From Dehalococcoidia bacterium (lineage in GTDB: Bacteria > Chloroflexota > Dehalococcoidia > Lucifugimonadales > Lucifugimonadaceae), in the NCBI GenBank assembly GCA_002728715.1, contig PBVQ01000014.1, positions 22,058-86,057 of the forward strand: a DNA stretch of 64,000 nt, written 5' to 3'. Shown here in pieces: positions 1 to 64,000 of the stretch. The translations under genes were made by a program, and so were the position numbers. Position 1 is the first letter of the stretch; every line of letters begins with the position of its first letter. Under the pieces are notes generated by a model that was given only the letters and a program-made list of their open reading frames with translations, searched no databases and was not told where the DNA came from.

Positions 1-139
1 ACAAGTATCTACGTAAATAAAAATTAGAAAAATTTGTAGGGGTAACTATAGAAATAGTTTCCGTGGAATCGCTTGATCTTATCTCACTAATTTTATTTTT
101 TAATATTTCTATATGTTTATCTGTAATAAACTTAGACAT
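1..139 (-). CDS. 5' part of a CDS running off the window start (MSKFITDKHIEILKNKISEIRSSDSTETISIVTPTNFSNFYLRRYL...), product uncertain
   Basis: Open minus-strand frame from ATG at 139 to window edge; 'SIVTPTNFSNFYLRRYL' loosely resembles the N-terminus of AddB/RexB-like nucleases, weak. Confidence 0.4.
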   Translation of the reverse strand, partial: MSKFITDKHIEILKNKISEIRSSDSTETISIVTPTNFSNFYLRRYL

Positions 140-209
140 ATACAAATATTATCATGTTTTTTGAGAATTTATAATTTAAAATTTAAAAAAAATGTTATTA
201 TAAAATACA

Positions 210-764
210 ATGAAACATTATATAAATAATATTAATTTAAACCCACCATATCCAGAAGATATGAAAAAAATAATATTTGGAATGGGTTGCTTTTGGGGTG
301 CTGAAAGATTATTTTGGCAAATTGAAGGAGTATATGTCACTGTAGTTGGTTATTCTGGCGGCTCTAAGAAAAATCCATCCTACACAGAAGTCTGTTCTGG
401 AATTACTAATCATGCTGAAGTTGTATTAGTAGTCTATAACCCTAAAAAAGTAGTTTTAGAAGATCTACTGAAAGTGTTTTGGGAAAACCATGATCCAACG
501 CAATACATGAGACAAGGAAACGATATTGGAAGTCAATATCGAAGTACTATTTATATATATGACGATGAAGATTATAATCTTTGCAATAAAAGTAAATCTA
601 AATATCAAAACATATTAAAAAATGTTGGTTATGGTGAAATCAAGACAGAAATAGAATTCCATAAAAATTTTTATATAGCAGAAGAATATCATCAACAATA
701 TCTTGCAAAAATACCAAATGGCTACTGTAATCATGGCTTTTGTCAGGCAGAGTATAAAAAGTAA
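210..764 (+). CDS. msrA: Peptide-methionine (S)-S-oxide reductase MsrA
   Basis: GMGCFWGAER catalytic motif, VGYSGG, YRSTIY, EEYHQQYL. Confidence 0.95.
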   Translation: MKHYINNINLNPPYPEDMKKIIFGMGCFWGAERLFWQIEGVYVTVVGYSGGSKKNPSYTEVCSGITNHAEVVLVVYNPKKVVLEDLLKVFWENHDPTQYMRQGNDIGSQYRSTIYIYDDEDYNLCNKSKSKYQNILKNVGYGEIKTEIEFHKNFYIAEEYHQQYLAKIPNGYCNHGFCQAEYKK

Positions 765-773
765 ATTGATTTC

Positions 774-1745
774 ATGGAAAAAACTATAAATAGCATACTA
801 CCAAATTTAATTATGGGGCTACATCCTTATGATGGAGTATCTTATAAGAATAAAAATATCGACAAAAAAAATCTTGAGTTATTTAAAAACACTAGTTCTG
901 TTTCAAAAGTATATGAATATGTCATAAAAAAATATAATCTTTCAATGGCACAAATTGATCATATGAATCCTATATTAAATAGACAGCATATTCAAGCTTT
1001 ACAAGAAACAGAAAATAAAACTAAGAAAAAAATTGACCTATTAGCCTACATACTAATACCAATTAAGTATGAAAATAAAATAATATCTTACAGTAAAAGA
1101 AGCCATGCAACTCTTTTTCATGCAGATATGAATTATATAGGTTATGAAAAATATATAAATAAAATATATAAAGATGAAATATTAAAATATAATTTGGATG
1201 GGGATTATAATAACCTAATAACTAGTAATAATACTAAACCCTACACTGAAATGGAATCTGAAAATTTTACAATAGATTATAGTCTACTTGAACAATATAT
1301 AGGATTTTTTCATGGCTGTGATATTTTAATTGCGGACCCTGGAGCAGAAATAGATTTATTAGCAATTACTGGAAGATTTGATCTTATAAAAGAATATATT
1401 AATTTCTTAAGAAAAAAATTCAAAATAGTAATTACCAGCGTTCATCATGCAGGTATAACTATACCTTTATTAGAAGAAAACAATATAGATATTGATGGAT
1501 ATCTTACCCCTACGAATAAATTAGGAATGATGATGTTTCCTAACAGAGAGACAGTTGAGTTCGCTCTTAAGAATACTAATAAACCTGTTATAGGAATGAA
1601 ACCCCTTGCAGGAGGACGATTTCTAGGAGAGAAAGCTTTTGAATATGTTTTTGATAAACTAAAAATTAATTCATGTATGTTTGGAATGGGTACAATAAAT
1701 CAAGCTGATAGTACTATAAAATCAGCTTTAAGCGTAATAAAATAA
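774..1745 (+). CDS. Hypothetical protein, possible TIM-barrel / aldo-keto-reductase-like fold
   Basis: Long ORF; C-terminal 'KPVIGMKPLAGGRF...CMFGMGTINQADSTI' recalls aldo/keto reductase ends; no confident family. Confidence 0.55.
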   Translation: MEKTINSILPNLIMGLHPYDGVSYKNKNIDKKNLELFKNTSSVSKVYEYVIKKYNLSMAQIDHMNPILNRQHIQALQETENKTKKKIDLLAYILIPIKYENKIISYSKRSHATLFHADMNYIGYEKYINKIYKDEILKYNLDGDYNNLITSNNTKPYTEMESENFTIDYSLLEQYIGFFHGCDILIADPGAEIDLLAITGRFDLIKEYINFLRKKFKIVITSVHHAGITIPLLEENNIDIDGYLTPTNKLGMMMFPNRETVEFALKNTNKPVIGMKPLAGGRFLGEKAFEYVFDKLKINSCMFGMGTINQADSTIKSALSVIK

Positions 1746-1747
1746 TA

Positions 1748-3040
1748 TTATTTTTTTACACCATCACCTGATTTAAAAGCTGACTTCAATAATATAGGGG
1801 CAATAATTGTAGTTATAACTGTCATAACTATAGATGCTCCAAATATTGTCTGATCGATTATTCCCGCTGATAATCCTATACCTGCAATAATTAAAGCCAC
1901 TTCGCCTCTTGGCAACATACCTAATGCAATTCTATATGATCCTTTTTTTGTAAATCCTACAAATAAAGCCGGAAATCCAGATCCAAACATTTTACTGAAA
2001 ACTGCAAATATAGTTAACACAACTGTAAATATAATCGCAGATGATAAAGAAACGTCTGGGTCACTGCCAAATGCTGAAAAATCAACTTGCATTCCTATAA
2101 CAACAAAAAATATAGGTACAAGAAAATCATTAATTGACTTCATAGGTTTTTCTACATGATGCATTAAGTCTGTATCTGATAAAGCTAAACCCATTGTGTA
2201 CGCTCCAATAATCATAGCTAATCCGAAATAAATTTCTGCAACAGCTGCAGCAAGCAATGCTAAAGCTAAAACTATGGCTATAGTTGCACCTTGAACATTA
2301 AACCACATTATTATCTTAGAAATTCGACTTGCAAGTAAAGAGCCAATAAACATTAGTCCTAGCCAGAAGCCAAGAGCTTTAAGAAGTATAGTAACTATTG
2401 AGCTTAAGGTAACATTACCATCTGCTGATATACCAACAACTACCGCTAATATAACTATACCCAAGACATCATCAACAACTGCAGCTGCTAGAACAGTTAC
2501 TCCTTCAGGTGATGACAGTTTCCCCATATCTGTTAATACTCTGGCAGAAATACCTACTGAAGTTGCAGTCATAATAGCACCAACGAACAAAGCAGGTATT
2601 AATTCATTTATAGAATCAAATGAAGCAAAACCTAATGAAATAGTAGCAAAAAAACCTAATAAGAAAGGAAGAAAAACTCCTCCTAATGCTACTGCTGAGG
2701 CTGGTTTAATATATTGAAAGAACTTTTTTCGATCTGTTTCTAATCCTACCTCAAAAAGTAAAATTACAGCAGCCATTTGTGCTATGAAAAATAATTGAGG
2801 CTCTACAGGTAATACTGAATGACCATCATCAAAAATTTCAAAAATTGGCTTAGAGTTAAACCAATGAATACCTCCCAAAAGATAAGGAGAAATTAATATT
2901 CCAGCAATTAGTTCACCTAAAACCGGCGGTATTTTTAGATATCTCTCAGAGATTTCTCCTGCAAATTTAGCTACGAACAAAATTATTGCTAGTAAAAAAA
3001 TAATATGTGCAACAACTTCTAAGGGGCTTTCATGTGACAA
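1748..3040 (-). CDS. Cation:proton antiporter, CPA2 (KefB/NapA) family
   Basis: About 12 hydrophobic helices; PPVLGELIAGILI, VVDDVLGI, LPRGEVALIIAGIG motifs. Confidence 0.9.
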   Translation of the reverse strand: MSHESPLEVVAHIIFLLAIILFVAKFAGEISERYLKIPPVLGELIAGILISPYLLGGIHWFNSKPIFEIFDDGHSVLPVEPQLFFIAQMAAVILLFEVGLETDRKKFFQYIKPASAVALGGVFLPFLLGFFATISLGFASFDSINELIPALFVGAIMTATSVGISARVLTDMGKLSSPEGVTVLAAAVVDDVLGIVILAVVVGISADGNVTLSSIVTILLKALGFWLGLMFIGSLLASRISKIIMWFNVQGATIAIVLALALLAAAVAEIYFGLAMIIGAYTMGLALSDTDLMHHVEKPMKSINDFLVPIFFVVIGMQVDFSAFGSDPDVSLSSAIIFTVVLTIFAVFSKMFGSGFPALFVGFTKKGSYRIALGMLPRGEVALIIAGIGLSAGIIDQTIFGASIVMTVITTIIAPILLKSAFKSGDGVKK

Positions 3041-3054
3041 TTTTATAGACCTTT

Positions 3055-3969
3055 CTAAATATTAATAATCTTCTTTGGTTTTAATTCTAAATGTTTTTTT
3101 GAAAATGTTAATAATCCTATCATTTGATTTTCTTCAGAATAAGCAATAATATTTTCATTATCATCAAAAAACGATGATTGATTCATATTTAATGAAATTG
3201 ATTGCCCTGTGCGAATCTTACTCTCTTCTAAAAGATCACAATTAAATTTTTTTAGATGTTTTACAGTATAGTCGACAGGCATAATATAATTCTTAATATC
3301 GCCATTCCTAATTGATTCATCTATATCATCAATTTTTATAGAATTTCTTAAGTCAAAGACTCCAGACCTTGTTCTTTCCAAATTAACTAAGTGAGCTAGA
3401 GATCCTAATTTTTCTCCTAAATCATTAGCAAAGCTTCTTACATAAAATCCATGTGAACAATCAATTCTTAATGATAAAAATGGAAGGCTATAGTTTACAA
3501 GTTCTATTTTATAAATCTTGATTTCTCGAATCTTTCTCTTCACAGTTTTTCCCTGCCTAGCTAACTTGTATAAAGGGACACCATTATGTTTTAGGGCAGA
3601 GTACATAGGTGGCATTTGAGATTTTATGTTTTTAAAATCAAATAGAGTATCTTGAATATTTTTTTTTGTTATAAATGAATAATCTTTTTGATTAGTGACC
3701 TTGCCATGAGAATCATATGTATCCGTTGATTCTCCAAGTTTTATTGAGGCTAGGTATGACTTACTTCCGTGTAATATATATTCGGAAAATCTTGTTGCTG
3801 AATTCAAACAAATCGGAAGAACCCCAGTAGCTAGTGGATCTAAAGTTCCTCCATGTCCTATTTTCTTAACACTCAATAAACTCTTGAGTTTACGAACAAC
3901 ATCATTTGAAGTCCAATTAATAGATTTATTAATATTAATATAACCATTCATAGTCTTAATTGAATTCAA
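3055..3969 (-). CDS. truB: tRNA pseudouridine(55) synthase TruB
   Basis: GHGGTLDPLATGVLP active-site motif; next to rbfA. Confidence 0.96.
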   Translation of the reverse strand: MNSIKTMNGYININKSINWTSNDVVRKLKSLLSVKKIGHGGTLDPLATGVLPICLNSATRFSEYILHGSKSYLASIKLGESTDTYDSHGKVTNQKDYSFITKKNIQDTLFDFKNIKSQMPPMYSALKHNGVPLYKLARQGKTVKRKIREIKIYKIELVNYSLPFLSLRIDCSHGFYVRSFANDLGEKLGSLAHLVNLERTRSGVFDLRNSIKIDDIDESIRNGDIKNYIMPVDYTVKHLKKFNCDLLEESKIRTGQSISLNMNQSSFFDDNENIIAYSEENQMIGLLTFSKKHLELKPKKIINI

Positions 3970-3973
3970 TATA

Positions 3974-4345
3974 CTAGTCTGACAAAGTTGATTTATTTTT
4001 ATCTTGAGAAATTACATTATCAATTAATTCATTCATTTCAGAGGAATAATTTATATCATTATCAAGAATAAAATTTAACTTAGGTATTTTTCTTATTTTA
4101 ATTTTTTTTGACAACAAAATTCTTAGTCTATTTGATACTGAATATAATGCTTCCATACTTGATTTTTTTTCATTTTCTTCTCCATAAACAGAGACATATA
4201 TTTTTGCATTGGAAAGGTCTGGACTTGTATCAACATTAGTTATTGATGTCATTATAGAAAATCTTGGATCATTAATATTCTCTGAAAGAAGAGTTCCTAG
4301 TTCTTTCCTAATTGTAAAGTTAATTCTTTCAATACGTTTAGACAT
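3974..4345 (-). CDS. rbfA: 30S ribosome-binding factor RbfA
   Basis: Size, 'DPRFSIMTSITNVDTSPDLSNAKIYVSVYG' and gene context. Confidence 0.92.
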   Translation of the reverse strand: MSKRIERINFTIRKELGTLLSENINDPRFSIMTSITNVDTSPDLSNAKIYVSVYGEENEKKSSMEALYSVSNRLRILLSKKIKIRKIPKLNFILDNDINYSSEMNELIDNVISQDKNKSTLSD

Positions 4346-4365
4346 ATAAATTTCAAGATGATTTT

Positions 4366-6159
4366 TTATTTATTTTGCCTAATTTCGTAGGCTTCTAATA
4401 CATCCCCAATTTCATAATCATGAAAACCATCAATCATGATACCACCTTCAAAGTTATTTGCAAGTTCATTCACATTTTCCTTAAGATGCTTCATTGATGT
4501 TATAGCTCCATCAAAAATTTCTTCACCTGATCTAAGTATCCTCATTCGACCAGAACGTTTCATCAATCCATCAATAACTCTAACACCTGCAATTTTTTCT
4601 CGCTTCCCTCTAGAAAACACCTCTAAAATATTAGCATGACCCAGCACAACAGAAATCTTTTCGGGTTCTAATAAGTTTTTAGCAGAATTTGCAACATCAT
4701 CAATTAGGTTATAAATTATGTCATATGTTCTTATGGTCACGTTTTCTACTGCTCCCTTTTTACGTGCACCTGATTCTACATTGGTTTCAAAACCTAAAAT
4801 TATTGCATTTGAAGCAGTCGCAAGTAATATATCAGACTCTGTAATTGCACCAGAAGAACAGTGTATAATTTTTATCTCTACATCTTCTATAAAAATCTGT
4901 TGAACAGCCCTACTTACTGCATCAATTGAACCACTATTACCAGTTTTTATTATTACTGATAATTCATGCTCTCCAGACTGTTTTACCCTTCTCATAACTT
5001 CATCCATAGTAGTTGCGGATTTATTCATCTTTTTTTGAGAAGATAATCTTTCTCTGGTTTGTAGTAATTCTTTCGCATCCTTTTCTGATTTCATTACATC
5101 AAACTGATCTCCAGAATTAGGTAAACCATTTAATCCTAATATTTCTATTGGAGTAGATGGCAATGCTAAATCAATATTTCGACCAAAACCGTCAATCATA
5201 GACTTGATTTTACCTCTAAGGTTTCCAGCAACAATAATATCTCCATTTTTTACCGAACCTGAACGAACTAAAATTGTAGCAACTGGACCTTTTTGCCTAT
5301 CCATTTTTGACTCAATAACAACTCCTATACCTAATCGATTTGGATTAGCTTTTAGTTCTTGTATTTCGGAAAGTAATAAAATATTTTCAAGCAAATCATC
5401 AACACCATCACCTTTTAGAGCTGAAATCGGGACGGCAATTGTATCGCCACCATATGATTCAACAATTACCTCATGCTCTGCAAGTTGCCCGTATACCTTA
5501 TCCACATCTGAACCCTCCAAATCAATTTTGTTCATCGCGATTATCAATGGAACATTTGCTGCTCTAGCATGGTCTATTGCTTCAATAGTCTGAGGCATGA
5601 CTCCATCATCAGCGGCAACAACAATTATTGCTATGTCAGTTACTTGAGCTCCATTTGCTCTCATTTGAGTAAAAGCGGCGTGTCCTGGAGTATCTATAAA
5701 TGTAATTTTACTGTTACTTTTTTCAACTTGATATGCACCTATACCTTGTGTAATTCCACCAGCTTCTGAATCAACTACCTTTGTACCTCTAATATAATCA
5801 AGAAGTGTTGTTTTACCGTGATCAACATGCCCTAATATAGTAACGATTGGGGGACGAGGAAGTGCATTTTCATCTGATAAATCTGAATCAATTCCTGTTT
5901 TTTTTGCAGCTAAACTTTCTTCTTTTTCTTTTGGCTTCAATACTCCAATTTCAAAAGATGCAGCTACTTTAGCAGCAACATCAAATTCAACAGTTTCATT
6001 TACGGTTGCCATAACACCCAATCTCATCAGAGATTTTATTACATCAACGTTTGAAATTTCTAAAATATTAGCCAATTCACCTACACTAACATTTGAAGGC
6101 AACTCAACTGGCGACTTAGTATCGCTACTGTTAATAATTTGATTTGAATCTTGTACCAT
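4366..6159 (-). CDS. infB: Translation initiation factor IF-2 (short N-terminus)
   Basis: GHVDHGKTTLLD, DTPGHAAFTQMRANGAQ, NKIDL G motifs. Confidence 0.97.
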   Translation of the reverse strand: MVQDSNQIINSSDTKSPVELPSNVSVGELANILEISNVDVIKSLMRLGVMATVNETVEFDVAAKVAASFEIGVLKPKEKEESLAAKKTGIDSDLSDENALPRPPIVTILGHVDHGKTTLLDYIRGTKVVDSEAGGITQGIGAYQVEKSNSKITFIDTPGHAAFTQMRANGAQVTDIAIIVVAADDGVMPQTIEAIDHARAANVPLIIAMNKIDLEGSDVDKVYGQLAEHEVIVESYGGDTIAVPISALKGDGVDDLLENILLLSEIQELKANPNRLGIGVVIESKMDRQKGPVATILVRSGSVKNGDIIVAGNLRGKIKSMIDGFGRNIDLALPSTPIEILGLNGLPNSGDQFDVMKSEKDAKELLQTRERLSSQKKMNKSATTMDEVMRRVKQSGEHELSVIIKTGNSGSIDAVSRAVQQIFIEDVEIKIIHCSSGAITESDILLATASNAIILGFETNVESGARKKGAVENVTIRTYDIIYNLIDDVANSAKNLLEPEKISVVLGHANILEVFSRGKREKIAGVRVIDGLMKRSGRMRILRSGEEIFDGAITSMKHLKENVNELANNFEGGIMIDGFHDYEIGDVLEAYEIRQNK

Positions 6160-6270
6160 ATAATTATTTATGTATATTTAAATCGTAATTTTCAACTAAT
6201 TCTATCAAATATGATTACCAAAAAGTTTTAAGAATAAACTTTAGAGTATATTTATTAGAAGTTTACGAAT

Positions 6271-7749
6271 TTATTTTCTTCTTTTACTTTTTGCACTGCT
6301 ACCTCCTCTTTTTCCGCCTTTTCTTCCCTCATCAGTTTCATAAAAACCGGATATGTCTTCTGCAAATCTTATTCCAGTATTTTCTTCTTTTTTAGAAGTA
6401 TTAAATACAGAGTCATCTACTTGCCATAATTCATCAGAAGAAACATCTAACATTTCATTTTCTTTTGAATCTTTCTCTAATTTCTCTTGCTTTTCAAGTT
6501 CTTCAAGTTCTTTTTCTAGAGCAATAAGTTCGTCTTGAGCACTTTGCTGCGCTTCTTCAGCAAGAATTTTATCTTTATTTTCTTTTTCTTTTATATCACT
6601 TTGATCATTAATTACTTTATCATGAACTTCTTCTTCTATTTTTTCAGATTCATGAATTTCTGATATTTTTACTGAAGAGTCCTCACCTTCGTTAGTTTTT
6701 TTATTTTCATCAACTTCTACAACACTTACTCCTTGAATATCAACTTTCCAATTGGTCAATCTAGAAGACAGCCTTGCATTTTGACCGTCTTTTCCAATTG
6801 CCAAAGAAAGTTGCTTATCCGGAACAATAACTAAAGCGGTCTCTTCTTCTTTATCAATATCAACACTATCAACGACTGCAGGACTAAGTGAGTTAGAAAT
6901 AAACTTTACTGGATCCTCATCCCACTCAACTACATCTATTTTTTCACCTAATAGTTCATTAACAACATTTTGAATTCTTATGCCTCTAAGCCCAACACAT
7001 GCACCTACAGCATCTATTCCCTCCTGATTAGAAACAACTGCAACCTTTGATCTTGCTCCAGGTTCTCTAGCTATAGCCTTAATATCAATTACACCATTGT
7101 AAATTTCTGGAACTTCCACCTCAAATAGTTTCCTAAGAAGATCAGGATGTGTTCTAGAAACTATTATTTCTGGACCTCGAATTGTTCTAGCAACCTGAAC
7201 AACATAAAATTTTAATTGTTGAGATGGCCTATATCTTTCGAAAGAAGATTGTTCTGAGGGAGGCATAATCGCTTCAGTATTACCAATATCAACCGTAACC
7301 CATCTTGATTCAACTCTTTGAATAGTCCCTGTTAGAATTTCGCCTTCCTTGTCAATGTATTCTTCAAAAACTATATCTCTTTCTGAATCTCTTAATTTTT
7401 GCATTAAGACTTGTTTTGCAGTTTGAGAAGCAATCCTTCCAGGATTAAATTCTAATTGACCTGTTTCGATAATATCTCCGATTTTGTAATCAGGGTTAAT
7501 TTCTTTTGCTTGATCAAGAGTTAAGTGCATGCCTTCATCCTCAACTTCTTCAACAACATGCTGAACTGTTTTTACAATAGTTTCCCCTGTAATAGAGTCC
7601 ATGGTCACTATTACATCATTTCCATTGGATAATGGATCACGCTTGTATGCAGCTGCTAATGCAAATTCAACTGCGCGTAAAACAACAGGTTTTGGCAAAT
7701 TTCTTTCTGCTGCTAATTGATTTACAGCTAATAATAAATCACTTTTCAA
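6271..7749 (-). CDS. nusA: Transcription termination/antitermination protein NusA, TTG start, long charged C-terminal tail
   Basis: S1/KH domains (IVSRTHPDLLRKLFEVEVPEIYNGVIDIKAIAREPGARSKVAV; AIGKDGQNARLSSRLTNWKVDI); GGAG about 9 nt upstream of TTG. Confidence 0.95.
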   Translation of the reverse strand: MKSDLLLAVNQLAAERNLPKPVVLRAVEFALAAAYKRDPLSNGNDVIVTMDSITGETIVKTVQHVVEEVEDEGMHLTLDQAKEINPDYKIGDIIETGQLEFNPGRIASQTAKQVLMQKLRDSERDIVFEEYIDKEGEILTGTIQRVESRWVTVDIGNTEAIMPPSEQSSFERYRPSQQLKFYVVQVARTIRGPEIIVSRTHPDLLRKLFEVEVPEIYNGVIDIKAIAREPGARSKVAVVSNQEGIDAVGACVGLRGIRIQNVVNELLGEKIDVVEWDEDPVKFISNSLSPAVVDSVDIDKEEETALVIVPDKQLSLAIGKDGQNARLSSRLTNWKVDIQGVSVVEVDENKKTNEGEDSSVKISEIHESEKIEEEVHDKVINDQSDIKEKENKDKILAEEAQQSAQDELIALEKELEELEKQEKLEKDSKENEMLDVSSDELWQVDDSVFNTSKKEENTGIRFAEDISGFYETDEGRKGGKRGGSSAKSKRRK

Positions 7750-7771
7750 AAATAAACTCCATTTGTTTCAT

Positions 7772-7800
7772 AAAAAAGAAAAAGCGGGCAATGCCCACTT
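7772..7800 (-). terminator. Intrinsic terminator between proS and nusA
   Basis: Minus strand GTGGGC-ATT-GCCCGC followed by TTTTTCTTTTTT. Confidence 0.8.
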
Positions 7801-7852
7801 CTATCACTTGATAATTATAACATTTTTTAGGTTTAAAGTCTTACATATATTT

Positions 7853-9550
7853 CTATATATTTATTAAGTTATTTATATAATCAACTAATTTGGTTTCCGA
7901 AATATAATCACTATTTGAATCATTACGTGACTTAATCTCTATAGTATTTTTTTCGAAATTTTTCTTGCTTATAATTATTCTTACAGGAAAACCAGCTAAA
8001 TCTGAATCTTTGAATTTTACACCAGGCGGCAAATCTCTATCATCAAAAAGAACATCTACACCATTATTTAACAATAAATCATATATTATATTACATTTGT
8101 TTTTGACTTTTTCTTCATCAAGATTTATTCCAATTAAATTTACAGTGAAGGGTGAAATTGACGGTGGAAGATTTATTCCATTATCATCATGATTTGCTTC
8201 TATGGCCGCAGCAAGTAATCTACCAATCCCAATTCCATAACATCCCATCAATATAGGTTTAGTGTCACCATTTTTATCAGTAAAATCGGCTCGCATAACT
8301 TCAGAATAAATACAGCCTAATTTAAAAACGTGTCCTACTTCTATACCTTTTTTAGAAATTAGTTCACCAGAATTATTTGGTGATTGAAATCCCTCTTTAG
8401 CTTCAGCAATATCACCAATTATTTCTGATTTGAAGTCTCTTGGATAATTAACATTTTTTAGGTGAAAATGTTCTTTATTTGCACCTGCTATATAATTAGA
8501 CCCAAGCTCTATAGAATTATCTATGACGCTTTTTACATTACTCTTGTTAATTGGAGATGCATACCCAGGAATAAAACCAGCATTAATTACTTCCTGAGAT
8601 GAAGCTATTCTTAACTCTTTAGAACCTAGTATATTTCTTAGTTTTGTTTCATTGACATCATAGTCAGCTCGTATAGTTGCAATAATAATTTCTCCATCGG
8701 AATTATAAATAACTGATTTAGCTATTTTATTTTTTGGTATTTTACAAAAATCAGATAATTTCTCAATGGTATTTATATGCTTAGTTTCAATAAGTTCCTT
8801 ATCTAATATTTTATCTTCAGAATAATCAGTTTTTATGAACTCTGCTTTTTCTAAATTAGCTGCATAACTTTCATCAGGTGAGATTAAAATAGTATCATCG
8901 CCACTATCGGCAATTAATACAAATTCTTTTGATTCTTTACCACCAATACCACCAGAATCTGCATCAACAATTACTACGTCTAATCCACATCTAGCAAATA
9001 TATTTTTATAAGTCTTTACCATAATTTCGAAACTTTTATCCAAGCCTTTTTCATCTACATCAAAAGAGTAAGCATCTTTCATTTCAAATTCTCTTACTCT
9101 TAACAACCCCCCTCTAGGCCTAGTCTCATCACGAAATTTAGTCTGAATTTGATATATTGTTATAGGCAGATCTCTATAACTAGAAACGAATGATCTAATC
9201 ATTGATGTAGCAGTTTCTTCATGAGTTGGAGCAATAACTAAAGTTCGTTCCCTTCTATCTTTAAAATTTGCTAATGGAGGAAAAAAGGTTTCAGCTCTAC
9301 CAGATTCTTCCCATAATTCTTTTGGTTGAATTACCGGCATATTCACTTCAGCGCAACCTGACAAGTTCATTTCTTCTCTAACTATTTTTCGAATCTTAGA
9401 AATAGACCTATTTCCTATGGGTAACAAACTAAATATACCTGCTGCTACTTGTTGAACATATCCAGCCCGTAAAAGTAACCTATGACTAATATTTTCAGCA
9501 TCTGAAGGTATATCACGTAATGTTTTTAATAGTAGATTAGAAGCTTTCAT
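7853..9550 (-). CDS. proS: Prolyl-tRNA synthetase (bacterial type with editing domain)
   Basis: RPRGGLLRVREFEMKDAYSF, CYGIGIGRLLAA; start set at internal Met (MKASNLLLKTLRDIP) to avoid overlap with upstream CDS. Confidence 0.95.
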   Translation of the reverse strand: MKASNLLLKTLRDIPSDAENISHRLLLRAGYVQQVAAGIFSLLPIGNRSISKIRKIVREEMNLSGCAEVNMPVIQPKELWEESGRAETFFPPLANFKDRRERTLVIAPTHEETATSMIRSFVSSYRDLPITIYQIQTKFRDETRPRGGLLRVREFEMKDAYSFDVDEKGLDKSFEIMVKTYKNIFARCGLDVVIVDADSGGIGGKESKEFVLIADSGDDTILISPDESYAANLEKAEFIKTDYSEDKILDKELIETKHINTIEKLSDFCKIPKNKIAKSVIYNSDGEIIIATIRADYDVNETKLRNILGSKELRIASSQEVINAGFIPGYASPINKSNVKSVIDNSIELGSNYIAGANKEHFHLKNVNYPRDFKSEIIGDIAEAKEGFQSPNNSGELISKKGIEVGHVFKLGCIYSEVMRADFTDKNGDTKPILMGCYGIGIGRLLAAAIEANHDDNGINLPPSISPFTVNLIGINLDEEKVKNKCNIIYDLLLNNGVDVLFDDRDLPPGVKFKDSDLAGFPVRIIISKKNFEKNTIEIKSRNDSNSDYISETKLVDYINNLINI

Positions 9551-9557
9551 ATAAACT

Positions 9558-10733
9558 TTATTTCTTTTGCCCTCTCTGAGCCCATTCAGAATTAACAAAC
9601 ATATTTAACCCAGGGTCTGACATAACTTTTGAACTAGTCATTCCAGGAGGATTAGAAAGAATAAAATCTTCATCTAATTCAATTCCCCAGCCTGGCTTAT
9701 CTGGTACAGGAAAATATCCATCAACAACTTCAGGGTAACCTGAACCTGCTTTTTTTACATGTGGATCAGCAAAGTCATTAAAATGTTCTAAAATCTTAAC
9801 ATTTCTTAGCGTAAGGCATAAATGTAATGCTGCCATAGTAGAAACTATACCTCCAACATTGTGTGGAGCAACCATAATAGAGTATGATTCTGCAGTTGAC
9901 GCAATTTTTTTAGTTTCTAAAATACCACCGCTTTGAGTGATATCTGGTTGAAGAACATCTACACTTTGAGTGTTCCATAGTTCTCTAAATTCCGGAGCAC
10001 CATACAATCTTTCTCCAGTGGCTATGGGTAAAGAAGTATGTTGTCTAACAGATTTCAATGCTGGTATATCACCTGGCCTGACAGGCTCTTCAATCCAACC
10101 TATATTGTATTTTTCAATAAATCTAGCTATTTCTCTTGCTTGCAATGGTGCAAATCTACCATGCATCTCAATCATAATTTGAGCTTGGGTACCAGCAACT
10201 GATGCAACCGCTTCAATTAGGTCTAATGATCTATAAAATTCAGGCCTTTCAAGCTCTAAATCCCCATTTCCAAATGGATCAAATTTCATTGCTTTATAGC
10301 CTTTATCCAAAACTTTTTCTGCAGCAGTAGCATATTGCTCAGGAGATCTTTCAACTGTATACCATCCGTTTGCATAAGCCTGAACTTTGTCTTTTACTTG
10401 ACCACCTAAGAGCTTATAAACGGGTTGATTACAAGATTTTCCAATAATATCCCAAAATGCAAGTTCAACTAGAGCTAAGCCTGTGTAAACTACTTCTCCA
10501 GGCTTACCAAAATCTTCTAAAGTCATTCTTCTATAAAGAGCTTCTATATCAAAAGGATCATGACCAATAAAATGTCTTTCAACATCCTTTAGATATTGGG
10601 TTACTGTGTGAGTTTTACCCAAAACCCTAGCCTCTCCAATACCAGTTATACCCTCATCCGTTTCAATAATACAATAAGTTAAATTTCTCCATGGTGTACC
10701 TAGTACTAAGGTCTTAAAACTTGTTGTTTTCAT
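9558..10733 (-). CDS. Mandelate racemase/muconate lactonizing enzyme family (enolase superfamily)
   Basis: GIGEARVLG, KAMKFDPFG, EEPVRPGD, ATGERLYG, QPDITQSGGI, APHNVGG motifs. Confidence 0.93.
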   Translation of the reverse strand: MKTTSFKTLVLGTPWRNLTYCIIETDEGITGIGEARVLGKTHTVTQYLKDVERHFIGHDPFDIEALYRRMTLEDFGKPGEVVYTGLALVELAFWDIIGKSCNQPVYKLLGGQVKDKVQAYANGWYTVERSPEQYATAAEKVLDKGYKAMKFDPFGNGDLELERPEFYRSLDLIEAVASVAGTQAQIMIEMHGRFAPLQAREIARFIEKYNIGWIEEPVRPGDIPALKSVRQHTSLPIATGERLYGAPEFRELWNTQSVDVLQPDITQSGGILETKKIASTAESYSIMVAPHNVGGIVSTMAALHLCLTLRNVKILEHFNDFADPHVKKAGSGYPEVVDGYFPVPDKPGWGIELDEDFILSNPPGMTSSKVMSDPGLNMFVNSEWAQRGQKK

Positions 10734-10759
10734 AAATCTCCTTATAATATAATTTTATT

Positions 10760-12448
10760 TTATTCAGAATATATTGACATTTCATCGTTTTGCTTTGTTC
10801 TCACATCAAGCAGGACACTTTTTCCTTCTTCAAAGTTAACTCTTTTTGCCTCAGTAAGCGATTTAGCAATTTCGTTAGGTTCTGTAATTTTTATGCCTAC
10901 TCCACCTAAACCTTCTGCTATTGCGGCATAATCTCCAGTCATATTTCCAGCATCAAATTCTTCCATAGCAGTAGGCATACCATGATTATAGCCACCCATA
11001 GTTTTATTATTTAGAAGAATAGTTGTAATAGGGGCTCCGCATCTATTTGCTGTTTCAAGATCAAGACCAGACATACCGAATGCAGCATCACCCATAAAAT
11101 TGACACAAAATTTTGATGGATCTGCAATTTTTGCACCAATCATTAAGGGAATTCCATATCCCAAATGTGTACTTTTCCCCCACCCAACATAACTATGAGG
11201 GACAGTAGCTGTATAGAATGGCATAATCTCGTCTCTTGGATGCCCTGCATCGTGAGTCATGATTGTATTTTCATGATCAACATTTTTATTAATTTCATTG
11301 ATTAGCCTATAAGGATTAATCGGAACATCATCAGAATTTAGTAATTTATCAAAGTCGCTTAACCATTCTGCCTTAACACTACTAATTTCGTTCTCAAGAA
11401 TTGTATTTTTTTCTCTACCATTTTCACCTAAAATTGACTTTACTTCATTGATCATCATACATAAAGTTTTTCTTGCATCTCCAATCAAACCTATTTCTGT
11501 TGGATATTGCTTATCTATATCTTCATAATTATTTGTTGAATGAATAATAGTTTTACCTTTTGGAATATCAATACCATAATTTGTAACAGTCAAGCTTGCT
11601 CCAATAGCAAATAGAACATCACTTTCATAAAGCCACTTAAAAACTCCTTTTGGTGCAGTTCTGTTAGCAGAACCTAAAGATAATGGATGTCTTTCGTCAA
11701 AAGCAGATTTACCTGGCATTGTTGTAATAACTGGAATTTGTAATAACTCAGCTAATTCTTTAAGTTTTTCTGTTGCAGCAGAATACAAAACACCTTGCCC
11801 TGCCCAAATTACAGGATTATTTGCATTAATTATTTTATTAATTGCTATTCTTAAGTCTTCTTTTGCAGGTGCAGCTAGATATGCTTTAGGAGAATGAAAA
11901 TTTTCCATACCTAGTATTTTACCTTTTTCTTTTTTTATCTCAATTTCACTAAGACTTCTAGGGATTTCTAAAAGTACTGGACCAGGACGACCATTTTTCA
12001 AGGCTGAAAAAGCTCTTCGCATAAGTGAAGGTAAACGATGATATGAATTTACTGAGGCAGACCATTTAGTTATATTTTTATAATTTTCAGTAGATGTAAA
12101 ATTAGGATATATATCTTCTTTTTCTATTGATTGACCCTCTGGTAAAAATAATATGGGGACACCATCTGCCCAAGCTTGTGCTATCCCACCAAATGCATTT
12201 TCAGCACCAGGACCATGCTGACAAGCAAAAACACCATATTTACCTTTTTCAGCCATAAGCCTAGAATATCCATCAGCTGCCATAATTCCACCTCTTTCCT
12301 GTCTAAAAACGACAGGTCTTACTCCAAACTTAGCACACGATTCTATTAATGGGTTATTAGGGAAACAGGCTAGCCACTCAACACCTTCACTTTTTAATGT
12401 ATAAGCTATTAGATCAAATCCATTGCTTATTTTTTTAATATCATTCAT
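10760..12448 (-). CDS. Thiamine-pyrophosphate-requiring enzyme (acetolactate synthase-like)
   Basis: FRQERGGIMAADGYSR N-terminus; TPP motif GDAAFGMSGLDLETANRCGAPITTILLNN. Confidence 0.9.
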   Translation of the reverse strand: MNDIKKISNGFDLIAYTLKSEGVEWLACFPNNPLIESCAKFGVRPVVFRQERGGIMAADGYSRLMAEKGKYGVFACQHGPGAENAFGGIAQAWADGVPILFLPEGQSIEKEDIYPNFTSTENYKNITKWSASVNSYHRLPSLMRRAFSALKNGRPGPVLLEIPRSLSEIEIKKEKGKILGMENFHSPKAYLAAPAKEDLRIAINKIINANNPVIWAGQGVLYSAATEKLKELAELLQIPVITTMPGKSAFDERHPLSLGSANRTAPKGVFKWLYESDVLFAIGASLTVTNYGIDIPKGKTIIHSTNNYEDIDKQYPTEIGLIGDARKTLCMMINEVKSILGENGREKNTILENEISSVKAEWLSDFDKLLNSDDVPINPYRLINEINKNVDHENTIMTHDAGHPRDEIMPFYTATVPHSYVGWGKSTHLGYGIPLMIGAKIADPSKFCVNFMGDAAFGMSGLDLETANRCGAPITTILLNNKTMGGYNHGMPTAMEEFDAGNMTGDYAAIAEGLGGVGIKITEPNEIAKSLTEAKRVNFEEGKSVLLDVRTKQNDEMSIYSE

Positions 12449-12624
12449 TTTATTCTCCTAATTAGATTAAAAATAACAAAAAATTCCTAAATCTCGTATT
12501 AAAACCTCTAAGATTCTATCTTATAAGTAGTAATAAAATCATTAAGAAATATGATTTATTTTCTATTTATATAAAAAAATAACAAAAAATAATAATCAAT
12601 AAATATAAAAAATGAGTTTTTATT

Positions 12625-13776
12625 ATGATAAATGATGATTTAGAAAAAATAATTAAAGCAGATGATACAGTTGGAACAGCAAACATAAAAGTTGTTGGAG
12701 TTGGTGGTGGTGGTCAAAATGCTGTCAATAGAATGTATAGAGAAAGGGTAGAGGGTGTTGAGTATATTTCTGTCAATACGGACTCTCAAGCATTGGAAAA
12801 TTCTGAAATACCACTTAAATTACGAGTTGGAGATCAGACTGCAAGAGGTTTGGGTGTAGGAGGAGATCCAGCAAAGGGTAGACAATGTCACGAAGAAGAT
12901 CGTGAGGAAATCAAATCTGTACTTGAAGGTGCTGATTTGGTATTTATTGCTGCTGGTATGGGGGGTGGAACTGGAACAGGAGGCGCCCCTGTCGTTGCTG
13001 AAATTTCCAAAGAATTAGGTGCACTTACAGTTGGAGTTGTGACCAAGCCATTCAATTTTGAAGGAAAAGTAAGAAAAACAAAAGCATTAGAAGGTGTGGA
13101 GGCATTAAAGGAGCAAGTCGATACACTTATAGTTATTCCAAATGATAGATTAACTGCAGTTTCAGATGCAAATGTAACTATTCAAACAGCATTCAAGATG
13201 GCTGATGATGTTTTGAGACAAGGAATACAATCTATCGCAGAACTTATCCTTTGCCCTGGAGAAATTAATCTTGATTTTGCTGATGTAAAAGCGGTTATGG
13301 ATGGTGCAGGAGCTGCATGGATGGCTATAGGTAGAGGTTCTGGAGAAAATAGAGCAGTTGAAGCAGCGGAGGAAGCGCTTCAATCTCCTCTCCTTGAAGT
13401 TGAGGTAACTGGAGCTAAAGGTGTAATATTTAACGTTACTGGAGGACCAGACGTAACAATTCATGAGGTACAAACTGCTTCGGAAATTGTAGCTTCAACG
13501 GTCCATCCAGATGCAAACATAATTTACGGTCAAACTACAGATCATAAAATGGAAAATGAAATTAAAATAACACTGATTGCTACTGGATTTCCATCCGCAA
13601 ATGATATTGAGGAAGATGAGATAAAAAATGCATCGGAAATTTTAGGTAGTGACAAAGGAATGATTGAAATACCTCCATTCTTAAGAAATCACCCATCTGC
13701 TAGAAACAGGATTAGGAAAAGTTTGCAAAAAAAAGAACAACTAGGTTTTCCTGAAGAGATAGTTCCAGCTGATTAG
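12625..13776 (+). CDS. ftsZ: Cell division protein FtsZ with very short C-terminal linker
   Basis: GVGGGGQNAVNRM, GGGTGTGGAPVVA tubulin signature, C-terminal IPPFLRN. Confidence 0.97.
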   Translation: MINDDLEKIIKADDTVGTANIKVVGVGGGGQNAVNRMYRERVEGVEYISVNTDSQALENSEIPLKLRVGDQTARGLGVGGDPAKGRQCHEEDREEIKSVLEGADLVFIAAGMGGGTGTGGAPVVAEISKELGALTVGVVTKPFNFEGKVRKTKALEGVEALKEQVDTLIVIPNDRLTAVSDANVTIQTAFKMADDVLRQGIQSIAELILCPGEINLDFADVKAVMDGAGAAWMAIGRGSGENRAVEAAEEALQSPLLEVEVTGAKGVIFNVTGGPDVTIHEVQTASEIVASTVHPDANIIYGQTTDHKMENEIKITLIATGFPSANDIEEDEIKNASEILGSDKGMIEIPPFLRNHPSARNRIRKSLQKKEQLGFPEEIVPAD

Positions 13777-13802
13777 CATCTAGATTTCATCAAAATTATT
13801 TA

Positions 13803-14171
13803 GAGGAGAACTATAAGCCGAGTTCTGTATCTAAAAAAAGATTAACGGTCATCTATCTAGTCTTGCAATCGCTTGCAAGATCAAGCAACCAACCCGAAAA
13901 CTACGTGGATACGATTTTAGCTTTCCTATTTGGTCTTGCACCGAGTGGGGTTTACCTTACGCCAAATGTTACCATTCGACTGGTGAGCTCTTACCTCGCC
14001 ATTTCAACCTTCCCTAAATATTATAGGCGGTATGTTTTCTGTTGCACTTTCCATCGAGTTGCCTCGTCCTGCCGTTAGCAGGCACTCTATCCAATGGTGC
14101 TCGGACTTTCCTCCCCTTTTCCAAAATTAACATTAATTAAATGAAAAAAGCGGCGACCGTCCGTTCTCCTC
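13803..14171 (-). ncRNA. rnpB: RNase P RNA, A-type
   Basis: Minus strand: GAGGAGAAC...GTTCTCCTC terminal pairing, GAGGAAAGTCCGAGCACC, GAAAGTGCAACAGAAA, GGTAAACCCC...GTGCAAGACCAAATAGG, ACAGAACTCGGCTTATA 3' end. Confidence 0.95.
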
Positions 14172-14198
14172 ATACAAATATTATAACAAAGTCTATTT

Positions 14199-15587
14199 TT
14201 ATAAATATGGGGTAACAGTAATTTTGTTATTTTGAATAAGTATTTTAGATATAATTTGATTGATAGAAATTTTTGATTCCTCAATATCATTACTGAATAT
14301 TTGATTATATATTATGTGATTTGGCTTACTTGAATAGACATTTTTATTTTCTCTAATTTTACTTAATCTTGTGAGAGAATTTTCTAAATGAGAAATATCA
14401 TTTTTACCAATTGAATAATCCTGAAAAGCATTTACAAAATATGAATAAGCTTCCTCAATTTCCTGCGTATATGTTTTTGAACTAATTGGGGATAAATTAG
14501 ATATAAAATCATCACTCCAACTAAAAATAATATCTTTTACATCTTTTTCAATAACATCTGCATTCAATAAAGAGTGAAATTTTGAATTTTCAGAAATACT
14601 TCGCAATCTATACCTACAACGATAATACCTATAAACTTTTGATTTAGATTCGTTATTTCTAAGTTTCCATTTTCTTCTTCTAGTTATTCCAGTTAGGGTA
14701 TTTCCACATATCTCACAAATGATTTTTCTTGATAATAAAAATGTTGATTTATAGTATTTTTTTTTTGTGGTGTTTTTTGAATTTAATATAGAATTTACAT
14801 TATTAAATAAATCTACACCTATGATTGGTTCATGGTTAGAAGTAATTCTTATTCCATAGCGTGTATATGTCCCTATATAAGAACGATTAGTTATTACGCT
14901 TCGAATCGTAAGCGGTGTCCAAATCCTGCCACTTTTTGTTCTATGACCTCTCTGATTTAATAATTTTGAAATTATTCTTAGACCATAAAATGATTCCGAA
15001 TACCATTTGAAAATCAACTTAACAATTTTTGATTCTTCATCATCAATTACTAATCTTCCATTATGAGATTTATATCCATAAGGTATTTTACCTAGAACTT
15101 CCCCTCTATAAGCTTTTTTAAGGATTTCTTTACCAGATTTTGAACTAGAAAATGAGGGTCCATTAGAAAAGGATAAATACTTCAATGCATTTTGAAAAGG
15201 GTCTGGATAATCTGGATTAGTGCATTTAATATCAGCGCCTAGCGACTTTATAAGAATTATCCTTCTCGCTAAAGTTTCAATGTTATTAGCTAAGTGAAAA
15301 GAATCAGGAATTAAGACTAATGCTAGTTTAGCGTAAGGTTTATTAAATTGAGAAACAAGTCTTCTGAAATTATCATATATATCTGAGTCAGAATCTTGTG
15401 ATTTAATTTTAAACCAAGAAACAATATTATGTTTGTTTATTTTGCAATATTCTTTTATTTCAGACTCAGGCATTAGTCTGTTTTCAGACAAAGTAGGATT
15501 TAGATGACCATCTAATTTATTTATATGAAATCCAATTACTCGCAAAAAAAAAACTAGTTTGAAAAAATTAGTAATCGATTGCAACAT
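14199..15587 (-). CDS. Serine-recombinase-like protein with recombinase and zinc-ribbon domains; catalytic domain apparently degenerate
   Basis: GKIPYGYKSHNGRLVIDDEESKIVKLIFKWY...GLRIISKLLNQRGHRTKSGRIWTPLTIRSVITNRSYIGTYTRYG (recombinase domain), CEICGNTLTG; start uncertain. Confidence 0.8.
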   Translation of the reverse strand: MLQSITNFFKLVFFLRVIGFHINKLDGHLNPTLSENRLMPESEIKEYCKINKHNIVSWFKIKSQDSDSDIYDNFRRLVSQFNKPYAKLALVLIPDSFHLANNIETLARRIILIKSLGADIKCTNPDYPDPFQNALKYLSFSNGPSFSSSKSGKEILKKAYRGEVLGKIPYGYKSHNGRLVIDDEESKIVKLIFKWYSESFYGLRIISKLLNQRGHRTKSGRIWTPLTIRSVITNRSYIGTYTRYGIRITSNHEPIIGVDLFNNVNSILNSKNTTKKKYYKSTFLLSRKIICEICGNTLTGITRRRKWKLRNNESKSKVYRYYRCRYRLRSISENSKFHSLLNADVIEKDVKDIIFSWSDDFISNLSPISSKTYTQEIEEAYSYFVNAFQDYSIGKNDISHLENSLTRLSKIRENKNVYSSKPNHIIYNQIFSNDIEESKISINQIISKILIQNNKITVTPYL

Positions 15588-16258
15588 GAGCCTGTAATAG
15601 GGTTTTCTGCTAACCGAATCTTATTTAATTCGCTCATGGGTAATTTGACTAAACAGCCCTGACATACACCTCTATCAACTTTGACAATTGCTGAGCCTGG
15701 ATTAGATTTAGAAATTCTATTGTAATGATCTAAAAATTCCTTAGTGATATTGGATTGTTCTTTTTTTCTTTCAAGTAACATTTTATTATACTCATCCATA
15801 ATAATTTTAGCCTGACCATGTATTTTTACTAAACGTAACTTCCAGTCTTGCTCAGTTTCTTTTAATTGTTTAGAATATTCAGATAATTTTTCATTTGCTT
15901 CAGCAGCAATTTTTTCGTTTGATGGTATGGATTCCTCGACCTGTGCCAAGTCTCTTCTTATGGATGCATATTCAACCTCTATTGCGTTTAGTTGTTTAAC
16001 ATTAGTTATAGACCCACCGTAGAGTCTCTGTTCTATTTCTGAAACTTTAGATTTAAGAATATTTAACTCTGATTGCAATCTGGCTACTTCAACTTTGGCT
16101 TCTAATTCCTGTTGTTTTTGTTTTTCGCACTGTTCCCTTAATTTTACTAGACCACCCTGAGATTGAATTTCATTTTGCAATGTTACAAATGTTTGCTTTT
16201 TTTCCAATAATTGTAGGTCAATTTGTTGAAGAGAAATTAAAGAATTAGATAAAGTCAA
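15554..16258 (-). CDS. Coiled-coil protein with C4-type zinc ribbon
   Basis: Coiled-coil N-terminal region then DRGVCQGCLVKLPMSELNKIR...GSCCNRLL. Confidence 0.85.
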   Translation of the reverse strand: MTLSNSLISLQQIDLQLLEKKQTFVTLQNEIQSQGGLVKLREQCEKQKQQELEAKVEVARLQSELNILKSKVSEIEQRLYGGSITNVKQLNAIEVEYASIRRDLAQVEESIPSNEKIAAEANEKLSEYSKQLKETEQDWKLRLVKIHGQAKIIMDEYNKMLLERKKEQSNITKEFLDHYNRISKSNPGSAIVKVDRGVCQGCLVKLPMSELNKIRLAENPITGSCCNRLLIFSN

Positions 16259-16390
16259 TTGTTTCCTTTCCTAGAAACGTAAACCAAACAAAAAAACTAT
16301 ATTAATGCTTGCTTTGTCTATCGAAAATAAATACGTTACTATTAAAATAATAAAAATAAATACCTTAAAATTATATCATAGGACTCAAAT

Positions 16391-17866
16391 TTGGAAAAAA
16401 AATCAAAAACTTACAATCTAAAATCCTTTATTGAATCTAGATCTAAAACTAAAGTCATATGCACTATTGGTCCTAGTACATATGAGGTTAATTCTGTAAT
16501 AAAGTTGATAAAATGCGGTATGTCTATTGCAAGACTAAACTTAAGTCACGGCACACAAAAAGATCATATCACTTATATAAAAAATATTAGAGAAGCATCG
16601 GAAAAAACTGGAATAATTGTTGGAATATTGGCTGATCTTCCAGGGCCAAAATATAGAATGGGTGATATTGATGATGACGCCTATCTTACATCTGGAAGTG
16701 ATTTTACTTTAACAGATAAAAAAATTAAGGGAAATAAAAATATTGCTCAGGTCTGGCCAAAAGGTCTAAGTAAAGATCTGAGAGTTAAATCTAAAATACT
16801 AATTGACGATGGCAAAGTAGTACTTGTAGTTAAGGAAATTCATAAAGAAAATATTTTATGTAAGGTCGAAACTCCCGGCTACATAGTTAGTAATAAATCA
16901 GTAAGTGCTCCTGGTCATACTTCAACACTTAATTACTTTACAAAAGAAACAAAAGAAGCTATTGAATTTGTTAATAAATCAGATGTAAATTTTATTGGAG
17001 CTTCTTACGTAAGAAATTTAAGTGATGTAAATAACATAAGAAAAAAACTAAAACCATCAAAACAAATAATATCTAAAATTGAAATTGGTGAAGCTGTAGA
17101 AAACTTAGAAAACATTATAGATGCATCAGACGGAGTTATGGTTGCTAGGGGAGACTTGGGTGTTGAATTACCATTTGAGGAAGTTCCTTCAAAGCAAAAA
17201 ATGATTATTAGAGTTGCAAATGAGAGAGGTAAACCTGTAATAACTGCTACACAAATGCTTGAATCAATGATTAATATTTCTAATCCTACTAGAGCTGAGG
17301 CAACTGATGTTTATAATGCTGTTAGAGACGGAACTGACGCTATAATGTTATCTGCTGAGACATCAATTGGTAAGTATCCTTTTTTAGCAGTAGAAGCAAT
17401 GCAAAAAATAGCAAAAAAAGCTGAACAGTTTCTAGAATATGAAAAATTATCTGATCGAAGAAGAACTTACACCTCAAAAAAAGGAACTTTTGTTAATGAT
17501 GCAATAGGTTATTCATCATCAATAACTGCCGAAGCTGTTAATGCAAAGTATATCATTGCTTATTCTTCATCTGGTAGATCTGCTGAAATGGTTGCATCAT
17601 ACCGACCAAATAAAAGTATTCTTGCCATAACAGAATCAAAAAAAACTGCTGAAAACCTCACTATAGTATGGGGTGTTAATACGGTTGTTCAAAAGCATTT
17701 GTCAGATATACAGAGTATGTTTCATAGTGCTTCAGAATTCATCATCTCAAATAAATTAGGGAAAAAAAATGAAAAAATCGTTATAATCGCCGGAGTACCT
17801 ATTGGAGTCAAGGGGACGACTAATTTACTTAGAGTTGTTACATTGCCTGAGCCTGAAATTCATTAA
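16391..17866 (+). CDS. pyk: Pyruvate kinase (TTG start)
   Basis: KVICTIGPST, MSIARLNLSHG, DGVMVARGDLGVELP, ATQMLESMI, DAIMLSAETSIGKYP. Confidence 0.96.
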   Translation: MEKKSKTYNLKSFIESRSKTKVICTIGPSTYEVNSVIKLIKCGMSIARLNLSHGTQKDHITYIKNIREASEKTGIIVGILADLPGPKYRMGDIDDDAYLTSGSDFTLTDKKIKGNKNIAQVWPKGLSKDLRVKSKILIDDGKVVLVVKEIHKENILCKVETPGYIVSNKSVSAPGHTSTLNYFTKETKEAIEFVNKSDVNFIGASYVRNLSDVNNIRKKLKPSKQIISKIEIGEAVENLENIIDASDGVMVARGDLGVELPFEEVPSKQKMIIRVANERGKPVITATQMLESMINISNPTRAEATDVYNAVRDGTDAIMLSAETSIGKYPFLAVEAMQKIAKKAEQFLEYEKLSDRRRTYTSKKGTFVNDAIGYSSSITAEAVNAKYIIAYSSSGRSAEMVASYRPNKSILAITESKKTAENLTIVWGVNTVVQKHLSDIQSMFHSASEFIISNKLGKKNEKIVIIAGVPIGVKGTTNLLRVVTLPEPEIH

Positions 17867-18729
17867 ACTATAATTACTTCATTCTCAAGAGTGCCAATAT
17901 TTTCAATTGAAATTAGTATTTTATCTGAAGGCATAAGTGTAAACTCTGGTGGCGGGATAATTCCAGTACCCGTCATTACAGCCGTTCCGTCAATTATGTC
18001 ATTGTGACGTAAAAGCCAATCAAGAAGATAATTACAATTTCTTTTCATTTGACTAGTATTACATTTACCAGAAAATACTTCGGAATTATTTCTAAAAATT
18101 TTCATTTCAACAGATAAATTTTGATGGTCATTTATAAATTTGGTTGGGACAAATGCTGGCCCAAAAGAGGCTGATTTACTATAAACTTTAGCTTGAGGAA
18201 GATAAAGTGGATTTTCGCCTTCGATTGATCTACTACTCATATCATTTCCTATAGTAAAACCAACAATCTTTTTTTTGGAAACAAAAAATGTCAACTCTGG
18301 TTCGGGAACGTTCCATTCAGAATCTCCTCTAATACCAACATTTCCCCCAGGTGCTACTAATCTGTCATATGTAGCTTTGAAAAATGATTCAGGTCTTTCT
18401 GCGTTATAAACTTTATCATATACATCTGGTGATTCACTTTCTGCTTGCCTTTCTTTCATTGAATCCATATAGGTTACACCAAAAGCCCAAGTTTCTGGAG
18501 AATCAATAGGAGGAAGCAATTTTATGGGCGTTTTTAAAAACTCATTATAATTTTCAGATAGAAAAACAAGATTCTCTTCATGAATTTTTATTAATTCACC
18601 ATTATCACTGAATAAGTCTAGTGTGTTTTTGATATCAGGTAAATCTAATTTGTATATTTTTTTATCATAAGATTCACAAGCAATTAATTTGTCACCTGTA
18701 TTTTCATCTGAATATTGGTAGAATTTCAT
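17863..18729 (-). CDS. Fumarylacetoacetate hydrolase family protein
   Basis: PEPELTFFVSKKKIVGFTIGNDMSSRSIEGENPLYLPQAKVYSKSASFGPA. Confidence 0.9.
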   Translation of the reverse strand: MKFYQYSDENTGDKLIACESYDKKIYKLDLPDIKNTLDLFSDNGELIKIHEENLVFLSENYNEFLKTPIKLLPPIDSPETWAFGVTYMDSMKERQAESESPDVYDKVYNAERPESFFKATYDRLVAPGGNVGIRGDSEWNVPEPELTFFVSKKKIVGFTIGNDMSSRSIEGENPLYLPQAKVYSKSASFGPAFVPTKFINDHQNLSVEMKIFRNNSEVFSGKCNTSQMKRNCNYLLDWLLRHNDIIDGTAVMTGTGIIPPPEFTLMPSDKILISIENIGTLENEVIIV

Positions 18730-18748
18730 AATTTAACTCCTAAAATTT

Positions 18749-20659
18749 TTAAACTTCTCTAAATTCTCCGTCAACAGCATCATCATTATCATCATCATTC
18801 TGATCGTCATTTTTTCCATCATCATTAGTAGAACTTTGTGATTGCTGTTGAGAATCATATACAGATTGACCTACCGCCTGTAATGCTTTTTGCAATTCTT
18901 CCGTTGCAGTAGCTATTTCCGTAGTCTCGGATTTCTCATTTGATAATATGTCCTTGAGAGATTTAATTTTTGATTCAAGATCATTTTTTATTTCATCAGG
19001 AATTTTTTCTCCCTCCTCTTTAATTATTTTTTCAGCTTGAAAAACAGCGCTATCTGCAGCATTTCGTGTATCTACAGATTCTCTTTTTTGCTTATCTTCT
19101 TCTGCATTTTCTTCAGCTTCTTTTACAAGTTTGTCCACTTCTTCATCAGATAAACCTGAACGTCCAGTTATTGTAATGTTCTGTTCTTTTCCTGTGCCAT
19201 TATCCTTGGCAGAAACCTTGAGTATACCATCAGCATCAATATCAAATGTAACAGCAATTTGAGGTACTCCTCTTGGAGCTGGGAGTATGCCATCAAGATT
19301 AAACCTTCCTATAGAAGTATTATCTGATGCCATTTCTCTTTCACCCTGAACTACGTGTATTTCTACACTAGGTTGGTTGTCAGCTGCTGTTGTGAAACTT
19401 TCAGTCTTAGATGTAGGTATTGTTGTATTTCTTTCTATTAAGGTTGTTTTTACACCTCCTAAGGTTTCTATACCTAGAGACAACGGAGTAACATCTAATA
19501 ATAGTACATCTTTTACATCTCCTTGGAGAACACCAGCTTGAATAGCAGCTCCAACAGCAACTACCTCATCTGGATTGATTGATCTGTTAGGTTCTTTTTT
19601 AAAAAGTTTTGTAACAGTATCGATCACAGATGGCATTCTTGTCATACCTCCAACTAGCACAATTTCATCAATATCATTCGTGGTCAGACCCGCATCTTTC
19701 AGAGCATCTTGTGTTGGTTTAACCGTTCTCTTTACTAAATCAGCGGTTAGTTCTTCTAATTTAGACCTTGTCATGGTCATTTGAAGATGTTTTGGACCAG
19801 AAGAATCTGCAGAAATAAAAGGTAAATTTATTTCTGTAGACGCAACTGATGAAAGTTCAATTTTGGCCCTTTCTGCCTCGACTCTTAATCTTTGGTGAGC
19901 TGAAATATCATCTCTAAGATCGATTAGATTTTCTTTTTTAAACTCATCTGCAAGAAAGTTTACAATACAAAGATCAAAATCATCACCTCCAAGATGAGTA
20001 TCTCCATTTGTACTTTTTACCTCAAAAACTCCTTCACCGAGTCCAAGTATAGTTACATCAAAAGTACCACCACCTAAATCATATACTGCTATAGTTCTCT
20101 CACCTTCTTTATCTAATCCATAGGCTAATGACGCAGCTGTAGGCTCGTTTATGATTCGTAATACTTCAAGACCAGCAATTTGACCTGCAATTTTTGTAGC
20201 TTCTCTTTGGCTATCGTTGAAATAAGCAGGGACAGTTATAACAGCTTGCTTTACTTCATCTCCAAGTTTTGCTTCTGCATCTTCTTTCATTTTTCTTAGA
20301 ATCATTGCCGAAACTTCTGCAGGTGCACTAGTTTTTCCATTCAAAACAATGCCAACATCTCCTCCCTTCATCTTATCTAACTTGAATGAGACATTTTTTA
20401 TATCACTTTTTACTGATTTATCAGCGAATCTTCTACCCATGAATCTTTTTGCAGAATGAATTGTATTTTCTGGATTAGTAATTGCTTGCCTTCTAGCCAA
20501 TTCACCAACAAACCTTTCATCGGTCTTATCATTAAATGCAACCACTGATGGAGTTGTTCTTCTACCCTCATTATTTTCAATAATTTGTGGTTCACCACCA
20601 TCCATAACAGCCATAGCTGAATTTGTGGTTCCTAAATCTATTCCAATAATTTTTGCCAT
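18749..20659 (-). CDS. dnaK: Chaperone DnaK (Hsp70)
   Basis: [46 protein letters not shown]. Confidence 0.98.
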
Positions 20660-20678
20660 TTTATCTCCTAATTATTTT

Positions 20679-21182
20679 CTATATATTTTTTTTGTCTTCT
20701 AATTTTGAAATTTCAACTTGTGCAGGCCTTACAACATTTTCTCCCCTAATATAACCTGGCCTTATTTCATTTAATATGATATTTGCTTCTTCTTTACTAA
20801 TTGTTGAGAGCAATGCATCATGCTTTCTTGGATCAAAAATTTCTCCTTTTGAATTAAATTTTTTATATCCTTCTGATGAAAGTATGTTTATTAAATTTTT
20901 GTGGATAGCATCTATTCCAGTAATCCAAGACTCATCTAATGTTTTATTATCTAAGGCGACGTCCAATTGATCTACAACTTCTAAAAGTTTCAGTACTAAT
21001 TGATTTTTAACTCTTTCTCTAATTTCTAATTGCTCCGCTTCTACTCTTTTTCTAAAATTAACTAAATCAGCTTGAGCTCTCTGAGCAAGAGATTTGTATG
21101 TGTCAATATCATCCTTTAGAGATTTAATTTCGCTATCATTAGATTCCAATGATTTTTTTTCATCCTTTTTCTTTTTTACCAT
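20679..21182 (-). CDS. grpE: Nucleotide exchange factor GrpE
   Basis: YKSLAQRAQADLVNFRKRVE...; VRPAQVEISK; upstream of dnaK. Confidence 0.92.
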   Translation of the reverse strand: MVKKKKDEKKSLESNDSEIKSLKDDIDTYKSLAQRAQADLVNFRKRVEAEQLEIRERVKNQLVLKLLEVVDQLDVALDNKTLDESWITGIDAIHKNLINILSSEGYKKFNSKGEIFDPRKHDALLSTISKEEANIILNEIRPGYIRGENVVRPAQVEISKLEDKKNI

Positions 21183-21183
21183 T

Positions 21184-21711
21184 CTATAAAGCCCTTACAA
21201 AAGATAATAATTTTCTAATTTGAGATATAACATATTTTTTAGATTCGGCTGAAGGCGAATCTTCAGTATTTTCCAGTAATTCTAAAATTTCACTAAGTTC
21301 AACTACAAAATCTAAAACTAAACTCACTCCATTTAGGTTTAAACCAAGTTCGTCAGCTAGCCTTCGAATAACTCTAAGTCTCTCAACATCTGAATCTGAA
21401 TAGAGCCTTCTGCTACCTTCAGATCTTTGAGGACTCACTAGTCCTTCTTTATCATATTTACGTAATGTCTGAGGATGCATATCAGCCAGCCTTGCAGCAA
21501 CACTTATAACGTAAACACCAACAAACCTATCACTACGAGTATCTCCATCTCCATTAATTATATTTGACGATTTAATATGAACAATTGACTGATTGTGATG
21601 ATTTTCGTCATCGGATAAACTTAAATTTAGCAAATCTGACAACAAAGATCCTGCTCTATTAGAAGCAATATTCGTTTTTTTATTATATTTTTGAAAATTT
21701 CTTTCTCTCAT
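21184..21711 (-). CDS. hspR: MerR-family heat shock regulator, HspR-like
   Basis: VYVISVAARLADMHPQTLRKYDKEGLVSPQRSEGSRRLYSDSDVERLRVIRRL; linked to grpE-dnaK. Confidence 0.88.
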   Translation of the reverse strand: MRERNFQKYNKKTNIASNRAGSLLSDLLNLSLSDDENHHNQSIVHIKSSNIINGDGDTRSDRFVGVYVISVAARLADMHPQTLRKYDKEGLVSPQRSEGSRRLYSDSDVERLRVIRRLADELGLNLNGVSLVLDFVVELSEILELLENTEDSPSAESKKYVISQIRKLLSFVRAL

Positions 21712-21783
21712 ACTTTGAACTCAATAAACGTTTTTTTTATACTAAAGTTACATAATTTGATAAATCTATATAATATGATTAAC

Positions 21784-21812
21784 ATTGTAAAACTTGATAC
21801 ACCTTATGTCAA
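21784..21812 (-). promoter_or_regulatory. Predicted sigma70-type promoter for hspR-grpE-dnaK
   Basis: Minus strand TTGACA-N17-TACAAT (-35 at 21807-21812, -10 at 21784-21789). Confidence 0.65.
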
Positions 21813-21963
21813 CTTTTTAAAAATTTCTATAAATTTATTATTTTACGAAAAATGACAAAATTACTTGAAATAGTATATTTTTCGTAGTATGATTGATTTA
21901 ACTAATAAATTTTTTGTTATTATAGTTCCGACAATCGCGGAAACTTTGAAATAAGGAAAAAAG

Positions 21964-22125
21964 ATGATTTACTTAAAAGCGTGTCCTAAATGTCATGGTG
22001 ATATTGAACTAGTATCTTACCCTGATAATAAATTTTTACAATGTCTTCAATGTGGTCTAAGCATTGACTCGAGTGATGCTGCAAAAAAATTAGCTGAAGA
22101 TAAACACTTAGCTCATTCTAAGTAA
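21964..22125 (+). CDS. 53-aa small zinc-ribbon protein (MIYLKACPKCHGDIELVSYPDNKFLQCLQCGLSIDSSDAAKKLAEDKHLAHSK); not in the ORF track
   Basis: CPKC-x16-CLQC, SD-like AAGGAAAAAAG before ATG, clean stop. Confidence 0.8.
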   Translation: MIYLKACPKCHGDIELVSYPDNKFLQCLQCGLSIDSSDAAKKLAEDKHLAHSK

Positions 22126-22139
22126 ATTTCTATAAAAAT

Positions 22140-22397
22140 TTATTCTATTGAGTCGGCTAAAACTGTAACTTTATTATCTGAAACCTCAACAAAACCACCT
22201 GTAAGACTGTATTTCTTTGGTTCACCCTCAGCAGTAACTACAAGATTGCCTGAAAGTAAGGTAGACATAAAATCTGCGTGGGATGGCAAGATTGTAAACT
22301 CTCCCAACCCGCCTTTCGCGGTAACTTTATCAACTTGCCCCGAGAAAGCAATTCCTTCATTAGTAACTAGTTCTAAAAATAGTTTTGACATAAACAA
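22140..22397 (-). CDS. atpC: ATP synthase epsilon subunit, 85 aa, beta-sandwich domain only
   Basis: GEFTILPSHADFMSTLLSGNLVV, GGFVEVSDNKVTVLAD; end of atp operon. Confidence 0.92.
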   Translation of the reverse strand: MFMSKLFLELVTNEGIAFSGQVDKVTAKGGLGEFTILPSHADFMSTLLSGNLVVTAEGEPKKYSLTGGFVEVSDNKVTVLADSIE

Positions 22398-22407
22398 AAT
22401 CAGAAAA

Positions 22408-24707
<2,300 letters not shown>

Positions 24708-24717
24708 AAATATACCC

Positions 24718-26229
24718 TCAAATCTTTACTGTTTGTTTAAAAGACTTGACTGCTTCATCAAGTTTATTTTTTTCATTATCAGCAATATCACCTGACTCAG
24801 AAATAGACTTAAGAACGTCAGATAAGTTGGCCGCGGCATAATCATGCCACTGAGATTCAAATTCTCTTACTTTCTCAACTGGAATATCATCTAGAGCACC
24901 TTGATTAGCAATATACAGTAGTGAAACCTGATTTTCAAAAGGTAATGGTGAATTTTCATCTTGCTTTAAAAGTTCTGTCAAACGAGACCCTCGCTCTAAC
25001 TGTCTTTTAGTAACAGCATCTAAATCATCAGTTCCAAACTGGGCAAATGTTGACAAAGATGCATATTGAGCCATTTCAGATTTCAAAGATCCTGATACAG
25101 ATTTCATCCCTTTTAATTGAGCAGCTGAACCAACTCTTGTTACTGATAAACCTGAATTAACAGCCGGCCGTATTCCAGCATTGAATAAGTCTGGTTCCAA
25201 ATATAATTGACCATCAGTTATAGAAATAACATTAGTTGGAACATATGCGGAAACATCTCCTGCTTGTGTCTCAATGATAGGCAACGCAGTTATAGAGCCA
25301 CCACCAGCATCTTTATTTAATCTCGCTGCTCTTTCTAGTAATCTTGAGTGCAAATAAAAAACGTCTCCCGGATAAGCTTCTCTACCTGGAGGCCTTCGAA
25401 GTAAAAGAGACATTTGCCTGTATGCCCAAGCGTGTTTTGTCAAATCATCATAAACAATTAATACATCTTTTCCTTGAGCCATAAAATATTCAGCAATTGC
25501 ACACCCAGCATAAGGAGCAAGATACTGCATTGGTGCAGGATCTGAGGCGTTAGCAGTAACAATTACAGTATTATCTAATGCACCATTTTCCTCTAATCTT
25601 GTGACAGTTTGAGCTACTTTGGATGCTCTTTGTCCTATCGCAACATACACTCCAATGATCCCACTATCCTTTTGGTTAATTAGTGCATCAACACAAACAG
25701 ATGTTTTTCCTGTTGCCCTGTCACCGATAACAAGCTCTCTTTGGCCTCTACCAACTGGAACCATAGCATCTACAATTTTTAGCCCAAACATTACTGGCTG
25801 ATCTACAGACTGACGTTCTCCTACGCCTGGGGCAATTTTTTCTACTGGAAAAGATTCACTTGTGTTTATAGAACCCTTACCGTCGAGAGGCCTGCCTAAG
25901 GAATCAACAACTCTACCTTTCATATCCTCCCCTACTGGTACTTCAATAATTCTACCAGTGCTTTTTACCTCATCTCCTTCTTTAATTTTTAAATAATCTC
26001 CAAGTATTACAGCTCCAACACTATCTTCTTCAAGGTTTAGAGCTAAACCCAAAATATCCCCTGGAAATTGTAATAATTCACTGTATCTAACTCCGGATAA
26101 ACCATGTATCCTAGCAACTCCATCTGCGGCTTCGACAACTGTACCAATGTCAACTTGAGTAAGATCACCACCAAATTCTTCTATTTGCTTCTTAATTACT
26201 GAAGCAATATCATGACTATTTACTGCCAT
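24718..26229 (-). CDS. atpA: ATP synthase F1 alpha subunit
   Basis: [32 protein letters not shown]. Confidence 0.98.
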
Positions 26230-26265
26230 TAGACTCTCTTTCATCTATTACTATTTTTTTATTCA

Positions 26266-26799
26266 TTAATTTCTATGACCAATCAATTGTTCACTCAATA
26301 AATTAATTTTATTTTTTGTACTGCCATCAATTAACTTGTCGCCAATTCTTATCACAATACCACCTAAAATATTTTTATCTACATTCTCGTTAATGACTAC
26401 TTTCTTATTCTCTATATTTTCAATTTTTTTAGTGATTTTTTCCAGATTTTCCTTAGCAATAGGGACAGCAGTAGTAATGTCTACTTTCACTATGCCTTTA
26501 TATTCATCAGCCATTGAAGTGAAAATATTACTAACTTCTAAAAATTTAGATATATCTTTTCTAGTAATCATCAAAGAAATTAGATTTTGGATCAAACCAA
26601 TATTTTTTGAAAATAATTTTTTTACACCTTCAAGTTTTACGTCAATAGGTATTTGCTCAGCATCAAAAAAAGCTATGCAATCATTATCACTCAATATTAA
26701 TGTTGCATCTTCCATCTCTGAGAGCCACTTATCAATCTCATCTTTTTCAGATGCAATTGAAAAAACTGCTTGAGAATATCTTCTTGCACTTGTAGCCAT
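26266..26799 (-). CDS. atpH: ATP synthase delta subunit
   Basis: RRYSQAVFSIA N-terminus; ILGGIVIRIGDKLIDGSTKNKI; operon position. Confidence 0.92.
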   Translation of the reverse strand: MATSARRYSQAVFSIASEKDEIDKWLSEMEDATLILSDNDCIAFFDAEQIPIDVKLEGVKKLFSKNIGLIQNLISLMITRKDISKFLEVSNIFTSMADEYKGIVKVDITTAVPIAKENLEKITKKIENIENKKVVINENVDKNILGGIVIRIGDKLIDGSTKNKINLLSEQLIGHRN

Positions 26800-26815
26800 T
26801 ATTTACAAACCAATC

Positions 26816-27310
26816 TTAATTTTCCTTCAAACTTGAATCTAGTACTTTATTAATTAGCTTTGAATGAGTTTTTTCATCAAGAGAACTTTCTACAATTTTC
26901 TCAGCAGCAGCTATCGCTATTCCTGAGAAGTTTTTCCTTATCTCTTCAATTGCAGCAGATTTCTCTCTTTCAATATCAACTTTTGCTTTCTCAATCAATA
27001 TTTCTGATTCATCTTTCGCTTTTTCCTCAAGCTGTATTTTAAGTTTAGCTGCAGCATCTCTTGCATCTGAAACAATTTTTTGCCCTTCAATACGAGCAGA
27101 TGCTATCTCTTTTTCTATTTTTTCAGCAGTGGATTCAGCATCTTTTTTTGCATTCTCCGCCGCATCAAGGCTATTCTTTATTTTTTCTGCCCTACTATCT
27201 AACATTCCAATTATTGGCTTATATGCTAATTTGTAAAGCAAAAAAAATAAAACCAAAAAACTTACTAACTGAGTTAAAAGTTGCTGATATGTTATTCCTA
27301 ATGCGTCCAT
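26816..27310 (-). CDS. atpF: ATP synthase b subunit
   Basis: One N-terminal TM then long charged coiled coil; operon position. Confidence 0.92.
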   Translation of the reverse strand: MDALGITYQQLLTQLVSFLVLFFLLYKLAYKPIIGMLDSRAEKIKNSLDAAENAKKDAESTAEKIEKEIASARIEGQKIVSDARDAAAKLKIQLEEKAKDESEILIEKAKVDIEREKSAAIEEIRKNFSGIAIAAAEKIVESSLDEKTHSKLINKVLDSSLKEN

Positions 27311-27351
27311 GTTTTATCTTCCTTATCCAACAAATATATTCGTGACGGTTT

Positions 27352-27398
27352 TCCGCTAAGGCTAACAATTGTAAATCTTTACTTGAAAGCCAAGCGGA
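27352..27398 (-). promoter_or_regulatory. Hairpin in the atpE-atpF intergenic mRNA
   Basis: Minus strand TCCGCT-T-GGCT...AGCC-TT-AGCGGA, 10 paired positions with small internal loop. Confidence 0.55.
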
Positions 27399-27406
27399 TT
27401 CCGAAA

Positions 27407-27652
<246 letters not shown>

Positions 27653-27665
27653 CTATTTTTCTAAA

Positions 27666-29024
27666 TCAGTGATCTTCTGCGTGGCCGTCGTCATGATCAC
27701 CGTGACTGGCGACAGCCATTACGCCAAATACTAGTGTGAGCATTGAAAATATAAATGCCTGGATAACACCCACAAATAACTCCAGACCCATAAAAGGAAT
27801 AATTCCAATTAATGGTAGCAAAAAAGCCATGGCTATAAGTAAAATTTCTCCCGCAAACATGTTACCAAATAGCCTAAACGTAAAACTAATAGTCCTTGTA
27901 AGCTCACCAAAAGCTTCAAGTATTCCTACAAATGTTGATATTGGACCTTTCTTAATTGGATTTATAATAAATTTACCACCATACCCTTTGACTCCTAGTC
28001 GTCTAAATCCCCATACTTGAACACTAATCATGGCTACTATTGCAATAGCTAAAGTCGTATTGATATCTGTACTAGCCCCTCTTAAGTATGGGACCAACAA
28101 TCCAACAGTTTTTGTACCTACTTTTTCACCTTCACCATTATAATCATATTCACTTTTTGAAATCTTATTTTTAATATTCTTTACATCACTTTTAGCAACT
28201 TGATAAGGTTCATAGGATAGATGATTTTTAAAATTTTCATAAGTTGTATCACCCTTTGAATCTTCACTTACATATACACCACTAGTAATAGCAGATATAT
28301 ATGCTTCTTCATACGAATGAATTTGTTCTAAATCATACCCTAAAATAGAGGATAATTTAGGTCTTTGCGCCTCCCCAAATCCTAATGGAACAACCTTACC
28401 TATGGGGCCATCATCAAACATTACAAAAGTATCATTTGCATGACTTTCTAAAACATGAAGTTTAGCTAAGGTCTTAATGACATCTTCACCAACATTATAA
28501 GAAGCATATTTATCACTTAATTCATCTTCATATTTATGATAATGATGGTGAACCCATTCATCTAAATCTTCTATTCTTCCTATTGATCCTACACCAGGCA
28601 TTATACCAACCCAGTTTGACATCATAACAACAAGAAAAATTGTTGTTACCAATGGCAAAAATAATCTACCTGAATGCTTTTTACCTCCTGCAACTCCATC
28701 TGCTGTATTTGAGAAAAACTCATATATCAATTCAAATAGAGACTGTAATCTTGTTGGAACTTCCGACATATTGCGCGTTGCTATCCAAGACAAGAATACA
28801 AGAATTATTCCAGCAAACCAAAACATAATAGAAGAATTGATTAACTTATAAGATCCTATACTTGTTACCTTCTCGGCTGGTATAGAAATAAATGGAATTG
28901 GACCTCCCAAAAAACCAAATCCTAAGGAGGCACCTAATGCACCACCCAATATTGAAAAAAATAAAAGAGAAATAGAAAAAAGTAAAAGTGCTAATATTTT
29001 TGGATTTTTAATTATAGATTTCAA
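27666..29024 (-). CDS. atpB: ATP synthase a subunit, 452 aa, with large internal insertion
   Basis: LVVMMSNWVGIMPGVGSIG, VPYLRGASTDINTTLAIA, LTRTISFTFRLFGNMFAGEILL; insertion roughly aa 148-308. Confidence 0.94.
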   Translation of the reverse strand: MKSIIKNPKILALLLFSISLLFFSILGGALGASLGFGFLGGPIPFISIPAEKVTSIGSYKLINSSIMFWFAGIILVFLSWIATRNMSEVPTRLQSLFELIYEFFSNTADGVAGGKKHSGRLFLPLVTTIFLVVMMSNWVGIMPGVGSIGRIEDLDEWVHHHYHKYEDELSDKYASYNVGEDVIKTLAKLHVLESHANDTFVMFDDGPIGKVVPLGFGEAQRPKLSSILGYDLEQIHSYEEAYISAITSGVYVSEDSKGDTTYENFKNHLSYEPYQVAKSDVKNIKNKISKSEYDYNGEGEKVGTKTVGLLVPYLRGASTDINTTLAIAIVAMISVQVWGFRRLGVKGYGGKFIINPIKKGPISTFVGILEAFGELTRTISFTFRLFGNMFAGEILLIAMAFLLPLIGIIPFMGLELFVGVIQAFIFSMLTLVFGVMAVASHGDHDDGHAEDH

Positions 29025-29046
29025 TTATAGTTGCCTAAATAACTAA

Positions 29047-29289
29047 TTATTTTTTTGTTTTTATTAAATTAATCAATAATTTTCGCATTCCAATTATAGA
29101 TACTAACAGACCAAGTAGTATTCCCAAAATAGTAAAAAGGGGTAATGTTTGAACTTTTTGGTCAATCATATGTCCAGTAAAAGTAAAAATGATGATTGTT
29201 AAGGATATGAACCAGCCAAATCCACCCATTTTTCCAAGAGAGGACAAGGTGTTTCCCCATGAATGTGTATTTTTCCCTTTATTATTCAT
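29047..29289 (-). CDS. AtpI-like F0F1-ATPase-associated membrane protein
   Basis: 80 aa, two TM, first gene of atp cluster. Confidence 0.7.
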   Translation of the reverse strand: MNNKGKNTHSWGNTLSSLGKMGGFGWFISLTIIIFTFTGHMIDQKVQTLPLFTILGILLGLLVSIIGMRKLLINLIKTKK

Positions 29290-29301
29290 TAGTATCTTTT
29301 T

Positions 29302-29760
29302 TTATTCTATATCCAAAGATTCAATAAAATCTTCAAAAATTGATAAATTTTCTGAGTTATCATCCATTGAGATGCCATTATTTTTCATAACATCATCTGA
29401 AACATAAATTTCAATCTTTGATCTTATTGCTATAGCTAACGCATCCGATGGCCTAGAATCTATAAATTGCTCTTCATCATCTTTGTCGTAATATATCCTG
29501 GAATAATAAGTATCATTTTCGATCTTATGTATCTCTATGAATTTTGGAATTATATTTTCTTTATCTAATAAATTAATGAATAAATCATGTGTCATAGGTC
29601 TTGTGACTTCAATTTTTTGCAATGCTACAATAATTGACTCAGACTCAAATTCTCCTACCCACAAGGGCAAGTATCTATTTTTATCAATTTCCTTTAATAT
29701 CACAATTCTTTGATTATTTATAATATTGGCTCTGATGCTATTAATTTCTACTTGTATCAT
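29302..29760 (-). CDS. Bifunctional nuclease family protein (DUF151)
   Basis: LPLWVGEFESESI, RPMTHDLF, IDSRPSDALAIAIRSKIEIYVSDDV. Confidence 0.9.
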   Translation of the reverse strand: MIQVEINSIRANIINNQRIVILKEIDKNRYLPLWVGEFESESIIVALQKIEVTRPMTHDLFINLLDKENIIPKFIEIHKIENDTYYSRIYYDKDDEEQFIDSRPSDALAIAIRSKIEIYVSDDVMKNNGISMDDNSENLSIFEDFIESLDIE

Positions 29761-29768
29761 AAATATTA

Positions 29769-30581
29769 CTATTTTAATGATTCGTTAATTTTGTTATTTA
29801 ATTCTATACATTTTTCTCTTGAATAATAGAAAAAATCATCTTTATTTTTTGATGCATATAATATACTTCTTGATGAATTTATCAAAAAATTATTTTTTTT
29901 ACCTGTGTGATTTACTGCAGCGATAACCTCACTTACAGTTCCTCCTTGCTCTCCAATACCAGGTATCAAAAAGTTAAAATCATGTAAATTTTCCCTCATT
30001 TTTAACAACTGATCAGGATATGTAGCACCTATAACGAAGCCTAAATTTTCAGGTGAGCCCCAGGTAGAAATTTTTTTTGCAATATATTCGTATAATTTAT
30101 CTCCATTTTTTAGTGAAAGATCTTGAAAATCTTCCGAACCTCTATTAGAAGTTTTACACAGAATATAAGTTCCTTTTTGTTCGTAAGATAAAAAAGGTTC
30201 GATAGAATCAAATCCCATATATGGATTAACTGTTACTATATCAAAATCATACAATTCAAATAAGGATTTTGCATAAGCTTCAGAGGTAGTAGATATATCA
30301 CCTCTTTTCCCATCTCCTATAATTATTATTTCATCAGACTTATTTTTAATATATTCAACTATTTTTCTCATAATTTGTAAGCCATTTGGACCGAACGATT
30401 CAAAATATGCAAGTTGAGGTTTATAAGCACTAACTAAATCGTGAGTAGAGTCTATAATTTCATAATTAAATTTTAGTAAATCATCAATTGGCATTCTTGA
30501 TGATATAGGGTCTAAGCCAACACATACATTTGAATTTTTCTTTATTATAATTTTTGTAAGCTTATTAAATATGCTTTTCAT
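29769..30581 (-). CDS. pyrF: Orotidine-5'-phosphate decarboxylase
   Basis: VCVGLDPI, YKPQLAYFESFG, IIGDGKRGDISTTSEAYAKSLF, IPGIGEQGG. Confidence 0.93.
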   Translation of the reverse strand: MKSIFNKLTKIIIKKNSNVCVGLDPISSRMPIDDLLKFNYEIIDSTHDLVSAYKPQLAYFESFGPNGLQIMRKIVEYIKNKSDEIIIIGDGKRGDISTTSEAYAKSLFELYDFDIVTVNPYMGFDSIEPFLSYEQKGTYILCKTSNRGSEDFQDLSLKNGDKLYEYIAKKISTWGSPENLGFVIGATYPDQLLKMRENLHDFNFLIPGIGEQGGTVSEVIAAVNHTGKKNNFLINSSRSILYASKNKDDFFYYSREKCIELNNKINESLK

Positions 30582-30642
30582 AGAATTATCTCCAATTACG
30601 AATATATATAGGATAGCATAAATATGTAGTATAAATTTAGCT

Positions 30643-31305
30643 CTAATCAGTCTGGCTTAGGAGGTAATAATAGATTGACAAAGTTATTGTGGCAATTATT
30701 GTTGATACTATAATCAATGGCCAAATATCTGAGTCTGAACCACTTGAAATTTTAGTATATATTCCTAATGGTATTGTTTGAGTTTTACCAGGAATGTTTC
30801 CAGCGACAACAATTGTTGCCCCAAACTCTGATAAAGATCTGATAAAACCTAAAATTATTCCAGCAATAATACCATTTCTAGCAATTGGTAAAATTATATA
30901 CCTGATTGTTTGAAAACTACTTAATCCAAGAGATTTAGACACTATTTCCATATTTTTATCAACTCCAGATATAGCAATCATAAAAGACCTTGTCACCAAG
31001 GGTAATGATACTAAGAAAGATGCTAATACGGCAGCAAACCAAGTAAAAGTTATATTTATACCAAATATCTGATATAAAAATTCTCCAAAAAAATTATTAC
31101 GCCCAAAAAGCCATAGTAAAAAATAACCAACAAGTACAGGGGGAAGAGCAATAGGCAAGGATATTAATAAATCTAGGAAAAATTTTCCTCTAAAATTTTT
31201 CTTTACTAAAATCCAAGCAAAACCAAAAGCAAAAATTGATGTAATAAGAGTGGATATAACACCTACTCTTAATGATAATATGATTACAGATAAATCGGAT
31301 TCCAT
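30643..31305 (-). CDS. modB: Molybdate-type ABC transporter permease
   Basis: LPIALPPVLVGYFLL, GFIRSLSEFGATIVVAGNIPGKTQTIPLGIYTKI. Confidence 0.9.
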   Translation of the reverse strand: MESDLSVIILSLRVGVISTLITSIFAFGFAWILVKKNFRGKFFLDLLISLPIALPPVLVGYFLLWLFGRNNFFGEFLYQIFGINITFTWFAAVLASFLVSLPLVTRSFMIAISGVDKNMEIVSKSLGLSSFQTIRYIILPIARNGIIAGIILGFIRSLSEFGATIVVAGNIPGKTQTIPLGIYTKISSGSDSDIWPLIIVSTIIATITLSIYYYLLSQTD

Positions 31306-31306
31306 T

Positions 31307-32080
31307 TTATTTTTTTATCCTACTTAATCCTCGTGAAGCAATTAGTTCTAGCAATTTAGCATCATCAGATTTTGCCAAGAACTCATAAAATAAATTTGCT
31401 TGTATCTTATTTTTTGTGTTTTTCATAACATGCATATAGTAATCTACTGAATACTCTGAAACTTCTTCAATTTGTCCATAATGCACCAAGTTTTTGGATA
31501 ACAGAAAATCCGAATAATAAATTATCCCATAATCTGCGTTATGATTTTCTAAAGAGCGAAGAACTGATTTAGCATCACTTGCAAGAATTAAATTTTTCTC
31601 TAATTGATTATACATATTATTTGAAGATAATATTTCTTTTGAATAAATTCCTAATGGAGCTAAAGCAGGATCTGCAATTATTATTCTTTTCTTACTTTGT
31701 AATAATTCAGATAGATTATTAATATGTTTAGAGTTTTTGTAGCCAACAAATGCTAGTTTATTAGTCAAAAATTTATATCTATATTCATAATCAATTAGAT
31801 TATTATCTTCTAAAATTCTAATAGGTTTTTCTCCAATAAAAATCACACCATCAGCAGGACTTTCGAACTTAGAAATCTGATTAGCTAAAGATATCGATCC
31901 TCCAAAATTAAATGAAATGTCAATATCGTTGTTTTGATTGAAAATTTCATAACTTTCAGTCAATAAATCTGAAATTGAAGAAGCTGCATAAATTACAACT
32001 TTTTGGTTATTATTATCTGTTTCACAACCAATAAATGGCATAGAAATTAATATAAATATGGTAATATAAATTGTTTTCAT
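31307..32080 (-). CDS. modA: Molybdate-type ABC transporter substrate-binding lipoprotein
   Basis: Signal peptide with GC lipobox; VVIYAASSISDLLTE, FNFGGSISLANQI; next to modB. Confidence 0.88.
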   Translation of the reverse strand: MKTIYITIFILISMPFIGCETDNNNQKVVIYAASSISDLLTESYEIFNQNNDIDISFNFGGSISLANQISKFESPADGVIFIGEKPIRILEDNNLIDYEYRYKFLTNKLAFVGYKNSKHINNLSELLQSKKRIIIADPALAPLGIYSKEILSSNNMYNQLEKNLILASDAKSVLRSLENHNADYGIIYYSDFLLSKNLVHYGQIEEVSEYSVDYYMHVMKNTKNKIQANLFYEFLAKSDDAKLLELIASRGLSRIKK

Positions 32081-32172
32081 CTTAGAAAATTATATATATT
32101 AGATAAAAAAATTATAGTAATATTTAGATGATTAGATACACATAATTAGACAAAAATGGAGAAAAATCTTAA

Positions 32173-32997
32173 ATGAATAGTAGTGAAGAATATAATTTTA
32201 ATAAATTTTCAAACTTGCCATTCTATACTGATATAAATGCAAAATTTTTAGAATTCGCTAAAATCGATAATCAAAAAACTATTGTGGATTTAGGCTGTGG
32301 TACTGGAGGGATAACAAAATTACTCATAAATAGATTGAAAAACGCTAAAGAGACCGTGATTTATGCAATCGACCATTCCAAAACAGCGCTAAAAACTGCA
32401 GCAAATGAAATTGAAGAAACAAAAAATGTTTTAGTAAAATTTTGCCATTCAGAGGTACAAAGCCTAACTGATGTTATAAAAGATAAAGTTGACGCAATTG
32501 TGTATTGTAATTCTATACATTATGTACCAGATAAATCCGATTTACTTACTAAAATAAAAAGTAAATTAAATAATAAAGGAATACTAGCATTTAACACTTC
32601 ATTTTTCGAAGGTTCACATCCCGAGGATAGTTTGGAGTTTTTCCGAAAATGGATGCTTAGATCTCTTAGAAAAGTAAGAAAAGAATATGGTTTATCAGCA
32701 AAAAAAAGTGATAAAGTTCAATCTAGGGTACAGTTGAATCAAGAGGAATATAAAAATCTATTATTAGAAAATGGATTTGAAATAAATTCGATAAAAACTA
32801 GTAGAATTGATGTACCACTTGAAGGATGGCATTACATATCTGGGTTCTCTGATTGGATAGAAGGCATTCTGCCTGGGATTCCTTTAGAAATAGGTAGAGA
32901 TGTTTTACAAAAATCTTTAGCAGAAATCTGGGAAGAACTTAAATTAAAATCCATTCCAAGAATATGGCTATCTGTTAGCGCTTCTCCGAAAGTTTAA
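32173..32997 (+). CDS. Class I SAM-dependent methyltransferase
   Basis: IVDLGCGTGGITKLL, AIDHSKTAL, VDAIVYCNSIHYV. Confidence 0.88.
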   Translation: MNSSEEYNFNKFSNLPFYTDINAKFLEFAKIDNQKTIVDLGCGTGGITKLLINRLKNAKETVIYAIDHSKTALKTAANEIEETKNVLVKFCHSEVQSLTDVIKDKVDAIVYCNSIHYVPDKSDLLTKIKSKLNNKGILAFNTSFFEGSHPEDSLEFFRKWMLRSLRKVRKEYGLSAKKSDKVQSRVQLNQEEYKNLLLENGFEINSIKTSRIDVPLEGWHYISGFSDWIEGILPGIPLEIGRDVLQKSLAEIWEELKLKSIPRIWLSVSASPKV

Positions 32998-35900
32998 GTC
33001 TCCAAGTAATCAGCAATACTCTTAACGTTATACTTACTTTTTGAAAAATCTGAGGATATATTTTCCGATTGAATAGCACAAAGAGCTGTATCAATTGAAG
33101 TAAAACATGGAATATTCATTAGAGTAGCAGCCCTTCTAATATGAAATCCGTCTTGTAAAGCTTGCCTATCTCCAGTTACAGTATTTATCACTGCGCTAAC
33201 TGTTCCATTTTGAATAATATCTACTACATTTTCTCCTAAATTATTACTTAATCTTTTTTCAACTGTTTTAACCTTAATTCCGAGTTTTGAAATCATTTTT
33301 GCAGTTCCTTCAGTAGCAAATAATTTATGACCATTTTTTTGTAAAATCTTAACCAAATTTTCAGAATCTGATTTATCTGGATTTGCTATGCTTAGTAGAA
33401 TGGGTGAACCTGGATTAACATTTAGTCCAGAACTAATAAGAGCTTTTTTCATAGCCGCAGTGAAGCTACAATCTATACCCATAACTTCACCAGTTGATTT
33501 CATTTCTGGACCCAAAAAAGAATCTACTCCTGAAAGTTTTGACATAGAAAATACTGGAGCCTTAACAGCTACTAAATTTTTATTTGGATGAAGGCCATAA
33601 TTAAAACCTAATTCTTTAATCGATTTTCCATTCATAACTTTCGTAGCAATTTTCACCATTGGAATTCTTGTTACCTTAGATATAAACGGAATAGTCCTTG
33701 AAGATCTTGGATTAACTTCGATAACATAAATCTCCGGTTCTTCTGAATAATTAATTTTGCTATAAATACTCCTGCGAGAATTATCACCTGCAACTATAAA
33801 TTGTATATTCATCAATCCTATAATTTTTAAGGAAGTTGCTATTTTATTTGTATAATCAACAATCATTTTAATTTCTTCATCAGATAGAGATTGAGCTGGA
33901 TATACCGCCATTGAATCACCAGAATGGACCCCTGCTCTTTCAATGTGCTGCATTATACCTGGAATTAATACCCCATTTCCGTCTGAAATAGCATCAACTT
34001 CTACTTCAATCCCAGACAAATAGTGATCAATAAGTATTTCTTGATTGGGGAATTCTTTCTGTGATTTATGAAAATAATTAACCAATTCGTTTTTATTTTG
34101 TACAATTTCCATTGCTCTCCCACCTAGAACATAGCTTGGGCGTAAAAGGACAGGAAATTTCACATCTTCAGCTACAATCATTGCAGAATCAATATCTTTA
34201 GCCATTCCTCCTGGTGGCAGGGGTATTGAGTTTTGTTTTGACAAATCTTCAAATTTTGCTCTATCAGATGCATTATCAATCGATTCAGAAGAAGATCCTA
34301 AGATTGGTAAATCTAATTTTCCCAATCTTTGAGATAAATTTATCGCCGTTTGACCTCCAAACTGAACTAGACTTGAAGGCATTTTATTTGAGTAATTTTC
34401 ATTTTCTATAATATTTCTTATTGATTCTTCGTCTAAGGGTTCGAAATACAATCTATCCGAAGTATCAAAATCAGTAGATACTGTTTCTGGATTAGAGTTA
34501 ATCATGACTGACTTTACGCCTATCTCCTTGAGTGCAAATGCTGCATGAACAGAACAATAATCGAACTCTATACCTTGCCCAATTCTTATTGGACCGCTAC
34601 CAATTACTATAGCTTTATCAGACTTGAGAGTTTGGGCTTCATTTTCCTTAGAATAAGTTGAATAAAAATAAGGAGTATAAGCTTCAAATTCACCAGCACA
34701 TGTATCAACCATTTTGTAAACAGGTAGTATATTCCATTTTTTTCTTAATTGTCGAATGTCTTCAGATAAATAATCAGAAAAATTGGCTATTTGATCATCA
34801 GTAAATCCTAACATTTTAGCCTGAAGTAAAAGTTCTGGAGTCATTTCATTTTTTTCTAGAGCTTTTTCAAATGAAACAATTTTATTTATAGAAAATGTAA
34901 ACCATGGGTCAATTCCAGTAATTTTAGATACTTCTTGAAAGTCTAAACCTCTCCTAATGGCGGTTGCAAGCTTCCAGATTCTATCATCATCTGGAGACAG
35001 AATTTTTAAGTCGTCAGCATCCCAATCAGGATCTTCCCAAGATAAAGTAGATCTTCCATTTTCTAAAGATCTAACAGCTTTTTGTAATGCAGATTCAAAG
35101 TTTCTATCTATAGCCATAACCTCGCCTGTTGCTTTCATTTGAGTACCTAAAGACCTGTCACCTAATGGAAATTTATCGAAAGGCCATCTAGGTATTTTGA
35201 CAACACAATAATCTAATGCGGGTTCAAATGCAGCTGTAGTTTTCTTTGTAACAGCATTTGATATTTGATGTAACGATTTGCCAATAGCTATTTTTGCGGC
35301 AACCCTTGCAATTGGATATCCAGTAGCCTTGGAAGCCAATGCTGAAGATCTACTAACCCTAGGATTAACTTCAATTACATAGTACATAGAGCCTTCATCT
35401 TCATAGCCTGATCCTTCACCCAAATTCTCAGAAATAAGAGTTGTTGGTCTATAAGCTAACTGAACATTACAGCCCCCTTTGATGTCGAGACCTGTAATTA
35501 TGTCCAAGGATGCTGTACGCAATCTCTGATAATCTTTATCATTTAAAGTTTGGCTTGGGGCAACAACTATTGAATCTCCCGTATGAACTCCCATCGGATC
35601 TAAATTTTCCATATTACAGATTGTTATTACATTTCCATCTCCATCACGCATAACTTCGTATTCTATTTCTTTCCAACCAACCAGAGACTTCTCGATTAAA
35701 ACTTGACCGACTCGGCTAGCAGACAAACCTCCCTTAGCAATTTCAACAAGTTCAGTTTCATTTTTTGCAATACCACCTCCCGTTCCTCCTAAAGTATAAG
35801 CTGGCCTGATAACAACTGGAAAACCTATTTTATTAGCTGATTTAATTGCATCTTCAACATTATCTACCGCGAATGATGGCAACACAGGTTGGTCTAAATT

Positions 35901-36302
35901 TTCTAACAAGTTTCTAAATAGTTCTCTATCTTCAGCCATTTCAACTGATTTTACTGAAGTACCAAGAGTTTTCACATTGTATTTTTCAAGTATTCCGTTG
36001 TTATATAAATCACATAATAGGTTTAGGCCTGTCTGACCCCCTAGCGTACCAAGAATCCCGTCTGGTTTTTCAATTTTAATTATTTCTTCTACTACTTCAA
36101 CTGTTAGAGGTTCGATGTAAATTTGGTCTGCAATATCTTCGTCAGTCATTATTGTGCCTGGATTAGAATTTACAAGAACAACTTTAATGCCTTCTTCTCT
36201 TAGAGATCTACAAGCCTGTGTACCAGCATAATCAAATTCTGCTGCCTGACCTATTATTATTGGTCCTGACCCAAGGACTAAAACCTTTTTTATATCAATC
36301 AT
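32994..36302 (-). CDS. carB: Carbamoyl-phosphate synthase large subunit
   Basis: KVLVLGSGPIIIGQAAEFDYAGTQA, duplicated ATP-grasp halves. Confidence 0.98.
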   Translation of the reverse strand: MIDIKKVLVLGSGPIIIGQAAEFDYAGTQACRSLREEGIKVVLVNSNPGTIMTDEDIADQIYIEPLTVEVVEEIIKIEKPDGILGTLGGQTGLNLLCDLYNNGILEKYNVKTLGTSVKSVEMAEDRELFRNLLENLDQPVLPSFAVDNVEDAIKSANKIGFPVVIRPAYTLGGTGGGIAKNETELVEIAKGGLSASRVGQVLIEKSLVGWKEIEYEVMRDGDGNVITICNMENLDPMGVHTGDSIVVAPSQTLNDKDYQRLRTASLDIITGLDIKGGCNVQLAYRPTTLISENLGEGSGYEDEGSMYYVIEVNPRVSRSSALASKATGYPIARVAAKIAIGKSLHQISNAVTKKTTAAFEPALDYCVVKIPRWPFDKFPLGDRSLGTQMKATGEVMAIDRNFESALQKAVRSLENGRSTLSWEDPDWDADDLKILSPDDDRIWKLATAIRRGLDFQEVSKITGIDPWFTFSINKIVSFEKALEKNEMTPELLLQAKMLGFTDDQIANFSDYLSEDIRQLRKKWNILPVYKMVDTCAGEFEAYTPYFYSTYSKENEAQTLKSDKAIVIGSGPIRIGQGIEFDYCSVHAAFALKEIGVKSVMINSNPETVSTDFDTSDRLYFEPLDEESIRNIIENENYSNKMPSSLVQFGGQTAINLSQRLGKLDLPILGSSSESIDNASDRAKFEDLSKQNSIPLPPGGMAKDIDSAMIVAEDVKFPVLLRPSYVLGGRAMEIVQNKNELVNYFHKSQKEFPNQEILIDHYLSGIEVEVDAISDGNGVLIPGIMQHIERAGVHSGDSMAVYPAQSLSDEEIKMIVDYTNKIATSLKIIGLMNIQFIVAGDNSRRSIYSKINYSEEPEIYVIEVNPRSSRTIPFISKVTRIPMVKIATKVMNGKSIKELGFNYGLHPNKNLVAVKAPVFSMSKLSGVDSFLGPEMKSTGEVMGIDCSFTAAMKKALISSGLNVNPGSPILLSIANPDKSDSENLVKILQKNGHKLFATEGTAKMISKLGIKVKTVEKRLSNNLGENVVDIIQNGTVSAVINTVTGDRQALQDGFHIRRAATLMNIPCFTSIDTALCAIQSENISSDFSKSKYNVKSIADYLET

Positions 36303-36311
36303 ATTTTTTAC

Positions 36312-37457
36312 CTAACTCTTATCTAACATTTGAATAAATTTGTCAAAAATATACTCACTATCGTGTGGACCTGGTGATGCTTCAGAATGATATTGTATGG
36401 ACAAAATTCTTAATTTATCACTTACCAAACCTGCTACTGTATTATCATTAATATTTATATGACTTACCTTAACATCATTTGATAAATTATCCGACTTGAG
36501 AGCATAACCATGATTTTGAGCGGTTACGTATACTTTTCCTGTACTTAACTCTCGAATTGGCTGATTACCGCCTCTATGGCCAAAAGGCAATTTAAATGTT
36601 TTGGCACCAAATGCCCTACCAAGTAATTGATGACCAAGGCATATACCTAGAATTGGTTTTGACCCTGCCAATGATCGAATGACCTCTATTGAACCATCTA
36701 AAAATTCAGGATTACCTGGTCCAGGAGATAACACAATTCCATCTGGATTAAGATTTAGTACATCATCCAAAGATACATTTTTTGGCACTACAGTTATACT
36801 ACAATTTCTTGCATACAAAGACCTAAGTATATTGAACTTAACTCCATAATCAAAAAGAACAACATTATATTTTTTAGTAGTTTTTTTAGTTCTATTAACT
36901 AAATCAATAAAACTTCTTTTATTAGAATCTGAATCAGGTAATTCCCATTCGTATATATTTTGCGTAGTCACTTTACTAACGACATCAAATTCACCATATC
37001 TGGGACTTTTACTAATTTTATCTAGACTAAGACTAATATCATTAGAAGCAGATAATATTCCCATCATTACTCCTGAATCTCTAAGTTTTCTTGCTATTGC
37101 TCTAGTATCAAGATCATAAATACCAGGTATGTCATTTTTTTCAAGATATTCTCTAATAGTCTCTTGGGACATAGGATGAGATGGATAATCACATAAATTT
37201 CCGATTACAAATCCACTTACCTGTATTTTGTTAGATTCAACATCATGGGCATTAATTCCATAATTACCAATCATTGGATAAGTAGGCATGAGTATTTGAC
37301 CTGCATAAGATGGGTCAGTAAGCATCTCCTGGTAACCTGTCATAGAAGTATTAAAAACCACCTCACCAATAACCTCTTTATTTGCACCAAAACTTTTCCC
37401 GGGAAATATTGTTCCGTCTTCTAGAATTAAATAAATTTTCTTGTCTGTCTTATACAT
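36312..37457 (-). CDS. carA: Carbamoyl-phosphate synthase small subunit
   Basis: FNTSMTGYQEMLTDPSYAGQI, GICLGHQLLGRA; start at MYKTDKKIY, short overlap with pyrC. Confidence 0.96.
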   Translation of the reverse strand: MYKTDKKIYLILEDGTIFPGKSFGANKEVIGEVVFNTSMTGYQEMLTDPSYAGQILMPTYPMIGNYGINAHDVESNKIQVSGFVIGNLCDYPSHPMSQETIREYLEKNDIPGIYDLDTRAIARKLRDSGVMMGILSASNDISLSLDKISKSPRYGEFDVVSKVTTQNIYEWELPDSDSNKRSFIDLVNRTKKTTKKYNVVLFDYGVKFNILRSLYARNCSITVVPKNVSLDDVLNLNPDGIVLSPGPGNPEFLDGSIEVIRSLAGSKPILGICLGHQLLGRAFGAKTFKLPFGHRGGNQPIRELSTGKVYVTAQNHGYALKSDNLSNDVKVSHININDNTVAGLVSDKLRILSIQYHSEASPGPHDSEYIFDKFIQMLDKS

Positions 37458-38796
37458 TATAATTTTCGTCCTTATAAATAACTTTTCCATCATAGATAGT
37501 GATTAAAATTTTTCCATTCATATTGGTATCTAAAAGTGGAGTATTTGAGCTTTTAGATAGAAATTTATGTTGTTCAACTTTCCATTTTGCTTTTGGATCT
37601 ATAACAACTACATCAGCATAGTAACCTTTTTTTAGTCCTCCAACTTTACTAAGTTTGAATATTTCTGCAGGCCTTGATGTCAAAGACTCGATGATTCTGT
37701 CCATGCTTATAGACTTTTTCAAATATAAATCAAAAACTGATGAAAATGCAGTCTCAAGCACGTTAATACCATGAGCTGCATCTGCAAAACTACATTGTTT
37801 TTCAATATCAGAGTGAGGTGCATGGTCAGTGGCAATAATATCAATTATCCCATCTGATAAACCTTTGGCCATATCATTAGCATCACTAATTGTTCTAAGA
37901 GGTGGATTTACTTTTGCATTAGTATCATATGATTCATTATCAATATAATCTGGAACTTCACCTTTTTTACCGTATACCCAATTTTCATTTAAAGTTAGGT
38001 GATGAGGTGTGACTTCAGCAGTAACGTTCAGTCCCATATTTTTATAAATTTCTAGAAGATGAAGAGATGATGATGATGATATATGAGGGATGTGTAATTT
38101 TGCTCCTATATTTTCAGCTAAAATTAAATCCCTAGCTATCATTACAGTCTCAGCACTTGAGTCTGCTCCAAAAAGTCCTAATCTATTGGAAACTATACCC
38201 TCATTCATTAAACCTTTTCCAACAATTTTTTTATCTTCTGCATGATTTATTACAGGTAAATCTAAGTCCACACTATATGTTAATGCCTGCTTCATAATAT
38301 TTGAATCACTCACAGGATTTCCATCATCAGAAAAACCAATTACTCCAGCCTCTGCTAGTTCATTCATAGGAGAAAGGTTAGCTCCTTTTTGACCAATTGT
38401 TATTGAACCAATTGGCAATATTCTTACAATGGCATCTGTCTTAGATCTATTAACTAAATCATTAACAATATTTGCATTGTCCAATGCAGGTATTGTATTA
38501 GGCATACTAGTTATAGTTGTAAATCCTCCTTTTGCAGCAGATTTACTACCTGTTGATATAGTCTCTTTCCATTCTTGACCAGGATCTCGTAAATGAGTAT
38601 GTGCATCAATAAATCCTGGAGAAACTATCATATTTTTTGCATTTATAATTTCATATTCATCCGAATATGTTTGATTGGAGTTAGGTATAACATCAATTAT
38701 TAAATTATTTTTAATTATCAAGTCCCCTATACAATTTGTTCTTGAACTGGGATCAATTATATTTCCATCCTTAATTACCAACTTTTTAGATCTCAT
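37450..38796 (-). CDS. pyrC: Dihydroorotase
   Basis: PGFIDAHTHLRDPGQEWKETI, ATDHAPHSDIEK. Confidence 0.96.
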   Translation of the reverse strand: MRSKKLVIKDGNIIDPSSRTNCIGDLIIKNNLIIDVIPNSNQTYSDEYEIINAKNMIVSPGFIDAHTHLRDPGQEWKETISTGSKSAAKGGFTTITSMPNTIPALDNANIVNDLVNRSKTDAIVRILPIGSITIGQKGANLSPMNELAEAGVIGFSDDGNPVSDSNIMKQALTYSVDLDLPVINHAEDKKIVGKGLMNEGIVSNRLGLFGADSSAETVMIARDLILAENIGAKLHIPHISSSSSLHLLEIYKNMGLNVTAEVTPHHLTLNENWVYGKKGEVPDYIDNESYDTNAKVNPPLRTISDANDMAKGLSDGIIDIIATDHAPHSDIEKQCSFADAAHGINVLETAFSSVFDLYLKKSISMDRIIESLTSRPAEIFKLSKVGGLKKGYYADVVVIDPKAKWKVEQHKFLSKSSNTPLLDTNMNGKILITIYDGKVIYKDENYNV

Positions 38797-38800
38797 ATTT

Positions 38801-39736
38801 TTATTTTGCCTCACTTAGGATAGTTTTAATTATCGCCATTCTAATATATAAACCGTGTTCGACCTGAAGATTTATTTGACTTTTATCACCGTGCACCAAG
38901 CCAGAAGAAATTTCTACACCTTCATTAACTGGACCTGGATGCATAATCATGACATTATTTTTAGCAATTTTTATTTTTTCTTCATTTATACCCCAGTATT
39001 TGGAATATTCCCTTAGAGATGGTATATTTCCTTGTTCTTGCCTTTCTAATTGAATTCTTAGTGGCATTATCACGTCAGCATTCTCAATAGCATGATCTAA
39101 ATCATCAACAAAGTTAACGCGAGAATTTTTTTGCTCAAAAAATTTATTCTTGAAAAAAGATAATGTTTTAGGAGAATTAATGTATACATTAGCGCCTAAT
39201 TTAGAAAAACCTAGTATATTTGAACGAGCAACTCTACTATGCAATATATCACCAATTATAGATATTTTTTTATTTTTTAATGTTCCTAATTTTTTTTGAA
39301 TAGTATAAATATCAAGTAAAGTTTGAGTTGGATGTGCATGTAATCCGTCACCTGCATTGATAACTGGTATATCTATATTTCTAGAGATAAAATAGGGAGC
39401 TCCTGCATCAGAATGCCTAACAATAATAAGATCAAATTGCATTGCTTCTAGAGTCTTTACCGTATTAAGTAAAGATTCACCTTTCTTAACACTGCTACTT
39501 CCTAGTGAAATATTTATAACATCGGCACCAAGTTTTTTGGCTGCTAACTCGAAAGATGTTCGAGTTCTTGTACTGTTTTCATAAAATAATGTTAATACTG
39601 ATTTACCACTAGTATATTTTTTTGTTGATGCAATATTATCATTTGATAATTTATCAGCTTCATTCATTATACTTTGAATATGAACTTCACTTAGTTGGTC
39701 TACATCTAGTAAACTTTTATTGCTAGTTATATTCAA
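38801..39736 (-). CDS. pyrB: Aspartate carbamoyltransferase catalytic subunit
   Basis: FYENSTRTRTSFELAAKKLGAD, HPTQTLLDIYT, HPGPVNEGVEI. Confidence 0.97.
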   Translation of the reverse strand: MNITSNKSLLDVDQLSEVHIQSIMNEADKLSNDNIASTKKYTSGKSVLTLFYENSTRTRTSFELAAKKLGADVINISLGSSSVKKGESLLNTVKTLEAMQFDLIIVRHSDAGAPYFISRNIDIPVINAGDGLHAHPTQTLLDIYTIQKKLGTLKNKKISIIGDILHSRVARSNILGFSKLGANVYINSPKTLSFFKNKFFEQKNSRVNFVDDLDHAIENADVIMPLRIQLERQEQGNIPSLREYSKYWGINEEKIKIAKNNVMIMHPGPVNEGVEISSGLVHGDKSQINLQVEHGLYIRMAIIKTILSEAK

Positions 39737-40269
39737 TGTAAAACCACCGAATCATTAGAATCTACTTCAACAAGATTTACTTTAACTTTCTGTTCATATT
39801 CCGTAGGAATGTTTTTACCTATATAATCTGGCCTTATTGGTAGTTCTCTATGGCCTCTATCGACTAAAACTGCCAATTGAATTTTTTTGGGCCTACCAAA
39901 GTTAAGCAAAGCTTGCATAGCCGCTCTTATAGTTCTACCTGTATATAAAACATCGTCTACTATTATGACATTTTTATCTTTTATATCACTCGGAATAATG
40001 GAATTTTTAGCTTGCTTAATGTGATAGTTTTCAAGGTCATCTCTCCATAGTTTAGGATCTAAATTACCAACTAAAATATTTTTATTAGTAATATCGCGAA
40101 CAGTTTCAGAAATTCTTTTCGCTAAAAATACCCCTCGAGTTTCAACTCCAACCAAAATCACATCAGTTACACTTAGGTTTTTTTCAATTATTTCAAAAGA
40201 AATCCTCTTAATACATTTGAATAAATCTATCTCTGATAAAAGTATTTTCGTTTTTTTTGAATTTGACAT
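39733..40269 (-). CDS. pyrR: PyrR regulator / uracil phosphoribosyltransferase
   Basis: VGVETRGVFLAKRI, VIIVDDVLYTGRTIRAAMQAL, LVDRGHRELPIRPDYIGKNIPT. Confidence 0.96.
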   Translation of the reverse strand: MSNSKKTKILLSEIDLFKCIKRISFEIIEKNLSVTDVILVGVETRGVFLAKRISETVRDITNKNILVGNLDPKLWRDDLENYHIKQAKNSIIPSDIKDKNVIIVDDVLYTGRTIRAAMQALLNFGRPKKIQLAVLVDRGHRELPIRPDYIGKNIPTEYEQKVKVNLVEVDSNDSVVLH

Positions 40270-40278
40270 AAATTTTTC

Positions 40279-40306
40279 CAAAAAAAAACCTTGCTAACGC
40301 AAGGCA
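40279..40306 (-). terminator. Intrinsic terminator in pyr operon leader
   Basis: Minus strand CCTTGC-GTTA-GCAAGG followed by TTTTTTTT. Confidence 0.85.
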
Positions 40307-40323
40307 ACAAAAAAAACTTACCA

Positions 40324-40345
40324 CCTTGCCAGTCTCTCTGTACTG
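40324..40345 (-). promoter_or_regulatory. PyrR-binding element in pyr leader RNA
   Basis: Minus strand CAGTACAGAGAGACTGGCAAGG, close to the PyrR-site consensus AGTCCAGAGAGGCTGNNAAGG. Confidence 0.85.
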
Positions 40346-40392
40346 ATTTAAAGGTTATTCCTTTAGACAATAGTATCATCAAAATTTGATAT

Positions 40393-40968
40393 TCACAACC
40401 TAACCCATAAACCAGAATCAGATTCGTTAAAGTTTTCAGAATAAACAACGGTTTCCCATTTATCTGGGAAAATCTCGTTTCCACATGTACAAAATAAGTG
40501 ATTCAATTTACTTTTTTTTAATATATTTTTATAACAATTTTTACAACTAAATAAAAACATAAATTTTTTTTTCCATTTGTGGATTTTTACATCAACATAA
40601 CTTCTGGGTAGTATATTTAATTTTTTACAAATAAGCCTAAATTCCTTACCATGACTTGGAATGTACGGACCATATTCACTAAATGTGAAAGCATGTGCTA
40701 ATTCATGAAGAACAACTGATTTTATTTCTTCTCTCTTACCAAATAAAATCAAATTAAAGGACAGAGTAATTTGATTATTTTTATAATTGTATGAACCTAA
40801 AGTTTTTTTCATACTTTTTGAAATTTTAATATCTGGGAATAATATTTGATAATGATTTGAATTAATTGTTTCTTCGATTATAGAATATATTAAATCTGGA
40901 ATTGAAAATTCAATAATATTACTCTCAATAGGATCAGAATTTTTTAGGAAATTAAAAGTTAATTGCAT
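40393..40968 (-). CDS. SprT-like zinc metalloprotease domain protein
   Basis: VVLHELAHAFTFSEYGPYIPSHGKEFRLICKKL plus C-terminal CxxC. Confidence 0.85.
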   Translation of the reverse strand: MQLTFNFLKNSDPIESNIIEFSIPDLIYSIIEETINSNHYQILFPDIKISKSMKKTLGSYNYKNNQITLSFNLILFGKREEIKSVVLHELAHAFTFSEYGPYIPSHGKEFRLICKKLNILPRSYVDVKIHKWKKKFMFLFSCKNCYKNILKKSKLNHLFCTCGNEIFPDKWETVVYSENFNESDSGLWVRL

Positions 40969-41011
40969 AATTTGATGATAGCATTTTTACGGATAAGGTC
41001 ACTTTTCAAAA

Positions 41012-42103
41012 TTACAAGAATCTGTTGACACTAAACTCATTTATATAAGTATCTAATTGCTCTTCAAAAATATCTTTGCTGATTATTTTACCCATGGCTG
41101 GACCAAATAATATTCCATTAGCACTACCGCCTCCACAGAGAAAAATATTTTCAAAGTCCTTAAGCCTACCCAGGATTGGTAGAGAATCTTTGGTCATAGG
41201 CCTAAGACATGCAGTTTGTTCAACAACAAAATTTTCATCTAAGAAAGGAAAAATTTCTTTAGCATTTTGCAGAATCTGATTTTTAGAATCATTGGTTATA
41301 GATTCATCATAGCCTACATCTTCATGAGTAGTGCCTAACCAAGTAATATTTTTATCTTTAGTAGTAATATAATTTTTACCCCACCAAAATGACACATTAA
41401 ATCCTGGGCTAATATTTTTCATGCGCAAGATCTGCCCCTTAATTGGGGTTAACATACTTTTCCCAAAAAAATCCATAAAAAATTTTTCAGCCCAAGAACC
41501 ATTAGATATGATTATTTTGTCAAAATTATACGATTCATCATCACTAAATATTCTTACTTGTTTTCCAGAATCAGCATCAATTTTATTAATATTTTTTTGT
41601 ACAAAATTAACTCCATTTTGAATAGCATTATCAAAAAATGTTTTGGATAACATGTATGAATCAACTTCGAGTGAATTTTTTATGTATAAGCCACCATCAA
41701 TTTCTTGAGATACTCTAGCATCAATATGCCTTAGCTCCCCTAATGACAAAAAATGAAATTCTTTATTCAATTTATTTTTTTTGTAATTATCGTAAATTTT
41801 CGAATAACTATTATTCTTAAATAAATGTACTACTGGTTTTTTAGAATAGTAAAATTTACTATGAAATTTCATTTTAAGATTATTATGAACACTTAAAGCA
41901 TAATCGGATAATTGTTCAGAATAGGAATTTATATCATAATCTATAAAAGGAATAATTGACCCATTGGATTTTCCTGAAGAATGGGCACCTATAAAATCCT
42001 TTTCAAAAATAGTTATATCAGATGTTTTTTTAGAAAGATAGTAAGCTGCAGCGCATCCTGCTATACCACCTCCAATTATTCCAATTTTCAAAATTTGCTC
42101 CAA
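41012..42103 (-). CDS. FAD-dependent oxidoreductase (DAO family)
   Basis: IGIIGGGIAGCAAAYYLSKK; CLRPMTKDSLPILGRL; LCGGGSANGILFGPAMGKII. Confidence 0.9.
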   Translation of the reverse strand: MEQILKIGIIGGGIAGCAAAYYLSKKTSDITIFEKDFIGAHSSGKSNGSIIPFIDYDINSYSEQLSDYALSVHNNLKMKFHSKFYYSKKPVVHLFKNNSYSKIYDNYKKNKLNKEFHFLSLGELRHIDARVSQEIDGGLYIKNSLEVDSYMLSKTFFDNAIQNGVNFVQKNINKIDADSGKQVRIFSDDESYNFDKIIISNGSWAEKFFMDFFGKSMLTPIKGQILRMKNISPGFNVSFWWGKNYITTKDKNITWLGTTHEDVGYDESITNDSKNQILQNAKEIFPFLDENFVVEQTACLRPMTKDSLPILGRLKDFENIFLCGGGSANGILFGPAMGKIISKDIFEEQLDTYINEFSVNRFL

Positions 42104-42199
42104 AATTGCTTATGAATTAATTATAATTCATTAAAAAAAAAGATGAATATAAAAAAATTTGATATTCTATTTATAATAAATACTAATTCGGAGAAGAAA

Positions 42200-42985
42200 A
42201 TGGAAAATGAATCTCAACCACAAATAAAAGGTAAATTCACTACTTGTAAACTAGTCAAAAGAGAAGACCTGACTCATGACTTAATAAAGTTTTGGCTTGA
42301 ACCTGAAGAATCATTTAATTTTAAACCAGGACAATACTGCACTATAGGCACAGGAGGTATTGAGAGACCATATTCAATAGTTTCCTCTCCCGATGAAAAA
42401 AACATCGAACTATTTATCGAAGTTGTTCCTCCACCAGATGGGAACTTAACTCCCTTACTCCATGAATTGAGTGTTGGAGCCGAGATGACACTAAGGCCAA
42501 GAGGTAAAGGTATATTTGTAATACAACCTCAATTTAAAAATCACATATTTGTAGGAACTGTTACAGGGGTGGTCCCATATGTTTCAATGCTTAGGAAATT
42601 CTTAAATGATACAAACTGGCCTGAACCTGAAAAAATGGAAAATGTAAAAAGAGAAGATTATCAATTTCATGTCCTCGAAGGAGCAAGTTACTCTGATGAA
42701 TTTGGGTACGATGACGAATTAACTCAACTTTCTAAAGAACATGATTTTATTCATTTTTATCCATCAGTATCAAGGCCAGATGAAGCAAAAAATAGCGATT
42801 GGAAGGGAGCCAAAGGCAGAATTAATAATCTTGTTGAAGATTATATTGCTAAACTTGGGATAAACCCTAAGGAAACATGCATATATGCTTGTGGTCATCC
42901 TCAAATGATAGAAGACGTAGAAAAAAGATTTTCTGATACAGATTTTACTTTCCTAGAGGAAAGATTCTGGAAAGACGATGATTAG
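42200..42985 (+). CDS. Ferredoxin/flavodoxin-NADP+ reductase-like oxidoreductase
   Basis: FKPGQYCTIGTGGIERPYSIVSSP, FVGTVTGVVPYVSML, CIYACGHPQMIEDV; SD GGAG before ATG at 42200. Confidence 0.9.
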   Translation: MENESQPQIKGKFTTCKLVKREDLTHDLIKFWLEPEESFNFKPGQYCTIGTGGIERPYSIVSSPDEKNIELFIEVVPPPDGNLTPLLHELSVGAEMTLRPRGKGIFVIQPQFKNHIFVGTVTGVVPYVSMLRKFLNDTNWPEPEKMENVKREDYQFHVLEGASYSDEFGYDDELTQLSKEHDFIHFYPSVSRPDEAKNSDWKGAKGRINNLVEDYIAKLGINPKETCIYACGHPQMIEDVEKRFSDTDFTFLEERFWKDDD

Positions 42986-42995
42986 TACAGTAATT

Positions 42996-43892
42996 TTATT
43001 TAGTTTCTAAATCATCATTATTTGAAATATCACTTAAAAATTGTTCAACTTCTGGTAGTAATGATATTTCACTATCGTAATCTAGATTTATAACATCATT
43101 CCTAGAATCAAACTCTTTTTCAAATCGTTGAATCATATTTCTTAATTCATTATTGTCAGATAGAGCCGGTGTCACTTGTTCGTATTGATTTTTACCCAGA
43201 TTATATTCTGAAAATTTATTGTCAATTTTGTATATTTCTGAAATTACCTTTAATAATCTTGAAGCTCCTGCAAAATCATCATCTAGTTTCAAATATAGTG
43301 GTAGATGAACCATAAGTGACATTGTTTGAATAGTGAGTATTTTTTTTATTCTTTCAATAATTTGTGAAACTATCGAGGTAGGTCCTTCATAGTTTGATCT
43401 TCTAAATGAAATATCTTGGGTTAGTTTTGGATCCCAGTTATTAGCACTACCAGTAACTAAAAGTCCTCTTGTGTGAGGAACAGAATCATACATTCCTCCA
43501 AGCTGTATGTATCGAGTAATCTTGAAATATTTTAGTACCTCTATTATAGAATCATTGAAATCTTCCCCAAAAGAATGTGGTTCTAAAAGTTCAAGCAGAA
43601 GTATATCCTGCCCCGAAGTATTAATTAATGATAGCTCTGTGTTAGGAATTTTAAATTTTCTATCCCCTGATTTTGAGTCTAAGTATACTGTAGGTCTAAA
43701 ACGTGTATAGTCGTAGAATTTACTGGGCTTGTTAAGTTTACCTATTTTGACCCCAGCAAACTCTTTAAATAGTCTCCTAATTGCAATTTGTCCAACATTA
43801 CCTACATTTATCCATGGTTTTAGGATAACAATACAATGAGGATTGGTAATACTAAATTCTGAATTATATATTTGGAAATCTTTAATTAGCAT
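42996..43892 (-). CDS. PAC2 family protein
   Basis: VILKPWINVGNVGQIAIRRLFKEF..., YIQLGGMYDSVPHTRGLLVTGSANN. Confidence 0.85.
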   Translation of the reverse strand: MLIKDFQIYNSEFSITNPHCIVILKPWINVGNVGQIAIRRLFKEFAGVKIGKLNKPSKFYDYTRFRPTVYLDSKSGDRKFKIPNTELSLINTSGQDILLLELLEPHSFGEDFNDSIIEVLKYFKITRYIQLGGMYDSVPHTRGLLVTGSANNWDPKLTQDISFRRSNYEGPTSIVSQIIERIKKILTIQTMSLMVHLPLYLKLDDDFAGASRLLKVISEIYKIDNKFSEYNLGKNQYEQVTPALSDNNELRNMIQRFEKEFDSRNDVINLDYDSEISLLPEVEQFLSDISNNDDLETK

Positions 43893-43985
43893 ATAATAAT
43901 AAAATAATTAGTTATTATAGAAGTATAAATTATAGATTAACAATTGTCATCAAGAAAAAATTTGATTACATTAAGGAAAAATCCT

Positions 43986-44969
43986 ATGAAAAATAAATTT
44001 GTATTTATTCCAAATTCAAACGTCCTGACTAATAATAGTATTAAGATATGGTCAGAAAAATTATCTGATTTATTTACTGAATGGACATTTCATCGCCCAA
44101 AAAATAAAGAAGAGGCTTTAGTAGAAATTTCTAATGCTGATGCTGCTTATGGAACAATGGATAATGATTTATTATCAGCAGCGCAAAATATAAAATGGTT
44201 ACAAGCTCCTGCAGCTGCTCCTGATGAAGGTTTTTATTTTGATGAGTTAATAAAACATCCTATAGTTGTTACAAATTTTAAGGAAATTTATAATGATCAT
44301 ATATCCATTCAAATTTTAAGTTATATTCTTAGTTTTGCTAAAAATTCACATATTTATAGAGACCAACAAAATCGAAAAATTTGGAAGCAATTACCAGAAA
44401 CTCAGCATGAAATATTTTTACCAGAATCAACTGTAATAATTATTGGTGTTGGAGGAATTGGGCTAGAAACTGCAAGAATTTGCAAAGCTATTGGTATGAA
44501 AACGATTGGAATAGATGCAAAAAAAATAGATTCATCAAAATGGTTAGATGAAATATTTTTATCTAAAAACTTAATGAAACAAATTAATAAAGGTGACTTC
44601 ATAGTTTCAACAATACCTCATAACCCAATAACAGAAGGAATGTTTAATTATTCCTTTTTCAGTAAAATGAAAAAATCCTCATATTTTATTAATATTGGAA
44701 GAGGTAAAACAACATCCTTAAATGATTTAGATCAAGCAATTAGCAATAAAATAATCTCAGGAGCCGCTCTAGATGTCTTTGAAGAAGAGCCCTTAGATTC
44801 CAATAGTAATTTATGGAAATATCCGAATGTAATAATTACACCACATATTGCAGCTCACGGGGGTAAATATTTAGATGAAAGAAGATACGATATATTGAGA
44901 GAAAATATAAAAAGATTCCAACAAAATAAAGTTCTAAAAAATGTTGTTAATAAAAGTGAATGGCACTAA
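43986..44969 (+). CDS. D-2-hydroxyacid dehydrogenase
   Basis: VIIIGVGGIGLETARICKAIGMKTIGID, FINIGRGKTTSLNDLDQAI, GAALDVFEEEPLDSNSNLWKYPNVIITPHIA. Confidence 0.93.
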   Translation: MKNKFVFIPNSNVLTNNSIKIWSEKLSDLFTEWTFHRPKNKEEALVEISNADAAYGTMDNDLLSAAQNIKWLQAPAAAPDEGFYFDELIKHPIVVTNFKEIYNDHISIQILSYILSFAKNSHIYRDQQNRKIWKQLPETQHEIFLPESTVIIIGVGGIGLETARICKAIGMKTIGIDAKKIDSSKWLDEIFLSKNLMKQINKGDFIVSTIPHNPITEGMFNYSFFSKMKKSSYFINIGRGKTTSLNDLDQAISNKIISGAALDVFEEEPLDSNSNLWKYPNVIITPHIAAHGGKYLDERRYDILRENIKRFQQNKVLKNVVNKSEWH

Positions 44970-45521
44970 ATGATCAGGCATCAAACTGCAACTGGATTTA
45001 TAGTACATAGAGAAAAAACCTTACTTCATTATCACCCCAAGGTAAGAGAATGGCTACCCCCTGGTGGTCATATCGAAAAAAATGAGGATCCATTAGAAGC
45101 AATTGTCCGTGAAATCAATGAAGAAACTGGACTATCTTCTGATTATAAAAAATATAATAATTTTGTTTACCCCGTGCCAACTAACGAAATTTTAAATATA
45201 AGTAATTTAGAACAAGTTTATGCTCCATATAGCATCATGTTAGAAAATGTATATGATCGAGAAGTTGGTGAACACCAGCATATTGATCATATATATTTTT
45301 TTGCCCTGCATATAAAAGATGAGAAAAAAATGCCTAAACTTGCAAACATCTGGAAGTGGGTTGACATTAATCAATTAAAAGATTTAGAACCTCTAAAAAT
45401 CAATATTCCTCATAAAGAAAATGAATTAGATTCTAAAGCACCACCTGAAGATGTTATAGTTCTGGGTATCAAGGCCATAGAACACGTAAAAGAAAAATCA
45501 AAATTGTACTTTCCTCTATAA
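44970..45521 (+). CDS. NUDIX hydrolase
   Basis: GGHIEKNEDPLEAIVREINEETGL. Confidence 0.95.
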   Translation: MIRHQTATGFIVHREKTLLHYHPKVREWLPPGGHIEKNEDPLEAIVREINEETGLSSDYKKYNNFVYPVPTNEILNISNLEQVYAPYSIMLENVYDREVGEHQHIDHIYFFALHIKDEKKMPKLANIWKWVDINQLKDLEPLKINIPHKENELDSKAPPEDVIVLGIKAIEHVKEKSKLYFPL

Positions 45522-46613
45522 AAATTTACCTCGTCCACTTATTGGTATTACTTCCTCCAATTTACCATTTCTTATCCCATAAAAATTTTCATGCAAATTA
45601 ATAGTTGTATCTCCATGCATAGGAAGGGCAAAAATTTTGTCCCCTATTTCCAATGATATTTTTCCCCCGCTTGCTGATTCAATTACAGTATGCTCTTCCG
45701 AATGTTTTTTTATCTGAAGTTTTTCATTTGAAATAATCTCAGCAGTGCCTCTATCAACAGATATAGATTTCAGGCCAAAATCAGCAACAACTCTATCTTC
45801 TGATTTTGAAATAACTGTAGACATTACTGTTAGTGCAGACTTAAATTCGTCAATAACATTCAAGTAATCACCATCCATAAAAATATAAGAACCACACTGA
45901 ACCTCGGTAATTCCGGGTATTTTTCCAGAAATTGCATAAGTTCCTGTTCCTGATGCAGAAACTAATTCTACATTAATTCCAATAGACCTAATCTTATCCG
46001 CTGCATCGTTTAATACCGACATAGCTTTTTGGGTTTCAAGTACCCTAGATTCATGATCTCTTACTGCAACAGCATGACCTTCATATCCCATTATTCCATG
46101 AAAATTTAATGACTTTGATTTTTCTATTTCTTCAGCTAGAATTACAGATTCTTCTGGTGAAACCCCACATCTATTCATACCAACATTAATCTCAATTATT
46201 ACACCTATTTTTACAGAATAATTTTTTGCAATTTGAGATAGTTGATTTATATTTTTTTCATTCTCAACTGCAATAATTATATTAGTTTTTTTTGCTAATT
46301 TCGCAAGTCTTGTAATTTTTGCTTCTCCAATAATTTGATTGGTTATCAAAATATTATTTATACCACCTTCAGTTAGAACTTCAGCTTCGGCTAGTTTAGC
46401 ACAGCACACTCCAATAGCACCAGCTGCAATTTGCTTTTTTGCCCAGTATGAACTTTTATGAGTTTTTGCGTGAGGTCTAACATCTATTCCTAATTCATTT
46501 GCATTGTTTTGTAAAGTCGTAATATTTTTTTCAGCAATATCTAAATCAATAATAATACATGGTGTTTCTAATTCATTTACAGGAGTACCTTTTTTAGGTA
46601 AATAACTATTCAT
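45516..46613 (-). CDS. PLP-dependent fold-type III amino acid aldolase/racemase family (D-threonine aldolase-like)
   Basis: LETPCIIIDLDIAEKNI, RPHAKTHKS, NVGMNRCGV, SASGTGTY. Confidence 0.9.
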   Translation of the reverse strand: MNSYLPKKGTPVNELETPCIIIDLDIAEKNITTLQNNANELGIDVRPHAKTHKSSYWAKKQIAAGAIGVCCAKLAEAEVLTEGGINNILITNQIIGEAKITRLAKLAKKTNIIIAVENEKNINQLSQIAKNYSVKIGVIIEINVGMNRCGVSPEESVILAEEIEKSKSLNFHGIMGYEGHAVAVRDHESRVLETQKAMSVLNDAADKIRSIGINVELVSASGTGTYAISGKIPGITEVQCGSYIFMDGDYLNVIDEFKSALTVMSTVISKSEDRVVADFGLKSISVDRGTAEIISNEKLQIKKHSEEHTVIESASGGKISLEIGDKIFALPMHGDTTINLHENFYGIRNGKLEEVIPISGRGKFL

Positions 46614-46693
46614 TTCTTACTTTCTTTTATTTAAATTAAAATACATAATATTATAATATTAACAAAAATAAATTTAAGAAACTGTAAATAAAA

Positions 46694-48418
46694 ATGACAA
46701 AAAAATCGATTAGTAAATTAAATCAAAAAAGATCGCTTAAACGACAGGTAGGAAAATGGAGAAGTTGGGAAACTACTGAAGGAGTAGCAAGGGCTCCTCA
46801 TAGGTCTATGATGAGAGCTATGGGGCTAAATGATGACGACATAAATGCCCCATTTATTGGTGTTGCTTCAACACATAACGAGGTCACACCCTGTAATGCA
46901 GGAATTAAGCCTTTAGCTGATGAGGTAAAAAATGGTATTATTTCCTCAAAAGGCACGCCTTTTGAATTCGGTACTATAACTGTTTCAGATGCAATATCAA
47001 TGGGTACAGAAGGTATGAAAGGATCGTTAGTTTCAAGAGAAATAATTGCAGATTCAATTGAAACTGTATGCTTTGCCGAAAGATATGATGGTGTTGTAGC
47101 AATAGCAGGCTGCGATAAATCACTTCCAGGTGCAATGATGGCAATGGCACGATTAAATATCCCTAGTGTATTCGTTTATGGTGGGTCAATTTTACCTGGT
47201 CATCTAAATGGTCAAGATTTAACTATTATTAGTGCATTTGAAGCCGTTGGCAAAAGACAATCTGGAGAAATTAATGATAAACAACTAAGAGATATAGAAA
47301 TGCATGCATGCCCAGGACCAGGTTCTTGCGGTGGTATGTTTACTGCTAATACTATGTCAAGTATTGGGGAAGCTATAGGTCTAAGTCTACCTGGATCTGC
47401 TTCTGAAGCAGCAGTTGATCAAAGGAAAAAAGATTCTTCTAGGCAAGCTGGTGTTGCAGTAATGAACCTAGTTAGAAAAAATATAAGACCGTCGGATATA
47501 TTAACAAAAAAAGCCTTTGAAAACGCCGTAACATTAGTTGTCGCAATGGGTGGTTCAACAAACACAGCGTTGCATCTTCCTGCAATTGCAAATGAAATGG
47601 GTATAAAACTATCCTTAAAAGAAATTCATGATATTTCTATGAGAACGCCTCTGCTTGCAGATATGAAGCCTGGAGGAAAATATGTAATGTTTGATCTAGA
47701 CAAGGTAGGAGGGGTCCAACTAGTAATGAAAAGATTACTAGAAGCTGGTTTATTGCATGGAGACGAAATGACTGTTACTGGAAAAACGATAAAAGAAAAC
47801 CTAAAGAATATTGACTTAAATCATAAAGAAAATAATATTGTCCGATTGGTGGAAAATCCAATTTCAAAAACAGGAGGTTTAGTCACATTATTCGGTAATC
47901 TGGCTCCTGATGGATGTGTACTTAAAGTTGCAGGTCATGATTTTGGGAAAAAATTTACTGGTCCAGCAAAAGTTTTTGATCAAGAAGAACAGGCTATGGA
48001 AGCACTTCGAAAAAGAGAAATTAAAGCAGGTGATGTAGTAATTATACGATATGAAGGTCCAAAAGGAGGACCAGGTATGAGAGAGATGCTTTCAATAACT
48101 GGCGCATTAGTTGGTCAAGGATTAAGTGAAAGCGTTTATCTTATAACTGATGGTAGATTTTCAGGTGGATCCACAGGGGCTATCATTGGGCATTTAGGAC
48201 CTGAAGCCGCTGTAGGAGGTCCTATTGCAGCAGTTAATAATGGAGATGTTATAGAAATCAATTTAGACAAATTTGAACTTAATGTAAAAATATCAGATGA
48301 AGAAATAAAAAATAGACTATCAAACTGGAAACCAAAAAAACCTTTATATGAAAGAGGCACATTAGGAAAATATATTAAATTGGTAAAGCCAGCTTCAACT
48401 GGAGCGGTAACCTCATAA
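46694..48418 (+). CDS. ilvD: Dihydroxy-acid dehydratase
   Basis: [44 protein letters not shown]. Confidence 0.97.
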
Positions 48419-49774
48419 TTTATTCATACACATTTTATAGGCTATAGCAAGCATACTTTTAGTACCAGATATAAGAGATGCTATTCCAATTGATTCATTA
48501 GTTCCATGAATATTGTTCAAAGTAGCATCATCTTGTGGATCAGAACCGTAAAATCCGTAAGTTGTTATACCTAATCTCCTTGTGTAAGTTGAGTCAGTAA
48601 ACCCTGGGCTATGTAAAGGAATCCATTTTATTTCTTTATTATTTTGAATTATTGATTGTGATTCTATAATCGCATCAGCTAAAGGTGAATCAAATTTAGA
48701 TTCATTAGGTTCTGACATATATTCTAAATCATATGTTAAGCCATCTATATCTTGAGAAATTTTTTCAATCTCAGATGTAATATAATCAATTTTTTGAAAA
48801 GGTAGATTTCTAATATCACATGTTAAGATTATTTCTTCAGGAATACTGTTAGACTTAATTCCACCTTGAACCATAGTCGGTGTAATAAGCATCTGTGACA
48901 ATGCTTTACTTAATGAGGAAACTAAAGGATACGAGTTATCTAATCTATCAATTAATTTATCAAAATTACTCGAATCTATCTTTTCCTCAATACCAAAATC
49001 ATGTAAATGATTAAAAAATGGAAGCGTAGTGATTATTTCTGGTTTATACTCCTCTAAATTTTTTAATAATTTACCTAGTTGGAAACTAGCATTTTTCCCC
49101 ATCCAAGGAGTTGAAGCATGCCCACTTTCTCCTTTAATTTTAAATTTTAATTCTAATCTTCCTTTTTCACCCACTCCTATTGATAAAACTAATTTATTAT
49201 CCGCTTGAATTGATACACTTCCACCCTCATTGATAGCGTAGTCTGAAGTAATTAATTCTGGATGTTTTTCTGCAAGCCAGCGAAATCCCCATTTACCTCC
49301 ATGTTCCTCATCAGCTCCACTTACTAATTTTAATCCATAGTCTAGCGTAATATTATTTCTTTTTAATATCTTAAATGCCATCATTTGAGTTGTTAATAGT
49401 GCTTTACAGTCATTAGAGCCTCTGCCATATACCCTTCCCTCATGTATAGTGCCAGAAAATGGGTCAAATTTCCATTTTTCCTCATTTTCAACTGGGACTA
49501 CATCAGTATGAGACATAAACATCAGTTTAGTTTTATCAGATATACTTGGATAATCAGAGATAAAATTATTTCTTTTCGGGTCTTTTCCTATAAGGTTTGA
49601 TGAAATACCATCGTCAAGTAATGAGTTTCTTAGGAATTCAGCAACAAGAGTTTCATTTCCAGTGGGCATAAAGCCTGTATTTATTGAAGGTATTTTTATT
49701 AATTCTTGATTCATATAGATTATTTCGTTAATAGAATCATCTACTTGATCAATTAAACTTTGTAAACTTGACAT
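48413..49774 (-). CDS. M20 family metallopeptidase (ArgE/DapE-like)
   Basis: [36 protein letters not shown]. Confidence 0.92.
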
Positions 49775-49842
49775 TATTTCTCCATAACCAATAATTTTCA
49801 GGTTTCATTATAATAAATTAAATTATTTGAAATAATTATATT

Positions 49843-50865
49843 ATGCTAATATCAAAACTTAACAAAATAAATATATTTACAATTTTTCTAATTTTTAGTT
49901 CTATATTTTTTGGCTGTAGCAGCCAAAATAGTCAAAATATAAATATTTTCCCTGTAGTATTTTCTTTTTCAAAAAATCAAAATGTTGACATTTATAAACT
50001 AAGTAGCCTTGGCGGAGAATTAACACAACTTACTACGGACAAATCTTCTGAAACTATGCCAACTTGGTCTCCAGATAAAAACTCTATTGCTTATTTATCT
50101 GACATAAATGGTACTAACACTCTATGGATAATGGATTCTAACGGTAAATCAAAAAAAGAAATTTTAGATTCGGATATAAAAGTAAATAATTTTTTTTGGG
50201 CCCCTGATTCTAAAAAAATAGCCGCTGAAATAAATAGAAACGATAAATTAAATATAATAATAATTAATCTAGAACAAAACTCAAAAGAGATATTGAATTT
50301 ACCTTACAGTCAAGTTTTTATTGGTGACTGGTCTCCTGATGGTAAATGGCTATTATATAACGTAGAAGACACAAATAATAAAGGTGTTAAGAGAAAAAGT
50401 ATCACTGGAGTAGATGAATTTACGATTACAGAAAAAGATGACCATTCTCCAAAATGGTCTCCCAATGGAAAATGGATTACATTTATGAGAAAAAACACCT
50501 TAGGTAACTTCGATTTAGTTTATACAAATATTTATGGAGAAAAAGAAGAAATACTATTAAGAGAAAATGTAAAAAAAATAGATTACGATTGGTCAAGTGA
50601 CAGTAAAAATATTATTTTTTCTAAAAAAGAAAAACAGTCAAATATGAATGAAATTTTTAAGATTGAAATAAAAAATGGTTTAATTAAACAACTAACATTT
50701 AACAGAGTAAATGACCTTAATCCGAGATGGAATAATAAAAATTCTACTATAATTTTTTCATCTGAAAACGAAAATATTCTTGATCTTTACTCGATGTTAA
50801 TAGATGGTTCAGAGCAAATAAGATTAACTAGAAATCTAGATAAATTTATAGATGCAGATTGGTAA
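49843..50865 (+). CDS. TolB-like beta-propeller lipoprotein
   Basis: Signal peptide with FFGCSS lipobox; repeated 'PTWSPDKNSIAYLSD', 'PKWSPNGKWITFM', 'PRWNNKNSTIIFSS'. Confidence 0.88.
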   Translation: MLISKLNKINIFTIFLIFSSIFFGCSSQNSQNINIFPVVFSFSKNQNVDIYKLSSLGGELTQLTTDKSSETMPTWSPDKNSIAYLSDINGTNTLWIMDSNGKSKKEILDSDIKVNNFFWAPDSKKIAAEINRNDKLNIIIINLEQNSKEILNLPYSQVFIGDWSPDGKWLLYNVEDTNNKGVKRKSITGVDEFTITEKDDHSPKWSPNGKWITFMRKNTLGNFDLVYTNIYGEKEEILLRENVKKIDYDWSSDSKNIIFSKKEKQSNMNEIFKIEIKNGLIKQLTFNRVNDLNPRWNNKNSTIIFSSENENILDLYSMLIDGSEQIRLTRNLDKFIDADW

Positions 50866-50867
50866 AT

Positions 50868-51749
50868 TTATCGTAACCCTATCTTACCCAACCAGTTTGA
50901 TGTTTTATCATCCTCTTTCGAATCAACATTAATTGAGTTTCTTAGTTCTGGCGGCTTAGGAGTATTTTCCTCATTGGAAGAACTGCCTCCTATTTTTCTT
51001 CTAGTTGGAGTTCTCCTGATAGGAGTTTTTGAAGTTGAAGAGTTTTTATTTCCATACGATTTTTTTGAAATTGATGAAGTTCTAGTTGATCGTGTTGATT
51101 TAGTCAATGCTTTGTCTTCACCATTTGGTGAAGCAGCCTCATCAGTAACTTTAGATCTTCTAGATGTTGCTGCAGCTCTGATCCTAGCTTTCGATCTAGT
51201 CATCCACAAACCTGTAAAAAATGTTTTGTTTAGTCTTATAGAATAGTCGGCAACTCTACTAGATTCTGTAGAAAGATTACTGTCAAAAGCCGCAACTTCA
51301 ATATGTTTTCCTGTATCTTTTACGGCTTGTAAAGCAGGATAAAAATCTGCATCACCACTGACTACTATTGCAGTATCGTAATGATCCTGATATGCATGAG
51401 CAACTAAATCTGTTGCTAACATGACATCTACTCCTTTTTCAACTAAGGTGTCACCTCTTTGTTTCCATATACCTAGTCTGACTTCTATGAAAGGTGTTTC
51501 ATACATAGAATCTAAAAATTTTTTTTGATCTTGTACCATGTTTGCAGAGGTTTCATTATCCTGCCTAACATTATAATAATAAGTCCTTCTAAGGGATCTT
51601 CCATTAGCAAGTTTTGTAGAAAATTTATCAAACTGTAAATCATGCCTACCGCAATTTTGAGATAGAACATGATATAAATTACTTCCATCAATGTAAACCA
51701 TTACACGATCATTATTATTAATTGATAAATTTGAAATTTTCGAAGCCAT
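50868..51749 (-). CDS. NYN domain (LabA/DUF88-like) putative ribonuclease with basic low-complexity C-terminus
   Basis: VMVYIDGSNLYHVL, EKGVDVMLATDLVAHAYQDHYDTAIVVSGDADFYPALQAV. Confidence 0.9.
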   Translation of the reverse strand: MASKISNLSINNNDRVMVYIDGSNLYHVLSQNCGRHDLQFDKFSTKLANGRSLRRTYYYNVRQDNETSANMVQDQKKFLDSMYETPFIEVRLGIWKQRGDTLVEKGVDVMLATDLVAHAYQDHYDTAIVVSGDADFYPALQAVKDTGKHIEVAAFDSNLSTESSRVADYSIRLNKTFFTGLWMTRSKARIRAAATSRRSKVTDEAASPNGEDKALTKSTRSTRTSSISKKSYGNKNSSTSKTPIRRTPTRRKIGGSSSNEENTPKPPELRNSINVDSKEDDKTSNWLGKIGLR

Positions 51750-51918
51750 CAGTTTTCCAATCTAGTAAATAAGAAGTTTTTAATTTGTAAAAACTAACTT
51801 TAGTAAATAAAATAAAAAAAAATATAGTAATATTGTATAACAGAATTTGAATAACATATTTTTTTTTGAAAAATTAGTATAAATAATCACTAGTATTCAT
51901 GAATAAAGGTTGGGAAAC

Positions 51919-52608
51919 ATGAAAACCATAGAACAATTTTCTACTCCGTGCGAAATGCCTAATGGCCTTCAATGGACAGACGAAGGTCTATTCATAATGG
52001 ATCAAAAAACAGATAACGTATATGTTGTTAGCGAAACTGGTAATATTATAAGAATTATATATACCCCAACTGCAAACGGGTCAGGAATAACTGTTGGAGA
52101 TGGATACCTATGGACAGCCTCTAATGGACATTCTGCTTCTAGGCCTAAAAGATCTACTGACACCGGATTAGGATTCATATACAAGCTTGATTTAAATACT
52201 GGAGAACCTTTAGATAGATTTAGAACACCGGATGGCGGAGGTATACATGGCATAGAATGGGATAATGGTAAGATGTGGGTTACAGCATTTAATCCAACTG
52301 CATTATATTTAGTTGATGGTAAAGATTTTCGTATTATCAAAAAAATTCCAGTCGCATTGCCTAGACTGCACGGACTGGCTAGGGTAGAAGATGGAATTTG
52401 GTGTGCACATACATCAGATAACGTAATAATTAAATATTGCACAGATTCTGGTGAAGAAAAAGACACTATCAAATTAGATGAGGGAGATGCTTATATTCAC
52501 GGATTAAGTATTAAGGATGGAGAGTTATGGTACTCAGATTCAAACTTTGCAGGAAAACATGGCACAGCTATTTTGGGGAAACCTGAGATAGGTAAAATAA
52601 AGATATAA
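51919..52608 (+). CDS. Beta-propeller (SMP-30/NHL-like) protein
   Basis: Repeated GLQWTDEGLFIMD / GITVGDGYLWTA / GIEWDNGKMWVTA / GLARVEDGIWCAH / GLSIKDGELWYSD blades. Confidence 0.8.
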   Translation: MKTIEQFSTPCEMPNGLQWTDEGLFIMDQKTDNVYVVSETGNIIRIIYTPTANGSGITVGDGYLWTASNGHSASRPKRSTDTGLGFIYKLDLNTGEPLDRFRTPDGGGIHGIEWDNGKMWVTAFNPTALYLVDGKDFRIIKKIPVALPRLHGLARVEDGIWCAHTSDNVIIKYCTDSGEEKDTIKLDEGDAYIHGLSIKDGELWYSDSNFAGKHGTAILGKPEIGKIKI

Positions 52609-52620
52609 ATTGTGGACAAA

Positions 52621-53448
52621 ATGATAACTATTGATAGCCATCAACATTTCTGGGAAATAAATAGATTTAATTATTCATGGATTGATAAAAAAAGTCCTTT
52701 GAGAAAAGATTTTTTGCCAAATGACCTAGAAAAACTTATAAAAGAAAATCAAATTGATAAAACAATTATTGTTCAAGCAGTACCATCTACTGAGGAAACA
52801 TATTGGCTTTTAGAAATGGCAGAAAATTATGATTTTATTGCAGGAGTGGTTGGCTGGGTGGACTTAACAGATCCAAAAATTGAAAAAACCCTAAATATAC
52901 TACAAGAGAATCAATTCTTTAAGGGAGTTAGGCATTTGTGGGAAACTGATGAAGATCCAGAATGGATCATTAATTCTGGAGCTATTAGAGGGCTCAAAGT
53001 TATCGCCGAAAGAAATTTGACTTTCGACTTCTTAGCTAGACCTAAGAATTTAATTTATATCCCAAAAATTATGAATTTAGTACCTAATCTTCGAGCTGTT
53101 TTAGATCACATTGGTAAACCTGAAATAGCAGAAAAAAAAATACAGCCTTGGCTTAATGATATAAGAAAAATTTCTAGCATTGATAATGTTTTTTGCAAAC
53201 TTTCTGGAATGATCACCGAAGCAAATCTAAAAAATTGGCGTATTGAAGACATAAAGCCATATGTTCATCATGTACTATCATTATTTGGTGCAGATAGAAT
53301 AATGTTTGGTAGCGACTGGCCAGTTTGTACTCTTGCAGGGCAATATAAAGATGTGAAAAATTCTTTTTATGAAATTCTTAAAGACTTAGATCCTACATCA
53401 ACAAATAAAATATTTGGTGAAAACGCATCTAAATTTTATAAAATTTAG
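52621..53448 (+). CDS. Amidohydrolase 2 family
   Basis: IDSHQHFWEINRFNYSWI, VLDHIGKP, IMFGSDWPVCTLAG. Confidence 0.93.
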   Translation: MITIDSHQHFWEINRFNYSWIDKKSPLRKDFLPNDLEKLIKENQIDKTIIVQAVPSTEETYWLLEMAENYDFIAGVVGWVDLTDPKIEKTLNILQENQFFKGVRHLWETDEDPEWIINSGAIRGLKVIAERNLTFDFLARPKNLIYIPKIMNLVPNLRAVLDHIGKPEIAEKKIQPWLNDIRKISSIDNVFCKLSGMITEANLKNWRIEDIKPYVHHVLSLFGADRIMFGSDWPVCTLAGQYKDVKNSFYEILKDLDPTSTNKIFGENASKFYKI

Positions 53449-53451
53449 AAT

Positions 53452-54153
53452 TTACCCTAAGGGTTTTCCAGATGACCAGCTCCAGTTATCAGGAGGCCAA
53501 ATATTTTTCCCAACTCTTCTTGCCGAGTCTGCATTTCTAGATTCATCATACCAATCTTTGACAGTTTGAATCCATAAATTTATGTGAGGAGTACCCTTAT
53601 GATAATCAAAGGATTTATCGTTGACATATACCTCGTATAGATAAATTTCTGATTTATCATTAATATTTTGGTAAACATCAAAACGTAAGCAACCTTGCTC
53701 TTCATGAGTTGACCCCAAACCATCTAATTTTACTGCAGTAATAAAGTCATCGACTTTCTCAGATTTTATATATTTTGGTGCATGTATGATATGTAACCCG
53801 GATTCAAAATAATCATTTTCTATAGCTCCATTTCTCTTTGAATCCCATAATGCATCCATCAAAGGAAAAACTGGTTTACAAAAAGAGACCTCAGGTTCAG
53901 ATAATAATAAACTCTTAACTGCTCTATCCCACTGTTTAAAATGTGGATACGTTAAGTGTTCTTCAAAAGATTCTTTATCGTTATATATCTCACAAAAACC
54001 AAACAGGTTAGGTTTTTCATTATCTTGAACAATATCAAATCTTCGACAGCCAGGTTCAAACTCTACTGAACCTCTTGCATCACTAATTGATTCATTTATA
54101 AATTCATTTATTTTATCTTTTTTTACTTCCAACCTAACCATTACAATATACAT
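53452..54153 (-). CDS. Tandem antibiotic-biosynthesis-monooxygenase (ABM) domain protein
   Basis: Two ABM-like halves: EPGCRRFDIVQDNE...FCEIYNDKESFEEHLTYPHFKQW and EQGCLRFDVYQNIND...YEVYVNDKSFDYHKGTPHINLW. Confidence 0.87.
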   Translation of the reverse strand: MYIVMVRLEVKKDKINEFINESISDARGSVEFEPGCRRFDIVQDNEKPNLFGFCEIYNDKESFEEHLTYPHFKQWDRAVKSLLLSEPEVSFCKPVFPLMDALWDSKRNGAIENDYFESGLHIIHAPKYIKSEKVDDFITAVKLDGLGSTHEEQGCLRFDVYQNINDKSEIYLYEVYVNDKSFDYHKGTPHINLWIQTVKDWYDESRNADSARRVGKNIWPPDNWSWSSGKPLG

Positions 54154-54155
54154 AA

Positions 54156-56042
54156 TTAATTTTCTCCTTTTATATTTTTTTCTTTATTGTTTATATAAAC
54201 GAATGATAGTATGAAAAATATCATACTAGGTAAAATATAAATTAAAGTACTAATAAACATTTCATTAATCCAAGCATTCTTTATATTTAAAATTTGTGAA
54301 ATAAAATTATTACTATTCAATTCATTACTTAAATTTGGAAAAGTATTTTTAATGTCTGGCAAAAATATATTTTCTAAGTATTGAGTTATATCCATTAATT
54401 TTACAGATTGTATTATGAGACCGATTAATAGGCTTGAAATTAGGAATGCAAAACTTGTATTTCTAATAGATACAAGAAAACGTAAACCCTTATTAGTACT
54501 TTTTATGGAAACAAAGGCGAAAAGTATGACAACAATTATCATAAAAACAAACATGGCGGTTTGGATTAATTTAATTTGATTAATATAATTCCTTACCTCA
54601 TTTAATTCTCTGAGTTCTAAATCAATAATTGTTTCCAAGTTTTGATTATTTATATTTCCAGCGATAAAATTCCTGATATCCTCAATATTCATATTTTCTT
54701 CTTCAGATGAAATAAGACTAATTAAATCATCATTAGTTAGACTATATCCATCGGAAATAATTTTTCTAAGTTTTATCAAATCTGAATCATCACCAATAAG
54801 TCCTCCTACATCATCAGAAGTAAGATCAAGTTTCGCTGGAAATTGATCACCTATAAATTTGTCTACTTCGTTATTAATTATTTTGATCATGTCATCATAA
54901 AAAACATTAATAGCCAGTTGACCTCCAGGTATACAACTTGGCTTATTTTGTTTAGCGATTGATGAGGTAGCAAGAGATGATTGTATGAAATTTTGACATG
55001 CAGGCAATTCTGATAATAAGTTATCCAACTTATTTTTACCAAATATCTTTAGTTCAGTTGCGGCTGCTGTCTTCCTATCAGATAAATCTATACTATAAGA
55101 CAAATCATCTTTTTCAGAGATCAAGTAACTTACGGAAGAGTCTAAAATATTATTACCATGCATACCTACCCAGTCTTTGGGTGCTAGAGTCTTAAATATA
55201 GATAAAACTTCTTCTTGAGAAGCAGTAATACCGTATCCAAAGTCTGTTAAGTTACTTAAATTGTTTTCCAATAATGGATTTAATAATTTCTCAAGTACAA
55301 GGTCATATAAGATATCATCTTCATTCAGTTTATTCTTAATCACATTAGCAGCTAATTCTAATCTGTCATCAATAGGAATTGTAACAAGAAAGCTGTCTGT
55401 ATCTTCGGCAATAAAATAAATAAAAGAATCATGTATTATAAATAAATTATTTTCAATCCATTCATCAGGAAATATTTCATCTAAAGCATTCTTAATTTCT
55501 ACTTCAGTATATTCAAAGCCTAGATCTTTAGTCAGAGGTTGTAAAATTTCTTTAGACTCTACGGATAATATATCTTTGATTAATTGAGCTAATCTTAAAT
55601 CCTTAGATAGAGTTCTAAAGTCTGTTATTGAATCTTTCATTAAGATATGAAACTCATAATCTATAGATAAATCATGATTTTCATTATTAATTAACATTAT
55701 TATTTCATTTATAGTAATTTTAGTTTTTTCTTTAAAATATTCTTTACTAATCAAATTCTTAATATATGCATTAATTGATATTTTGGCAGATTCATTATCA
55801 TAGAACTTAACTAATTTAGAATTCTGGTTAGATGAATTAATTTCATAACCTTTTTCAACGATATCTTCTACTAATAAAGTAATTAATGAATCATAGAAAT
55901 AATCATAAAAATTTGCTTTTTCTAAAGTATTACTTAATAAATTTTTACTACTTATAGTGCTTGAAATATGACTAAGTAAAACAGATAGAGACATTGCTAT
56001 AAATAAAATTATTCCTATAAATACTAAAATTATTTTTCTCAT
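54156..56042 (-). CDS. Uncharacterised membrane protein with large extracytoplasmic domain and internal repeat
   Basis: N-terminal TM, about 450-aa hydrophilic region, four C-terminal hydrophobic segments; no family recognised. Confidence 0.75.
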   Translation of the reverse strand: MRKIILVFIGIILFIAMSLSVLLSHISSTISSKNLLSNTLEKANFYDYFYDSLITLLVEDIVEKGYEINSSNQNSKLVKFYDNESAKISINAYIKNLISKEYFKEKTKITINEIIMLINNENHDLSIDYEFHILMKDSITDFRTLSKDLRLAQLIKDILSVESKEILQPLTKDLGFEYTEVEIKNALDEIFPDEWIENNLFIIHDSFIYFIAEDTDSFLVTIPIDDRLELAANVIKNKLNEDDILYDLVLEKLLNPLLENNLSNLTDFGYGITASQEEVLSIFKTLAPKDWVGMHGNNILDSSVSYLISEKDDLSYSIDLSDRKTAAATELKIFGKNKLDNLLSELPACQNFIQSSLATSSIAKQNKPSCIPGGQLAINVFYDDMIKIINNEVDKFIGDQFPAKLDLTSDDVGGLIGDDSDLIKLRKIISDGYSLTNDDLISLISSEEENMNIEDIRNFIAGNINNQNLETIIDLELRELNEVRNYINQIKLIQTAMFVFMIIVVILFAFVSIKSTNKGLRFLVSIRNTSFAFLISSLLIGLIIQSVKLMDITQYLENIFLPDIKNTFPNLSNELNSNNFISQILNIKNAWINEMFISTLIYILPSMIFFILSFVYINNKEKNIKGEN

Positions 56043-56055
56043 TTTTTATCCTGTC

Positions 56056-57510
56056 TTAATCATTTTTTATTTCTCTAGTCTTATAAGATGCAAATAAAGC
56101 TAAAATAGCTACGCATACTGAAAACTTAAATGACAGATCCCACCCATAATTAAAAGTTGAGGAAATATCTGGATTAATAGAATCAGAAATTTCACTTAGT
56201 TGAACGTCTATATTGTTACTTAACATTATGCCAGTAATTATTGCTGTAGATATAGCTTGACCAATCACAGTAGCTGTATTTCTTACTAAATTTAGAAAAG
56301 CAGAGGTGGAACCATATTGACTAGGAAGAACAGATGATAATGTTGCACTCATATTTGGTGCCATCCAAAGTCCCATTCCAAATCCATTTATTATAAGTAC
56401 AATTAATACAATTAATACACTTGTATCTTGTGAAAAAAAAGAAAATGAGAGATTACTAATTATTATAAAAATCATACCTAAGGATGTAAATTTTCTAAAC
56501 CCATATTTGTCAGAAAGCCTACCTGAAAACTGAGAAGAAAAACCCATGAAAAAGGCTCCAAAAAACACTAATATGCCTGTTGCAGTTTCATCATAACCCA
56601 TAAAACTTTGTACAAAAATTGGAACTAGTAAAAATGCTGGAGCTGATGCAATAAAACCTAAAAATCTTGTTAAGGTAGACCATCGAAAAGTTGTAGACTT
56701 AAATAAACCTAAATCTATCATTGGATTATCAATTCTTAATTCCCAAAAAATATAAAATCCAAAAAATACTAGGGTGAAAAATATCATTGTTATGAATTCT
56801 ATATTAGTGATTGAATATGAAAATGGATTAGATATAACAATAATTAGCAACGAAAGAAAAATTATTGATATAAAAGACCCTATAAAATCATAACTTTTAT
56901 TTTCCCTTAAGGTTGAACCTAATTTTTTTTCATCTAAAATTTTAGCAGCAAAAATGATACCTAAGAAAGTTGGGACTGCCGTAACAAGAAATATTTCCCT
57001 CCATCCAAAAATATTTATTATTGGCCCAGCAAACAAAGGACCTGATGCGGCTCCAATTGATACAGCTGTGGTTATCATTCCTAATCCTTTTCCCTTCTGG
57101 TCTTTAGGAAAAACTCCAACGATTATGGCAAAAACCACTGACTGCCCCATCGTACTACCAATAGCCATAATTATCCTTCCAAAAATTAAGTATTCCAGAG
57201 ATGTTGATGTGTAGCATAGCATGGCGCCTGAAACAAAAAAAATCATGCCTGAAATATGAAATTTTTTCCTGCCTATAATATCAGACACAGCCCCAAGTGG
57301 CAGCATAAAAGCGCTAGTAATCAATGAACTAGAAATAATTACCCAACTAACTGCTTTTAGGCTAACTTCAAATTCATCAGCAATAGTGGATAAAGCTAAT
57401 ATAACAATTGAAAAGTCCAATACCATTGCAAACAAGGCAATAGCAACTGTACAAAAAACTACCCAATGATAGTTGTCATTTGAAATATTTTTTTTATTTT
57501 TGTTCGGCAT
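56056..57510 (-). CDS. MFS transporter, DHA2-like
   Basis: LDFSIVILALSTIADEF, PLGAVSDIIGRKKFHISG, about 14 hydrophobic segments. Confidence 0.92.
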   Translation of the reverse strand: MPNKNKKNISNDNYHWVVFCTVAIALFAMVLDFSIVILALSTIADEFEVSLKAVSWVIISSSLITSAFMLPLGAVSDIIGRKKFHISGMIFFVSGAMLCYTSTSLEYLIFGRIIMAIGSTMGQSVVFAIIVGVFPKDQKGKGLGMITTAVSIGAASGPLFAGPIINIFGWREIFLVTAVPTFLGIIFAAKILDEKKLGSTLRENKSYDFIGSFISIIFLSLLIIVISNPFSYSITNIEFITMIFFTLVFFGFYIFWELRIDNPMIDLGLFKSTTFRWSTLTRFLGFIASAPAFLLVPIFVQSFMGYDETATGILVFFGAFFMGFSSQFSGRLSDKYGFRKFTSLGMIFIIISNLSFSFFSQDTSVLIVLIVLIINGFGMGLWMAPNMSATLSSVLPSQYGSTSAFLNLVRNTATVIGQAISTAIITGIMLSNNIDVQLSEISDSINPDISSTFNYGWDLSFKFSVCVAILALFASYKTREIKND

Positions 57511-58264
57511 AATTCATAAAATATTGATACATAACTATACTAGCGCTTACTGATGCGTTTAGGGACTCAATTTTACCCGACATTGGGATAGAAATGAATT
57601 GGTCACAATTTTTCCTAACCAGACTAGAAATACCTTTACCTTCTGAACCTACGACTATTACAGATTTAGAAGAAAATTGTATATTTGTGTATATATTTTT
57701 AGAATTACCATCAAGACCATAAATAGTAAATCCTTTAGACTTTAGATGATTAATTGTGTTATTCAAGTTAGTAACTTTACAAACCTTAATATGCTCTAAA
57801 GCTCCAGCTGATGCTCTCATAGAACCTGGCGAAATTGATACGGATCTTCTTTGTGGAATTATTATTGATTCAACTCCAATTGCTTCTGCAGTTCTTGATA
57901 TAGCACCAAAATTTTGAGGATCTTCTAGGCCATCCAAGAGAATAAATAAAGTATTTTTTGAATCTTCTAAAGTTTCCAAAATTTCATCTAAATTATAATA
58001 TTTTGGATCTGGTACCACTGCAATTATTCCTTGATGCTTTTTGGTATGACTTTGCTTATCTAATTGATCCAAATCACAATAAATTATTTCTATCTGTTTA
58101 TTTGTAGCAGTTTTAATAATTTCGTCTATCTGTTTGCCTTTTTCAATATTTTTAAATACTAATAGCTTTTCAATTTTACGGTCAGATCGCATACTTTCTA
58201 ATACAGACCTACGACCTTCGACAGTTTGAAAATGTATTTTTTTAGCTCTTGAAAAACGTGACAT
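57494..58264 (-). CDS. RNA 2'-O-ribose methyltransferase, TrmH/RlmB family
   Basis: LDGLEDPQNFGAISRTAEAIGVESIIIP, VVGSEGKGIS, SIPMSGKIESLNASVSASIVMYQ. Confidence 0.93.
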   Translation of the reverse strand: MSRFSRAKKIHFQTVEGRRSVLESMRSDRKIEKLLVFKNIEKGKQIDEIIKTATNKQIEIIYCDLDQLDKQSHTKKHQGIIAVVPDPKYYNLDEILETLEDSKNTLFILLDGLEDPQNFGAISRTAEAIGVESIIIPQRRSVSISPGSMRASAGALEHIKVCKVTNLNNTINHLKSKGFTIYGLDGNSKNIYTNIQFSSKSVIVVGSEGKGISSLVRKNCDQFISIPMSGKIESLNASVSASIVMYQYFMNYAEQK

Positions 58265-58402
58265 AATATTTATAATTTTTACCATCTAATACTAAACTAT
58301 TTATTATCTTAATAATATAATTTTTATTATATTTTCTTAATTTATTTGACAAAACAATTCATAAAATGTAATCTTAATATATTCTAACTTCAATATTTTT
58401 CA

Positions 58403-58659
58403 GATCCTAAAGTATGAACTTATTGAATGTCGATGAATCAGCGAGCTTCGGATCATAGGCTGCTGCTGTCACTCTCGATTAACCTGTTCTAGGTTGCCGG
58501 AAGTAAGCAGTATGTTACTTTTCCGATGATAAGAAGGAAATCAAATTGTACAATATGTTACGTCAATTTTTTTCTTTGTTTTTCGAAAAGCTGCTGCTGT
58601 CACTCTCGGCTAAATTGCCTGAGTCTAACGGCGAGTTATTTTCTTTAAGCAAAGAAAAA
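58403..58659 (+). ncRNA. Candidate tandem structured cis-regulatory RNA upstream of metY-metA (class not recognised)
   Basis: 19-nt exact direct repeat GCTGCTGCTGTCACTCTCG at 58459-58477 and 58590-58608, each inside its own helix-closed module of about 91 nt (58446-58536 and 58569-58659). Confidence 0.6.
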
Positions 58660-58768
58660 TGCATATCTTAAAATTTTTTTAAAGATATCAAACTATAATC
58701 TCTCAAATTTACGAGTAAATTTCTAATAAATAATTCTTTTAGGTTTTTGGAGATTCAAATTAAACTAA

Positions 58769-60124
<1,356 letters not shown>

Positions 60125-60136
60125 TAAGATAAGAAA

Positions 60137-61021
60137 ATGACCTTAGTTTTACCATCAGATTATCATGCTATAAATGCATTAGAGCGAAGCTCAGTTCGAT
60201 GGATACCTGTAGAAAAAGCGGAGCGGCAAGATATTAGGCCGCTCCGAATTGGTATATTAAATATCATGCCAATTGGTGAAAAATATGAATTTAATATAAT
60301 TCATCCATTAGGTTTATCTGTACTACAAATAGAGCCAATATGGATTAAACTTGAATCTCATAAATATAAAACTTGGGCGCCTGGACATCTAGATGAATTA
60401 TATAAAACTTACGAGGATACCATAAAAAATAGTCATTTAGATGGCTTAATTGTCACAGGTGCTCCAGTAGAGCATTTAAGATTTGAAGAAGTTGAATATT
60501 GGGAAGAATTTAAGGATATAGTTAGGGACTCTAGAAAAAATACTCCAAGTACTCTTGGTATTTGCTGGGGAGGATTTGCACTCGGTTATATATCAGGAAT
60601 TAAAAAATTAAATTTTGAAAAAAAATTATTTGGTATATATGAATTAGATAATTTAGATCCTGGACATGAAATTATGAATGCTCTTGATGACAAATTTTTA
60701 TGCCCTCAAAGTAGATTTGCAGGTATGAATGATGAGGAGTTAAACGAAGCTTCAGAAAGTAATGATATTAATATTTTAGCTACAGGGAAGGAATCAGGGC
60801 ATACAATTTTTGAAACGTCAGATCATAAATTACTCATGCATATTGGGCACCCGGAATACGCAGCAAGTAGATTTGCAGAAGAAGCGATTAGAGATAAAGA
60901 TAATCCAAACGTTCCAAATGTCGCAAATTTTGATTACAATAATCCTATAAATAGTTGGAGAATGCATAGAAATATATTTTTCCAACAATGGATTAATTTC
61001 TGTTATAAGAGAATTAGTTAA
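60137..61021 (+). CDS. metA: Homoserine O-acyltransferase (MetA family)
   Basis: RPLRIGILNIMP, DGLIVTGAPVEHLRFEEVEYWEE, LGICWGGFALGYISGIKK. Confidence 0.93.
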   Translation: MTLVLPSDYHAINALERSSVRWIPVEKAERQDIRPLRIGILNIMPIGEKYEFNIIHPLGLSVLQIEPIWIKLESHKYKTWAPGHLDELYKTYEDTIKNSHLDGLIVTGAPVEHLRFEEVEYWEEFKDIVRDSRKNTPSTLGICWGGFALGYISGIKKLNFEKKLFGIYELDNLDPGHEIMNALDDKFLCPQSRFAGMNDEELNEASESNDINILATGKESGHTIFETSDHKLLMHIGHPEYAASRFAEEAIRDKDNPNVPNVANFDYNNPINSWRMHRNIFFQQWINFCYKRIS

Positions 61022-61041
61022 CATTGAAAGGAAATAAATAA

Positions 61042-62502
61042 ATGTCCGAAATATATAAAAATTATGTTAATGGAAAATGGGTAGAATCAACTTCAAAAGA
61101 AACCATAAGTAGTATTAATCCTGCTGACAGTGATGATTTAATTGGTTACTTTCAATCATCTACTATTGATGATGCTGATAAGGGAATAGATTCTGCATAT
61201 TTAGCAAAAAAAACTTGGGAAACTACTTCCCAAGTAGAAAGAGGAAATTATTTATTAAAAGCCGCAAAATATTTAGAAAAAAATTCAGATAAATTTGCCA
61301 AATCCATAACTCGTGAATGTGGAAAAGCTATGTTGGAGTCTCAAGGAGAAGTAGGTAGAGCCATAGCATTATTACAATATTATGGTATTGAAGGTTCAAA
61401 TCCAGTTGGTGATGTAGTACCTTCTGTTAACCCAAAAATACTGCTATATACAAAAAAAATTCCCTTAGGAGTTGTAAGTTTGATTACTCCGTGGAACTTT
61501 CCCCTAGCTATACCTATATGGAAAATGGCCCCCGCACTAGTTTATGGAAATACCGTTGTGTTGAAACCAGCATCTACAACTCCCTTAATAGCAACCTTAA
61601 TAGCAGAAATGTGGGATGATGTTGAATTACCAAAAGGTGTATTTAATTTAGTAGTAGGATCAGGTGTAACTGTTGGAGAAAGACTAATCAATAATCCCAA
61701 AGTAAATGCTGTGTCTTTCACTGGATCAACTAATACAGGAAAAGATATTGCTGTAAAATCTGCAAAAAATGGAAATAAATTTCAGTTGGAAATGGGTGGT
61801 AAAAATCCTGTAATTGTCCTGCCTGATGCCGACTTAAATCAAGCAGCTGAAATAACAATATCAGGAGCCATGAAATATTCTGGACAAAAATGTACTGCAA
61901 CGTCAAGGGTTATAGTGGTAGGAGACATAGTGGACAAATTTACCGAATTACTCGTACAGAAAACTAAGTCTCTTAGTATAGGCCCTGGTAATGATGAAAA
62001 ATCTATTATTGTTCCGGTTATAGATAAATCATCACTAGATAACATAGAGAATATGATAAATAAGGCAACAAAAGATGGTGCAAAAATAATTCATGGTGGT
62101 AATAAAATTAGTGGAGGAATTTTTCAAAAAGGAAATTTCATAGAACCTACAATTTTGTCTAATGTAGAGTATGATTCTTTTATAGCTTGCGAGGAAGTTT
62201 TTGGTCCTGTTTTATCAATAATTAAGGCTAAAGATTATGATGAAGCAATAGACATTGCTAATTCAGTTCAATATGGACTTAGTGCTTCTATATTTACTAA
62301 AAATCTTAACTTATCAATGGATTTTGCAGAAAGAATTGAAGCTGGAGTAATAAAAATAAATGGCGAAACTGCAGGCTTAGAACCCCAGGTCCCATTTGGA
62401 GGTTTAAAATCAAGTTCATCAGGAAATAGAGAACAAGGAAAAGCAGCTATTGAATTCTTTACTAACACTAAAACAATTTATGTTGACAGAAGTGCAACCT
62501 AA
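61042..62502 (+). CDS. NAD(P)-dependent aldehyde dehydrogenase
   Basis: TPWNFPLAIPIWKMAPAL, VSFTGSTNTG, LEMGGKNPVIVL, GQKCTATSR. Confidence 0.95.
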   Translation: MSEIYKNYVNGKWVESTSKETISSINPADSDDLIGYFQSSTIDDADKGIDSAYLAKKTWETTSQVERGNYLLKAAKYLEKNSDKFAKSITRECGKAMLESQGEVGRAIALLQYYGIEGSNPVGDVVPSVNPKILLYTKKIPLGVVSLITPWNFPLAIPIWKMAPALVYGNTVVLKPASTTPLIATLIAEMWDDVELPKGVFNLVVGSGVTVGERLINNPKVNAVSFTGSTNTGKDIAVKSAKNGNKFQLEMGGKNPVIVLPDADLNQAAEITISGAMKYSGQKCTATSRVIVVGDIVDKFTELLVQKTKSLSIGPGNDEKSIIVPVIDKSSLDNIENMINKATKDGAKIIHGGNKISGGIFQKGNFIEPTILSNVEYDSFIACEEVFGPVLSIIKAKDYDEAIDIANSVQYGLSASIFTKNLNLSMDFAERIEAGVIKINGETAGLEPQVPFGGLKSSSSGNREQGKAAIEFFTNTKTIYVDRSAT

Positions 62503-62505
62503 GAC

Positions 62506-63396
62506 TTATGAAAAATTTGGTGGTTGAGAAACAACCTCATCATATGAATGTCTTTTACTAATTAGATTAGAAAATTCAAACACATCTAGAGCTGTTTCGT
62601 ATAAATCTTTTTCGATTGTAATTTCTCCAGACCAAGTTCCTAATTTTTGATAGAAATCTATGGCATTAGATATAGATTCAACATCCATTTCAGGGAAAAA
62701 ATCTTTTTCAATGTAAGCTACTTCTTGTGGATTAGCAGTATTTACCCATTTCCTTGAAGCAGAATATGCCTTGGAAAATGCGATAGATTCATCGGTTTGC
62801 AACCAATCATTTCGGCATACTAAACTAGAAAAAGCAACAGGCCCAATAGACTTACCAACAGAGGTCAATAAAAAACCTTTTCCTTCGAGCTCAAGTTGTT
62901 GCGGAAAAGCACCTTGTTCATGAAAATACTCCCCTTCACCATTGTTCCACTGTTTCATCATTTGATCTCCACCTGTAGAAAAAATATTATCAACATTATC
63001 AAGATCAAAATTTTCCTTATAAGCAGCATACCTTAGCATTGCTTCAGGTTGTCCTCCATGAACATATAAAAATTTTGATTTTGATAGTTTTTCCCAAGAA
63101 AAATTTTTATCATTTTCTCTACCAAGAATAAAAAAACCATCAAATCTATTGATCTGAGCAAAATGGGTAAAGGTTAAATTTTCACCCTTTTCTAAAGGTC
63201 CCCAACTTGCAGATACTGCTGCTTGAGCAACATCCATATTTCCATTTCCAACTTCCATAGCGCTGTTACCACCATCTTTAACGATATTATAAGTTGCTTC
63301 AATACCTTCTGAATTCAAAAAATCGCCTGCTATACAAGCAATTAGCGGGCTATAAAAAGCTGAGTGCCTAGAAACCATAATATCTAAATTTTTCAA
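62506..63396 (-). CDS. NMT1/THI5-like ABC transporter substrate-binding protein
   Basis: GDFLNSEGIEATYNIVKDGGNSAMEVGNGNMDVAQAAVSAS periplasmic-binding-type region. Confidence 0.7.
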   Translation of the reverse strand: MKNLDIMVSRHSAFYSPLIACIAGDFLNSEGIEATYNIVKDGGNSAMEVGNGNMDVAQAAVSASWGPLEKGENLTFTHFAQINRFDGFFILGRENDKNFSWEKLSKSKFLYVHGGQPEAMLRYAAYKENFDLDNVDNIFSTGGDQMMKQWNNGEGEYFHEQGAFPQQLELEGKGFLLTSVGKSIGPVAFSSLVCRNDWLQTDESIAFSKAYSASRKWVNTANPQEVAYIEKDFFPEMDVESISNAIDFYQKLGTWSGEITIEKDLYETALDVFEFSNLISKRHSYDEVVSQPPNFS

Positions 63397-63497
63397 ATTA
63401 TTTATCCTTCATTATCTAATTGTTGATTTATGTTTAAAATAAATTAGAATTATTATATAAATAATATATGAAATTTTAATTAAATTTTAGGTCAAAC

Positions 63498-64000
63498 ATG
63501 TTACAAAAAGCATTAATAACAGGAGCTGCGGGATTTATTGGGTCTAACCTTACTAAAAAGTTGCTAGAAAATAATATAGAAATTTTAGCAATTGATGATT
63601 TTTCTTCAGGAAAAGAAATTAACCTTCCAAGAAAACATAAAAACTTACATCTAAAAAAAATAAGTATTTTAGACGATGACCTTAATAAATTAATACAGGA
63701 TTTTAAGCCTAATATTACTTATCATTTAGCTGCACAAATTAGTGTCTCTGCATCGACAAAAAACCCATTAAATGATGCAAAAATTAATATTCTCGGAAGT
63801 ATCAATTTATTAGAATCAATAAAAACCCTAACTAATCACAAATTTATATATATAACTTCTGGAGGCACTGTGTATGGTGAGCCAGAAACTTTACCCGCTA
63901 TTGAGAGTTATCCTGCTATGCCTTTATCTCAGTATGGCGCTTCAAAGTATTCAATAGAAAATTATCTTAAGATTTATAATAGACTTTACAACATAGGATA
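63498..64000 (+). CDS. NAD-dependent epimerase/dehydratase, truncated at window end
   Basis: MLQKALITGAAGFIGSNLTKKLLENNIEILAIDDFSSG, TYHLAAQISV. Confidence 0.9.
   Translation, partial: MLQKALITGAAGFIGSNLTKKLLENNIEILAIDDFSSGKEINLPRKHKNLHLKKISILDDDLNKLIQDFKPNITYHLAAQISVSASTKNPLNDAKINILGSINLLESIKTLTNHKFIYITSGGTVYGEPETLPAIESYPAMPLSQYGASKYSIENYLKIYNRLYNIG

Follow-up and report, generated by a model that had tools for sequence, protein, structure and literature searches.

An enlarged loop in ATP synthase subunit a across the Dehalococcoidia, strongly indicated to face outward

Subunit a of the F-type ATP synthase (AtpB) from a SAR202-type Dehalococcoidia bacterium carries, between its membrane helices aH3 and aH4, a loop of 176 residues that is predicted to contain a folded domain of its own, and expansions of the same loop are spread over the class. 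SAR202 and its relatives are deep-ocean bacteria with a wide distribution. The enlarged loop is a variant of a known protein that lacks a matching solved fold. We propose that an outward beta-hairpin between the two helices grew at its tip into a folded stator domain of about 150 residues, which would brace the contact between subunits a and b and roof or line the mouth of the proton channel; we give this reading a probability of about 0.5. Throughout, "the window" means the whole stretch of 64,000 nucleotides that was analysed; all coordinates below are window positions unless another locus is named, and every window feature described lies on the minus strand.

The gene, atpB (27666-29024), is an open frame that starts with TTG and encodes 452 aa. 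It matches PF00119, the Pfam family ATP-synt_A, with an E value of 4.5e-41 and a score of 141.5 bits against a curated cut-off of 33.9, and the match is split into two pieces (profile positions 2-80 and 77-215) that flank the insertion, with no stops. Helix aH3 (aa 123-143; 28596-28658), drawn from hydropathy and seen as a helix at 123-141 in the AlphaFold2 model, directly precedes the loop, and the start of aH4 (aa 321-345; 27990-28064), placed by hydropathy and the same model, comes after it. Residues R384, N388, E393, E415 and Q422 align with R210, N214, E219, H245 and Q252 of E. coli; the codon of Arg384, the equivalent of the essential Arg210, lies at 27873-27875, and arginine occupies this position in 177 of 177 aligned rows.

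The surrounding operon, atpI-B-E-F-H-A-G-D-C, has an ordinary layout. It is headed by an atpI-like gene (PF09527; 29047-29289) and includes atpE (27407-27634), which encodes a c subunit of 75 aa and is the sole PF00137 match in the genome, as well as atpF (26816-27310), whose product, subunit b, has a short outward N-terminus without a matching expansion. The 1.35-Mb genome, known from a fragmented assembly of 33 contigs that is estimated to be 84% complete, holds one PF00119 gene and one PF00137 gene, and AtpB therefore belongs to the working enzyme, if any subunit a does; it is the genuine and only F-type subunit a of this bacterium. Read from its sequence, the c subunit lacks the sodium ligands of the Ilyobacter type, Gln32, Ser66 and Thr67: it reads GIG and FAEAIAIY at the places where Ilyobacter has GQG and IAESTGIY. 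The lack of these ligands leads us to expect a proton enzyme.

The epsilon subunit encoded in the same operon (22140-22397) comprises, in its 85 aa, only the N-terminal beta-sandwich, the C-terminal helical (inhibitory) domain being missing. Similarly short epsilon frames, of 84-97 aa, occur repeatedly within the genus of the window and in a few other relatives, mostly in genomes of 1.0-1.5 Mb, and the subunit has at least 141 aa in most of the window's family. Just upstream of the operon lies a gene with a bifunctional nuclease domain (PF02577; 29302-29760), and a gene of similar sequence stands upstream of the atp operon in a distant Dehalococcoidia family (L171, positions 3209-3730 there).

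Loop length was measured between two alignment anchors, Pro143, where aH3 ends, and Asp320, where aH4 begins, which places the expanded loop at aa 144-319 (28068-28595). An earlier, sequence-only reading of the window had described a hydrophilic insertion, in frame and between conserved helices, at aa 148-308; its coordinates (28101-28583) proved exact, and the open frame and the two-piece Pfam match bear out the description. The position that it had proposed, on the outer face by the proton-entry half-channel, also stands, namely as the aH3-aH4 loop, in agreement with the structure of the Bacillus PS3 enzyme (PMC6377231). In the alignment, the same loop has 23 residues in the Vibrio rows and 23 in E. 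coli as well; over the E. coli and Vibrio loops, the net insertion amounts to about 150 aa. The usual short outward loop of about 25 residues is thus not present in the AtpB of the window, a short aH3-aH4 loop being the usual state of the PF00119 family and no defining feature of it.

Across its 176 residues the loop holds 29 Asp or Glu, 18 Lys or Arg and 8 His (calculated pI 4.9), so that it is acidic overall, and its histidine cluster (HHHYHKYEDE) is confined to the start. Its characterisation as rich in His, Asp and Glu is consequently right for the acidic bias and for the 25 residues at the start, but not for the domain as a whole. Long runs of His, Asp and Ser (e.g., HSSDHSSDHGSDH) were observed in the loops of some relatives (L022-L027 and L211), where they mostly lie between both cysteines and are a possible metal-binding stretch.

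The long loop characterises the family to which the window belongs. A 98% identical AtpB occurs in an independent MAG (L003), and Ca. Lucifugimonas marina JH1073 (L007), a SAR202 strain in culture whose genome is complete, has a loop of 152 residues. The split match that marks the long loop was found in 33 of 36 family relatives, or in 34 genomes with the window itself, the remaining relatives being one genome with a gene fragment only and two without a match. All of the family genomes that have both gene parts (34/34) therefore possess the long loop, and none of the 34 has reverted to a short one. In the class as a whole, a split match appears in about a third of the sampled genomes with the gene. 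Loop lengths in the class run from 20 residues, via 44-100 and 110-184, to 240-253, and the expansion can be regarded as shown, or at least strongly indicated, to be graded. The survey of AtpB lengths that the sequence-only reading had recommended thus yielded an insertion common to a whole family and a class gradient of 20-253 residues on which the window is one point. The largest loops (240-253 residues) belong to one family (f45; L171-L178), in which AtpB reaches 505-517 aa and the operon is otherwise standard. Other Chloroflexota have loops of mostly 7-62 residues, and outside this phylum, where the comparison covered only a few Pseudomonadota and Parcubacteria rows, loops have 22-26.

To place these lengths on a phylogeny, we used a quick tree, built from the membrane core after removal of the loop, in which many forks are weakly supported. 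Long-loop lineages appear on it in several separate places, some of them nested among short-loop ones, as with L202 and L204, whose long loops sit among loops of 20-30 residues; the SAR202 branch groups together with its neighbours, and most loops in this group are long. Going by this tree of core sequences, the loop has likely expanded more than once within the class, the number of expansions being uncertain.

When the window was compared with three close relatives, dN/dS was 0.11-0.15 in the loop against 0.02-0.03 in the core, and amino-acid change in the loop was about 6-16 times that of the core. Judged by this divergence, the loop is under purifying selection and yet changes like an exposed surface. 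Because of this dN/dS and the presence of the insertion across the family, it is neither a product of chance nor an artefact. The source assembly is indeed fragmented, which would favour an error of assembly or gene calling, and the sequence-only reading had allowed for an artefact unique to this contig; however, the insertion occurs in many independent genomes across the family, including the 98% identical MAG and the complete genome of the cultured strain, and its frame is free of stops and under purifying selection. We therefore consider an artefact refuted, with a residual probability that is negligible. The fast change of the loop, together with a difference of 35 residues within one genus (141 in L106 versus 176 in the window), makes it less likely, in turn, that the domain as a whole has a precise function.

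Several lines of evidence strongly indicate, mostly from the sequences of relatives, that the loop faces outward (exoplasmic). Among 110 loops of at least 55 residues, 83 have no cysteine, 25 have two and 2 have four, so that the number is never odd, whereas the membrane core of those proteins has one cysteine in 29 cases (Fisher p ~1e-12 for parity in loop versus core, a figure that ignores relatedness). The pairs stand at differing places of the loop in different lineages, with about ten independent origins as judged by eye, and cysteine pairing therefore arose many times. Disulfides form outside the cytoplasm, and never-odd counts thus point to disulfides and, through them, to a loop outside the cell; since the loop of the window itself has no cysteines, this argument rests on the relatives. 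Furthermore, long loops are acidic, with a median pI of 4.7, and basic residues are found on the opposite face, in the segments that follow the first core helix and aH4, while hydropathy reveals no membrane-spanning hydrophobic stretch within the loop. A cytoplasmic placement of the insertion is contradicted by the even-cysteine pattern and by this distribution of charge. In the Bacillus PS3 structure, too, the aH3-aH4 loop is on the periplasmic side, where it adjoins the half-channel and contacts subunit b (PMC6377231). The word "periplasmic", as used in the sequence-only reading, is right in the sense of outward but loose as a term: SAR202 cells are monoderm (PMC10444878), so that "outside" here means the cell surface layer rather than a Gram-negative periplasm.

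Structure prediction was carried out with AlphaFold2 on shallow alignments of 31-40 rows. The model of the whole AtpB (40 rows) has a pLDDT of 76, with residues 150-250 mostly at 80-90, and that of the insertion alone (31 relatives) reaches a pLDDT of 85.3 and a pTM of 0.80. The latter is a compact alpha/beta domain in which a strand (147-153) is followed by two helices (154-172 and 180-194), a second strand (201-205), further helices and a long return strand (301-315); the insertion is accordingly modelled, and here predicted, as a single folded domain. Profile searches of the insertion alone, also suggested in the sequence-only reading, gave no match in Pfam, in NCBIfam or, at E values up to 1, among PDB sequences. 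A Foldseek search with the isolated domain returned best E values of 0.43 for the PDB and 0.2 for viral models, both of them insignificant, which suggests, as far as a predicted model can be matched, that the fold is not yet solved. In the 21 genomes searched, no copy of the domain was found outside AtpB; capture from another protein is hence unsupported, and the domain therefore probably grew in place.

A possible starting point for such growth can be recognised at the base of the domain. The first strand of what would be the ancestral hairpin (aa 147-153, SIGRIED; 28566-28586) and the return strand leading into aH4 (aa 301-315; 28080-28124) were both delimited on the AlphaFold2 model of the insertion. 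The first strand includes Glu152, nine residues past Pro143, which is invariant in 46 of 46 family rows; glutamate takes this position in 82 of the 110 long loops, in 18 of 46 mid-length loops and also in several short-loop relatives. His160 (codon at 28545-28547) is conserved in 96% of family loops, and Phe203, Gly149, Gly215, Gly308, Pro312 and Arg315 are invariant or nearly so in the family. Short-loop relatives from the Chloroflexota and Parcubacteria have what appears to be a plain hairpin (e.g., GTGSIGFWEQAHGKEIFVPFFR), the counterpart of which in the window reads GVGSIGRIE before the domain and KTVGLLVPYLR after it, and a hairpin motif GxIGxxE...VPxxR is common to short- and long-loop relatives. 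Given that short- and long-loop forms have the same two base strands, with the additional residues lying between them, the domain would most simply have arisen by growth at the tip of an existing hairpin.

These observations are the basis of the stator reading. The ancestral outward hairpin between aH3 and aH4 would adjoin both the proton-entry half-channel and subunit b, and growth at its tip would have produced a stationary domain of alpha/beta type, about 150 residues in size. This domain would brace, on the outer face, the contact between a and b and may roof or line the mouth of the proton-entry channel, and the conserved residues Glu152 and His160 would lie near the entrance, at the base of the domain; of the whole reading, the contact with subunit b, the roof and the role of these two residues are the parts that we infer. 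The insertion would then be neither a switch nor an enzyme, but an exaggeration of a structural role for which the shorter Bacillus PS3 loop has been proposed, namely that of anchoring b in the manner of mitochondrial subunit f (PMC6377231). An enlarged anchoring role would explain the weak sequence conservation of the domain together with its conserved base. We also considered a matching expansion in subunit b and rejected it, as the outward N-terminus of b is no longer in long-loop than in short-loop lineages and is ordinary in both.

Among known systems, subunit a of Bacillus PS3 (6N2Y series) likewise has an outward loop between hairpin helices, by the outer half-channel and in contact with subunit b. 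It does so, however, within a protein of 237 aa, whereas the loop of the window has a predicted independent fold and those of relatives extend to 253 residues. In mitochondria this loop is shorter than in bacteria, where it differs from species to species (PMC6377231). The best PDB match to the AtpB of the window, by sequence (~1e-86) and by fold, is subunit a of Chloroflexus aurantiacus (9ITJ-9ITX), a member of the same phylum, which shares with it the hairpin base GVGSIG...LVP(L/Y)xR and an N-terminal hydrophobic segment. The Chloroflexus loop has about 62 residues, less than half the length found in the window, and two cysteines, and it is not matched by the profile of the insertion domain. 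The Chloroflexus entries contain 2 a, 4 b, 2 delta and 10 c chains, which implies two stators on one ring. An analogous two-stator arrangement is unsupported for the window: the Chloroflexus delta subunit, with 157 aa, matches only in its C-terminal part, whereas that of the window is of the ordinary kind, a full-length and conventional OSCP.

The main rival to the stator reading, though in our estimate an unlikely one, is that the domain modulates proton entry. Acidic and bearing histidines, it would gather protons or bind a metal ion (zinc, for example) above the channel mouth, and would so tune the entry of protons from salty, slightly alkaline seawater when the proton-motive force is low. 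The low pI of the long loops, the invariant Glu152 and the nearly invariant His160 at the base are all compatible with such a role, as are the long His/Asp runs with a cysteine pair in L022-L027. Metal sites at proton channels are, moreover, known: subunit a of Pseudomonas aeruginosa has a zinc cap, in which species-specific acidic and His residues close the proton channel, and zinc has been proposed by the outer channel in Polytomella (PMC12796488). The Pseudomonas cap differs from the insertion in that it consists of a few residues at the cytoplasmic channel and not of a domain at the outer one; it is the C-terminal tail of the window AtpB, HGDHDDGHAEDH, that is expected on the cytoplasmic side, like the cap. 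What speaks against a modulator is that the His/Asp runs vary in place and number, that the conserved loop residues besides Glu152 and His160 are mostly Gly, Phe and Pro, which are typical of folding, and that the lineages with long loops include some from groundwater and other environments, as far as the titles of their records tell.

Two further readings are less likely. The domain could be a docking surface that binds an S-layer, a respiratory complex, a neighbouring ATP synthase or a second a subunit, which is improbable but would suit a fast-evolving surface with lineage-specific partners and might find a parallel in the two stators per ring of Chloroflexus aurantiacus, the closest solved enzyme; against this, the operon is without a partner gene, and the conventional delta subunit leaves a second stator unsupported. 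Marginally more doubtful in our view is near-neutral growth, by which a tolerant outer loop drifted longer and was kept only in so far as its fold spares the channel, with no function of its own. The continuous range of lengths, the repeated expansions, the weak sequence conservation and the absence of any change in a partner are what such drift would leave behind, and for the PS3 loop a part in core proton translocation has been judged improbable (PMC6377231). The purifying selection that acts on the loop, its predicted stable fold and its paired cysteines in relatives are nonetheless difficult to reconcile with drift, as are the absence of any return to a short loop within the family and the retention of the loop in small genomes of 1.0-1.5 Mb, from which dispensable sequence is usually lost. 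On balance we continue to favour the stator reading over these alternatives.

In the open-access literature that we searched, no paper describing the expanded loop was found. Few machines of life are as conserved as ATP synthase, and the subunit that forms its proton path is generally considered to tolerate little change; here, a whole bacterial class, among whose members is an abundant dark-ocean lineage that has recently been brought into culture, has enlarged one of the loops of that subunit, at the proton entrance, to up to ten times the usual length. Nature has in this way provided an experiment on the extent to which the outer half-channel puts up with additional structure or makes use of it, and strains in culture exist. 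A broader and decidedly tentative idea, which we think unlikely, is that Dehalococcoidia, the deep-ocean SAR202 bacteria among them, have repeatedly built new, folded outer stator domains of 80-250 residues that roof the proton entry and control the access of protons, ions or partners. If true, these roofing domains would be a regulatory or adaptive layer of the F-type ATP synthase that is unseen in any solved enzyme.
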